The notes beneath the pieces are model-generated. The model was not told the origin of the DNA, did no database searches, and was given only the letters and a program-made list of their open reading frames with translations. Positions 1 through 64,000 of a stretch of DNA of 64,000 bases are shown piece by piece (the first letter of the stretch is position 1; every line of letters starts with the position of its first letter). Source of the stretch: Polytrichum commune (taxonomy: Eukaryota > Streptophyta > Polytrichopsida > Polytrichales > Polytrichaceae); the NCBI GenBank assembly GCA_950295325.1, contig OX485804.1:28646001-28710000 (forward strand), given 5' to 3'. The position numbers and the translations under genes are program-made.

Positions 1-3000
1 AAGGTATTTTCAAGAGCTTTCCAATGGTATATTACACGTCCTCAAATTCCTACAATTCTAGTCGCTACCCCCCCCCCAAAAAAAAACAACAACAACAAAT
101 ATGCAGTCGTTTAGTGATTGCAGATCAGGTTGGTCAAAACAAATCGTAGCTGATTCTGGTTGTGCTTCTTTTTGGGCATATTTTTCTACTATTGTTTATG
201 ATATATTTATTTATATACACCCAAAATTTAGGGTATAATTTTCATGCAAGGCATGCGTTACATGGTTCTCCCCAAAAAAATGTAAAACCATGTGGAGGCA
301 TAGTATGACCTATGTGCACACATGGCAAGTCCACCATAATACAAGTAAATGAGTGGAAGCTCCAACATAGGCATGGTTGGGCCATAGATTTGCAAATTTT
401 GCCTTTAAATTTACTATGCTTTAGACATGATTTAAGCAAGTGTTACTTGCGGTCCCATATTCTCACAATCTTGAGGTTTTAGCTGACGTCATAACAAGTT
501 GTTCAAAGAACATTGTATAATCCCATGCAAAAGGTGGGCCATGACCAAGAGGGTAGTACAAACAAATGCCCCCAAATGACCATGATGGTTTATTTTGTAA
601 ATTAAGCTAACTTAGGTGTTTGTAAGGAAATTGAGATATGATGTAAATGTTTTAAGTCGTATGGCTTTTGAAATCATTTTGAAAGATTGTTCCAACAACA
701 TGATTGGCACACAAATATGATCAATGTAAAGTAACCATACTCACCAAAGTGTTGGGAATACATGGTGACTACCTTAAGAATTGATGCACAACATGCTAGG
801 AGTTTTCTCAAGGGAAAGAGAATGGGCTTTCCACACTTAATAATGTTATTATCACATTACTTAGTTGAAGCATATTCTCATTCTAACCTTCTCCCACACT
901 CCCAACAATTGAGATATTAAATGAATTTGAAATAAATATTGCATATCCTACATCTTGATTCTAGGATCAAAGCGCATCGAGCAGGAACAACTCAAAGCGA
1001 ATAAAAACAAGCTCCTCCCACTTGATAATGGTATTACAACATTACTTTGGCTATGGAGTGTGTTCTCTCCATGCTCTCTCTCTCTAGTCCCAGGGTGATC
1101 AACCCCCCCCCCCCCACTTCAAATCCAAGTCATAACCAAGCAAGATTATGCATCAAACTTTTTAATTCTATAATCAAAGTGCAACATGAAGGGAGGTTAT
1201 TTAGAAAAGAGAAGGGCTCACCCCGCTTAATCTTAAAGGATTGAATATTTTTCAATCAATCTTGTACAAGTTGTATGCATTTCTAGTAAACACATACAAA
1301 TAGGATTAGACACACGTACACATGGTCATTATTCTCTATTTTCTCTCTCTCTCTCTCTCTAAAACTTCACGAAAGTCATTCCCCATATAAACTCAGTTTG
1401 ATGACACAATCTTTACCATCTCATAATCTATATAGAAGCATGATCTTTACACATTCCAAGTCTTGAATCCTTTTTTCTTTTTCTTTTTTTTTGGTTTGGT
1501 TTTCCAATCTACTATGAGGATGCGTATGAAATGCCTCTTAGCCAACCATACATGGGTAAACATGGACATGCAAGTAGAAACTTCAATACCGAGTGTAAGA
1601 GTAGTGACATAATTACGGGTGCCTAGGTTGCTTTTCACATCCTTGGAAGGTGATCATATTGTCGGCCAAGGACAATGATGTAGCCATGGCCAACGGAAGC
1701 GACCCCAAAAAGCCTAAAGCATGAGAAGGAAGCATGGATACATAACATGGTCGCGAAGTGATTGGCGTGACCAATTAATGTACATGCCAATGAGTGTATG
1801 CTAAATTCAATCATGTGTTCATATGATACAATAGGGATTGACTGGGAACATGGCTTCATACATACAAGAAACTAGGATTTAAGGAAACATGGACAAAAGT
1901 CTTGTCCGAAATTAATGATGCATATGAGAGAGTATTGTTTTGCACAGTTGAGACATGCACATCACACAACAAATCATTTGAAGGAAGAAACTAGAAGAAT
2001 TTGATGAAAATCGCGATTACACATACTTTGAGAAGCAATATGATCAGATATTTCCTTTAGATGTGTATTTTCTCACAAGTGATATAGTGTGCATACAAGT
2101 AACACATGCTACAACAAAAGATGCAGTCCGCATCTAGGAGTAGTTGTTGACATTCTATCATAGAGTCTGCCTATAGAAGTGCACATTGAAATAAAAAAAT
2201 CATTTTGCCCAAACCTCATGAATACGTCTAGATTTACTTAAAACATAAATGAGACCGTGTTCTAGAAAGGCCCACATAATTGTGCATTAGATAAGCATTT
2301 ATGCTTTAAATATTGACAAGACATGTTACAATCATGTTCATATTATCTTGGTTTGAAGTTACAATCCGATCACAATTTACATTGTCCAACACTTATAATA
2401 TGACGAACACATGCACCCCGTATTGGGCTATGCCAACCTCTAGGGGTTGATGATGTTGCCATACGGAATATTTTCTTGTTGTAGTGAAGGGATTTGGGAG
2501 GTGCTCTCAATGGAAAGTATCAACCCCTTTTCTTTTCTCTGGCTACTAGTAGCCACTTTGCTACGGTGAAGTGAAATGATTTACATACATATGTTTAAAA
2601 AAACTGGATTCTTGGCTTCTAAGGTGGACCTCCAATCTTTGTGGGTAAGAGGTGGCGCAACCTAGCTTTGCATGGGTGGAGTGGATTCACCTAAAAATAA
2701 AGACATGCAACTAAGCTTCGTTATTGGGAGTAGCCAATGAGCTTCATTATGAGCCATGGATGGAGTTTATCCTCCCAATGAAGGGCTCATGCCAGGCTTT
2801 AGCTGGGTGGGGGGTAAGTGGTGTTGCCACTTTCTCCTTCCTTCTCCACCCCTATGGTCGCCACCCTCTTGCTCTTTCAGCTTGTACCTTGTAGCCTCTT
2901 TATTCAAGTAGTGGCAATTAGTAGTGCCACCTTTTGATTGTAGGGGAATTTAAGAATTTTAGGGACCAAATTTCAAGTGTTGGAGTGGAACACACTGGTG

Positions 3001-4941
3001 GTGTTTAAAGGCGTCCACCTCCCTCCCTACCGATTTGTACTTGTATGTGTGATTGTATGAGTGGTCGTTTTAAGCAATCATGTTCATTTTGGGTGTATTT
3101 TCTTGTTTAAGTGGGTTGGTCGAGCCTTTTTGGGTGTAAAAATGCATTAGGTACTTCAAGTGTAGAATGTTTCCACATTGATCATCTTACAGGTGTGCAA
3201 ACTAGTGTGATATGGGTGCACGTTGTTATCTAAAAAGGTTAAAAAGGTTGGTGCAACACTTGTTGGACTAAGATGTTGCTAAGTGCTTGAAATCTATGAT
3301 ATGTGCATGTTGATCCTCTCACGTATTCGCAAACTATTTGAACTTGAAAAACCTCTAGAGGATTTAGGGCTAGTGCCATTTGTTTTTGTGTACCCAACTT
3401 TGTCCTTAGTATTGTGGTGAGTGTGCTCATTTGTAGATTATGAATATAAATGTGGGGTTCCTTATTATCTTATACACGGGGCCATTGTTCACCTTATCAA
3501 AGCATACATGTAGCCTTCGATTTCTTCCATGAACAATTAGAAGTCGCCGCCCAAATTGACACATGGATTTTGTGTAGTCGCCAAATAGGCATTCCCTTTG
3601 ATTCATCTAAATGTAGCCACCCTAAACTCCACAAAAGATCTTATGCTCTCCACCTCAACTGCTTCTGAACTCGTCGTCTAGCCAACCTACTACTTTTCAA
3701 AAAAATAAATAATAAGGGTCGGATATACATAGAATGCTTGGAGACAACAACAATTGTACATAACATGGAAGCTGCTTTCAAAGAGCAAGGACACATTCAA
3801 GAGTGTGGAATATTTATAGAGTACTTTAGAATGATTTGCCTAAAGTCTTGAACTTGAACCGGTCATTTTTCAAACTCAACTGGCCCATTTGTAACTAATG
3901 GTTGGATTTCGCATTCGGAACCCTATTGGTTGGTTGACCCTCCTTCTTGCATTCTTATGTACGTAAGCCAATAGAGTTCTCCTTTAATCGAAAGATGACC
4001 CTAAACTATCGGCTGATAATGGAGAGGTACCCATTTCTGAATGGAGTGGTTGGCGGTTCGATTCCCGTTGTGAAATCTTCTCTCTGCTTGACGGAAAGAG
4101 AATGGGCTAGGTAGGTAGGAAGCCAAGAGCACACCCACCACAAGGTAAGCAGTAAACCCCACCCTGCACCAAGAGGGTTCTTGAGCAGAGTATGACCAAC
4201 ATGCTTAATTTCACATCGGATTGCCTGATGTTAGTTATCTATTTAATTCAACTCCCGACCAAAACCCATGCTCGCAATTTTTAAAGAAGCTTGCTTCGTT
4301 GATAGGTCTTAGCGTTTGGGGGTCATTCTTAGAGTGATCCGTAAAGTCTCTCAAAGAGGGACGAAACTGTGGGGATTGATCCTTCTTTTAGAAAACTTTC
4401 TGTGAAGATCTCGTTAGCTCATTGTACATTGGAGCTTATTTTGAAAGTTGGGTGAAGCTTTTGGGACCTCCTTTTCCCACTTCTAAGAATTCTAGGATTG
4501 AAAATAGGGTGTGTGTATGGGACCCGCCATCCTCAGTTCTAAATCCACCAATCCATGGTTTGAAGAAGATATGTATTGATTTAGGATTTAGCAAGACAAG
4601 TTAGGAAGCCAATTTCTAATAGTCTAACACCACTTTTGTGTATGGTGATTTAAGCATAAAGAAAACTTGGGCGACTTTTGTGTTAATTTCATTCTCATAA
4701 ACTCAAGGTTTGGGCTAAAACCATGGTTTCATCTCCTTTACTTTACAAATAACTCTATTATTCTTGCGAGTTTCAAAGAGACACTTAAAGTACTACTTAA
4801 AGGTGATATAAACTTGGCGGAGGTTTGAATAACCCCCCAAAAGTGTAGAGTGTCACAATCTTCATATCTGCACCAACATTTATCCTACAAACTAAAAAAA
4901 TTATATAACCTCAATTGAAAATCAATTGTTTGGTTCCATAA
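1..4941. other. gene-free repeat-rich spacer
   Basis: No gene can be supported here. The short frames present have no recognisable motif and no flanking splice logic. The stretch holds low-complexity tracts: a C-run followed by an A-run and CAA repeats near 67-100, a C-run near 1,104, and a (CT)n microsatellite near 1,343-1,362. A segment around 4,333-4,360 (AGTGATCCGTAAAGTCTCTC) resembles the arm end of the foldback element that starts at 4,942, so older fragments of that family may be present. A possible internal promoter box B of a tRNA-derived SINE (GGTTCGATTCC) lies near 4,055, without a convincing box A. Confidence 0.5.
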
Positions 4942-5331
4942 TAGAGTTATCCTTAAAGTCTCTAAAAATATCGTGCTTTGGTAGGGAGTTTTGGCCCACT
5001 TTTGACATTTAATAATGTTTAAGGAGCATTCAAGCGGTGTCAAGAACCCCAATTACATTGAAATGAAGGAGAAGCATTTGACTTTGGCTATATTACATTG
5101 AACTCCTCATCAAACTTTCAAGAGCACCATTTTACGTGCCTTCAAAAGTTTTCCATGAAACTCGTTTTAATATAGCCATCTTTCGACTGAAGTCAAACGC
5201 CTCCCCTATATTCCACCAAAACTGGGGTTTTGGCCACAACTTGAACACTCCTTAAACATTATAAAATTTCAAAAGTGGACAACACTCCCTACCAAACCAT
5301 GAGTTTTGGAGAGACTTTAAAGACAACTCTA
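4942..5331. mobile_element. foldback / MITE-like element with long inverted arms
   Basis: Two arms of about 150 bp face each other as imperfect inverted repeats. The left arm is about 4,942-5,094 and the right arm about 5,174-5,331. The outer ends read TAGAGTTATCCTTAAAGTCT on the left and, reverse-complemented, TAGAGTTGTCTTTAAAGTCT on the right. Further in, both arms share TTTGGTAGGGAGT and AATGTTTAAGGAG. No coding capacity is visible between the arms. No clear target duplication was found. Inferred to be a non-autonomous foldback or MITE copy; the superfamily is unknown. Confidence 0.6.
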
Positions 5332-6362
5332 AAGAATTGAAAGAGAATTAATTTTCCAAGAGAGGAAGCCAAAAGGCTAGGCTTATGAGATTACACGTAC
5401 ATCAAAGCCGAGTCAAGCATCCTAAACCTATGGAGTGGCGGAGCACAGTGGGATGTTGGTAGTTCTACATTCACAAATAGGGAAGTTTGCCTCTCTAATG
5501 GGAACATACCAACTCAAGGCGTGTTTCATTTTCAGCTACGTTGCAAAATCAAAGTTGGCGAAGTCTGCTATCTCTAGAGATTGGGATAGTTAACAACAGG
5601 CCAGTTCCAATGGCAAGGCTATGATTTGAGCTGCGGTAGGCATCATTAATTTTGCGTTGAGGTGATAATATAGGTTTCTTCAAGTATGCTTCGCATTCAT
5701 AATTGAGAGCGTCTTTCAAGGTGAAGGTAGTCTAATTTCTTTCACGTGAGAGCATAATGAATGAGTGAGGATGTAATGGGAATGGCTACCATGAACTGCG
5801 ACGAACACTTATCAATGGGTTATCGTTATAAGCAGCAGAGCAGCAGAATGTTATCAGACAGCACTCCCAACAATCATCAATCCACAAAGCTCATTGTAAA
5901 AAGAATGACTTTTCTGTTTGATTATTTCTCAGTGTACCACAATCAGTTTCAAGTTCTTGCTCGAAGAGAGAATGAAATTAAATGTTAAGCACTGTTCGGA
6001 CATGAGTGATCCTGTGGCTACAGAGAAACCTAAATAGGGGACCACAAAATTATATCATCTCCCTCCTCAAGCACCCATCCTACAAGTAACCTCATCGAGA
6101 TGAGGACAATAGGGCTACTGAAATTTCTGCGAGACCCTACAATATCTCCAATCACTCCTGCCTGCAATGACAAAAATGACTTTTACAACTGTCTGAACTG
6201 TAACTTAGTGCATCCGCACCTTGTCTTCTCAAGAAAGACAAGCAACCCAAAGGGTTCAGCATACATACAGTCAAATGGAAATCTAGACTTTCTAGTAGTA
6301 AAATACTTTGTGACATCATCTTCAATGATACTATAAAACTTTGCCTCTCAATCTGCACTCCT
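5332..6362. other. spacer and likely 3' untranslated region of the delta-COP gene
   Basis: No independent gene is seen. The part next to 6,363 lies directly downstream, on the minus strand, of the delta-COP stop codon, so it probably includes the 3' untranslated region. The polyadenylation site cannot be fixed from sequence alone. Short frames at 5,761-5,988 and 6,100-6,409 have no recognised motif. Confidence 0.45.
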
Positions 6363-10598
<4,236 letters not shown>

Positions 10599-11050
10599 CG
10601 TGGCTGATTTCAGTGACTTCAATGACTTCAATTAGGAGTGCCGATCGTTACGTGCCCCCTCCCTACTATCCACGCTGCCGCATTTCTCCACTTCGCAACC
10701 CCGTTCCTTCACCTCCAAGCCCCAAAAATGGCTGTGCAAAATCGTGCCGAAACGGCTCTGCGGCTGCGGCAAGCTCTGATCCGTGCTCCTATACGGCCAG
10801 ATCGAAACAATCGACGCGAAATCGGAAGCCGCAGCGAGGACGAGGGTCGCGAGGAGACGAGGGCGAGGAAGCGAAGCATCTGCCGGGAAGCGCAAGCCGG
10901 AGCTCACTCATCAGCGCCCGGAGTGGGCCGGGCCGATACGAACCCCGGCCTTCCCCCTCGGCCCGTCGAGCATCCGGATGGCAACGTGACCCAGCCAGGA
11001 GAATAATGCCCTACGGCCCCTCCTTTTCATCCAACGTTCATTCCTTTCTT
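10599..11050 (-). promoter_or_regulatory. 5' untranslated region and promoter of the delta-COP gene
   Basis: GC-richer block directly upstream, on the minus strand, of the single-codon ATG exon at 10,596-10,598. It contrasts with the AT-rich spacer beyond 11,050, as expected for a 5' UTR and core promoter of a constitutive gene. Open frames on both strands here look like base-composition artefacts. The transcription start is not determined. Confidence 0.5.
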
Positions 11051-11868
11051 AGGTAGTACACACAACTTCATCCATCAATCATGAATAATGTGGCTTATTA
11101 TTCTTCCTCTCCATAATGCATTGTATTTCCTCCTTTTTATTCTTTCCTTAAAGGGCTTAACATTATTAACTACTTCCCAGGAGACTTCTCTTTCCTTATT
11201 TGGGTTAGGGTTTTCATGTTCTTGATTTTTTGCAGGAGGGAGTTTCCTCAGCCTCAGTCCCTAACATATTAAAATTAACCATAAAGTCCCCAAGTGGGGG
11301 CTAGGGTGCCCAATTCCGAGTGACATATAGGTTTCAGGTCCTAGAAACAAATAAGAGACCAAAGGCGTTTACGAGTTATTTCGAAGGTAAGAAACTCCCC
11401 TCCCCTTCTTTTGGCTAAACTTGGACACTAGCCCGAATCACCCCCACCCCCCACCCCACCCCTCACTCTTGTTGAAGTAGTCCATTTGGCATCGTTGGGG
11501 GACTGATCACACCAGCCACTTCTGGCACCATCCGTCAACATCTTCGGTTGTAACAATGCCGGAAGTGGTGGGCCAACATCTATTTCTCAACATAATCCCC
11601 AACAATTTCACAGCTGAAACTGGACGAAACATTCGGCGTGGTCGAGGCCTGAGACCTCGCCCTCGTGCTTAGTTGTTGGGTGTGTGGAGTGAATTTAGTT
11701 TGCTTGTAAATCGAAGGTTTTGGGGTTTCGCAGTTTCGCATTCGGAGTTTGGAGTTCAAAGTTCGGCATTCGGCATTTTCAGTGCAGGGTTTTGGAGTTC
11801 ACGGTTTTGCAATTTAGGGTTTTGGAGCTCAGATTGCATGGAGGTACTTGATACCATGCTTTCGACAA
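11051..11868. other. spacer with short degenerate tandem motif
   Basis: No gene is supported. Around 11,700-11,835 a short motif repeats imperfectly, with phrases such as TTCGGCATTCGGCATTTT and GGGTTTTGGAGTTCACGG. This looks like a local minisatellite. The rest is unremarkable, with a C-rich tract near 11,440. Confidence 0.5.
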
Positions 11869-11871
11869 TTA

Positions 11872-12315
11872 GGGCCGCTTTACACCTAGAGGCCGGGCCA
11901 ATTCCCCTTGAGGCCAATTACATGAAATTTTAGCTCCTTTTGGATTGGAGGCTGGCCTCAACTACACATTATAATAAGATTATAATGGGGGCCAATTTTT
12001 CCATATGTAAAGGCCTTAGGGCTAAGAAGCTCAGCCGATTCAATAAATCTAGCATAATCCAACGGATCTAGCATAATCTAGCTTAGAGCCGTACATATTT
12101 CCACATAATCCAATGGATATGGATCGCTAAAAAATCATATTTTATTAATAAATGTTTTCTTTATTGAAATTTGGCATTGGCCCCGAGGTCAAGAATTGGC
12201 CTTTCATTTTGGGTGCACCCAATTCAATGAGCTCTGGCCGTGTCATACCATGCATTTTTAGATTTTAAAAGTTCATACCAACAAATCAGTCTGGCCTCTA
12301 GGTGTAAAGCGGCCC
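11872..12315. mobile_element. Tourist-like (PIF/Harbinger) MITE with TTA duplication
   Basis: A 444-bp element with terminal inverted repeats that are identical over 23 bp. Both ends begin GGGCCGCTTTACACCTAGAG (the right end read as reverse complement), and a few more positions match further in. The element is flanked on both sides by TTA (11,869-11,871 and 12,316-12,318), the 3-bp target duplication typical of PIF/Harbinger elements, and a GGGCC start is common in Tourist MITEs. There is no coding capacity, so it would depend on a transposase elsewhere. The intact TIRs and duplication suggest a fairly young insertion. Confidence 0.88.
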
Positions 12316-12318
12316 TTA

Positions 12319-14994
12319 GAAACACGAGTGGATTTCGAGCATTGATAGCAAATCTATGTCATCTATGGGAACGCTAGTGGAGCTTGACTTTGAACCTTGA
12401 TGCTCTTAGTTGATGCCCTCTTGCAAATATGACACATCCATTCAATGTTTTTGTTTTTGGATTGCACGATTGAATTCGAACAACCTCTTGCAAATATGCC
12501 ACATCCATTTGAAGTTCAAAAACTCCACACGTGGAATCCATAGGATTTAGGGCCTCCTATGGTATTGGGAATATGCCTCAGCAATGTGAATGCTACCGGA
12601 GCTTGAATTCCAACCTTCATGACGTTAGTTGATGCCCTCTTGCAAATATGCCGCATCCATTTGACGGCCGGTCCGAACCCTCAAAACTTGGTCCAATAGG
12701 ATCACTCACTTTCATCGAACCCGGCCCAAGGGTTTTATACTAGGGTTGGGTCTGAACACTCACTCCTCACATGTGGTGTCCTAGGTGGCACACATTTGGT
12801 GTCATGTTTCGGGCCAGCTTGATGATTTTGGGACAAGCTTTCCTGGGCCTGAACTCTCAACATGAGCCGGACTGGGCTCATCCATTGGATAATGAACATC
12901 TTTACCGTCAATCCATAAAAGGTTCATTCTCTTCACTACACTTCCCTCTCAAGAACATCAAGATTTAAAATCGGTCCTCGTCACTTTACATGTGAGGAGG
13001 TTGGGCCCACAAAAGGTGATAAAGTTGGGCCAGATTGTGGGCCTGATTGCACGTAAATTGGGCTAGAGGTCGGGGCGGCCCCAAGCCATGTATAAAGTGG
13101 CCCTAAGATTGATAATGGCGACGGACACTTAGGGCTACTTCCTACACAAGCCAATAGCCGTGACCATGAAATTGTGAGAGCCCAAAAGAAGTGTCCAAAA
13201 GTTGTCCCAAGGCACTTCCAAAATCATGTAGTGTGGGGACAGGCCCTCAAGTGTAGTGTGAAGTCATATGTGACGGGGTCCTCAACCAAATGCTATTTCA
13301 ATGAATTTTGATAGTTGGGGTCCTCACTCATGATAAGATATAATAAATTAATAGTTGTGAGATTTCATAGTGCCATGGTCATCCCAATTTTGTGTTAGAC
13401 CTACCTCCAAGAGGTATTTTTTGAAAATAGTCCAAGTGGCCATGAAACACGATCCATTGGATGCCATGTAGGAACCCATGTAGACTTTACATCCATCTTG
13501 TATTCACTTACTCCCGTCGGTTCCTCAAGCGTAGTGTGAAGCAACTTGGACCGGATTTACCTTTTCCACCAATGAGAATGCTTGAAGTGCAATGTTCATG
13601 GGCCCTCAATCTCATGTGTGAAGTGGCCTTTAATCAAGGAGGTACCACAAGGTTTAGGGAGGTGCACAAAGTGGCCGGCCGGCTAGTATTGATTGGCAAT
13701 ACTCATTTTTTAAAGCTTTGCAACGGTTATTAGTCACCATATCCACCCCACCTACTAGGTTGCCCTTGTGAGAGAAACAATATTCAGCTTGAATACTACA
13801 CAATCTGCAAGGGTGGCCCAACGTAAGTGGGACATGATTCTCATGAAATTTCCAAAATTCTCGACAGTGGGGTGCAACACCTCACTGGTTAGTAATGTTA
13901 TGTATTGTACATATGCATCGGGTATTGATGTGTTTTTATTATTTACTACTCTTTGTGTTAAGGATTTGGTTAAGTTTATAAGTACCTCAAATGTTTTGGA
14001 GATTGTTAGTGCTTCTTCCATTCATGGAGCGTGCAAAGCACTATGTTGGACCAACTTTTCCACCACCGACTTCTATACATGATTGCACATGGATCGTGCA
14101 TACCTACACACATCAATCGAAAGGTAATAAGCCAAGTGTTCTTCTTGTCATTCATGCTTTCAAGTTTGTCTCTAAGGGCCTTCTATCACATAACGCATCA
14201 ACTTGAGTGTTGTTTCACATGCCAAGACTATTATAGACCTTGTAAATTTTATTTATCATCCAACTCTCCTTGACCACCCACACACCTTGCAAAGCATCTA
14301 TTACATGACTAGATCCATCAAGAAGTCGTTTGTCTTCTCCCCCATAATGCACTATGAGTTTTGAAGGTGTCCAAGGGCATTCTATGGCACCATGCATTGT
14401 GAATTGCAATGGAATGACCCTAGAGCATTTCATATGTAAGCTTAATTTCTAATATCTCACCATACTTCATCCAAGCTTTGTTGATCGTGGATACATATGC
14501 GCATGCCATGCTACACACATACAACTAAAAATACATTATTATAGTTTACGCAATTTGAACTTCAAGGGGTTGTGCAAGGGTGCTAATCACGTTAATGGTT
14601 GTGAAATATAAAGCATCGATCATGATGTTGTTTCATTGTAGAGTTAATTTGAGACAACATTTCAAAGAGTGAGTCTCTCTCTCTCCATGCATAAAAACAA
14701 GTTGATAAGATTCGATGAAGTTGATGGTAGTCTTTACATGGAATAACCAAACTATTAACAACAACATATTGGCATGCTATTGGCCAATTATTGGATCAAT
14801 GATTTTTAGTGTTCCCCTTCCTTATGGCAAGGGTTTACTACTGCACATTGTTTTTTTTAAAGCACAAGGATGTACTTCAAGATGCAATATATTGTTGGCA
14901 TTGACAACAACTATGAGGTATGTAGACACATGATGTGTGCTCCACTCCCGCTCCACTTACATGCATTTTTGTGATTTAGGGACCATGGACAAAA
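12319..14994. repeat. non-coding spacer with diverged tandem duplications
   Basis: No gene is supported. Two related blocks share GATGCCCTCTTGCAAATATG, near 12,413 and 12,630 (about 218 bp apart), with a third partial copy near 12,484 (CTCTTGCAAATATGCCACAT). A second set of related phrases, CCTCAAGTGTAGTGTGAAG and variants, recurs near 13,248, 13,523 and 13,598. These look like decayed tandem duplications. Short frames between 13,461 and 14,433 show no known motif. Confidence 0.45.
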
Positions 14995-15045
14995 GGGAAA
15001 CTAAAACACGAGCAATAACTTATGAGCAATGAGTGATTAACAATA
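14995..15045. repeat. probable left terminal inverted repeat of the old Mutator-like element
   Basis: Contains GGGAAACTAAAACACGAGC followed by AATAACTTATGAGCAATGAG. This matches the hexamer-like TGAGCA/GTGAGC pattern of the TIR at 38,271. It is diverged from the right end at 23,155-23,198. The exact outer base is a guess. Confidence 0.4.
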
Positions 15046-15329
15046 AAATTTGCAAGAAAAAATGAAATTGGTTGCCAAAATGACATAGGGTTAGGGTTCA
15101 AAACTTGAATTTCAACATAATTTAATGTACTTTCAAAATTGGATTGTGTGCGAATGGAACCTAATATCATGGACTTCCAAAACCAATAACAATTGCATGT
15201 TGTATTTTATTCTTTAACACACTACAAACAAAATTGTATCCAACCGCAATTATATTACTTAATATCTTGTTATGTACCAATATTTAAGAAAAATGATGTC
15301 AAGAAATGTCTACCAAGACTATTCATGTT

Positions 15330-17500
15330 CTACCACACTAGCAAGCTCAAGAAGTTGCATTTCTTATCATATGTATACGTTGAAGCATTAATGAAGTTGT
15401 CATGCTCAAAATCCACTTTGCAAGAAATCTAGACATATAGTAAAGGTGTTTACAATACACACATTCTATTTTTTGGGGCCAAAGCCCCGAGCATCATTTT
15501 GGTGAAGTCCGGACACATACATTGATGGATATCACCCATTGTAGCATGATGGGAGTTGTCCTCCTTGGACACGTTGTTGATGATCACTCCAAATCATGGG
15601 TATAGAATGATAGTGAATCCAACAACACAGAATCCATTCACGATTTTAGTGATCTCCCACTTGTTTTTGTGATTTGATGTTGGTATCGCAGGAGTTTGAC
15701 GCACTATCTTTGAAAATCTAGAAGTTGCATGGGCGTCCATGTTTGGTGGCACACAAAGATGCAGTTGAATAATGGGGAGTGTCACAATTGTTGAAAACCT
15801 ACGACAAGGTGAAAGTGCCTATCTCTGCTGCAATTGGAATTTGGTGTCCTCAAACACTAACACTAACACCTCCTCCCTAGATAGATTGGTTCATATCTTA
15901 ACCAACCATATGTTGGTACTATAAGACAATCCAATACATGTTTGTTGTTGTTGCCACTCACACATATTTATTGTTGTTGTTTGATATCGTCAAAGCAAAA
16001 TCAAAACTCATACTCCACATTATTGGTGGAGCGGAACTCATTTTTCATACCATTGTACATTGGAGTAGAGTGCCATATTGTCAATGTTGACTTTGGCATT
16101 GCACAAGATCCATGCTATTGGCATGCAATTGGCCCACATTTATTGATAGAGCTGGATGGCAATCTTGTAATGTGCCACTAGGAAGTAGGGCATCTAATAC
16201 GGATGTGGTATGAGCCACACCATGCTCTACAACATTCAACGACCTCTATGCATGCCCTTTGGGTCCAAGTGTTGGACGAGGAATGGAGTAATTTACTTTA
16301 TTGGGTTGATATGAGTCGCAATTGACACCAAGTGGCAAGTTGAGTTTGGTGGACCCAAACAACTCTAAGCCCTCCAATGCACAATCTTTTGTATTGAGGT
16401 TTTTTGGGTTCTTCGTGGCATTTGCCAACATCTTAGGATCTCCACACATGGCATATTGTTTATAGTGTACTTACAAGCATCATGTGTCCACTCATTGTCT
16501 ATAATCGAAGTGCCAAAATCCCAACCATTCCAAAAGTCCCAGCAAACCTTCCTCTATGGCAACTCCCGAAGACAACCATCCTAAACAGTTGATGTGATAT
16601 TTAGTTTCAACATCCTCCATTGTGATGGCATCTTTGTATTTTTTTTTCATATTTGTTTGTGTTGAAAGGGTAACGATGGTTAGATGTACATTCAGATCAC
16701 CTTATCCAAGTTGGATGACCAATGGAAAAAAGAAATACACTCACAACCAACCAATGAAAGACTCATATCATCATATCATCATATCACCATTCCCGTATAT
16801 TTTTCAAATTGCACTCCAATTGGCTTGGGCATTGTCTTCCATGGATCCCTTGACATTCATTTTAGGCACACCATTATCCACCATCAATGCACTGATATTT
16901 TCCCAAAACAAGGTTTGCATTGAATCATCCTATGATTGCATGTCACAAAACACAATCGTAATCACCTCACAATATTTATTGGCATACACATGTCACACCA
17001 TAGTCACCAACTCTAATAGATTTATCACATGGTCAAACATGACCCAAAAGTTCTCTATGTCCCCCGCCCCCACCCACATGCATCCGCTTCACAAGGTTGA
17101 TGTCACAACATAGTAGGTCCACTGACGTTTTGAATACGAACATGTTATCTTTTGGCTGACCCAAACACCTGCTACAATGGACAAACTTAAGGCCAAAGTA
17201 ATCTTTTAGTGTCAAATGTTACAAATTCCATGATACTTGTTCCACTTCTCAAAAAACACTTGGAACCAAAGACAAAGTTTTGACAATTTGGTGAAGCCAG
17301 TGTGGTGAATTAATTTCTCCATGACAACTTCCAATGGGGCACCTTCAAGATGATGCCCTTCACCTTGCAATGGAGATTTTAAGACATAATCCACCAAATG
17401 TTTTTTGTTTGCAACCATCATGATTGCCAGGTTCTTGGTAGTAGGTGTCTACATCACCTACGTGGCAACACATTGGTATGTTTTATCCAACGATTCTTGA
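15330..17500 (-). pseudogene. MULE transposase remnant, internally deleted
   Basis: A decayed copy of the transposase found at 39,177-42,945. Recognisable pieces on the minus strand include GDPKMLANATKNPKNLNTKD followed by CALEGLELFGSTK (16,246-16,449) and MMVANKKHLVDYVLKSPL (17,212-17,421). They match GDPKMLADAMKSYPGAEDVH and VASKQFLADYLLKSP of the younger copy. The reading frame is broken many times. Homology jumps from the segment after GGATCTCCACAC (about 16,437) to the segment of TACAAGCATCATGTG (about 16,470), skipping about 0.5 kb of the younger gene, which indicates an internal deletion. Homology fades beyond about 17,500. It cannot make a working protein. Confidence 0.8.
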
Positions 17501-18226
17501 TAGTGAGGAAGTATGTAATGTGGGGTCATAGATGAAGAGGATTATAGGACAACTTAAAAGAGACAAAGACGGAAGGGTCTCAAGTCCTCCACAAGGAAGC
17601 AATTAAAGAGGACGAGAATGGATAAACAAAAAACAAAGATCCTTAAGGGCGATAGATTGAAGACAATAAAAACACTTAGGGTTTGGAAGATTAGAAACAC
17701 AATATCACAAGGACAAGACGGATGGAGATGGATGAAGTCCACAATCATTTGAACGACAACAAGAATCGAGTAAGTGACACACTATAGGAGTCGTCACACA
17801 CCAAAGAAGATGGAGAGTCAATCACAAAAGGAGGTAAAGTGTGTTATGTGCGGAGCCTTCAATTATCGTGTGTCCAAATAAATGTGTAATATTTGTACTG
17901 AAAATGCGCAATAACATAGCGCACCAAAACAAAAGAACATTTCCTAAGTTGAGTATGTCCATGGCATATGATTGTCAAATCTCATCTTGCCTTTGGAGTT
18001 TTTTTTTACAGTGGTGCCATTTGGTCTATGATGATACATGATGTTTTATATATTTTGCATGGCCAAAGTGGAAGGTAGTAGGAGGTCTTAGACATAGACC
18101 TACCTACCCTCCAAAACCCTAACCCTCCTCATTGTGTGTATAGAGGCCACCCGGGGGTGGACTCTCATACCATGGACGAACTTATGTGAGTGTAAGAAAG
18201 GGAATTATTTGAGGCATTAGCATACA
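17501..18226. other. spacer inside the old Mutator-like element
   Basis: No gene is supported and no clear repeat was found. By position it corresponds to the N-terminal and promoter part of the transposase gene in the younger element, but similarity is no longer visible. Confidence 0.35.
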
Positions 18227-18557
18227 TACCGTAACACCATAGCAGGTTCATCACCTGGCGAACGAATTTTATTTTTTTTGAAAAAATAAGGTTCGTTTGC
18301 TTAAATTTTTTTTTTTGAAATTCGTTCTTCTATTTTGAGGAAAAATAATAATTCGTCCTGGAACAGAGTAGATGTACCGGGATGACAACTTAAATTGATT
18401 TTTTCAACAGAGTCTGCTTCACCCAACTTTCTAGATTTTCGTTCTTTTCATAATATAATTTTCCATAATTTTGTTCTTCATGGCCTAGAATTTTTGATTT
18501 TTTTCGTTTTTTTTTTGTGGAATTATTTAAGAACGAACCTGCTATGGTGTTACGGTA
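18227..18557. mobile_element. 331-bp MITE with 25-bp terminal inverted repeats
   Basis: The left end reads TACCGTAACACCATAGCAGG and the right end, reverse-complemented, reads the same. Both continue TTC with one mismatch following. The interior is T-rich and non-coding. TA is present at both outer edges, which fits a TA target duplication as in Tc1/mariner-like elements, but the ends do not match the usual Stowaway motif, so the superfamily is open. It lies inside the older Mutator-like element and is therefore younger than it. Confidence 0.75.
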
Positions 18558-19349
18558 GTATGGAGAAGGAAGAGGTTTTCATTTTCTCTAGTGCGTACAT
18601 TTGAAAATTTTATTAAGAATTTAGAATTAAATGTAGATGTGCAAACAAGGGCCCTCATGTTCATAGAAAAAATGGATAGTAGATATGTTAGTTTCATCAA
18701 ATTCACATGTTCATCCATTGTTGTCATATGGCAATAGTCCTCAATGACCCCCTTGTCCATTCTTGTTAGGCTTTGCATTTGGGTTCTTGGACAAGCTAAA
18801 CACTCTATCTTGGCATGCTCATGGGCTCCCTTGAGTTTTGCTATCTAAAGTGTGGCTATGTTATTGTGATATTGTCTTTGTTTGTTTGATGCAATCGTTG
18901 AGTTACATGCTATGGATGAAAAGAATGTTTAATGACTTTCTCATTAAATAATGAACATGGAGTTTACATGTACTAAATGGCGTATTTAACTCATAATATA
19001 CATGATTTGTATATGTAGTGGAGGCATTTATTACATTAAATTAAAATGCTTAGTATAAATACATGAGTCCATTTTCTAGCTTGCATGTAGTACGTATCAA
19101 TTTGTTTTTCTTTATAAACTTCTCATATATAGGGGGTTTAATTTCATAATGACCCACACGCGTCATTTAGGTTTCCAATGAAGAGCCCACATGTTGATGG
19201 AGGCCATTGTATGTTGACGGCCATTGTGAAGGTCGGCCAAGTGCAAGTGCGAGGACCAAATGTGGTTGGGTGGTGCATAAAGTGAGGAAGGGAAGGGCAA
19301 CACCGAGTTGGATGGGGCAAGAGATGCCAACCATGAAGGGTAAGGTACA
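18558..19349. other. AT-rich spacer
   Basis: No gene or clear repeat. Short frames at 18,542-18,778 and 19,144-19,404 have no recognisable motif. Confidence 0.35.
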
Positions 19350-20640
19350 GCCGAGGTATGCCTTCAACCTTGGTCATGAACTTAGCTTTGTAGTTGTCCT
19401 TCATTTCATAGTTGTACTTAACTTCATACTTGGCTTCATACCTATATTTAGCTTCATGTTGTTTTAATATGGGTAGTCATGGGCTTCAATTGATGACCAA
19501 CACATTGGCATTCCACTAGGCCAACTTCTTGCAATTATGGGTGTTGGGATTCATTACCTGACCTCACACCCCCCAAAAAAAGACATTCTCAAGTATGTGC
19601 AATCACATGAAGGCAAAGGGCTTGAAGTTTAATACACATATATATCAAGAAAGTTCATAAAATTATAGCATTGGATCCAATGTCACAAGTTTTAAAAATC
19701 TTTATATATATATAATTCAAGCCTTCTATCTTGATGTAATTGCATACACTTTGAAGTTTGGGAAGGCTTTACCATAACTTACCCCCCCCCCCCTTTATTG
19801 ATCACCTTGGCCACATGTCTTACCATCCAACCTTGGACTTGTAGATAGCCTCATACTTGGCTTCCTCCTTGTTAAGGCCAAATTTATCATGGTGGTCTAT
19901 GGGTTCTAGTATGGGCAACCAAGGGCATGTATGCATCGCTTGACTTAGCCTCCTTGTTCTTAAGGCAAACCCTTCAACAAGTTACTCTACGGTATTCAAT
20001 ATGGGCAACCATGGGCTTGGGTTGATGGCCAACCCCTTGGCATTATACCACCATCTTCTTGCAATCGAGGGTGTTAGACTTGACAGCCTAGCCACCCCCC
20101 CCCCACACACACACACCCCAACAACAACAACAACATGAAGACATAGGGTTTGAAAATTAAAAAACAAAATACCAAGGCATGAGGTCACAATTTCTAGAAT
20201 TCTTGTTACCTTCCTAAAATGTAAAAAAATCAAGCATTTTGCATTGATGTGATTTCACACACTTTGAGATTCGGGCAAGCTTTACCATATTGTGCCCCCT
20301 AAAAATCACAATGGCCACATGCCTTACCATTCAACCTTGGACCTATACCGAGCCTCATACTTGGTCTCTTCCTTGTCAAAGCTAGCCCTTCTTTAAGGTG
20401 CATTATGGATCCTAACATGGACAACTAGGGGCCTATACTTAGCTTCATACTTGGATTCATACTTGTAGTTAGTTTCATATTGTTTTAATATGGCAAGCTA
20501 GGGGCTTGGATTGATGGCTAACCCCTTGACTTTGTGCGAGACCACCTTCCTACAATTGTACGAGTTGGGATTCATGGCATGACCGCACACAACCAACCCC
20601 CCCCCCCCCGCGGGTTTTCAACTACTTTGGTTGTTTCATT
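19350..20640. repeat. tandem array of about 0.5-kb diverged units with poly-C tracts
   Basis: Three related blocks recur about 490-540 bp apart. Marker phrases are GGGCTTCAATTGATGACC (near 19,471), GGGCTTGGGTTGATGGCC (near 20,012) and GGGCTTGGATTGATGGCT (near 20,502). Two of the units carry ACCTTGGACTTGTAGATAGC or its variant ACCTTGGACCTATACCGAGC, near 19,832 and 20,336. C-runs of about 6-10 bases follow in several units (near 19,570, 19,785, 20,092 and 20,597). The array lies between the transposase remnant and the decayed second gene of the old Mutator-like element. The younger element has a satellite array in the same place. Confidence 0.65.
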
Positions 20641-20734
20641 ATTTTTCTTATGATGTTTGTGTTTTTGCAATGTGAGATAGTTGCTACAACAAAAAAGTGT
20701 CCCCATAAATACACAATCAAAACATCATTGGAGC

Positions 20735-22830
20735 CCCATTGGAGGCAAGATTGGAGAAGGGTATGAAGTTGGCTAGGCAAAATGCAACAAAAAAAGAGGC
20801 TATCAGAGATATGAAGGTTGGAATTGAGAAACTAATCCATGTGGCAATCCTAGCAAATGAAGATGAGTTCTTATGAAAGATACATCACTTTACATAGGGT
20901 TTTCTTCTTCTCTTTCATGTCTTCCACCTTGTCTCGTTGTTTTCATACTTGACCATTGTATGTTGTGTGGATTAACAAACACTTCTTGGCATATCCACGG
21001 AGTTGGATGTGACCTTGAAAAAACTACATATCTAACCACCACGCTGGTGGAGGGGAGATTTAAAGTTCATTGGTTCGTTGGTGGACTTCCAACGCTATGT
21101 CGAGTGAATCCTTGCATTTACAGCTTGCAAAGTCAAAGAAATTCGACATTGAGACATGGGTTGTTAAAGCTTCCTTTAGGCTCATGTGATGTCACGTACT
21201 TACAGATGTATGTGATTGCCTCTGATCACACGTGTTGGTTACAATAATCTAATATGATAATTTTTATCTCGCAGTTTGAGGAGGGTGTGGTTTATAGATT
21301 TGAATACATCAGAGGTAACATGGAGAAGGTGAATCACACGACTGTGTCCACAGACCTAGTGATTATGTTGAGAAATAGACGGTTAGTTTGTGGATTAAAG
21401 CATTCCAAGTAATATTAAGAGGAAAAAACTTTTTTTTTACTGAATCAATCGATATTTATGATTTTTTATGGTAAAATTGTAGTCAAACATATCCTCTATA
21501 AGTTAGTGTTGTAATTTGGAAGTTGGTAAACATCTTGCATCCTCTTCACATGTTGACTTTTGTGTTTCATTAAAATTCTTGGTTTATTACTGTGACAACC
21601 AATAATCTTACATTTGCATTTGGTCTATTAGGTGCCTCATAAAGGAACTAGTGTCGCTGTTGTGTTTCATGCCCTTCCTATATACATGAAAGCATGGACA
21701 AAGGAGGTGAACCTTTGCATATTCACAAATGCCCAAATGAGGGTTTGGGATCTTCCAACATTGAGATATCGCCCTTGGATAATAGATTGCCCAATGATAT
21801 TTTATCATGATGAGGAGAAATTGGAAAAGATTCAAATATCATTTTCGCAAACCGAGGGGTGATTTAGAGATATTAGTTCATGATCGTGAGTTGGCACCTA
21901 CTAAGGTAGAGAAAGGTGGGAAGTGCAAACATGGTGCCAAAACCTTAGACCCACCAACATCAATTTTACATAAAGTAGTTGCTCCCAACACAAGTACTCA
22001 ATCTCTCGGTTATTCGGAACCGGTGGCACATAAACTAAGTGGGGTGACTAGGGGTGCATCCCCATCACAAATTAAATTCTCAAATGTCAAGAAAAGAAGA
22101 AACGAAGAAAGAATATAAAACAAAACACGTTAGTGTTTGTGCACCATCGTGAGTGTGATGCAATGTAAGGTGTTATGCCCTCCTTTCGGGAGGTGGGCTC
22201 TTTGGGTAAGGAGAAAGAGATTGTCTAAGACGGTCTACACGAGTCCTATGGGTATAGGGGTTCAGGGGTTCAGGGAACATGGGTTTGTTTGTTACATAAT
22301 TACTCTCCATATGAATGCCAAGAGCTTCCTACCATACTTGCAACTACAACAGATGCCACATTGTGGGATTCAAGGGAGATTCAATCATATTTGAGGGGAT
22401 ATTAGCTTCACTTTGCAATGGCATAACCCTTAACACATCCGCAACTGTAACTTAACTAATCTCTATTGATGATGATTATGTGCCTAGTAGAAAGGATGTG
22501 AATGCTCGCGCATTAGTACATAAACCTACATTACTTCGTTTGTTCAAATTCCACTTGTGTCTTGTTGGTATTTGTTTGGTTTTTTCAAGCATATGATTGT
22601 TTCAAAATTTGTTTGCAAGTAGATGGTAGTGGCTTTGTCACCTCCGAATGGCATGGTTCTTCCTACACAATGGAGAATATTGCACAAGTTATGGAGGTCA
22701 TAACAACACTAATCCATGATCATAAATTTAGACGTTTAGTGCGCCATCCATTTGTAGATGACAAGTCGAAGGAAGCCTAGAATGCAATCAATAGCATGGA
22801 TGCTTCTAGCCCAATAAGGAATTACTCTTA
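20735..22830 (+). pseudogene. decayed multi-exon gene, probable second gene of the old Mutator-like element
   Basis: Scattered plus-strand segments look protein-coding but are interrupted. They include LEKGMKLARQNATKKEAIRD near 20,740-20,868, FEEGVVYRFEYIRGNMEKVN after a TTATCTCGCAG acceptor-like site near 21,275, VFHALPIYMKAWTKEVNLCI at 21,632-21,862, and SGFVTSEWHGSSYTMENIAQ at 22,622-22,780. The frame changes and stops prevent one product. No family is recognised. Its position and strand match the cargo gene of the younger element at 43.5-50.4 kb, but no convincing similarity to that protein was seen. It may be a different cargo or simply too decayed. Confidence 0.4.
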
Positions 22831-23154
22831 GTGTTGGGGTTGAGTATTTGTTTTGAGTCATTTTGAATTTAATAACCCGCAATCAATAGGCATAGTTTTG
22901 TGTGTGCAAATTCACTTGGTTTCTGGGTGCTATCTACATCGTATTCTAAGTGCTATGCACATGGTATTATATGTGTATCTATCTCACATGATTTCTTGTA
23001 ATTGGTTATTTCCACTTGGTAAAAAGACATTCAACACCCATACCCAAATTTGTTTGTTGCTAATAATTGATGTCACATTTCCATGGCTACATGATACAAA
23101 AGGGTATACTACCACCCTAAATGTTTTCTTCACCGCCCATGTGTTACCACGTGC

Positions 23155-23198
23155 CCCTCACCACTCGTTGCTCACTGCTCATATGATAGCATTTGCCC
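23155..23198. repeat. probable right terminal inverted repeat of the old Mutator-like element
   Basis: The plus strand reads TTGCTCACTGCTCATATGAT then AGCATTTGCCC. Its reverse complement, GCTATCATATGAGCAGTGAG, differs at few positions from the TIRs of the 38-50 kb element. No 9-bp duplication matching the left side was found. Confidence 0.5.
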
Positions 23199-26100
23199 TA
23201 GCCTCCTTCCCAATTTCACTTCCCTATCCGGTCTCAACAAGGAGCCAAGGCCATTGCAAACAAATAGTCATTTCCAACAAATTATAGAACATATACAAGT
23301 TACATGAGAAGACCCAAAAGTGGCCAACTGTGCCAACATACATAAACTAAAGTATTTTGGACATGATATGGTTGTGTGATCTCAACTGAATACCTATAAA
23401 AATAGTGTGTGGTTTTAAAGTGTGGATCTAAAAACAAACACCTAAATGACATGTGTATGAAAGAGACTGGACTACATGTTCAACATATGTTAATCATTCT
23501 AGACTCAATAACCAACACAACGATTTGGGTGAAAACATGCACAATCATTATAAAAGAAAAAAAAACATTCTTTTTACAATGAGAAATGAATAAAAATATT
23601 CATATGAAACTCCAAAAACTATGAGAAAAATGGTTGTGGCCCCGATTTGGATTTCCCATCCATCACACTGATTGTTTTGCACAGTCAACGAGGAGTGGTG
23701 CACATCTAAAAGTGTTTTGTTTAAATCTTGCTCACCTGGAGGCATGTGGGTTTAAATCTTCGTTTAATTTTATGCCCGCATTGATTGGTGTGTGGTTAGG
23801 TGAGGATCAAGGAACAAAGCTCACCATAACTACACGTGCTCAGAAGAGATTGGACCATGTCTTCATAGTTCATGGCCTCCTCCACACTCAACATTCAACA
23901 CAATTCGGAGGACATCCCATGTATTCAATTAAGGAACCAACAAACACGCACTTCCGATAAGCGTAACTAAATAAGGAGAGATTTGATATTCAATCCGTTT
24001 TTTTGGGGGGGGGGGGGAGGGGGTTGATACTTCACAACACAAGCTTTGCTAAGTAAATGTAATAGGTAGAAGTGGGAGAACATGGAAAAAATAACAAACC
24101 GAATAACACCCACGTCCCATACTGATTCAACTTTCCTTCCACAATGAATACCATAATCAGTGTGCCAGGCTACCTCACATGATTGGTCGAAGGTGTTGGA
24201 CTTGACCACGTAGTGTGTCATTATTCATCCATAAATGGATGTCTCTGTGATCCAGTCCCCCTGAAACCCATTCATCCCTGTCGGTTGCTGCAGATCTCCT
24301 CCATTCACGTGCTGGTAACCGCAGGATCTCCATTTTCTGCATGGCAACAACAAGGGCCCAGATGCTTTCTTGGCATGCAACGTGACTTCCTCTTTTTGTT
24401 TAAGGTCTTAGGTAACCCCAAGATTGAGCAATCTTGCTGCGTTTCCCATGGTCCACATTTCAGGCTGCCCATGTTGCCTCTCAATCTCTCTTTGTGGCCG
24501 GGTAACATCTTTGACACATATAATGTGAAGGTGAGGTCCAAACTAAACAAACTTCACAAATGGTGACTTTGTTGTCTAACATTCTCAAGACTAGTATTAA
24601 TTGTGCACCCTTTTTAATAGGGGAGGGGTTGGTCCTGGTCTAATTGTACCGGTCATTAATCATGGTCTTTTTAAATTTCATCCCAACACTTACATGTGTA
24701 ATCTTGAGCTGGTGCCAACACTTACTTGCTATGCATGTGGATCGCCCCACACCCCCTGACAACGGCTATATGAAGTATCACTTTTCTGCTTAATGTGGCA
24801 TATTGAATGGTTCTTAAGTTGAGATTGATTTGTTCATTTTGTAAGTAGAGTCCCAACATAAAAAGGGGCATCGCGTTGAAAAAATTCTACTTGTTGGTAG
24901 GTAATGTTATGTGGGCGAGAGCAAAAAAATTGGACACAAGGAGTTTAAAGTGGTGTCTAAGTCCAAAGCATGGAAGCATATATAAGTGGCGTTTATGTGG
25001 CAACTCCCTTATGTTGATTTTTTTTGGTGCCAACTTAAGGAAACATTCCTTTTTCTTTTCCTTTTCGAGACAAAACAAACGGCTGACACCAAGAATGAAT
25101 TAATGATCCTTTTTGCCATTCCTCCTAGTTTGAGAAACCAATCTTGAGTCCAAAAGCAAAATCCATATGGTGTATTAGCTTCTAGGACCTTAACTGTATA
25201 AAAATGCCACCAATAACAAGAACTTAACTGGGGTGGCACACAAGTAACTTCTAATTCCTTTCAATGTGTGTGTCAACACTAGATAGACCCCCAAAACACC
25301 TTAAAAACATATGGTACCTACACCGAAATTTGACTCTTACCTACAGCAACCCTTAATTTTGTTTCTTAACATGAACACGTTTTGAACATGATAGTCTAGG
25401 CTACTTTCAGGCACACCAATAATCAATCACCCTTGCCCAACAATACCAACACACACACTTACGTTATAATTTTCTGATATGGGCACGTGAACGACTCAAA
25501 ATCTACATAGCTTCCATCCGTTTGATGGGATCTACCATTAATGATGCCAGATTTCTTCGAGGAGCTCCTAAATTAAGCTCCTGAAGTGTTTCCGGCGATT
25601 TTGCTCTTGCCTGTTGAGGTTAACAAACACAAACAATACCAGTCTCATGTTGCATATCTTCGTGCCCTTTCTATTCTAACTTCTGCTTTTAATGTGCTCT
25701 CATAAGCACTGGATAGATTCGTAGACCCAAAAATTATTGCAGTTTGCAGCTCACGTTACAAGTTCAGCTGTGATGAGATGCAGTTAGGCATTCACAGGGG
25801 CTTACACAAGCACTGAGTCATTTAAGCTTGGAAGTATTGGTTTGCATCAAATGAGCAAGATTCAACAAAAGACGAGAATTGCAAGTATGTGAGATGACCA
25901 ACAGTATTATGTACTTCTGCACCAAGAAATTAACCTCATTGTTCATTGAATAGAGTTAGTTGAAGCATTATTGACCACATCTAGTTCACAGCCTGGAGGT
26001 TGTTTGAGCGAGGATCGCATTAGGTGTTCATGATAACATCCGCTTCATAGCCTGATATTAGTAGGCCACATCGACAATGCTACACAGTGCTCATGCACTG

Positions 26101-26580
26101 CAAGATGGATGGGATTGCAAAGATGGGAAAGTACACAGTCGTTCAGGGAAAGAATTTATGATGTACAACGCTTCATAAAACTAATCACCACCCTCCCGGT
26201 GGAGGTACACAGTAGATAATAATCAAGTTTCACATGCCACGAAACCGTTTTAGAATAACGATGTTGTTCTTTTTTATCTTCATCTAATACAGCTGATCTA
26301 TAGTCGATCACAAGGAGCTCCCGAGCTAGTTAATAAGGCTCGGGAGCTGAATAAGAATTATCGTCTGCAGTGCAAGACCGAGAGTGTCTTCCCTGGTGGG
26401 CCGGGTTCGCGACCAAGGAGGTCACTGATCATCATCTAAGCAAGCACTGGGAATCGAAAATCACTCCTGGCGGGGGTCACCAGGCTCACGATGCATGATT
26501 TTGCCCAAATGCTCTATGCTAATGCTATAGCCTACCTACTGTACACATGATCATCGTGTGTTACATTCATGTACATGATC
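23199..26580. other. gene-free spacer
   Basis: No gene is supported. Notable composition features are a G-run near 24,004-24,020 and A/T tracts. A perfect 11-bp hairpin (AGCTCCCGAGC / GCTCGGGAGCT, 11-base loop) lies at 26,316-26,348. Frames at 23,634-23,960, 24,183-24,566 and 24,305-24,550 overlap on both strands and have no recognisable motif. Confidence 0.4.
26316..26348. other. perfect 11-bp stem hairpin
   Basis: AGCTCCCGAGC and GCTCGGGAGCT flank TAGTTAATAAG. No tract of T or A follows that would suggest a polymerase III terminator. Function unknown. Confidence 0.5.
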
Positions 26581-27014
26581 GATGTCGGCGCCTACTAATC
26601 CCCCCTCCCCTCTCGAAGCCGATCGAGGGGAGTGTATAAATTTGACCGCAAGAATTGATCACCACCTCCCTAACCCTAACCTTTTTTTATACCCTTCCCT
26701 TCCACAGAGCAAAACTTCATGGCCGCGACTATTTTTGTACTCGCATGGCAATCGAGGCCGGCCATATAGTATACGAGTGTCGTATTACGCCCCCCCAAGA
26801 TATTGCAGCAGCAGTAATTCTCTCCGTAGAGATGATCACCTGGAGGAGGGTAATGCGGCAATGAGATATTCCAGTTACCCTTTCCGAGATCATCATCGCT
26901 AGTCACCATCCACAAATTAGACGGATTTCGGCTTCCTGTCTGCAGCCCCGCAGCAATCACCTCATGCAGTCATGAAGCAGTCATCATGATTGATCTAGTA
27001 TGGGGTTCAGAGTT
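26581..27014 (-). other. region downstream of the TDM1-like gene, possible 3' UTR
   Basis: Lies directly 3' of the TPR gene on the minus strand. Short frames here carry no motif. The polyadenylation site is not resolved. Confidence 0.4.
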
Positions 27015-30000
27015 TCAGGCTTGCGGGCTACCGGTGAGTGTCATCTCTTGGAACACCCGCAGTCTCCTCTGCCGCTTCAACTCCATCTCTGAGGCAGACA
27101 AGTCCGCGGACGCATTGCAGCTGCTCGCTGCAGCTGCTTCCTTGGCAAAGCTGCTTCGGAGAGCCTCCAGATGAGGGAAAGAAGCTTTGGGGATGGCCAC
27201 CGGGATCTGCTGCTGAGCATCCTCGCAGCAACCGAAGTCCAGGTCGCTTGGGCTGTGTGTGAAACCAAGGGAGCCCCAAGCGCTCACGGTCTTCTCCTTC
27301 ACCGGAGTCAGGGTTCGGCTCCTCTTGCCCGCCGCATTGTGCAGGGGAGGCAAGCCTCCAGAGTTTGGGTGCTGGTTCTGCTGGTTTTGTTGCACCGGGT
27401 GGAGGACAGCAAAGGCTTGCTCCGTGAGCGGGTTCTCATTGGATTCCATTGAAAGGGATCGGCGAGACGTAGGACGATTCTCATTGTAATCGCCTCCCCG
27501 GTTCCAACCATTTCCGTAACCTGCAAACCATCAAAACGGGCAAAAATCAAGCCCTCTCCGGATTCAAATAAGGATTATAAAAGAGCATCAGTGCTCTAAC
27601 GAATTATTCGCATGAAGAGCATCGACATGAGTGCTCGGAAGGATTCGCATTAACGACATCAACACAAATGCCGATGGCAATGAAAAGCCAGCAGTCGAAT
27701 TACCTGAGGCAGTGGTGCTCTTGAATGACTTGCTGTTGTTGTTGTTCCACCCGTTCGCAGCTCCAAGCTGCTTAACAACACGCCTCTCCTCGAGCACGTT
27801 GTTGTTAACTCCATTGTTATTCCGAGGACCGTTGGTGAGGTCGAAAGTAAGAGGCACACGCTGGCTGTCGAATGCCCGGCTCTCACCAGCAGAGGGCTTA
27901 GGCGGTGCGTTTTCATTGCTATGAACGGAGCCTTGGTGCGGAGCGGGTGGTTGCTGTTCCCTGGGGACCGCTACGGGGTTGAAAGGAGTGGCCTCACTGC
28001 TCAAGGGCTGCTCGCTTAAAGGAGGACTGATGGTCCTCACTTGAGCCAGTTCCTCGCCGCAAGAATTCCAAGCATGGCTCTGTGGAGCAACCGATGCACA
28101 GCTGCTTCGAGATCCCATTCCAAGAACAGACACGCTTTCCAGCCGTTGCCTGAGGGATTCGGCATGCCACTGCATTTGTTGGAAATCAGCCTTGGAGTAA
28201 AGCTGCTGTCCCGCATCTTGCTGGCTACCTTGCACATTGGAGTCGGAATTGTCATCTGGTGAGGAATAATCAGAGTCCTCCTCATCCCATGGATCTGTGT
28301 TTCCAGCTTGGAGCCACGAATGCCCCTGACTCAATGGCTCGCATTGTTGCTGTTGTTGTTGCCTGCTTCCTTGCTGATTTCCAACAAGAGAGCCTGAGTT
28401 AACCCCATTCCCGGATGCCTGAGTGTTTGATTTCGAGGGGCCGAACCCTGCGGTAGCCAGAAGTGCACCGGTCATAGAGTTGTCCGCGTACTGAGAGAAT
28501 TGCTGCTCCAAATTCGACCTTGCCAAGCGACGCGGCTGACGCGGTAGAGCAGGCTGGGGTTGCCACAATGAAGAGTGCTGGAGGTCATAGGAACCTGTGT
28601 CGCACCCGGGAATGGCAAAAGCACTAAAATTTGGGACGGTATTCTGATCCGTCCCCTGGGCACCCATAGATGTCTCGAGCTCCAAAAGCATTTCCTGAGC
28701 CCGCTCATACGATTTGAGGTGCGAATCGGATGCCCACCGGTTGTCGTTGCATGCCGGAGTGACACTTTGCAGCATGGCCTTCGCCTCTTCAAGGCGACCT
28801 TGCTTCATTAGGCAGATGCCCAAGTTGCACACCTTATTGTTGTCTGGCTCGATTGACAGTGCTTTCCTGTGAGCAATTATGCAAATGTAAACGACGAGAA
28901 AATTCGGAGCGACTTGAATGTAGGATCGGAAGTTCAGCTTGATATTTCGATCATCGTAATGAAGGATCAGAGGTAGGCAAAGAAGAAAACCTGAAACCTG
29001 AAAACTGATTATTCACGAGTTACAGAAGATTGGGTCGAAGAAGAACCGAGGACCGTCTCACATCTCCACAGAATTACGCATGCTGCATTTTTTAGAGTGT
29101 GCATCTAGTAAATCAGAGTTTCTTACCTGTACACTGCTTCTGCTGCTACAAAATTTGACTGTTGCATGTACGCCCATCCAAGATTTCCCTGCAAGGTTAT
29201 CCAGATTAATACTATCGGTTTTCAGGTTGAGGTCAGCGAGGAACAGGTGTCCTAGAGCAGATGTCCTAGAGCAGTACCACTACTTCCCAATTTGCATCTG
29301 TGGACTGTCACTCACCAAGAGGCGTGTGGCTTCTTGCTCGATCGACACTTGGAATTTCTTTCCCTGCGACCGCGCTGTCTTAGTGCGCTTCCCGTTGAAG
29401 GCCATTCCTTGATGTATCAAATGAAGCTTGTGCTTCAACAGCGCAATTTGGTCGTCTAGTCTTCCACATCGCTGCAAGAAAACATGGTCAGGGTTGGTCA
29501 ACCGCATTGTATTTTGGTTACCCACATCTGACAACAGGTGACGACCATACTGAGAGCTCAAATGTCGTACAAAGAATCGTTTAAGCTAGTAGGATACCTT
29601 GTACAAATCGAGCAGCACATTGTCGAGGGACTCTTGGGCTTGGTCGGAGCAACGGTTTCGCAGTGACTTGATTGCCTCGATCGCCTCTTGTGGCCGGTTC
29701 TGCTGCTTCATCACTATCGCCATATCCTTCAAGGCACTATCCACACGGTCTCCCGCGTTGATGGCAGCCCAAAAGAGAGCAATCGCACGGTCGGGGTCTT
29801 TATCCACCAGCTGCATTGCAATCCCACGTCAGTAATAAATTAATATCACGAACCCTAGATCAGTACAACGAAAAATACAAAATGTTCCCGATACCACGGA
29901 CATCTGAACTTTGTAGATCCAAAAAATTTGTTCGAACAACCTTAATTCTGTTCATACCTAAATTAAGCTGTATAGTTACAAAAGTGAGAGTAATCTCCTT

Positions 30001-30386
30001 CCAATGCGTCTGGATCGATTAAAACCAAGAGTCGACAACGATTGTTCTAACGATGGATTGTTCCTACCAGAGGGTGAAGGAAATTCATGAAAAGTATATC
30101 CCTAACGCTCCTGTAGGTATACCTAGGAAGTCAAATCTGGAGGGCGAAGGACAAAATTATTGATGGAACAGAAGGGTAAGTATCGTATTGGCCATACCTG
30201 CACATGCTTGGCCTTGACGTAAGGGGTGTCGCCCATGGGCACCTTGTGGACTACATGAAATGAATCGGCCCTTGCCGGCGGCCGCTTCACGGCGGGCTTG
30301 ACAGGCGAACACGGAGCTGATTTCGACATTCGTTGGCCGAATGAGATGTGGCCCGGTGGCCCTGCAAAATGGTCCGCCCACATCAT
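27015..30386 (-). CDS. MS5/TDM1/SDI-family TPR protein (POLLENLESS3-like)
   Basis: Six exons join in frame with GT-AG introns: 30386-30198, 29810-29598, 29471-29316, 29188-29127, 28866-27704 and 27520-27015. They give 2,289 nt and 762 aa. The N-terminal signature HVVHKVPMGDTPYVKAKHVQ leads into tetratricopeptide repeats (about residues 64-260) with DRAIALFWAAINAGDRVDSA, NLGWAYMQQSNFVAAEAVY and CNLGICLMKQGRLEEAKAML. The long C-terminal part is low-complexity, Gln/Asn/Ser-rich, and ends with RRLRVFQEMTLTG, a family tail motif. Known angiosperm members act in meiotic exit (MS5/TDM1) or sulfur-starvation control of glucosinolates (SDI); which role applies here is unknown. Those members are usually shorter, about 300-450 aa. 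The start could instead be the internal Met of MSKSAPCSP, 19 codons downstream. All splice junctions keep frame, so the gene is likely functional. Confidence 0.93.
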
Positions 30387-31560
30387 GATGATGATGGCCG
30401 CCCGGTCACTGATCGCAGCAGCTAATTTTACTGTGCTACAAAACGACTCTTATTCTATATCAAACAGCCGGAGGATTGCAGCTCACCAACTTCATAACAG
30501 GCTCCCGAAATTGGATTTAATGTGGACTTGTTAATTAGGTAGACTTTAGAACATCCCACCAACCTTTGGAAACTATATAATTATTCTACCCATGCAAACC
30601 GCTGACACAGCTCACAGATTCGGGATGACAATTCGTGATGAAGGTTATACTACAATGAGAAAATCCAATGCCGGCAACCATTTGCCCGCCGGCTTTACTA
30701 TTCTTTATCGCACAAGGACTCTTGTGCGGAATTCTACAGGTTTATTGCCCGAGGATTGTCCTCGGAGAGCTAAAATCGCAGGAGCTCCCCCAGTCTGCTG
30801 GGCTGCTGGGAAACCAGACAGCGAAATTCCCCAGCTGCTGATGCGAGAGATTTCAACTTCTCTCTGTCACAACCACACCGAAGTCCATTCCCAAGGAGAT
30901 TGGAAGCGATGCAGCGGGAGAGAAGGCGATGTAGTGATGAAGCGTAAAGTAGATGTAGCATGTGTAACTAAGCAAAAACAAATCTAATTTATAAAACCGC
31001 ACTGCTCAATGGTGAGCAATCGACAAGTTCAAGCAGCTTAATTCCACGAATTCGCAGGTGCCACATGAACAGCCCTTCGATTCCACACGAATATTAATCC
31101 TCACAAGCTGACTGCACACAGTCCCCAATTCGTCTCCAAATACCAAAGATCACAGGACCACACTGCCCAACAAATTTCGAAACGAGGTAACAAAATTGAG
31201 CATCAAAGGTTCTCCTGAGTGAAAGAGGGCGCAATAATATTGAGGGCGGACTGCGGTAGAAGCAAGAAGAACAAAGCAAGAATGATTGAAGGAGTGAAGC
31301 TGTGTGCACAGGGCACCAAAAAGAGCGAGGGATGGTGCGGAATGGAGCTGGGGGGGAGGGGAGGAGATGAATTGGGGTGAGAATGCGATCGATGGGGAGC
31401 GGGGATCGGTGCACAAGAAGAGAATGCGAGAGGGGAGATGGCGGAGAGAGAGAGGAGCCGTTGGCGAGGCGAGCCTTGCAACGGTAACATGGGGCCAACG
31501 GACCCTCCACCCGTGCCGCTCCGGTCGGGCACCGGAGCATGGGTGCCCGGGCTCTCCCCC
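30387..31560 (-). promoter_or_regulatory. upstream region of the TDM1-like gene with pyrimidine-rich leader
   Basis: On the minus strand, 31,300-31,470 is strongly pyrimidine-rich (for example CTCTCTCTCCGCCATCTCCC), a composition common in plant 5' leaders and core promoters. Together with the raised GC content this suggests a transcription start near 31.2-31.5 kb and possibly a 5'-UTR intron before 30,386. No coding exon is supported. Frames on both strands here look compositional. Confidence 0.4.
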
Positions 31561-31599
31561 CCCTACTTGTCCAGGTGCAGCCCCCCTAATATTGTCCTA

Positions 31600-32030
31600 C
31601 GCTCCCCGAGCCGTCGATACTCCCACACGGACGGTTCAGATCCCCCCTGTCTCCGCGGGCACCCGGGTAACGCCCGGGTGTGAGAAGTTTGTTATCCTTA
31701 TTAGGAGCCAGCCTCGCTTTGGGTAACATCGGCTCTTGGATGAGGTCTCGATGGATGAACGTTAGGATCATCGTATCTCCATCCCTTCCGCTTTGCATCT
31801 AAAGCCTCCCGGACGCGTCAATAGCCGTCGATGCGGCCATACAGACGGTGCGGATCTCCCCATCTTCCACGAGCGCCCTGATAACTCCCCCCCCCGGGTG
31901 TGGGAAGTTTGTTATTAGTATATCAAGGCCTTGTTTTGGCTAACACATCGGCTATGGATGAGGACTCAAATGGATGAACGAACGTTGGGGTCATAATATC
32001 TCCATCGCTACAGCGTGGCATCTTAATATC
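31600..32030. repeat. diverged tandem duplication of about 0.2 kb
   Basis: Two adjacent blocks share GTGAGAAGTTTGTTAT or GTGGGAAGTTTGTTAT (near 31,679 and 31,900), followed by ATCGGCT...GGATGAGG and GGATGAACG...ATCTCCATC. A more diverged third copy appears to lie near 34,030-34,110 (TTGGATGAGGACCTCC). Non-coding. Confidence 0.55.
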
Positions 32031-35000
32031 ATGGTGGTTTCTATTGAGCACACTAAATATGGTCATTGAGGTAGATGGGTTTTTTAATGGGTACTTTTAC
32101 TACCTAGTCCACTTCTCCTAGGATACGATACATGCAATTAGTACGAGAACATTCCAACTTGAGGCCATAGCCACTTTCCTCATAAGTTTTGGAGATCCTA
32201 TGAATGTCTTGTTCATTACCAAAGTGAAGAGTATACGCTCGTTAAATGATCATATAGGTCTCCCTGATTACGTTGATTTTTGAATTTAGAATAGTTATCA
32301 TATGGTTAGAATTGAACACATACTCTACTCTCTTTTGAACACATTTCTTTGTGGCATCCATTCTTGAACTCGAATGTAAGTGTATGATTAAGATCAAAAA
32401 CTGCATGATGCATGTGTGTATTGTGACAATGTGAAGGGAAACCAAATCAATACTGATGGGATCGAAATTATAGTAATTTGAGGTTGTGCGTTTGGGAATG
32501 ATGCAAGTGGTTGACATTTAATGTTAAACCATAGTTGTTACTCTTCAAAATTTTCCAAAGGGTGGTATACATTGTTACGAATATATAGGCTATAAATGCA
32601 CCTAGCGGCTTGTAATGGAATTATCATGTACCACATTTGTTGATTATATGCAACATAATTATTTTTGTGATCTAATATGGCAAAAGAAAGAAGGAAACAT
32701 GAACTCTGATTTTAATGCGGACCTACCCAAATCTTCCCAACCTCCATGGGCACCCAAGTCTCTTCCCCTCTCATGAGGCATGCATATCCAAAACCAACAT
32801 TATGTACCATTGTCGTACAATTGAAGGCCCTGAATATTTGAAAGCGAAACACAATGTGGGTTTTAAGTTATATATGTTGGTTTTTGGGCATGCCCATCTT
32901 TCAGTGAGGCCTTCTTTTGGCCTCAAAGGTGGGCATTTAATGTATTTTGTTGTATACTTGTGCGTTAAGAGGGTATTTACTTTGGGGGGGGGGCGTATTA
33001 TGTACATGACTGTAGTTTTGAATGCACCAAGCTATTGTTATAAAAGTAGTCACTTATCTCATTTTTCATCACTTATACGATGTAAAATTCACGTGTTTAC
33101 ATCACACTAGCTATTCAAGCTAGAGAAGTTATTCTTTACCCAAAAAAGAGTTGGTTTTACCCAAACTTACATGCTTGAACCAAACAACCATATTACTAAC
33201 ATAAATAGATAGCTTATATTTCAATCTAGTATTTGAGGCCTCCCGAATTCCCATGCAGAATTGATAACCAAGTGAGAACCTTCCTACATCAATTAAAGCA
33301 AACAATAAGTATGACTTGCCCTAAGGGAACACCTAAATCAAACATTCTTGCAACTGTATCCCAATAGGACGTACATTAGTAAATCCAAATGATGCATTGC
33401 AAACGGCAGGATCATGAATGACATGGACTTTTGCATGGATCATATTAAGTTGTTCCAACTCGTTGTAATGTTTGTAGTCATTCATGACAACCCAAAGTTG
33501 AAAGGGCCAATCAACAACACCCACTTGCTCAATTTGCTACCGCAATTCAAAATAAACGCCTATTACTTGCACCTCCACACGCTTGAGGTGTTCTTTGCGG
33601 ATCCGACTGACGTTGTTGAGGATAAAACTTCATGCCCATCGATGCCATACTGCTCAATTTATGCTTGGTCCATGTAGAAACGAGCAAGAAGCTTGACCTT
33701 GAATTAATAAAGTGAACTGAAGGTGGAATTCATTTTTTTGGATGCCGAAGAATGATAGAGAAATTTCATCCAAGTTCAAGTCGGCCATAATATGATGTGC
33801 ATAAATAACAATTCCCTGACCCATTTCTTGATTCATTTTCTTGATGCCCACACGATGGTAGGTATCAGGTAACTACTTGTGTTTTTTTCACAACCAATTA
33901 TTATCCAAAAGGGGCCGTATGTTAACTTTACATGTTTTCCAACATTTTTATCCTACATATTAATTGGACTGATTTTTAACCCTCTCAGTTTCCTTAGTTA
34001 TCTTAATGCTTGCCCTGAGGTCTTGGCAAAATATGGTTTTGGATGAGGACCTCCAGGTTGAAAGGTTTAAAGGTCAACGTATTTCATCCATCGGCCAAGG
34101 ATTCATGGCACTTACATCACACATTCCTCAATGGTGGTGTATAATGCAAAGACCATATTTAAATGAAATTTAGTGGTGTATACCATAACTATCTTATAAT
34201 ACATGCATTAATCTTACGCACCACTTTTTTTTTGTGTAGTAGCGTAATGTGGGAGGACATCATAATAATAGTAATAGAAGACTAGCCTTTGGAAGATTTG
34301 TGAGTTAAGGGAATTGAAGATGAAAACATTGGGAATCTTTTAAAACTTGGAAACGTCTTCTACAAGCTACACTAAATAAAGCTATCAATTTTCGACCCAC
34401 ATCAAGTCTCTAGTCTTTAAGTTTTAATGTGGGCTGCATTGAATTTTCTTTCACATAGGAAATTGGTTTGGCTGACTACTATACTTTATGATATTCCCAC
34501 CTTGAACTACAATGTTAATGGTAATAGTGGTGGCCCACACCGGACTCCGGTTCGATGACTATGTCATTCAACAACAATATATTGAGGTTTTAAAAAATAC
34601 AATGAAATTTTCATTCTATAGTGATGATTGAATTTGAATCTTTGAACTCTCTTATTGAGAATAAAGCTCATGTGAAGACAATTTTAAGAGCACTCCAATC
34701 TCGCTATTCTCAGTTGGTTTAAACTTCTCGACATGTTTTGTGTAACTAAGAGACTTCTGAAGATATAGATGCAACTTGCAACTTACACGTAATAAGTTGA
34801 ATGGTACACCAATTATGGTATATAGTGTCACTTACTATTTGGAATTACGCAAGGTCATAACTCCTTATTAAAGATTTTATATTCTATCGAAAAAGGTCAA
34901 ATAGGTTATATGGACTTTACTTCATGAAAACTTGCATGTGTAACCCCATATAATAAGTGACACTAAAGACCATCAAGTTAAACTCAGCAAAACCATTAAA

Positions 35001-37084
35001 TAAGTTGAAGATAAGCCCAAGTATTTGGTGTAGTTGGTTTAACCCCTAACTAACTTCCCACACCCAATTTGCCTCAAGTTTGCCTAGAAAATGTGACCTC
35101 AATTTCAGCGACCGTAGCTAAATATATAAAGTTTTCTTTGAAAAATCCAACCGTATTTATGTTTGCAGGTTAGAAGTGACTACTCATAGTCCAAATTTTA
35201 AATGTTAAAGTTATGTTATGTAGCAGATTATAACAAGAATCTCAATAGTGGTCTCGAGGGACAACATGTAACATTATCCAACTGAGTTTGTATGCTAGGT
35301 GGGGGCTAGGAATAAGCAATATTCTATTTGAATTTATACATTATTAATTCTCATAGCATAGCTTTGCACTAGCAAATTCAGACAAAAAAACTTGGGTGTA
35401 GAAAAGTATTGATATTATTAGAATGGAGCGGTTGATAGTAGTTGAATAATGTCATGCGATTTATAGATTAAATTGAGGTTGGTTTTTGATCAAACCCCCA
35501 TTCAGACCATCTCCAAATGACAAAACATTATCCTCATTAAGAAAATGGCACTATACCTAATCAAATCAAATCACAAATCGTGAAACCATTCTTTGGTGTT
35601 TTTTTGGGAAGCTTTGCAATTTGAGGTAGCAATGCCATAACTGTGCACCTTCCACATGTATTTATACCCACCAACACATGTCCAACTAATAATCCTAATG
35701 ATAGGTTTAGAATATGTTGTGTTTGAACCTCCGTGCAAATTTTCAGATCAATTAAAAATGTTACAGAAGTTGTGTTGCATGGGAGGGGCAACGTTTTTTT
35801 TCATGGTTGGAACCATCATCCGGTCACAAACAAAATGCACCTCTCCTCTGTGTTTAAGAGATTTAGTGTGGCTTAATGTTTGGAATTACTCAATACTTTA
35901 CTTCACAAAGATAGTCAACCACATTTTGTTTTCACCTTGGGGAAGCCTCTAGCAATAGCCCTCCAATGCCCAATTCAAAAATCAAGGCATGTTAATCCTT
36001 GCTACTTCTTTAATAATAATATACGCATTGTCACTTCCATCATCGTGTTCCTCCTCCATTGTTGCACTAATGGAATTCTCTTATCTTGTTGACAAAGTTT
36101 GCATTGTTATTAAATAGCATCAAATGTCAAAAAACTCCCTTATGAAGGGTGTATCTCTTATATTGTTGCCATGCCCACCAAATAGATAGAGCCATGAACA
36201 CAATGCATATTGTATCAAAGATGTAAAAGTCAAAGATGTAAAATTCCGCTCCACAAATGACTCAAGGGTGGACCCCAACACCTAGCATATGTGAATATGT
36301 AACATGCTATTCCAAGGCAATGCAAAATTCACTTTGATGAAGGGTAATTTATATCTCATGGGTTAGATTTGTGAAAATAACATGTCGTTAAAGCACTTTG
36401 CCCATCACAAGATGATGACTCCGAGGCAGCCATATGTGCTATATTGTCGTTATGATTTTGGCCATGTGGGTTGTAACTTATTGTCACTTAGAGTTGTAAT
36501 TGTTGCCAATGAAACAATATTGAATAATTGGATGATACTTAATTATTTCATCAAACAATAGCACACATCTTTCATCATAAAAAAATGGGAAAAGAAAATA
36601 CGGCCAATGGAAACCATTTCACATCTTTCTTTCGCATTGTGAAGAAGGGATACATGATACGCTAGCCTCGTCTGCATTGTTGATTGCTATCAGTAGCATC
36701 AAAACATTACAAGCCTCACACGGAAGCTTTCATTGCATTAGGTGTCCAATGTACTTTACAAAGGAAAAAGAAGAGAAAAAATAACGCCTGTAACTCGGTA
36801 CCAACATGAATGTGAGCCCGTCAGCCTTGTGTTGATCATAGTATTCCATGATGCAACATAAGGTATTTTGCTTCCATGGGAGGTGGGCACTGATACCTCA
36901 CTGTGAATTCCATGGCCTCAACATTAGAGGCATATTTTTTGTTTAAATCTTCATCTACATACCTTCCCTATCGATTTACCTAACCATGGTATCCCATCCC
37001 CAATACTTTGTGTTTTTCAATTTCTTGTGGAATAGGTTCCGCTTCAAATGCAACAAATTGTACAGATATAAACAAAGTCAATGC
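32031..37084. other. long gene-free spacer
   Basis: No gene is supported. Short frames (such as 32,715-33,110, 33,414-33,677 and 35,656-35,952) show no motif or splice context. A small inverted-repeat element lies at 34,815-34,973. A G-run is present near 32,985. The rest is AT-rich and probably decayed transposon sequence that I cannot classify. Confidence 0.45.
34815..34973. mobile_element. 159-bp inverted-repeat element (MITE-like)
   Basis: Arms of about 35-38 bp: the left reads ATGGTATATAGTGTCACTTA and the right, reverse-complemented, reads ATGGTCTTTAGTGTCACTTA. Similarity continues through a TATTTGGAATTAC / TATATGGGGTTAC stretch. No target duplication was identified, so it could be a MITE or a simple hairpin. 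Confidence 0.5.
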
Positions 37085-38261
37085 TTAGCAATGAGTCACA
37101 GGCGCAGCGCTCGGAGGATGGCGGAGCGGCGAGTAAGCAAGTGATTGGGAGCGAGAGCGGTGAAACCTCCGAGGCTCTGAGAGGCTGATGGAGGCTAGGG
37201 GAAGTAACATAGAGTTGAAGCAGCAGATCTGCTGCTCCTCGAAACTTCCCCTAGCCACCCACCTCCTCGGCAGCTGAAGAGGCACCCTACTCCAAACCCA
37301 TCCACCGCAAAGACTCATGCCATCAATATAAAGATCACCCACACACACATTGTCGCTACCGGGAAACACTGATTTACACCTGCCGAACACTCTCTTAAGG
37401 ACGCCGCGACCCTTTGACAGAAGCTGTTGAGCTACTTCGCCAAAATCCACCGAACGAAGGCCCTGCTACTCCGACCAAAGCCCGACGTTGCTGATCTAAC
37501 TCTCCGGGATCCGCCGAACGAAAGCTCCTGCTCCTTCACCAAAAGCCGTTGATCTACTTTGCCGAAGGCCCGAACAGTTGCCCCTGATGATCCGACCGAA
37601 GTTGCTGATCTAAAGTCGTTGATACTCCCTCGGCGCTGCTGATCTAACTCCCCGCAACCCGCCGAACGACTGCCCTGATACTTCACCAAGCCGCCGATCC
37701 ACTTCGCCGAAGTCCCGAAAAGTTGCCCTTGACACTCCGACCGAAGCTGCTGATCTAACCCCCCCCCCCTGAAAAACCGCTAAACAAATGCTTTGATACT
37801 TCAAACACAATAGCTGGTCTACTCCGCCGAAGCCCGAACGAATACCCTGATACTTCGATCGTAGCCGCCGATCTACTCCACCGAAGTCTGTTGAAGTCCG
37901 CCGAAAATTCCTTGTTATTCACAAACTGTTTGCTGTCTGTAGCGGTTATTCAAAGATTGCTCGTTGTCTGTAGCAACTATTCGAAGATTGTTTTCTGTCT
38001 GTACATTTTCCCGAAGATTGCTCGCTGTCTGAGCAGATTACTTCGCCCCTTGATCACACTACCTTCCTTAGGCCTAAAAGTGGGTGTAGATTGAAACTCT
38101 CTGATTCCTTGAAATCATACCCCTTAGCATATCTGGTGCACCCTTAGCATATCAAAGAGAGTGCACAACATTGGATTCACTGCTCATAGATCACACTGCC
38201 CTGATAGAGCTCAAGAGCGAGACACCCTGCTAATACCAAAAACTCAATAAGGCAAGGCTAC
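37085..38261. repeat. degenerate tandem-repeat region, possibly the 5' untranslated part of the LINE
   Basis: Repeating phrases such as GCTGCTGATCTAAC, CCGCCGAACGA and ACTTCGCCGAAG recur every 100-130 bp between about 37,450 and 37,880. They are followed by four units of about 35 bp (GAAGATTGCTCGCTGTCTG and variants) at 37,927-38,035. Removing the Mutator-like insertion at 38,271-50,535 joins this block to 50,545-51,196 and then to LINE ORF1. It may therefore be the LINE leader, where tandem monomers are common, but this is inference. Open frames inside it are repeat artefacts. Confidence 0.5.
37193..37256. other. strong hairpin with nested palindrome
   Basis: Outer arms GGCTAGGGGAAGT and ACTTCCCCTAGCC are perfect complements over 13 bp. 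They enclose the 18-bp perfect palindrome AGCAGCAGATCTGCTGCT. Such a structure could form a cruciform or an RNA hairpin. Function unknown. Confidence 0.6.
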
Positions 38262-38270
38262 TGGTAGAAG
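38262..38270. repeat. left 9-bp target site duplication of the Mutator-like element
   Basis: TGGTAGAAG, identical to 50,536-50,544. Nine bases is the standard duplication length for Mutator transposition. Confidence 0.93.
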
Positions 38271-38339
38271 GAGGGAAGCTATCTTATGAGCGATGAGCAG
38301 TGAGCGGTGAGCGGTGAGCAGTAACACATGAGCAATGAG
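38271..38339. repeat. left terminal inverted repeat of the MULE
   Basis: After GAGGGAAGCTATCTTATGAG it continues with tandem TGAGCGG/TGAGCA hexamer-like units. It pairs imperfectly with 50,479-50,535 over about 50 bp. The internal repetition may provide several transposase binding sites. Confidence 0.85.
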
Positions 38340-38509
38340 CAATAACATATGAGCAATGATTCCAAATTTAGTAAAGACACACGGGTTTAGGGTACACAAC
38401 CAAAATTTTGACAAATTAATTGCATATTTTCAATTGTAAATTGCCAATATTTTAAATGAAGCACAAGTGAAAGGGCCCTATTTCCATAGATCATTTAAAA
38501 CACTTTCAA

Positions 38510-38700
38510 TTCATTGCTGATTTTTATTATAATAATCCAAACCAATACATGTCATTTATTGACATCCTTATACATGTAGTTACAACCAACACTTGCACAA
38601 CTACTCACATTCCACAACACCATCAAGCTCAAGTAGGTGCATAACCTCATTATACGTACATGTAGGTGCCATAATTGTGAGCCACTCAAACTGCTCACGG
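38510..38700. repeat. partial duplication of the transposase 3' end
   Basis: This block (GCTGATTTTTATTATAATAA then ACACCATCAAGCTCAAGTAG) is a diverged copy of 39,092-39,270, which holds the last codons of the transposase and its 3' flank. It is too short to encode a domain. Confidence 0.7.
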
Positions 38701-38774
38701 GTTGAATTAAGGCCCAGAATCTACAAATGAAAGGAAATTAGATATTAGAAATAGTCAATATGTAGGTAACTACT

Positions 38775-38985
38775 AGGTTTTGAGACATCCGCCTGTGGAT
38801 GCGAGTTGTGTAAGAGACTGGTATTAGGTCTGTATCAACCCGGGTTCGAATCCGGTTGGTTACATTGACTGGTGCTATCCCAAATTGAGCTAGTGATAAA
38901 GCACGAATAATTTATAGGCGGATACCAAGAAGACGTTACTACGCGGATGTGCGTAGGATCTTCTTAATTATTTTTTATTTTTAGA
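38775..38985 (+). mobile_element. possible tRNA-derived SINE
   Basis: Contains a good polymerase III box B, GGTTCGAATCC (38,843-38,853), preceded by CAACCCG in the manner of plant tRNA-derived SINEs. A T/A-rich tail follows near 38,970. A plausible box A region lies around 38,800 but is not a strong match. No cloverleaf is formed, so it is not a tRNA gene. It separates the two copies of the transposase 3' end. Confidence 0.45.
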
Positions 38986-39176
38986 AACTTATTATTATTT
39001 ATCCATGTCAATCAATCAAACCGCTCACGGTTGGGTCGTAGTCTAAATAGAAATAAAGTTACTGAATCATTTGAAATACTTCCAGCCCATTATTGATTTT
39101 TATTATAAAAATCCAAACAAAAACATGTCATATTTTGACATTCAAATATATGGTACTTAATAGACCATTTGCAATA

Positions 39177-42100
39177 CTACTCACACTCTACAATACCAGC
39201 AAGTTCAAGTAGTCGCATGACCTCGTTATAGGTATATGTAGGTGCATGAATGAACTTGTCACTCTCGTAATCCACCTTGCACAAAAATCTAAACACATAA
39301 TAAAGATGTTTACAATACACCCATTTTCCTTTCTTTCCCAATGCATGAGAGGACATTTTCGTGAAATCCGGGCATGTGCAATGCGGGATGTCGCCAATTG
39401 TGACATGGTAGGTGATATCCTGCTTGGAGATAATGTTGATTATCACTCCAAAGCCCGGATATGGAATGGTAGTGACCCCAACCACATAGTAACCCTCCAT
39501 GAGCCCGGCGCTCTCCCATTTGTTTTTGTGATCCGCTAGCGGTGCTGTTGGATTATGACGCACTGTCTTCCCAAACCTGAATGTAGGGTGGGCGTCCGGG
39601 TTTGGTGGCATAGAAAAATGCGAGCGAGGGATGGGGAGAGTTGCGATTGTTGAAAGCCTACGACGAGGGGACAATGCCTCCCTCTGCTGTAGTTGAAATC
39701 CAACATCTTCAAGTGCCAAAACCTCCTCTCGCGATAGATTGGTACCTATCTTCACCGGCCATGTGTTGGGTACTATAGGCCAGTCCAACACATATTTCTT
39801 CTTATTGCCACTCACACAACGTTTGATGTCGTCAGGGTAAAACCAAAATTCATACTCCACATTGTTGGGAGAGCGAAATTCCTTCCTGAGCCCTTTGTAT
39901 GTTGGAGCAGGTGTGCCATGTTTCCCAGTCCCGATTTTGGCATTGCACAAAGTCCATGTGATGGCCTGCAGTGCCCAACATCGTTTGGCTGAGTTGGGTG
40001 GTAATCTTGCAATGTGCCACTTGGAAGCAAGACAATCTGTCTCTAACACGGATGTAGTATGAGCCACACCATGAATTGTAGAACTCAACGATTCCTCTAT
40101 GCGTTGACGAGTTGCTCGGGTGTTGGGACTAGGAATGGAATAGTTTACTTTGTCGGGTCGATGAGAGTCACAATCAGCACCCGGTGGTAGGTTGAGTTTG
40201 CGTTTGGTGGAACCAAAGAGCTCTGACCCTTCCAATGCACAATCTCTAGTGTGGACGTCTTCTGCCCCTGGATAAGATTTCATGGCATCGGCCAACATTT
40301 TTGGATCTCCACACCAGGCAGCCGCTTTGAGTTTCAAGGATGCCGAATCAAGACCTTTACCATTAGACCCCCCTTTCAACCATGTCCGGTAATTTGCAAT
40401 TTGCATGAAGGCACGGATCATGTCGTCCACTGTAGCTTCATATAAACAAGTCATCTTGTTGCCGGACTGTTGGAGCCATTTGTTGTGTACAGTCTCTGCA
40501 AGGTTACATGTTGGCATTTCCGTACGCTCTTCTATTGTCATATCCTATGAACAACACACAAATACAAGGATAAGACAAACATAAGATATATTATATATCT
40601 AGGTTTGGGTCGTTCAATCCAAAATGGCTGCTACATTTGGGTCGAACGACCCAAACTGTTTGTTGTTTGTTATGTACAGTCTCTGCAAGGTTGCATATTG
40701 GCATTCCCGCACGCTCTTTTATTGTCATATCCTATGAACAACACAGAAAGACAAAGATAAGAAAAACATAGGATATATTACATTGAATAATGAAGTTTGA
40801 TATATACTTACAAGTATCATATGGCCACCCCATTGTCTGTAACGAAAGTGCCAAAATCCCAACCACTCTGAAAGGCAAGGATGCCTTCTTCGGAGGCAGC
40901 TCCAGATGACAACCATCAAGAACGAATCACATGGTACTTGCTCTCAGCGTCGTCCATTGTTTTCGCGTCTTTGTAATCCTTGTATATTTGTTTGTGTTGA
41001 AATTGCAAGGATGGTTTGATATACTTTTGGGTCACCTTATCCAAGCTTGCGGACCAATGGAAAAGACATGTACGCTCACGTACAACCATGGGTAGACTTG
41101 GATCACCATTCCCGTAAATCGCCCTCACCGCATTCCAATTAGCTTGAGCACTATCAGCCATAAACCCTTTGAAGTTTACGTTTGGTACATCATTATCTGC
41201 CATGACAGCATTCAAATTTTCCCAAAAAAGAATTTGCGCTGCACCATCTTTAGATTGCATGTCACAACACGCAATAGTCAACACTTTACAGTATCGACTG
41301 TCGTACACATGGCAAGTCATGGTCGTCCAGTTCTTCAAACGTTTGACATGGTCAAACATAATCCATGAATTCTCCATATCCCCACCGACTTGCATCCTCT
41401 TCACAAGCTCCACACCACTACCTGGAAGGTCTACAGACATCTTGAAAACAAACACTTTGTCCTTTGACTGCCCTGGGAACCGACTACCATGGACGAATTT
41501 GAAAGCAGAGTGGTCTTTGAACGCCATAATACTATCCATAGTTCCCATTCCACTACGCAAAAAATGCTTTGATCCAGATACAAAGTTACGACAATTTGGA
41601 GAGGCAAGAGTGCTGAATTTGTCCATGACGACCTCTAGGGATGAACCAACCAAGTGATGGCCTTCGACATTTGCGGGAGATTTGAGAAGGTAATCGGCCA
41701 AAAATTGTTTGCTCGCCACCATAACTATGGCTGAATTTTTTGCTGTGGGTGTTTTCAATACTTCATTTGCAACGCATTGGTATGCCATGTCTAATGATTC
41801 ACGGCATGTGTCATTGGCCACAGGGTGATCATGTACACCAAGATGAATGCAAGCCCTGGACATTCCAACGGATGTGGAGTGGATGTATATGATTCGAGCA
41901 TTACATAAAGCAATGCACACAGGTGTGGAACGACATACCTTACACTCGACAGTGGACTTAGTAGGGGGAACAACACCCACAGCAAATGGGATAGGAGTTG
42001 AACCGGCCCATTCAATGTTGTTCCGGAGGCCCCCATTGCGATTCATGTAATCACAGTAGTCATTATGACATTGGAGATGACCAGCACAAGTAGAGCGCCG

Positions 42101-42945
42101 GAAGGACAGTCCAAAGTCATTTTAGATATTCGTGGTTTTGGTGGTGCACCAAGGGTGACCGTTGCACATCTTGTCTATGCCGTCTATTGAGCGACCATAC
42201 GTACTTGAAGCTTTGAGTGCCACAGGAGGCAAGAGAAATAAAACATCACCATTAAAAGAAGATGATAAGTACTTGACTTCACGAACATCTATACTGTCAA
42301 AATCAATGGATGCAAGATCGGACTTTGATTTTTTTCTTGACTTTGTCAGCTTCAAGGCATCAACCATAGTCAACCCTGTAGATGAAGGTGAAGGGTGTAG
42401 TGGAGGACGTTGAGAAGGTGAGATTGGGGGAACCAACTTTTTATACATAAGACCGCTAGGGGATTTGGCTACATGTATAGGAAGTTGGGAAGGAGTAGAA
42501 TGAACACTTCTAAATGGAAATGACGATGTGTTTGAAAGATCAACAGATGCATAAATATCATCTTCTGATCTGATAGCACAAATACACTATCATCAAGGGG
42601 TTCCACCTTAACAGGTGTGATAGAGGGAATTTGAACTGTGGATGTACCGGATTCATTTATCAAAATGATAGTTGAAGCTTGCATATGAGACTCAGAAAGT
42701 CCTATCACCCTAAATGAACCAGGTCCTAAGATCCACATAAAACCAACATCAGTTCTATTTTTTGGAACCAAAATCGTTTCATACACCTCTCCATCTGCAG
42801 AGTACATCTCATGCTCCAAATACATGGTTCCTATCTGGAGGTTGAATCTCAAACTAAGTAAATTCTCTGAAACACTCACATGACCATCATCTTGGAGTGG
42901 CAAGATGAAGGGAACAAAAGATCCATGAGCTCTAATGATAGCCAT
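39177..42945 (-). pseudogene. MULE transposase gene, broken by stops and frameshifts
   Basis: DDE transposase of the Mutator superfamily. Segments from the N-terminus: MAIIRAHGSFVPFILPLQDD (42,945), a Cys/His cluster with FRRSTCAGHLQCHNDYCDY (42,050-42,115), the MULE core with TMTCHVYDSRYCKVLTIACC and FMADSAQANWNAVRAIYGNG, and a C-terminal exon (39,177 to about 40,541) with the SWIM zinc finger CTCPDF...KWVYCKH. An intron ends just before MTIEERTEMPTCNLAETVHN. Breaks: a frame shift near 42,578, TAA at 42,122-42,124 inside the zinc cluster, TGA at 40,916-40,918, and a shift near 40,870 before GFWHFRYRQWGGHM. A 187-bp tandem duplication (near 40,485-40,780) also copies an exon edge. Transcribed divergently from the cargo gene. 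Alternative splicing could remove some breaks, but a full product from this copy looks unlikely. Confidence 0.85.
40485..40780. repeat. 187-bp tandem duplication inside the transposase gene
   Basis: GTACAGTCTCTGCAAGG at about 40,487 recurs at about 40,674, and both copies continue through TATTGTCATATCCTATGAAC. The second copy repeats the first codons of the C-terminal exon. A TTTGGGTCGAACGACCCAAA palindrome lies in the first unit. Confidence 0.75.
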
Positions 42946-43467
42946 AGAAAATCAAAAGAACATATGAACAACACATCACAAAAATATGGGGTGAATGTTG
43001 CTTTTGTATAGAGTTGTGTGACGAAATGAATGGAAATGAAAACGTGTGATACAATAATGGATGGAAATGAAAGCATGTGATACATAACATCTAATAATAC
43101 AGAAGTGGACATAATACAATAATAGTCAGAGACTATTTACGAGCAAGATATACACAAAACGGCGTCAAATACTAAAAGGATTGGTAGAAATTTAAAATAT
43201 ATATGTGTGGACTGACGCAGATGTAGAAAGAATTAAAATTGGTTGGAAAAATAAATTATTGATCATTATGAATAGAACAAAGTAGGTGTCAGAAAATTTT
43301 GGCGGATATAACAAAAATAAACGCATAATGACAAACGCGTTGAAATATCTCGTTCATTGAACGCCAATTACAACATGTGATCATAATATACGCCGGATTT
43401 TGTGAGATAGATACATTGGAAGAATAAATGATAGTACCTGATAGAAAACATATCATAGACACCAACG
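42946..43467. promoter_or_regulatory. divergent promoter region of the MULE
   Basis: About 520 bp lie between the transposase start (42,945, minus) and the first exon of the cargo gene (43,468, plus). The region is AT-rich with a TATATATG stretch near 43,198. A shared bidirectional promoter is inferred from the head-to-head layout only; transcription starts are not known. Confidence 0.5.
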
Positions 43468-43849
43468 ATGGTAGACGATGTAGAGAGAACACCTGTGAGG
43501 CCGAAGAGAAGATGTAGGAAAGCATTGTATTTCACTTCCGAGAAAAAGAGGTTCAGACTCAGTGTGGGAAAGAATGATGCAAAAAAGAAAGGGAAAAGAA
43601 ACTTGTTGAGTACGGTAGAAGAAACTGTGAAGACACTGGATTTTTATGCGATGGAGGATGATGAACGTGTAAAGAGCAAAGAAGATGTAGACGATCGTAT
43701 ATCAGAGTCCGAATTGAAGACGGGTTCAAAGAAGACGACAAACAAAATGGTAAGTCAGTTCAACGTTCACATAATTTGATAGTGCATAAGTTGTAAGTTA
43801 GGACGGAGAACCTTGTACGTTCACTCACATGTCATGTAGTAGCAATTTA

Positions 43850-44700
43850 TAGAGGTTATAAATTGAAGAGGAGAAACCCTATACGTTAATGCACATGGTA
43901 TATAACAGAAATTTAGGAAGGCTAGAAGTCAGGAGGATAACGCACAGGGTTTATAAGAGCAACTTGGGAGGCGAGAAGTTGGGAGGTAAAACCTTGTATG
44001 TTAACGCACAGGGTTCACAAGAGCAACTTAGGAAGCAAAAAGTTGGGAGGCGAAATCCTGTGCGTTAACGCACAAGGTTTATAAGAACAACTTAAGAGAC
44101 GAGAAGTTGGGAGGCGAAACCATGTGCGTTAACGCACAGGGTTTATAAAAGCAACTTAAGAGGCGAGAAGTTGGGAGGTGAAACCCTGTACGTTAACGCA
44201 TAGGATTTATAAGAGCAACTTAGGAGGCAAAAAGTTGGAAGGCGAAACCCTGTGCGTTAACGCACATGGTTTATAACAGCAATTTAGGAAGGCCAAAGTT
44301 GGGAGGAGAAACCCTGTGCGTTAACGCATAGGGTTTGTAAGAGCAACTTAATAAGGCCAAAAGTTGTGAGGACAAACCCTGTGCGTTAACGCACAAGGTT
44401 TGTAAGCGCAACTTAGGAAGGCCAAAGTTGGGAGGCGAAACCCTGTGTGTTAACGCACAGGGTTTGTAAGCGCAACTTAGGAAGCCCAAAGTTGGGAGGA
44501 GAAACCCTGTGCGTTAACACACAGGGTTTATAAGTGCAATTTAGGAAGGCCAAAGTTGGGAGGCGAAACCCTGTACGTTAACGCACAGGGTTTATAAGCA
44601 CAACTTAGGAAGCCCAAAGTTGGGAGGAGAAACCCTGTGCGTTAACGCACAGAGTTTGTAAGCGCAACTTAGGAAGGCCAAAGTTGGGAGGTAAAACGAC
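43850..44700. repeat. palindrome-bearing tandem array, about 13 units of about 64 bp
   Basis: Each unit has the order AACTTAGGAAGGCCAAAG, TTGGGAGG, CGAAACCCTGTGCGTTAACG, CACAGGGTTTATAAG. The core CTGTGCGTTAACGCACAG is a perfect palindrome when intact, and most units keep at least the GTTAAC centre. Variation is mostly single-base (TACGTTAACGCA, GTGTTAACGCA). More copies of the core occur outside the regular array near 45,128, 45,234, 45,305 and 46,371. The array is intronic in the cargo gene. Confidence 0.9.
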
Positions 44701-45210
44701 TAGGAGAGCCTAAAATTAAAACAAATATCTATTGTATGAATTTAAATCGATGTTCAGAACATAGGAGCAAAAAAACTATTCAACACGAGGTTAGAATGCA
44801 AGAAATGACAAATATGACTACTCATGTACTCATGCAATACGTTATAGGAGCTAGAAAATGATACAAAATAGCATAAATTTTTTTTTGCCCCGAAACCCAA
44901 AATTTACGAGGTGGCCCAAAACAAGAAAATAGATAGAAGAATGAGAAAAGAAAATCATTTCAAACCAAAACAAAATATGTGAAGAATTTGTAGCTACGGA
45001 GATTTAGATAATATAGCATATTTTTGTTTTTTTTTGGACCCCATTAGCATTTTTTCCAGATTTTACAAGTTTTGGCAAATTTACGAATTCCAGAATTACA
45101 AGTTTTTTTCAAATTCACGTCTCGGCCCTGTGCGTTAATGCATAGGGTCTATGTGCTGACGCACAGGCCTTATGCGCTAACGCACAGGGTGTATGCGGTA
45201 ACGCATAGTG

Positions 45211-45341
45211 GCTAGAAAGTTGCCAGCGCAGATCCTGTGCGTTAACGCACATGGTCTACTTGCCTAGCTAGAGGTTTCGCAAAGTTGGGCAAGTAGACCC
45301 TGTGTTTTAACGCACAGGGTCTGCGCTGGCAACTTTCTAGC
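45211..45341. repeat. long inverted repeat carrying two palindrome copies
   Basis: Arms of about 54 bp, 45,211-45,264 and 45,288-45,341. Both begin GCTAGAAAGTTGCCAGCGCA when read inward from their own end. Each arm contains one GTTAAC-centred palindrome copy (the right one altered to TTTTAA). A 23-bp spacer separates them. The structure could extrude as a large hairpin. Confidence 0.8.
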
Positions 45342-45556
45342 GGCTATGCGGGGCCACGAAGAGCCACGCTAAATATGGGTGCAGGGACAAGTAGTATAAA
45401 TTGCCACAACCCCAAAGCATTCAGTCTTTTTTCTCTCCTCCGTCGGACCTGAGCTCATCGCTGCAAGCTGTCTCATCTACAGGTGCAGTACAAGGTTTGT
45501 TTGCACTTTCGTGGTGACTGGGTAATTGCGCATAATCAGGCGTAAATTGCGGACAG

Positions 45557-45642
45557 TTTGGGTCGGCCGACCCAAACTGTGAGCATGGTTTGGGTCGTTC
45601 GACCCAAACTGTTTGCATGGGTTGGGTCGAACGACCCAAACC
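45557..45642. repeat. triple array of TTTGGGTCG palindromes
   Basis: Three successive palindromes occur: TTTGGGTCGGCCGACCCAAA (perfect), TTTGGGTCGTTCGACCCAAA, and a form centred on GGGTCGAACGACCC. Two related copies occur at about 40,610-40,660 in the transposase gene of the same element (one decayed, one TTTGGGTCGAACGACCCAAA). Outside the element none was noticed in the window. Confidence 0.85.
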
Positions 45643-46370
45643 TCGCGTCCAACTTTGTTAGACCTGTAGTTGGACGCACAGACCCTGTGTCGCAACCCTT
45701 GCTAGCCCCCCTTGACAATCTTGCCAATTTTCCTTTCTAGCAAAGGTTACGAGCGCTAACCCTTCGCCTCTAGGACTCTACACGGGGCCCCTACCCCACC
45801 GCCAACCAACCTCTTGTCTCTCTACCAAGAGTTGGGGCCAAGTGGACATTTTCCTTTAGCTGCTGGGCCTAGAACCCCCCCAGCAGCTTCAGACCATCAT
45901 AACCTCCTTGTATGATGTCTGATCATAACAACCAACCACTCCATCTTCATCTACGCTTCACGTAGATGCCGATGGACTCCTCGCTTGCCCCATTCGGGCA
46001 AGTCTTGAGGAAGTTATGCCTGTTTGAACCTTGGCAGTCCCGGGAATCACTCCAGGCACTGCTGTACCAGGGCGCTGTCCCGGGACAGCACCCCACTCAA
46101 ATGGCCATAACTCCTAGCTCACACCTCCGATTGAGGTGATCTTGAGCATTCTAGAATCACCACGCCATGAGCTACGCATAGCTTATGGCCTTACCCTTGT
46201 GCATCCTAGTCTCCGTGGGTGGGAGGCGTTCCCAACGCCCGGGCCCCTCACCCACACTAGGATCACTTGGGCCCTCTCACCAACGGCGCCACAAGTCCCG
46301 GGTGTCACTCCGGGGTCCCCCTTGTGCCCATGGTGTTTCGGGCACTCCTCATGGAGAGGTGCGCGACACC
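45643..46370. other. intronic GC-richer segment without recognised content
   Basis: Part of the large intron of the cargo gene. No frame shows a recognisable motif. Contains a GTCCCGGGAC palindrome near 46,076. One more palindrome core, CTGTGCGTTAACGCACAG, begins near 46,371 just beyond it. Confidence 0.4.
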
Positions 46371-49300
46371 CTGTGCGTTAACGCACAGGGTCTGGCCTTG
46401 TATTTTTGGGGTGAGCGGCCACCCTAATCGTACAATATTTAAAGGTGCAAATGGTTGTGTCTAGAATAATTTTTGTCATTCTTCCCTGTGTTCGTGGTAT
46501 TCTGTTGTTATTGTTGTTGCTATTGCTGTTGTTTTTGTAATGTTATTGGTAATGTGTTGCTATTTGTTTTGAAATATTTATGAAACTTATTTCATTTGTT
46601 TTAGGACCAATCAATGGATTTGGAAAGAATAACTCCTATTTCTACTGATGATGATTCCACAATGCATTCAATTCAAGATCATCCATCTCAACAAGTTCAT
46701 CATCATCAGGACATATCGTCAAATCTTCATAATAAGAAAAAGAAATAAAATAAATGAATCCCTCGATGATTTTGACTCGGATGAAGATAATGATGGTGAC
46801 AATAAAACTTATCAAGAGAAAATGTGGGAGCTTACGAACAAACGAAAGGTCAATTCCACTTCTACAATTTCTTCAATCCATGCTGGACCTAATGCATGCT
46901 TGCGTGTACCCTTATGTCGCATGGTTCCTATGCCGATTGTGCGTCCTGCTTTGAAGGGTGACATTACTAAATTGGAGGCTGATTTTTTCAATGGTTATCG
47001 TGATGGTGACCGTGTGTTTTATATATCGGCCACCGATTCTAAGGGAAACTTTCAATTCGTGGATGATGAGGTTCGCGCATCTTGGAGCCCAAATTGGGCT
47101 CAAACCAATGCTCTGTTTGAATCTCAATTGGATACAGATTTGTCATTGACGTCATACAAGAACAAGATGTTTTTTATATGGGATGGAAATCACAGATTTC
47201 TTGCTTGGAAAAATTATATTAACCGCGTATATACCGAAGATTATGAACGTCATGTGTTTGTGGATTCTATCATTTTAGCACCAGAGCCTGACGACATTCC
47301 AAGTTTGTTGACTGCTATGCATGACATCAACAAGTAATGTTCTTACCTATTTTTTTACACTTATTTCTAGTTTATATTTTGTTTTCCAAATTATATCATC
47401 ATGAATCTAATCAATTTAATGTTTCTTTTAGGTCAACCGAAAATTCTCACGTATCCACCAATTTGGTGCATACTTTATATCAGATGCAAAGTATTGGCAC
47501 CATGCCTTTGACTTTCTTCAGAAAGCAACTGGATCCAAAGAATTATAAACGATGTGAGGAGAAGTCCGTCGAAACTTGGTATTCTTTGACACGACCAATT
47601 TTTTTGGATTACATGTACAGTGTAAGTTTTTCTATCATTGCTAATATGTGCCTTATGTTTATTCACCTTCATTTTACATTACATCTATATGAACTTATAA
47701 ATATTGACTTTTGTTTGATTTTTCAGCAAGAACTTGCTGAGGCTAGCGATATTGCTCTCAACCAGTACAATGAAACTCATCCTCTTGAACGGACAATTGC
47801 CGAAATCAACCTTACCTCTGCTTTCCTTGAAGAAGTTAAGCACCATTGGGGTTCATTTTCGGTGCCTGAAATGCTACAAGAGAAACTTCATCGTGTTGCT
47901 GTCAGTAATGTGGATGCAGAAGTCAAAGTTGGATGGCTCAAGCTTTGGAATGGCAATAGATTTGACAAAGATGCATTGCATTTCCCGAAATCGCCCCTCT
48001 CTGATTCTGCACTTGATGATTGGTTATCAAAGTCTACATATTGGGCACAGTTGGAAAAAAAGGCTATCGAAGAGCTTCAAAGTATTCTTTCATCTCCTCT
48101 TCAGTTGCCTACAGATGTGCCTACTCTCTCCGAGTATATCCAAACCTGGAAGTTTGCGGCTTTCAATTCAATATTCTATCGTGAATTCCAAAGCGGAAAA
48201 GTTAAAAAACACAACGGTTGGGATGAGCAACCTAATATTGATCTTGCTATGAAACGTGTATTATACAGGTACAACCTAATCTTATTATTTTTTTTGATTT
48301 TTTTGATTACATTTGTCAAATTGTCATGGAATATTTGACTTACAATATTTTTGTGTGTAGGTATTTTCGATATGTTTTGATTCCACATAAATGCGTTATA
48401 GGGGAACCTCGTTTTTTCCCAAATTGGCGTGACACTGGTGCAGGAGATTCATGCATGTTCACTACTGAGATTTGTTTGGATTGGTCGCTCCCACACTATG
48501 AGGATTGTGGTTGGTATCTTGATTGTCCTAAGGATGCATGTCCGTCAAGTGAGAAGACAATCCGTCAGATAAATGACGCTAAAAATGTGGATCCTCGTGA
48601 TACTGCAATTTTGCAAGCACAAATTGTGCAGCTTAAACTTAGAGAGCCAGAACCAAAAGAGACAAAACGTCGTAAGAGGAAACATGTTCCTGAAACCAAA
48701 ATACAAGATCAATCGGAAATTTCACAACACGAAGAATTGCTTGTTATTTCCAATGATTTGGATAAGAATCCACTTGGAGGCGAAAGTTCAAAGTCTGGGT
48801 GCGATGTATTGGAATTCCATTACTCGAGCACCTATGACGCTATTCATCGTGCGTCAACGAATGTTTTGAGAAAAAAGTTATTCATACTGAAGAACTTTCT
48901 CACGCTCTCTTTTGCTCGATCTACTGCTGTCAAGAACAAGTCTGAAGGGGTTGAAGTAGGCCCTCTTGAGTGGATCCAATGGCGGACATTTCTTGAAAAC
49001 GTAAGTATTATTGTTTTGGTATTTTCTGTAATGTTCTTACTTTCATTTGGATTTTATTTTGTGTCTTATATTGTGATATGTTGTGGTATTTCAGTTCAAA
49101 GACAATCGCGAATTTCATGTCATGGGAAGTCCGACTCCATTTGCCGTTGACTTGGTTTTTCTGCAATTTCCCGACGGTCTTGACTTCAACCTCTCCAATA
49201 GACCTGCTGAAATTCCTCTTTGGAATAAATATGACAAGAACTGGATGGTTGCAACAATGTCTTTGTGCAAGTCCATCTTGTCTGATGATGACGTCCTCAT

Positions 49301-50351
49301 AGTATTTTCTGCTATCGATATGCAAACCAAGAAGGTTTTGAATTCAACCTTATACAACGGCAACATGAAAGTTCTTAGGACTTTTATTTGCTTCAATTCG
49401 TACATGGTGTTCAAGGATCCGGAGTCTCCAACCTACACCGTAAGTATAACATATCACAATTGTTTCTATTTAATTATTTTGGTGTTATTTGCATTGTATA
49501 TAGTTTTAACACAATTTATATTTTTTTGTAGACTCCGGCATTTATGGCTCATGTCTTGGTAAGGGATTTTACTACCACAAAATCCACGAGACAACCAAAC
49601 TCCACTTTTTTTGGCACTGGATTGAAAAGCAAAAACTTGCTTTTCAATTTTGTGGATGAAAAAAACATGCTTCTTCAAAAATCGGGAAGACCTTGGAGGG
49701 GGCCATATCAAAAATCGCCGCGTTTTTTTTCAAGATCTTATTGAATTGTTTACACCATCGAATGGACGCGTTGTTGATTTGACATGTTCCACTGGAACTT
49801 CTATCCTAGCAACACGCGCATGTGGCAGACATCTTCTTGCATTTGAGGGTGATAATGACATGTCTGAGCACATATTGAAACCGCTTTTGGAAAACGTTTT
49901 GAAAGAGGGGTCATCTAAGGAGAATATACAAGATCTCACAAAAGAAGATGATAACCTCTCAAATGAGGAGATGCTTGAATTTGAGTGTGAGTAAGTTTTA
50001 ATACAATAAATTTTTATTCAATTCATTCGTTTCATTCAATTCATTGGTTCATTTTTATTTCTTCACATTATTTACATGTTTCATCGATTTGATTTCAGGA
50101 ATACGATTGGAAAGAGGACATGTCTCCCGTTTTGGGCACATAGACAATTCCTACGAAGTCCAAGCCGTAGCCCGCGTCTCCCATCATATGCCGAGAATGT
50201 TGCAATTGCAATGTTGAATCTCAAAGATTCGGATCCAAATGAAGAATCTTGCTATAGTTCCAAAATCAATTCGCATTGCAAAGGTGCTCGAATATATATA
50301 GATGACGAGGCAAAAGATAGTTTCATGTCTAGTGCTACTACTGATGAATAA

Positions 50352-50535
50352 ATTTTTGGACTTCATGTTGTTTATCCTTCTCAACCCTCTTATTATTAAA
50401 CCCTAAAATCATCATTTTTAAGGCCACAATTCCACGGTTATAGGATATTGGTGGCCCTATTACCAAAATTTTCATCTTCCTCACTGCTCATAAGTTACCG
50501 CTCATTGCTCACCGCTCATAAGATAGCACTCCCCC
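50352..50535. repeat. 3' flank of the cargo gene and right terminal inverted repeat of the MULE
   Basis: The cargo stop TAA is at 50,349-50,351. The TIR occupies about 50,479-50,535; its reverse complement reads GGGGGAGTGCTATCTTATGA and continues with GCGGTGAGCAATGAGCGG. It matches the left TIR with a 1-bp gap near the outer end. Confidence 0.85.
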
Positions 50536-50544
50536 TGGTAGAAG
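50536..50544. repeat. right 9-bp target site duplication of the Mutator-like element
   Basis: TGGTAGAAG, identical to 38,262-38,270. Confidence 0.93.
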
Positions 50545-51196
50545 TTGTCTGCAGGAAGGGGTCACTGCCCCCCTTTTTATCATCACATACTTAAAGCCTC
50601 ACCTCGGCAAAGTAGGCCGAGACTGCGAAAGAATTCGGGGAGCTGCTATTGCTAAATTCAGGATAGCTACTGTGTAAGTACCTGGGAGGCTGCAAATCTG
50701 CTGCTGAGCAGAGCGAGAGGCTGCAGACCCGGAGAAGTGTTGCTGACCCAACAAAATTGAGGACCCGGGAGGTTACAAACTTGGTGTTGTGTAAGCTACG
50801 GAGCACCGAGGCTATGAAAGGCATGAGACCGGGAGGCCACAATACCGTGTAGCCGAGGAGCTGCATAGCAAGCACCAGAACCGGGAACTGAGAAGAGAAG
50901 GTGACATCAAGCTGACTGTTGCTGCCCAACCCACCAGTGAACTGCTGGTGCTATCAAGGTAAAATTTCTAAACCACCCATCAAATATATAGGTGAACTTA
51001 GAAAGCACTCACTTAGTAAGATAATCACCCACATTAGAGCATTTCCCACATAGTGCACTCACACACACATAAATTCACAAACAAAAATTTCATTTCATTA
51101 TAGTAGTCCTTCACCTAGATTGCACACACACAATAGTCCATTAGGCACATAGCATTTCTTAATTCCTAGAAGTAGAAGTAGGCTAGTTAGTTAGAA
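50545..51196. other. probable LINE leader downstream of the MULE insertion
   Basis: No frame with a recognisable motif. It is continuous, across the MULE insertion, with the repeat-rich block ending at 38,261. It ends directly before the first LINE ORF1 segment, so a 5' leader is the simplest reading. Confidence 0.4.
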
Positions 51197-53055
51197 ATGA
51201 AGGTTGCTTGTGCAACCAACATTGTTTTTGTTCTTTGGCTCATAGCCACCTCATATTTGATAATCTCTCATGGTGTAAATTCACACACATTACATGCTTG
51301 CTCTCTCCCAAAAATCAATATCCAAGACGGCCCACAACTTAATTTGTGGAATGGACTTGAAATTGGGGTAGTAAACTTTGCTCTCTCTCCACAACAACTC
51401 TGTCACTTACTTAAAAATTGTACTTGTAACAGAATGTCTTCATCCGCCAATGTTGTTGCCACTACTAGGAAACTTTTTGAGCAAAAAAATGATAATATGG
51501 ATATTGTGTTGAACGGTCAAAAACGGCAAGTCGGGGTAATGATTGTGTCAAGTAAAAAGAAGGCTAAGGGGAAAGAAATCGCCCCCCCTTTTGGCTTGGA
51601 TACCATGCACTCAATGCACTAGCATGTGACAATAGTGAAACATTAGAATCCACCCTCTCAGTTAGTGAACTTGTAAAATTTGGGATGGAACATAATGAGG
51701 CATTAGAACACTTAGAGGTTGTCCCTTCATTTCCATACATTCCCCAAGAAGCTTGGCCTTCTAAAAGAATGGATGGAAAAGAGGGCGGGCATTTCAACCT
51801 TACTCAAGTTCCGTTTGATGTTGAGGTTGATGAAAATGGATTTGCTCTAGATTACCAAATTGCCATAGCATTTAAATTATGTGATTGAAATCTAACAAGA
51901 GATGAAATCTATGCAAAAACGGAGGCTAGACTGGAAAAAATGAACATTCAACTAGGTGAAATGCTAGGTGAACCGATTGCTATCCTTTGTTTTCACGGCT
52001 CTAAGAGGTGGAGTGGAACAATCAAACTCCACCTCAAGAATCCGTTAAAAGATGCTAATGATCTCCTACAAGGAATAAGATCATTCATCCTCAAATTGGA
52101 CAACATTACCTATTGTAGAGGAAAGGTCTTTAAGTCATTTGACTCAATACCAATAACAAATTTATTCTCAGTTAAAATTTCTAGTCCAACACTCAAAGAC
52201 AAGAAATGGTTCCAACTACATGAGGAGATAGTAAAAACTAGCTTCAAACGATGATATGAGTTTGAAGTTACCAACGTACAAAAGAATGATAATGCAAAAT
52301 TCGCTTGGATAAAAATCCCATCCCCGGACCAAGCTAAGAAAATTAAAACTTACAAGATTTCATTCTTTAATGAAATCATGGAAATTAACTTTGCTAGTAC
52401 CGAGAAACTTTCCGAGGATGACAAAGCTAGGAAAAATGCGGTGGTTTTAATTGCAAAGAACCTTAACAAAACCAAAACAACCGCTGCCTTAGAGGAGAGA
52501 ATACAGAAACTCTTTGGGGAGGAAAATGTACCGGGTATCTTCTTCCGATTAGAGAAAGGGAAATATGTGGGGTCATGCAATGTGCAATGTCTAAACGCAG
52601 CGGTCTACAAGAAATATGTGAAGCAAAATCACCTAATTCTTGGCAAATATGTAGAATTTTCACCCCACCCCAAAAACCTAGATAGAATTGATGCCCCCTC
52701 CCCAATATAACTTAATAGACTAGGGTTTTCTGATGTGAACACCGCACTTGCCAATACAATCCAAGCAATGGAGAACGCACCATCGAAAGGATACACAAAA
52801 GCGGACTTAAGCAAAATGGTGGAAGAGGCGGTTTATAAAGGGGCAGTAGTAATTCGGAAAGAGATGAGCCTCCTTAAAGAGGAAATTGTAGAAGAAGTAA
52901 GAATGTATGCCGATAAAGTACAACTAGAATCAAACCGCAACTCAAGAATTCAAATTGCACTCCTCCAAAAACAAATGCGCATCACCCTGGAAACTCTCCA
53001 AGCCGATCACCCCGACACACCCGAAATTGAAGGCAATATGGACACGTCAAACTAG
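51197..53055 (+). pseudogene. LINE ORF1 (RNA-binding, gag-like) remnant
   Basis: One long plus-strand frame interrupted by TGA (51,886-51,888), TGA (52,252-52,254) and TAA (52,708-52,710), with a frame change at a C7T4 tract near 51,584-51,594. Readable parts include FGMEHNEALEHLEVVPSFPY, GSKRWSGTIKLHLKNPLKDA, an RRM-like stretch VVLIAKNLNKTKTTAALEER with VGSCNVQCLNAAVYKKYV and VEFSPHPKNLD, and a C-terminal coiled-coil-like helix with MEEAVYKGAVVIRKEM-type heptads. This resembles plant L1-type ORF1 proteins, which bind element RNA. The three stops are each one transition away from CGA/TGG or CAA codons. The start is uncertain; the hydrophobic N-terminus at 51,197 may not belong. Confidence 0.65.
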
Positions 53056-54184
53056 TTTTGACATTCGTAACGTCAAGAAAAAATTAAATAAAAATAAATT
53101 TTTACAAACTCAACAAAAACAAATTCAAATACCGTATAGTATTATTAAATACTATAAGTAAAAAACGAATTTTTACATACGTAACATCAAAGAAACAAAT
53201 TACAAAAGTATATTTATATACAAAATACAAAAACAAATAATTTGTAATATTATTAAATACTATATGTATAAAACTAAAATTTACATTAAAAAATCAAATA
53301 AATATAAAATATATAAAATATTTGTATATAAAACATAATAAAAAACAATACAAACACCATATAATATTCTTTGATACTATATGGACAAAACTAGTTTTGA
53401 CATACGCAATATCAAAAACATATAATATAAAAATATATTCATATACAAAATACAACAAACACCTATACAAATACCGTATAGTACTATCAAACGATATATG
53501 TAAAATACATATAACACCCATTCTAAATCCAAACAAAACTAGCATAGTACTTACCAATACCATTCTAAGAATACAAACAAATAAAATCAAAACAAAGACG
53601 CCCATTAAACACATAATAAACAACACACAAACAAATAAACAACTGGTAACACACAATAAAAAAGACGCTTATACAAAGAAAAATGCTACTTACAACTAAT
53701 ACAAAAATAATAATACTCACAAAACACCTTATAAAACACCAAACAAAACACCAAGTGGCCTCGGCCTACCGGCCTCGCCACAAAACAAAACAAACAATAC
53801 ACCCACACAAATCTCACTACAACCGTTCTATACACATTAAATATAAATTTCATTCTAAATATAAACTTCAATCGAAACATCGCCTTCAACATAAAACGGC
53901 CTTGGCCTCCCGGCCTAGCCACAGAAATAAAAACAAATACCAAATCGCAAATAGCTGGATACCTACCACAATAATAGACCACACACCTAAAGACAACACA
54001 AATACACACTTCTCAACTAAAAAAAAATCAAACAAAATACATGCCTTACCTAATTTTTTTACTACAACCAGATTCATACTTACCAAATATCTAAAAATAA
54101 ACAAGAACAAACAAAAAACAATACAACTTCATTAACAAACTAACATTATAAAAATGTGGAGATATAGAACCCAATCCCGGACCA
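53056..54184 (+). repeat. A-rich inter-ORF region of the LINE with diverged tandem repeats
   Basis: Phrases such as TTTTTACATACGTAACATCA, TTTTGACATACGCAATATCA and AATACCGTATAGTA recur at roughly 100-200 bp intervals between 53,050 and 53,520. Two GC-rich islands, GGCCTCGGCCTACCGGCCTC (53,757) and GGCCTTGGCCTCCCGGCCTA (53,902), stand out in an A-rich strand. Open frames on both strands (53,294-54,135) reflect composition. Confidence 0.5.
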
Positions 54185-55285
54185 ATGCCTGATATTTTAC
54201 ACATACATCCCGCTTCACACAAAAAAAGAGCCAAAGAATATTTTATTCCAAATACGATAAAACTGCAACCCAAATATCAACACATAGCTACCACATTTGC
54301 ACCCATACTAAAACATAATCATCCACTACATCACCAAACAACCACTATGTATACATACTTACATCAATACATCCAAACACAAAGCCATTCCCCATCAACT
54401 CACATACGATACGCCTTAATCATCACTATAAGCCCCTCAATAAACACCTGTAACAATATACTAGCCCAACCACACATCCACCACTTTAACAATATATGGA
54501 CCAACACGTTTATCATTAGGCTAGCCAACCTTAACAACCCCCCCGAACGGCATATTCTAACACAACACCCATACGTACATTTTTAGAAAATAACCAAGAC
54601 ATAATACTTCCCAAAAACACTATACATACTGAACTATATGAATTCATCCTCAGCCAAGAAATCCCACCTACTCCAGTCGCACTCCAAAGAAAATTCCCCT
54701 ATCTTCTAGAAAAATTAATAACCGAATCCCTCCGTTGCCTAGAAAACATAAACGAATACTCACACCCGCCCCCACTCCCAAACACCCCTACACCAACCCC
54801 AAGAAACATCATAAATACCAATTACGAAACAAACATGATAACTTGGAATGCCTCATCGCTTAACACAGCCTTACCAAATCTACAAAGCCTAATAAATTAC
54901 TCCTTCAGAAACACTGCAATTATTAATATCCAAGAAACCAAATTGACAGCAACTAAATCAATAACATACATACAAAACTTATTCCTTGAATACAAACTTA
55001 TTTTTAACAACACGCACACCCTCACAAGATGCATACAACAAAGAATGCCTTACACCCCCGGAAGAGGTGGCCCACTCACACTCATTCATAACAAATACGC
55101 ATTTCCCGGAAACGTCACCAAGATCCCCTCACCAGCAAACATCTCCCCATATTTATAAATAATAAAAATAAACAATCATCCACTCTTACCATGGTAATCA
55201 TACACATGTATATGCCCACACACTTAGAAGATATCCACCTCATTCCGTACCTCAAAACTGCAATCACTAATCAAATCACTGCGCC
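54185..55285 (+). pseudogene. LINE ORF2, N-terminal part with start of APE endonuclease
   Basis: Begins MPDILHIHPASHKKRAKEYF. A 1-nt loss in the T-run at about 54,582 shifts it to the frame that continues to ITWNASSLNTALPNLQSLIN and IINIQETKLT, the WN and ETK motifs of apurinic-type (APE) endonucleases that nick target DNA. GRGGPLTLIHNKYA follows. A TAA at 55,156-55,158 and another shift near 55,190 precede MVIIHMYMPTHLEDIHLIPY. It is then cut at 55,286 by the 5.0-kb TIR element. The rest of the domain resumes at 60,294. Confidence 0.75.
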
Positions 55286-56269
55286 TATAAGAAACCCGTG
55301 TTTTTTGTTACGTCCCCAATCATGTCTTGGGAGACATGGTGACATCTGGATTTACATCCTTTGGACATACTAACGCGTGTAACACGCTGAAACGCGCGGG
55401 GACATCACAAAAAACGTGTGGACATCCCCGTAACACAGACGATTTTTGGTGATTTTGGGAGGTTGAAAACAGTGGCAACTGGGCGCCACGTCGACGACAC
55501 CTAAGCGGCATAATGACGGGCAGTGCCACATGGCCGGGAATTTCATCCGATCCAATGGTGACGTGGAGTCGGACGTGTCGTCTGACCTGGCCCCGGGAAA
55601 AGCTGACGTGGACTCAGGAAATAGTGATGTGGCAGGCCACGTTAGCAGAGATTTGCGTGGTTTTTTTTTTAGATTCATGTTCACGAGGACGTCACTAGAA
55701 ACATCGTTGTGTTTTCGAAGACGTCCCCAGCTGACGTGGATATGTCAGGCTTGATGTCTACGATAACGCTGCCTGGGTTTTGATGCTCATTTCGTTGGAC
55801 ATCGCTATGTCCTTGAGGATGTGGCGATGGACATGACTGTGTCCTTGATTACGTTGCCCACCTGTGGTCGTGGGCATTAAGGGTGTCATCACAGACGTAT
55901 CAGAGAACGTATGTGTGTCTGACGTGACATTGAATGATGCATGGTATTGCTGACGCTGTATATGTGATGGTGTTTTGGCGGATGCGAGACATGCTTTGGA
56001 AGACATGAGTAATGTTTATGTGGACGTCATTGTCACCGCTGTCGGGTAGAGAGGGTTCCGCCTTGGGAAAGCGCTGGGCTTCTGGCTGCAACTAGATTTT
56101 ATCGGACCCGTCGAATCTTTTGGTCTTCAATCGAATCTTCCGGTCTTCTAGTCTTCAATTTCTTCAATTTCTTCTAATCTTCAACCTCTTTCCCGTCGAC
56201 CTATCCTGTTGCGGCTCTATATGGATAAAGGGTAAGGGTAGTGTGATAAGAAACCACGGGCTTCGGACG

Positions 56270-56930
56270 GGTAAAACGGGACGTCAGAACACGAGCTGAC
56301 GTCCGAAAGATTGGCTCCTAAACTTTCAAACCCACGGTGACCAGCAATCGCGCCTCACCAGTGGGAACGACAGAAAACAACCTTGTGGGTGATTAATCCC
56401 ACTTCGTTGTCACAAACAACCTTGTGGGTCATTAATCCCACTTCGTTGTCACACAGGAAACAAATTACGATGCAGAAATGAAATGCAACTAGCCTCCAAA
56501 ACCGGCTTGGAATCACACACACAAGAAAAAGACAACGTGCCACAAGCAACCACACATTCGAGTCTTGAAGCCTTCAATTCTTTAATCTGTCCGTCTTCTA
56601 TGGTCGGTCGAAGTCTCAGCTCTTCTTTTAAGAACCAACAGACTTCCCTCCACTCAAACAAGCACAAATCTTGATTGCTAACTTCCAAAACAACAAGTGA
56701 GATCTCTCATGAATCACAAATCCCTCGTATTTTATTTCATATTCTTCTCAAAAACAACTCACACCGTGAGCTTCGAATCCACTTCTCTCTCTCAACAACT
56801 TCTCTCCCACAATAATCACATAACATCTTTCCTTCACCACCTCTCCCTATCCATGCGAGAGACAAAGTTCTCTCTTATCCTCATCACATGGCTTCTAATC
56901 ACCCATTGGTCCAAAGTAACTCAAGATAAC
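56270..56930. other. internal non-coding segment of the 5.0-kb element
   Basis: Contains a short direct duplication of about 43 bp (ACAACCTTGTGGGTGATTAA and ACAACCTTGTGGGTCATTAA, near 56,377 and 56,418). This part lacks the GACRTC motifs and differs in composition from the subterminal blocks. It may be foreign sequence captured or inserted in the element. No gene is recognised. Confidence 0.45.
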
Positions 56931-57125
56931 TAAAAGACAAAAATAAACTATGAGTAAATAAAAAGGTAATCTATTTCTATCATTTGGTAAAGGTAACTAA
57001 AAGTAACTATGAGTAAACATAAAGGTAAGCAACTTCTATCCACTTCTATCCTTAGGTAATGATAACTAAAATAAACTATGAGTAAATAAAAAAAGTAATC
57101 TACTTCTATTCTTTATTATTTTTCT
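56930..57125. repeat. tandem repeat of about 65 bp, three units
   Basis: Units share TAACTATGAGTAAA or AAACTATGAGTAAAT, then AAGGTAA/AAGTAATC, then CTTCTAT and GGTAA-GATAACTAAAA. They lie centrally in the 5.0-kb TIR element. Non-coding. Confidence 0.7.
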
Positions 57126-58129
57126 CCAAGACCAAGACTCACAATGCAATATTAAATACGTACACATCTATATAGTGTACGTATTTACATCACGACACCG
57201 CGCGGACGTCCGGACGGGGACGTCTTAGAGTTCTACAGGACGTCTATGAAAACATCTATCGAGAATTTACGGATGTCATGCAAAACATTGCCATTACCCG
57301 ACAATCGTCCCTCAAAACATGTTCACGTCACGTCTGACATGTTATAAGAACATTAGCAAAGACATGCAGTTGTTGCGCAAAACATTGACTTGTCGCTTAG
57401 CAATTGTTATGGAAGACATGGGCATGTTCACGGAGTCATCGACAAAAACATCATCAAATCACGTCCAACGCGTCAAACGAATATAAACATCATCACACAG
57501 TCCATCCAGGTTACATCCCCGTGTCACGAATTGGTAGCTCTGGAAGACGTCATCATGATCACGTAGACGTCGCGTAAAACATCCCCACGTCATGTACAAC
57601 ATGTTACATGGACATCATCCTCTTCACATATTCGTTCAAGAGAACACCCCCCTGTTAGTTACAAAATGTCATAAAAAACATCATATTAATGATGCAGTCG
57701 TCCTGGATAACGTTCCCACGCCATGCACGACGTGGTATACAAGACATCCGCCGACATACCTACACGTCTAATGTAGCATACTGACGTCACCATTAAGACG
57801 TTCTCTGAGACGTCCCCGACGACTCTTGAGACATCCCAACGTCATGCCCTGGAAGTCAAACGACACATCTCCTGTGCAATGCACTGTTCTCACGAAGCAC
57901 TAAAACAGCCCGTTCCAGAGTTCTTGTTGCAGGCCCTTTCCTTCATTTCTTCTTTGCTGCCTCTGCTCTCGTTGAGGTCCTTGCCTGCACTTGCAAAATG
58001 ACAGCATGTCATGGACGATGTCTATGCACAACCTATCAGCATCTATGAATAATGTTCAGTGATTTCCCATTTTCACAAGGGTTTAGGGTTCAACCTACCA
58101 AAATACAGAGATCCAAAATGAAATGTTAT

Positions 58130-58890
58130 GACAAACAAGTCTGGACATGGAGCGGGTTCAGAGTTTTCTAACCTTCTCAGGTGGCTTCCCATGTTTGGAC
58201 ACTCCTGCTGCCTTTGTTGCATCAGGCTTTGTTGCTTTCGATGCAGCCGTTGGCTTCTGTGTGTCGCTCTTCCCCGGTTTAGAAAGTCCTGCAGGCTTAG
58301 GTGTCCTTGATAGAGACTTCAACATGTTACCTGGTTGCATTCACGCCCTGCACTTCCCTCTCCCCCGGGTGTTTCCATGTCCTCCTGCACCGCTAATTCA
58401 TCATTACATGAAGACACTTGTCACAACATGCACAGTAGACATTGACATTGTTGTATGCAGAGAAGAGAAGTTCCAAACCCATGTACACTCATCCAACCTA
58501 ATGCTAATTGGCCTACTTGCAAATGTGGTAGTATGTGATACACGCAATTTAATATATGAATCCAATGCGCTTCATAGTCATTACACGAATGAATACAAAA
58601 AACAGAATATTCAAAATTCAGCGTCGCTAAACTGTCTTGACAACATCTCAACATTTGCGTGTTCGTGAACATGTCCATAGAACGGAAGTCAAAGGCAGGC
58701 GAACCGCACTTCATCATCAAAATCCAGTGGCCAATGCAATCGCTGTTGGTGACGATGAGGACTTCCAGGGCTTGCAACCTCCGATATTGGAAACGGAGTC
58801 AGTTCGGAGACCTGATACCACGGAAGGGGTCTATGTCATAGCCATGATGGAAGGAAACAACCATGCTGAGATTGAGGAGGAGTAGATAGT
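58130..58890. other. possible captured gene fragments within the 5.0-kb element
   Basis: On the minus strand, 58,340-58,158 reads a Lys/Pro/Ala-rich frame with KPAGLSKPGKSDTQKPTAAS. On the plus strand, 58,637-58,885 reads a frame ending TTEGVYVIAMMEGNNHAEIE. The block is free of the dense GACRTC motifs that flank it. This is the pattern expected of transduplicated host sequence, as in Pack-type elements, but neither fragment is assigned to a family and no splice structure was proved. Confidence 0.35.
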
Positions 58891-58929
58891 GGTGTCCTTT
58901 TTTCTCGTAGTGCCATTCTGTACTGCCCA

Positions 58930-60291
58930 TTTTCCTTCGTCCGCTGAGACATCCCCTAGGAAGTGTACGCTGACATTACTATGTATCCGAGGACATTGTC
59001 CATGTTTTTGCTGACGGCCACTAACGTCGACTACTGTGTCTCAATGAATGTCTGTGCCAAGACGCCATGCTGCATCACGAATGTATGCGGAGATGTTTTG
59101 ACGGACGTCTCCCTGGACATCCTTGAAAACATTATTCCAGACATAGGCTCCATCGTTGCGGATGTCACCGCGGACACGTTAGTAACAACATGCAAAGGTC
59201 TGATGGGATGTTGTAGCACACGTCTGTAGAGACATCACAGATGACCTCGGAGTCACAGGTGGCATCCACTCAAATATGTCTACATCTGGACGTTGTCCTC
59301 GATGTTTTTGGTGATGTCTCTAAGGATGATTACGGAGACACCTGATGGGACGTCTGCTAAAACATGTTTCAAAATTTCAGCGGAAACGTAGTCCCGTTTC
59401 TGAGACGTTATCCCGGACGTCTCGTCGGATGTCCACAGAGACATGCAGACGTTATCCGAGACATCTTCAATTGGATGTGTCAAGTGATGTGGACCCGTAC
59501 ATAGAATGACGTGTCACCTTGTCCGACGTGGAATTGTGTTTGCCATGTAGATGAAGTGGTGTCAAGTACGAAATATCTAAAATGCCACATGGATATGCCA
59601 CCAAGAACTTTACAAATTCACCCTAAATTCCTTACAATTCTGGTTTTGGTACAAAAGTGGTAATTTAATATTATATTTAATATTTAATATTATTTAAATA
59701 TTTAAATATACAAGACTGAATTTAATACGACCGCTTTAATTACAGAATAATTGAATTTTATATATTTTTTTAAATTTTAATTCTGAAAACATTTTCTTAC
59801 GAAGTGGACAAATCAGAAATTCAGACGATCATAGTTAATAAATATAACCAGAATATTCTTCAATTTTATATGTAATAAATTTAAATTTAAAATTTTTCAC
59901 ATAACTTTTTTTTAAATGCCACATGGCCTTTTTTTCTCCTCTTGCATACCGCTGCCCGTTTCGCTGTTTTTTTCTTTCCTTGGGCTGCTTTCTGCCTTCC
60001 ACAGCAGTAACTTCGACATTCTTACCCCAGGTGAAACGTTTGTCTGCTGCCAGCGTGGCAGTGTTGCGTCACCGAGGATGTCCTCGATGACGTCCTCGGA
60101 GACGGGCGCGTCGTTGGAGACATCGTCGCGTCTCCTGTTTCACACGCACGTTTCGGGACCCTCCCACCTCCACTGTTCATTATTGACGCGTGGACACCTG
60201 CACGTTCACAGGGACATTACTGGCTAGCTCCAAGACATCAAAAAAACATGTTGACATGATTGGAGACATAAGAAAAAACACGGGTTTCTTA
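58930..60291. repeat. right subterminal GACRTC-rich region of the 5.0-kb element
   Basis: Dense short motifs such as GGACGTCTCCCTGGACATCC (59,104) and GGGACGTCTGCTAAAACATG (59,348) occur in both orientations. An AT-rich break of about 300 bp at 59,640-59,910 interrupts them. A block of GTCCTCGATGACGTCCTCGG lies near 60,081. They are likely transposase-binding or structural subterminal repeats; this is inference. Confidence 0.55.
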
Positions 60292-60293
60292 TA

Positions 60294-61455
60294 GTGTGTA
60301 CATCCAAACTACACGCACATCCTATGTGGTGATTTTAACCGAGACATTGCATTCACTGGTAGGCAAAACTATAACAACAATACACCACCACAAGAAAAAG
60401 ATATACGATGGGAAAACTTCACTACAACCCTCAATTTAGAATATATTCCTACGGACACTATCCTCTCTAGACAAGGAGGCTATAATTACACATCAACCAG
60501 CCTTATAGACGGCTTCTATATCAACTCACCAGACAATAGCAGATTCACCTCCATAACAAACACAAACATGAATCTAAACTCAGACCACTACCCAGTCATT
60601 CTACACATACCCCTAAACACACTTATAGTTAGACCCCTACTCCCCACGAATATCATACCAACCATAAAACTAAACCCGATCCCTCCGGAAAACTTAGAAA
60701 AATTTAATATAGAATTTTTTGAAACATACTCCACGCAACTAAACAAACTAACCAAACTACTAGAGGACCACAACCACCTCAACCCTGATCAATGGCAAGA
60801 AACCTGTATAACACTAGACAATATTGTAGAAAAAATCTCTAAAACCATTGAGAAACCTCCAAAGCAGCCCCAATACCATCCCTCACAAATAAAACTGCAC
60901 AGCAAGGTAGCTTCCTGCCACGAAAGCTATCTAAAGAATGGAAAAAACACCTTGAAACATATCACCTTATTAGAAAAAACTATATACATTGTACAAAACA
61001 ACCCACACTGGCAAAATCACCCTATCCTAAATGAAATTCGAAACCACAAAAATGTGCAAATCCCACACCCACCCACAACAGCCACCCCTCCAAATGAATG
61101 GATAGACATCATAGCTGCCATCGCAAAAACCGTTAATAAAGACGCCAGAAAAATCACCACAAAATATACCAAAGACTGTATTCTAAAAGCTGTATCAAAA
61201 TACCGACAAATGTATGAAAAAAACCCCAAAAAAATAAATAGGAAAATCTTCAAACATTCCGAAACTTCCCCCCTAGACTCAATCACGGATAGACAAAACA
61301 ATATCCTAACTAGCCCTGAAGATATTACAAAAGAAATACACATTCAACAATTCATCAGTAACCGCCCAACAGTACCCACATGTTATTATTATAATACTCA
61401 CCCACCATACTGCGCATGTGGTGTTAGGCAATACCCATGGCACGACCTAGAATAA
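60294..61455 (+). pseudogene. LINE ORF2, end of APE endonuclease and linker, truncated before the reverse transcriptase
   Basis: Continues the endonuclease after the insertion with HILCGDFNRDIAF (GDFN) and MNLNSDHYPVILHIPL (SDHYPV), both conserved catalytic motifs of APE-type nucleases. The frame then runs through a Lys-rich linker (NPKKINRKIFKHSETS, ILTSPEDITKEIHIQQ) to a Cys-rich CYYYNTHPPYCACGVRQYPW, and stops at TAG/TAA after HDLE. In related elements the reverse transcriptase would be expected directly after this point. Here the next recognisable sequence, in another frame, is a different zinc cluster, which implies an internal deletion. Confidence 0.75.
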
Positions 61456-64000
61456 TTGTCCTAAACCAATTATTCTGCCACCCTTCCTGTCACCGAGAAT
61501 GTCCACTCCCATGCCCACACCACCATCCTCCACGAACCCTAAAAAATGACTACACAATAATAAACCACAACATCCTTCCTCAACACCCAACCCCCCCTAT
61601 ACACCCCCCGAACCCCCCGGTCCCCCACCTACCCCCACCTCCCAATAATATGCTTAAAAACCCCCGTCAATTCCCCATGCACACAATACTTGACCACAAA
61701 CAACAACAACTCACATATTCTAATGGGATAAAAAGAAAAAACACATCATATCTATGCCAATGGATTACTCCAAATAATAACACATACAACAAATGGCGTA
61801 CCCAAAGATATTTATTCCCCTATTGTGACGCATATACTAGTCGTCACAACACCGAACTACTTACCCAATATTATACGAAAAGACAACACGAACATTTCTC
61901 AAACATCATCAATGCATACTTCTCCATAGAACAACAACGAGATACTAGATACGTTATCCCTGCCACAATTATCCCACTAGCACATATCTCCATTAATGAA
62001 TACAACCCAAAGAGTGACATCGAAACAAATACTAACACTATCCAAACACAATTCGACGTCGCTCACATATATGAAGACAATGGTCGGCACCTCATTACCA
62101 TCCCAAAAACTAGATTACTGTGGTTATGGAAACAATACCATCAAGCTAAAGATACCCCATATAGTCTAGAACCACCTACCCAATCATTTGAAACAAAAAT
62201 CGTGTGGCTATACCAAAGGTATAAATACCGTATTCCAAAGAACGACCCACTTAAACGTGCCCAATATACAATACCAACTCCAATACTAGATTTCCTAATA
62301 ACATCATTCAATATCAACCATTCATACTTCTCATCCCCAGTTACTTGTCCCACACAATTCACCCAATTCCACTCACCATTCTCCAAGGATAGAATATTTG
62401 GATCCCTAGGAAAAGCATTTGACCAAAAATGGAAGGGAATTGGTTACGCCCACCCCCATAACGCAACAAACTTACAACAAGCCATCCATTGGGCCCGTAT
62501 TGCGGCCAAAAACGATCCAAATACAATCACTATACTTATTCCAAAATATATGGATTGGTACCATAATTTTAACCCATACACTGGCCCATTCTTGGACACA
62601 CACATCATTGCCCACTTCGGAGCAGACACCATCATATATGAAGAACCCACAATCCCCCCCGAACTCAATATCACGAGAAAAGAATTATCAACATTACGAA
62701 TATTCTGTATCCACCACCAAAACAATCACATCGGTACCTACAAACAAATGAATCAACTCACCAACATAGCAAATAACCTCCAAATATTACAAATTCACAC
62801 ACAAATTGCACCACCCACCCCCGTAAATACCAACATTAACCCTAGCAAAAAATGGGCTAAATCTAATTATCCAAACACACACGTAAATAATAACACACCT
62901 ATTCCAAAATTCCAAAATTCCCAAACTAACTTACCACTAAAATTCCACCCTCAATTCAACTACTACACATACGGCTCTTTTATGAAACCCAAAGAAATTA
63001 ACCCTGGAGAATGGAGAAGAGAAAGAGCCGGCTATGGAATCTATAGCCCCAAGGGCCTTAACATCTCCAAAAGACTACATGGACACCAAAACATACTACG
63101 AGCAGAAATGATAGCAATACATGAAACAATAACAACCATTAATATACTATATCCAAACCAACCCGCATACATATTTACCGATAGTCTAAACGTATTATAC
63201 TTACTCAACACACAAATTAAACACCCCACACTCCACAATAGCCACCCCGACCAAATTACCCTCGCCACCATGGTACAACTACTTCAAAACCGGACACAAC
63301 CAATCACACTATACAAAGTTGGAGCACATGTCAACATTGACGGCAACGAACAAGCAGACAAATTGGCAAAAGAAAGGCTAGAACTAGAGCACAGAATTGC
63401 CATTCACCCATATGAGCATGCCCATGCCACCCCATACTACTACCAAAAGGATGTTTGGGCCTCAATGACGGACGTTCCTGATAAAGGCCCCGTTAGATTC
63501 CTAGAAAAACAAATTATTAAATACGATAGGGAAAACAACTTGGAAAACATGGCCACACAAACCCCCAACACTTACAAATGGACAGAAAATGCAGATATAG
63601 ATAAAGAACTTTCTAACAAATTATGGGAAAACCCGGAAATCACGGATAAACTAAAATCATGCCTCATCAAATTCCGATCAGGAACCTATATGGGCAATGC
63701 TCGAAAACAACTGTTCTTCGGTAGACAAACATATCCCTCTATTACATGCCCCATTTGCACCTCATACGAACCGGACATGTGGTTACATGTATTACTTACG
63801 TGTAAACAACAACATATACATTCACTCCACGTCAAAAGACACAACAAAGCAGTATGGGAAATTAGGAAACTACTAATCTCATCTGAAAAATCTCGATGTT
63901 ATATTCTCATGAACGCTGGCACCTTCAATAATACACCCCAGGAAAACACCGTTCCCAATTGGCTACTCCCTTGCACATGCGGTACACAAAGATGCCATTG
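61437..64000 (+). CDS. LINE ORF2, C-terminal part: zinc cluster, PCIF1-like segment and RNase H (runs off window)
   Basis: A single frame is open from 61,428 to the window end (first ATG 61,437, over 850 codons, no stop). In order: a Cys/His cluster LFCHPSCHRECPLPCPHHH (about 61,470); a middle part with SSPVTCPTQFTQFHSPFSKD, RIFGSLGKAFDQKW and GYAHPHNATNLQQAIHWARI (about 62,330-62,520), whose layout recalls the PCIF1 adenosine methyltransferase family with AHPH in place of NPPF; then RNase H with YTYGS, AGYGIY, LRAEMIAIHE, IFTDSLNVLYLL and VNIDGNEQADKLAKERLE (about 62,960-63,380); and a CPICTSYEPDMWLHVLLTC zinc motif (about 63,750). RNase H normally has DGS where this copy has YGS. No YADD reverse-transcriptase motif is present. 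The long open frame suggests the 3' part decayed late. The PCIF1 comparison is inference. Confidence 0.65.
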   Translation, partial: MARPRIIVLNQLFCHPSCHRECPLPCPHHHPPRTLKNDYTIINHNILPQHPTPPIHPPNPPVPHLPPPPNNMLKNPRQFPMHTILDHKQQQLTYSNGIKRKNTSYLCQWITPNNNTYNKWRTQRYLFPYCDAYTSRHNTELLTQYYTKRQHEHFSNIINAYFSIEQQRDTRYVIPATIIPLAHISINEYNPKSDIETNTNTIQTQFDVAHIYEDNGRHLITIPKTRLLWLWKQYHQAKDTPYSLEPPTQSFETKIVWLYQRYKYRIPKNDPLKRAQYTIPTPILDFLITSFNINHSYFSSPVTCPTQFTQFHSPFSKDRIFGSLGKAFDQKWKGIGYAHPHNATNLQQAIHWARIAAKNDPNTITILIPKYMDWYHNFNPYTGPFLDTHIIAHFGADTIIYEEPTIPPELNITRKELSTLRIFCIHHQNNHIGTYKQMNQLTNIANNLQILQIHTQIAPPTPVNTNINPSKKWAKSNYPNTHVNNNTPIPKFQNSQTNLPLKFHPQFNYYTYGSFMKPKEINPGEWRRERAGYGIYSPKGLNISKRLHGHQNILRAEMIAIHETITTINILYPNQPAYIFTDSLNVLYLLNTQIKHPTLHNSHPDQITLATMVQLLQNRTQPITLYKVGAHVNIDGNEQADKLAKERLELEHRIAIHPYEHAHATPYYYQKDVWASMTDVPDKGPVRFLEKQIIKYDRENNLENMATQTPNTYKWTENADIDKELSNKLWENPEITDKLKSCLIKFRSGTYMGNARKQLFFGRQTYPSITCPICTSYEPDMWLHVLLTCKQQHIHSLHVKRHNKAVWEIRKLLISSEKSRCYILMNAGTFNNTPQENTVPNWLLPCTCGTQRCH

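Follow-up and report, generated by a model that had tools for sequence, protein, structure and literature searches.

The gene analysed here, in a window that comprises the whole 64-kb stretch of DNA, belongs to a superfamily of Mutator-like transposons with two genes each, of which it is the second and is conserved. The C-terminal half of its product has, as judged by sequence comparison, a beta-class N6/N4 DNA methyltransferase fold, and family-specific palindrome arrays lie between the two genes, most subfamilies having their own type. In the explanation we favour, to which we give about an even chance, the second-gene protein recognises its own element through these palindromes, uses a dead methyltransferase as a platform and acts against silencing. 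The sequence-only reading of this locus had called the gene cargo, a misleading label for a conserved gene of the element which is not captured cargo. The features are collected in Table 1.

Table 1. Coordinates, in the window, of the family-A element, its two genes and its palindromes
Feature	Position	Strand	Remarks
Left target duplication, CTGGTAGAAG	38261-38270		identical to 50535-50544
Left terminal inverted repeat, begins GAGGGAAGCTATCTTATGAGC	38271-38342	+	inner limit approximate
Transposase-like gene, divergent from second gene	39177-42951	-	ORFs 39177-40544, 40916-42121, 42122-42951; weak SWIM match near C-terminal end
Exon 1, basic N-terminus	43468-43749	+	predicted exon model
Intron 1	43750-46604	+	contains all 17 P1 copies of the window (<=4 mismatches)
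Tandem array, ~64-bp unit, 12 CCCTGTGCGTTAACGCACAGGG-type palindromes (P1)	43793-44670		
Five more dispersed P1 palindromes	45126-46390		last one, 46369-46390, perfect
Three P2 palindromes, TTTGGGTCGNNCGACCCAAA	45557-45640		two more on transposase side, 40604 and 40636
Exon 2, ParB-like part containing DGNHR, a GxxR resembling Box II	46605-47333	+	frame break upstream of ParB-like part in window copy
Exon 3, invariant SHV..N.VH	47432-47621	+	subfamily alignment
Exon 4	47727-48268	+	84 bp shorter than in 5/5 other copies
Exon 5, conserved start and charged linker	48361-49000	+	homologue and pN/pS comparison
Exon 6, VDLVFLQFPDG in the region of methyltransferase motif IV, with a stretch resembling motif V	49095-49439	+	pN/pS 0.28
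Exon 7, methyltransferase C-terminal part, SAM motif I DLTCSTG and E.D	49532-49990	+	frame break in window copy
Exon 8 and stop codon	50099-50351	+	predicted exon model
Right terminal inverted repeat, minus-strand read begins GGGGAGTGCTATCTTATGAGC	50477-50534	-	inner limit approximate
Right target duplication, CTGGTAGAAG	50535-50544		perfect 10-bp duplication

The element in the window is a Mutator-like DNA transposon of family A (38271-50534, 12,264 bp), and both of its ends match in other copies. MULE target duplications measure about 8-11 bp. Clear inverted ends were found here, and the duplication is a perfect 10 bp in three of the six family-A copies read and agrees at 9 of 10 positions in a fourth; one element end was not located in the remaining two. 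Scans of transposase pieces from A, B, C and F gave no Pfam match to the MULE DDE transposase domain, and a SWIM zinc finger was matched weakly, with E 0.081 in A and E 0.0016 in B (18.4 bits against a cut-off of 19.6). The transposase-like gene shows a pN/pS of 0.31-0.32 among family-A copies. The two-gene layout is common to five subfamilies, divergent transposase pieces being present in A, B, C, D and F (in E, the sequence examined did not reach these pieces). At C3:58502281, the ParB-like exon is covered by an open frame of 1,905 aa that looked fused to the transposase; this was rejected as an artefact of a run of 5,000 N.

The start and stop proposed for the second gene (43468 and 50351, + strand) proved correct. 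Between them we predicted, from genomic DNA, by inspection and by comparing copies, eight exons and seven GT-AG introns, with 3,440 nt of exon sequence in total. The peptides pointed out earlier were also found in place: FFIWDGNHRFLAW at 47170-47208 (exon 2), VDLVFLQFP at 49146-49172 (exon 6) and VVDLTCSTGTSILATRACGR at 49770-49829 (exon 7). More than 100 of the 150 exon-6 matches scored in the genome are at least 91% identical, and exons 2-7 have homologues in other subfamilies with 26-48% identity and preserved order; the gene is therefore not a chance frame. In the same homologue search, which covered exons 1-7, exon 1 matched in family A only.

Two frame breaks disrupt the window copy, one in exon 2 and one, within a homopolymer, in exon 7. 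Stops or frame breaks occur in all five further family-A copies read, and exon 7 is stop-free in two of these, one with a short shifted stretch; copy c5 (C4) lacks the element's left part, and a single P1 site is present in it. Since all six copies read are somewhat broken, family A may be extinct. Among them, exon 6 is constrained (pN/pS 0.28) despite the loss of DPPY described below. Exons 4, 5 and 7 gave values of 0.88-1.22, so that the exon carrying motif I (exon 7) gives no sign of purifying selection among the family-A copies compared.

The amino-methyltransferase likeness proposed for the C-terminal half was borne out by Pfam, PDB profile and phage matches. Pfam N6_N4_Mtase matched all six subfamily members at a lax limit (E up to 10), with a best E of 1.4e-7 and with 0.012, under the curated cut-off, for family A. 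Among PDB profiles, a DpnA-type enzyme matched the C-terminal part (8.6e-7) and CcrM matched over profile positions 14-233 (1e-4). Phage adenine methyltransferases covered 90-99% of a subfamily-F query in the best matches (best E 5e-5), and a profile comparison of the A-F methyltransferases with bacterial methyltransferases gave P 4.7e-7. SAM motif I follows motif IV and is C-terminal, with D, TG and E.D invariant in 6/6 members; the SAM-binding residues, whose consistent loss the sequence-only reading had named as an argument against its proposal, are thus kept throughout.

Active N6/N4 DNA methyltransferases carry the catalytic motif [DNS]PP[YFW], which was found in none of the six members. 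All six have [DEQ][YFL]P[DE]G, aligned over the DPPY of CcrM, so the loss of PP(Y/F/W) noticed earlier in the window copy is general. The first position of the motif varies between D, E and Q, Asp being kept in subfamilies C, E and F. That Asp, the constraint on exon 6 and the invariance of motif I and of the acidic residues following it would suit an active methyltransferase with a variant motif IV, which would place 6mA or 4mC marks on the element, perhaps at the palindromes. We regard such an enzyme as improbable, given the D/E/Q variation and the disappearance of the PP-aromatic part in every member. Under the favoured explanation, the fold, with SAM-binding residues kept and DPPY lost, would instead be a platform binding DNA, SAM or a partner. 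The palindrome arrays, which were absent from the sequence-only reading, favour its suggestions that the protein may bind rather than modify DNA and may have a targeting role.

The ParB-like half was recognised at the level of the GxxR motif and gained no confirmation from profile or fold searches. Box II is present as DGNHR in the six subfamily members; among the six family-A copies, four have the GxxR box and two read DRNHR, having lost the G. No significant match of this half was obtained in Pfam, NCBIfam, PHROGs or PDB, including ParB_N (PF02195) and other curated ParB models. For the A-F ParB half, profile comparison with four bacterial ParB_N domains yielded P 0.23-0.26, and the fold model from a single sequence was uninformative (mean pLDDT 32.9). 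PHROG_1033, a ParB-like partition protein, was the second of three matches of subfamily F, with a non-significant E of 0.18; a phage search with the subfamily D ParB half gave no match. Patterns made from both halves to look for relatives matched 16, 23, 171 and 118 stretches in viral contigs and bacterial or archaeal genomes, none of them a relative by a test that requires short conserved peptides. A search of the genome with PF02195 gave four matches, all on three small contigs. Katanin matches of the ParB-half profile (E 0.022) were judged to be due to chance.

The palindromes differ between subfamilies: CCCTGTGCGTTAACGCACAGGG in A, GGTGGCCGTTAACGGCCACC in C and GTGTCTCGGNNCCGAGACAC in E and F, with a similar one in B. 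All 17 P1 copies of the 64-kb window lie within intron 1, and none was found in any of 20 shuffles of the element. Genome-wide, exact P1 16-mers number 694; among the first 50 of these sites, all on contig C1, 43 are within 8 kb of family-A gene matches and the other seven at 17-18 kb. Distances for the C palindrome were likewise taken for the first 50 of 70 sites, against pooled C- and D-type gene matches. Reversed-pattern controls of the genome counts, including that of P1, were 0. A CG-N4-CG centre is found in the arrays of A, B, C, E and F; site counts cover the fetched copies, with palindrome logos drawn from five of six family-A copies and centres counted in three of six. Perfect palindromes of at least 14 bp are in excess in A and C only, and not in B, E and F, where the centres do not pair.

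Subfamily D shows arrays with no clear palindromes: in its two gap-free upstream stretches (L032 and L033, the array regions of L025 and L026 being N), CG-N4-CG sites numbered 1 and 0 and palindromes were not in excess over shuffles. The odd palindrome GGGTGCC-N3-GGCACCC occurs four times in one stretch. These D arrays would be expected if the arrays in general were common tandem satellites, or non-coding DNA that forms hairpins, and were bound by no protein, the palindromes and the protein being unrelated findings. Arrays of this kind are tandem repeats able to expand by slippage, and the palindrome flanks in A, B, C, E and F are also partly conserved. We nevertheless hold such an origin to be poorly probable: palindromy recurs with differing sequences in A, B, C, E, F and the distant family H, reversed patterns are absent from the genome, and the arms of H are conserved at many spacings and amid unrelated flanks.

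Family H is a distant repeat family with a DGQH protein, whose ParB-like part does not differ among 21 copies. Its palindrome, TTTGGGTCGNNCGACCCAAA, has 9,731 exact copies in the genome (control 0) and a CG-N2-CG centre. In the logo, the arms reach 1.2-2.0 bits, the centre 0.3 and the flanks 0.0-0.4 beyond one conserved base per side. Against four bacterial ParB_N domains, the ParB-like part of H scored P 0.0024, one of ten comparisons of which the other nine span P 4.7e-7 to 0.45. The only match of H was PHROG_1033, with non-significant E values of 0.15 and 0.32 for two cuts. Comparison of H with A-F was non-significant for the ParB-like part (P 0.076) and for the second half (P 0.14), as was that of the second half with two bacterial methyltransferases (P 0.17), and we therefore do not claim homology of H to A-F. 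A search around the first H locus for inverted repeats of 14 exact bases gave none.

The palindromes of A and C have a common core, CGTTAACG, and differ in their outer arms. Their second-gene proteins are 40% identical in the ParB half and 29% in the methyltransferase half; the transposases are far closer (85-93% over most aligned stretches, 68% in one), and the core could therefore go with the transposase. In that case the arrays might be transposase binding sites, acting as internal enhancers or assembly sites, with the second protein assisting transposition, a role that MURB may have in MuDR. The two P2 sites on the transposase side point in the same direction. We consider this unlikely, if less so than the satellite or active-enzyme explanations, since the outer arms of A and C differ despite their close transposases, the arms are shared by E and F, which have closely similar second-gene proteins, and the P1 arrays lie in intron 1 of the second gene and not at the element ends.

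In the favoured explanation, the ParB-like, presumably dimeric second-gene product would bind the family-specific palindromes iterated between both genes, which in family A lie in intron 1 of its own gene. Coating of the CpG-centred arrays would keep host CG methylation, and hence silencing, off the element, and both divergent genes would stay expressed. Another role can be drawn from the GxxR box and from the likeness of iterated palindromes to plasmid centromere arrays: the protein could load at its iterated sites, spread as a clamp and hold the element or an excised form to chromosomes or replication forks. Loading at parS followed by spreading is described for ParB clamps (PMC12704722). 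An integrated element would have no evident need for partition, and we find this tethering role improbable.

Returning to anti-silencing, the mode of action is most likely like that of VANC in the Arabidopsis VANDAL elements, by analogy, with phage-like and catalytically degenerate parts. VANDALs are Mutator-like elements with one or more extra genes beside the transposase; their non-coding sequence, also in the introns of those genes, holds tandem arrays of short motifs that vary by family, and VANC21 binds such motifs in VANC21 and VANB21 introns and upstream of VANA21 and brings about a loss of methylation (PMC5735166, PMC10398659). Unlike those, the present sites are long palindromes, the terminal inverted repeats are clear where those of VANDAL are degenerate, and the second protein has a methyltransferase-like and a possible ParB-like half, VANC being likened here by description.

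Phage and prophage ParB-N6_N4 methyltransferase fusions (PMC12704722, PMC5512222) share the order of parts, a ParB-like part followed by a beta-class methyltransferase in two examples (contigs L040 and L041), with a GxxR-type box and motif I at the C-terminus. In contrast to the degenerate motif IV seen here, these two examples (C10 and C12) keep DPPY; moreover, the present ParB half is beyond profile detection, and the gene sits in an intron-containing nuclear DNA transposon. Methyltransferase genes are also carried by DNMT-bearing LINE and DIRS elements and by DIRS with Dam-like enzymes, but these are retrotransposons with C5 or Dam-type enzymes (PMC5890265), whereas ours is a DNA transposon with a beta-class fold devoid of the catalytic motif and with family-specific palindromes adjoining. 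Fungal DNA transposons with a TET/JBP dioxygenase carry a gene that could likewise affect host DNA methylation, through another protein class and mechanism (PMC12730594). Among the matches listed from the open-access literature, none describes a plant transposon with a ParB-methyltransferase gene.

It is an open question how transposons evade silencing and leave the host unharmed. VANC is the one sequence-specific solution met in the literature examined, and a second, unrelated one seems to exist in several families of this genome. More tentatively, nuclear DNA transposons may have adopted a phage-type ParB and a catalytically dead methyltransferase, paired with parS-like CpG-centred arrays near or in their own gene, as a private self-recognition code against CG methylation, in two very distant versions (CG-N4-CG in A-F, CG-N2-CG in H) convergent with VANC. 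ParB-type proteins have been surveyed mainly in bacteria, archaea and phages, with chiefly sulfiredoxin in eukaryotes (PMC12704722); if true, ParB-type DNA recognition would extend into eukaryotic transposons. Several families with readable recognition sites make protein-site co-evolution directly testable, and one palindrome, with its ~9,700 exact sites, lends itself readily to assays of binding or methylation across the genome.

The window lies at C2:28646001-28710000 (C2 is a contig) of the 407.8-Mb genome. The host is presumably a plant and may be a moss with seven chromosomes. The element it carries is Mutator-like. Target duplications were read for the window copy and for two other copies of family A, the group of close copies of this element; in a fourth copy the duplication matches at 9 of 10 positions, and one element end was not found in the remaining two of the six. 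The transposase-like gene gave a weak SWIM match (E 0.081 in A and 0.0016 in subfamily B), and its DDE domain was not recognised by Pfam. Searches of the window with the second-gene proteins gave no further match.

Coordinates of features in the window and in fetched stretches
Feature	Position	Strand	Remark
Mutator-like element	38271-50534		limits from window self-comparison and five further copies
Target duplication, window copy			CTGGTAGAAG
Target duplications, two other family-A copies			ACTTTTCCAC and CAACAATGCT
Transposase-like gene	39177-42951	-	
Second gene	43468-50351	+	
Three motifs named by the sequence-only reading	47170-47208, 49146-49172, 49770-49829		all present in the DNA
Decayed second transposase	15342-17499	-	39-67% identical to the 39177-42951 gene
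Open frames taken to be LINE-like	54152-55158, 60295-61455	+	presumed NPGP-type peptide and endonuclease-like part
Runs of 5,000 N	L025 1002-6001, L026 984-5983		cover the array region in two copies of subfamily D; assembly gaps or withheld stretches
P2 palindrome cluster	C1:612500-629500		part of high-copy family H
H loci L037-L039	C1:612500-632500		DGQH protein, with P2 palindromes densely arrayed; L043 is a further H stretch

The second gene comprises eight exons totalling 3,440 nt, with seven introns that are all GT-AG. The window copy is broken, with frame breaks in exon 7 and, ahead of the ParB-like part, in exon 2, and its exon 4 is 84 bp shorter, in frame, than in all five other copies. 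When the genome was searched with exon 6, more than 100 of the 150 scored matches were at least 91% identical (717 first-look candidates); subfamily B queries returned 1,171 and 1,480 candidates, 150 being scored per search. Exon 6 is under constraint within family A: as pairwise sums over 5-6 related, hence not independent, copies, pN/pS was 0.28 for exon 6, 0.31-0.32 for the transposase, 0.47, 0.56 and 0.69 for exons 1, 2 and 3, and 0.88-1.22 for exons 4, 5 and 7.

Representatives of the six subfamilies A-F could be aligned across both halves of the protein, the ParB-like half being 39-46% and the methyltransferase half 29-36% identical to that of A. In B, C and F and at two D loci, divergent transposase pieces adjoin the second gene; the stretches read reach only the first piece at the second D locus and in F, and no piece in E. 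The layout is therefore common to diverged subfamilies. In the subfamily C stretch L024, the transposase is near that of family A (mostly 85-93% identical) and the second gene is distant, a pairing from which modules seem to have been swapped between elements.

The amino-methyltransferase-like character proposed from the sequence alone was borne out by profile searches. Pfam N6_N4_Mtase was matched at a lax limit by all six members (best 1.4e-7; 0.012 for family A, below the curated cut-off), and a profile search retrieved DpnA-type structures (8.6e-7) and CcrM (1e-4), with motif IV of the query aligned over VDLIFADPPYNL. In the best matches of subfamily F to phage adenine methyltransferases, 90-99% of its length was covered (best E 5e-5). 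The SAM-site D, TG and E.D residues are invariant in A-F. The loss of PP(Y/F/W) noted in that reading extends to all six members, DPPY being replaced by QFPD in A, EYPD in B and D, DYPD in C and DLPE in E and F, always with G next.

For the N-terminal half, the ParB-like segment of that same reading stood as far as its GxxR box, a motif known in the ParB fold as Box II (PMC12704722). DGNHR is invariant across the six subfamily members; within family A it occurs in only four of six copies, DRNHR in two. Searches of Pfam, NCBIfam, PHROGs, PDB, phage, viral and bacterial sequences gave no confirmation, profile comparison gave P 0.23-0.26 with alignment just over the box, and a single-sequence fold did not confirm the assignment, which we regard as reasonable and unproved.

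Allowing at most 4 mismatches, the 64-kb window has 17 P1 palindromes, all of them in intron 1, and shuffling the element (n=20) gave none. Four other family-A copies carry 11-13 each and one broken copy carries 1. Genome-wide there are 694 exact matches to the P1 16-mer (reversed control 0); among the 50 sites listed of these 694, 43 have a family-A gene match within 8 kb, and for the remaining 7 the distance is 17-18 kb. The palindromes of B, C, E and F differ and lie mostly between the transposase and the ParB-like exon, E and F having a few farther downstream as well; the intron 1 location is established for A only, where exon 1 was located. The genome has 997 copies of GTGTCTCGGNNCCGAGACAC and 70 of GGTGGCCGTTAACGGCCACC (control 0 for each), and among the 50 C sites listed of 70, 46 have a C- or D-type gene match no more than 8 kb away. 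CG-N4-CG around the dyad is common to the arrays of A, B, C, E and F. Palindromic arms exceeded those in shuffles in all five, for example in A (27 vs 3-11), F (29 vs 1-10) and E (25 vs 2-4), more weakly in B (18 vs 3-8 and 9 vs 1-5); D is the exception (6 vs 0-7 and 2 vs 1-4). Perfect palindromes of at least 14 bp exceeded the expected 0.6-1.2 only in A (4-11 per copy) and C (10), because the palindromes of B, E and F have unpaired centres. Some conservation of the flanks is seen in A, B, C, E and F, as tandem units would lead one to expect; for these palindromes, a kept site and a copied repeat are inseparable.

In VANDAL elements, VANC21 binds tandem motifs that lie within introns and upstream regions of the element encoding it, causing methylation loss, and the motifs vary between VANDAL families (PMC5735166, PMC10398659). 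The elements described here likewise combine a second gene with arrays in or next to it and with family-specific sites, building the same logic from other parts. In the most likely reading, the second-gene protein would, as a dimer, bind the CpG-centred palindromes and block silencing. Comparison of the subfamilies suggests that it is the second gene, not the transposase, that the sites may follow: the C transposase is A-like but its palindrome arms differ, although the palindrome core common to A and C counts against this.

P2, a second palindrome, has 9,731 exact genome copies (control 0). The H protein carries WLIDGQHSVEAS and weak ParB signals, and profile comparison gave no significant support for kinship with A-F. 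A second P2 cluster also belongs to H, with 84-86% identity over the two parts that were compared. From its copy number we take H to be a transposon; a search around the first H locus did not reveal its ends. H is young: at least 21 copies, query included, are 100% identical across 189 residues of the ParB-like part. Over 66 P2 sites from two H loci, the arms hold 1.2-2.0 bits and the two central bases 0.3, and the flanks hold 0.0-0.4 bits beyond one conserved base per side (1.3 and 1.5); choosing sites by arm similarity favours the arms and leaves the scatter of flanks and spacings unexplained. With arms kept amid such scatter, P2 thus looks like a retained putative binding site rather than a copied repeat.

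A 2025 ParB-fold survey names phage methyltransferase fusions, with eukaryotic cases chiefly of sulfiredoxin, and its main text has no word starting with plant or transpos (PMC12704722). Among the open-access literature matches listed, none described such a ParB-methyltransferase gene in a plant transposon. Three small bacterial- or phage-looking contigs with ParB_N matches, C10 (L040), C12 (L041) and C23 (L042), are probably contaminants or symbionts. C10 and C12 encode fusions of ParB to an N6_N4-type methyltransferase in which DPPY is retained, and the C10 protein has an insert between motif IV and motif I, which we take to be Hint/intein-like.
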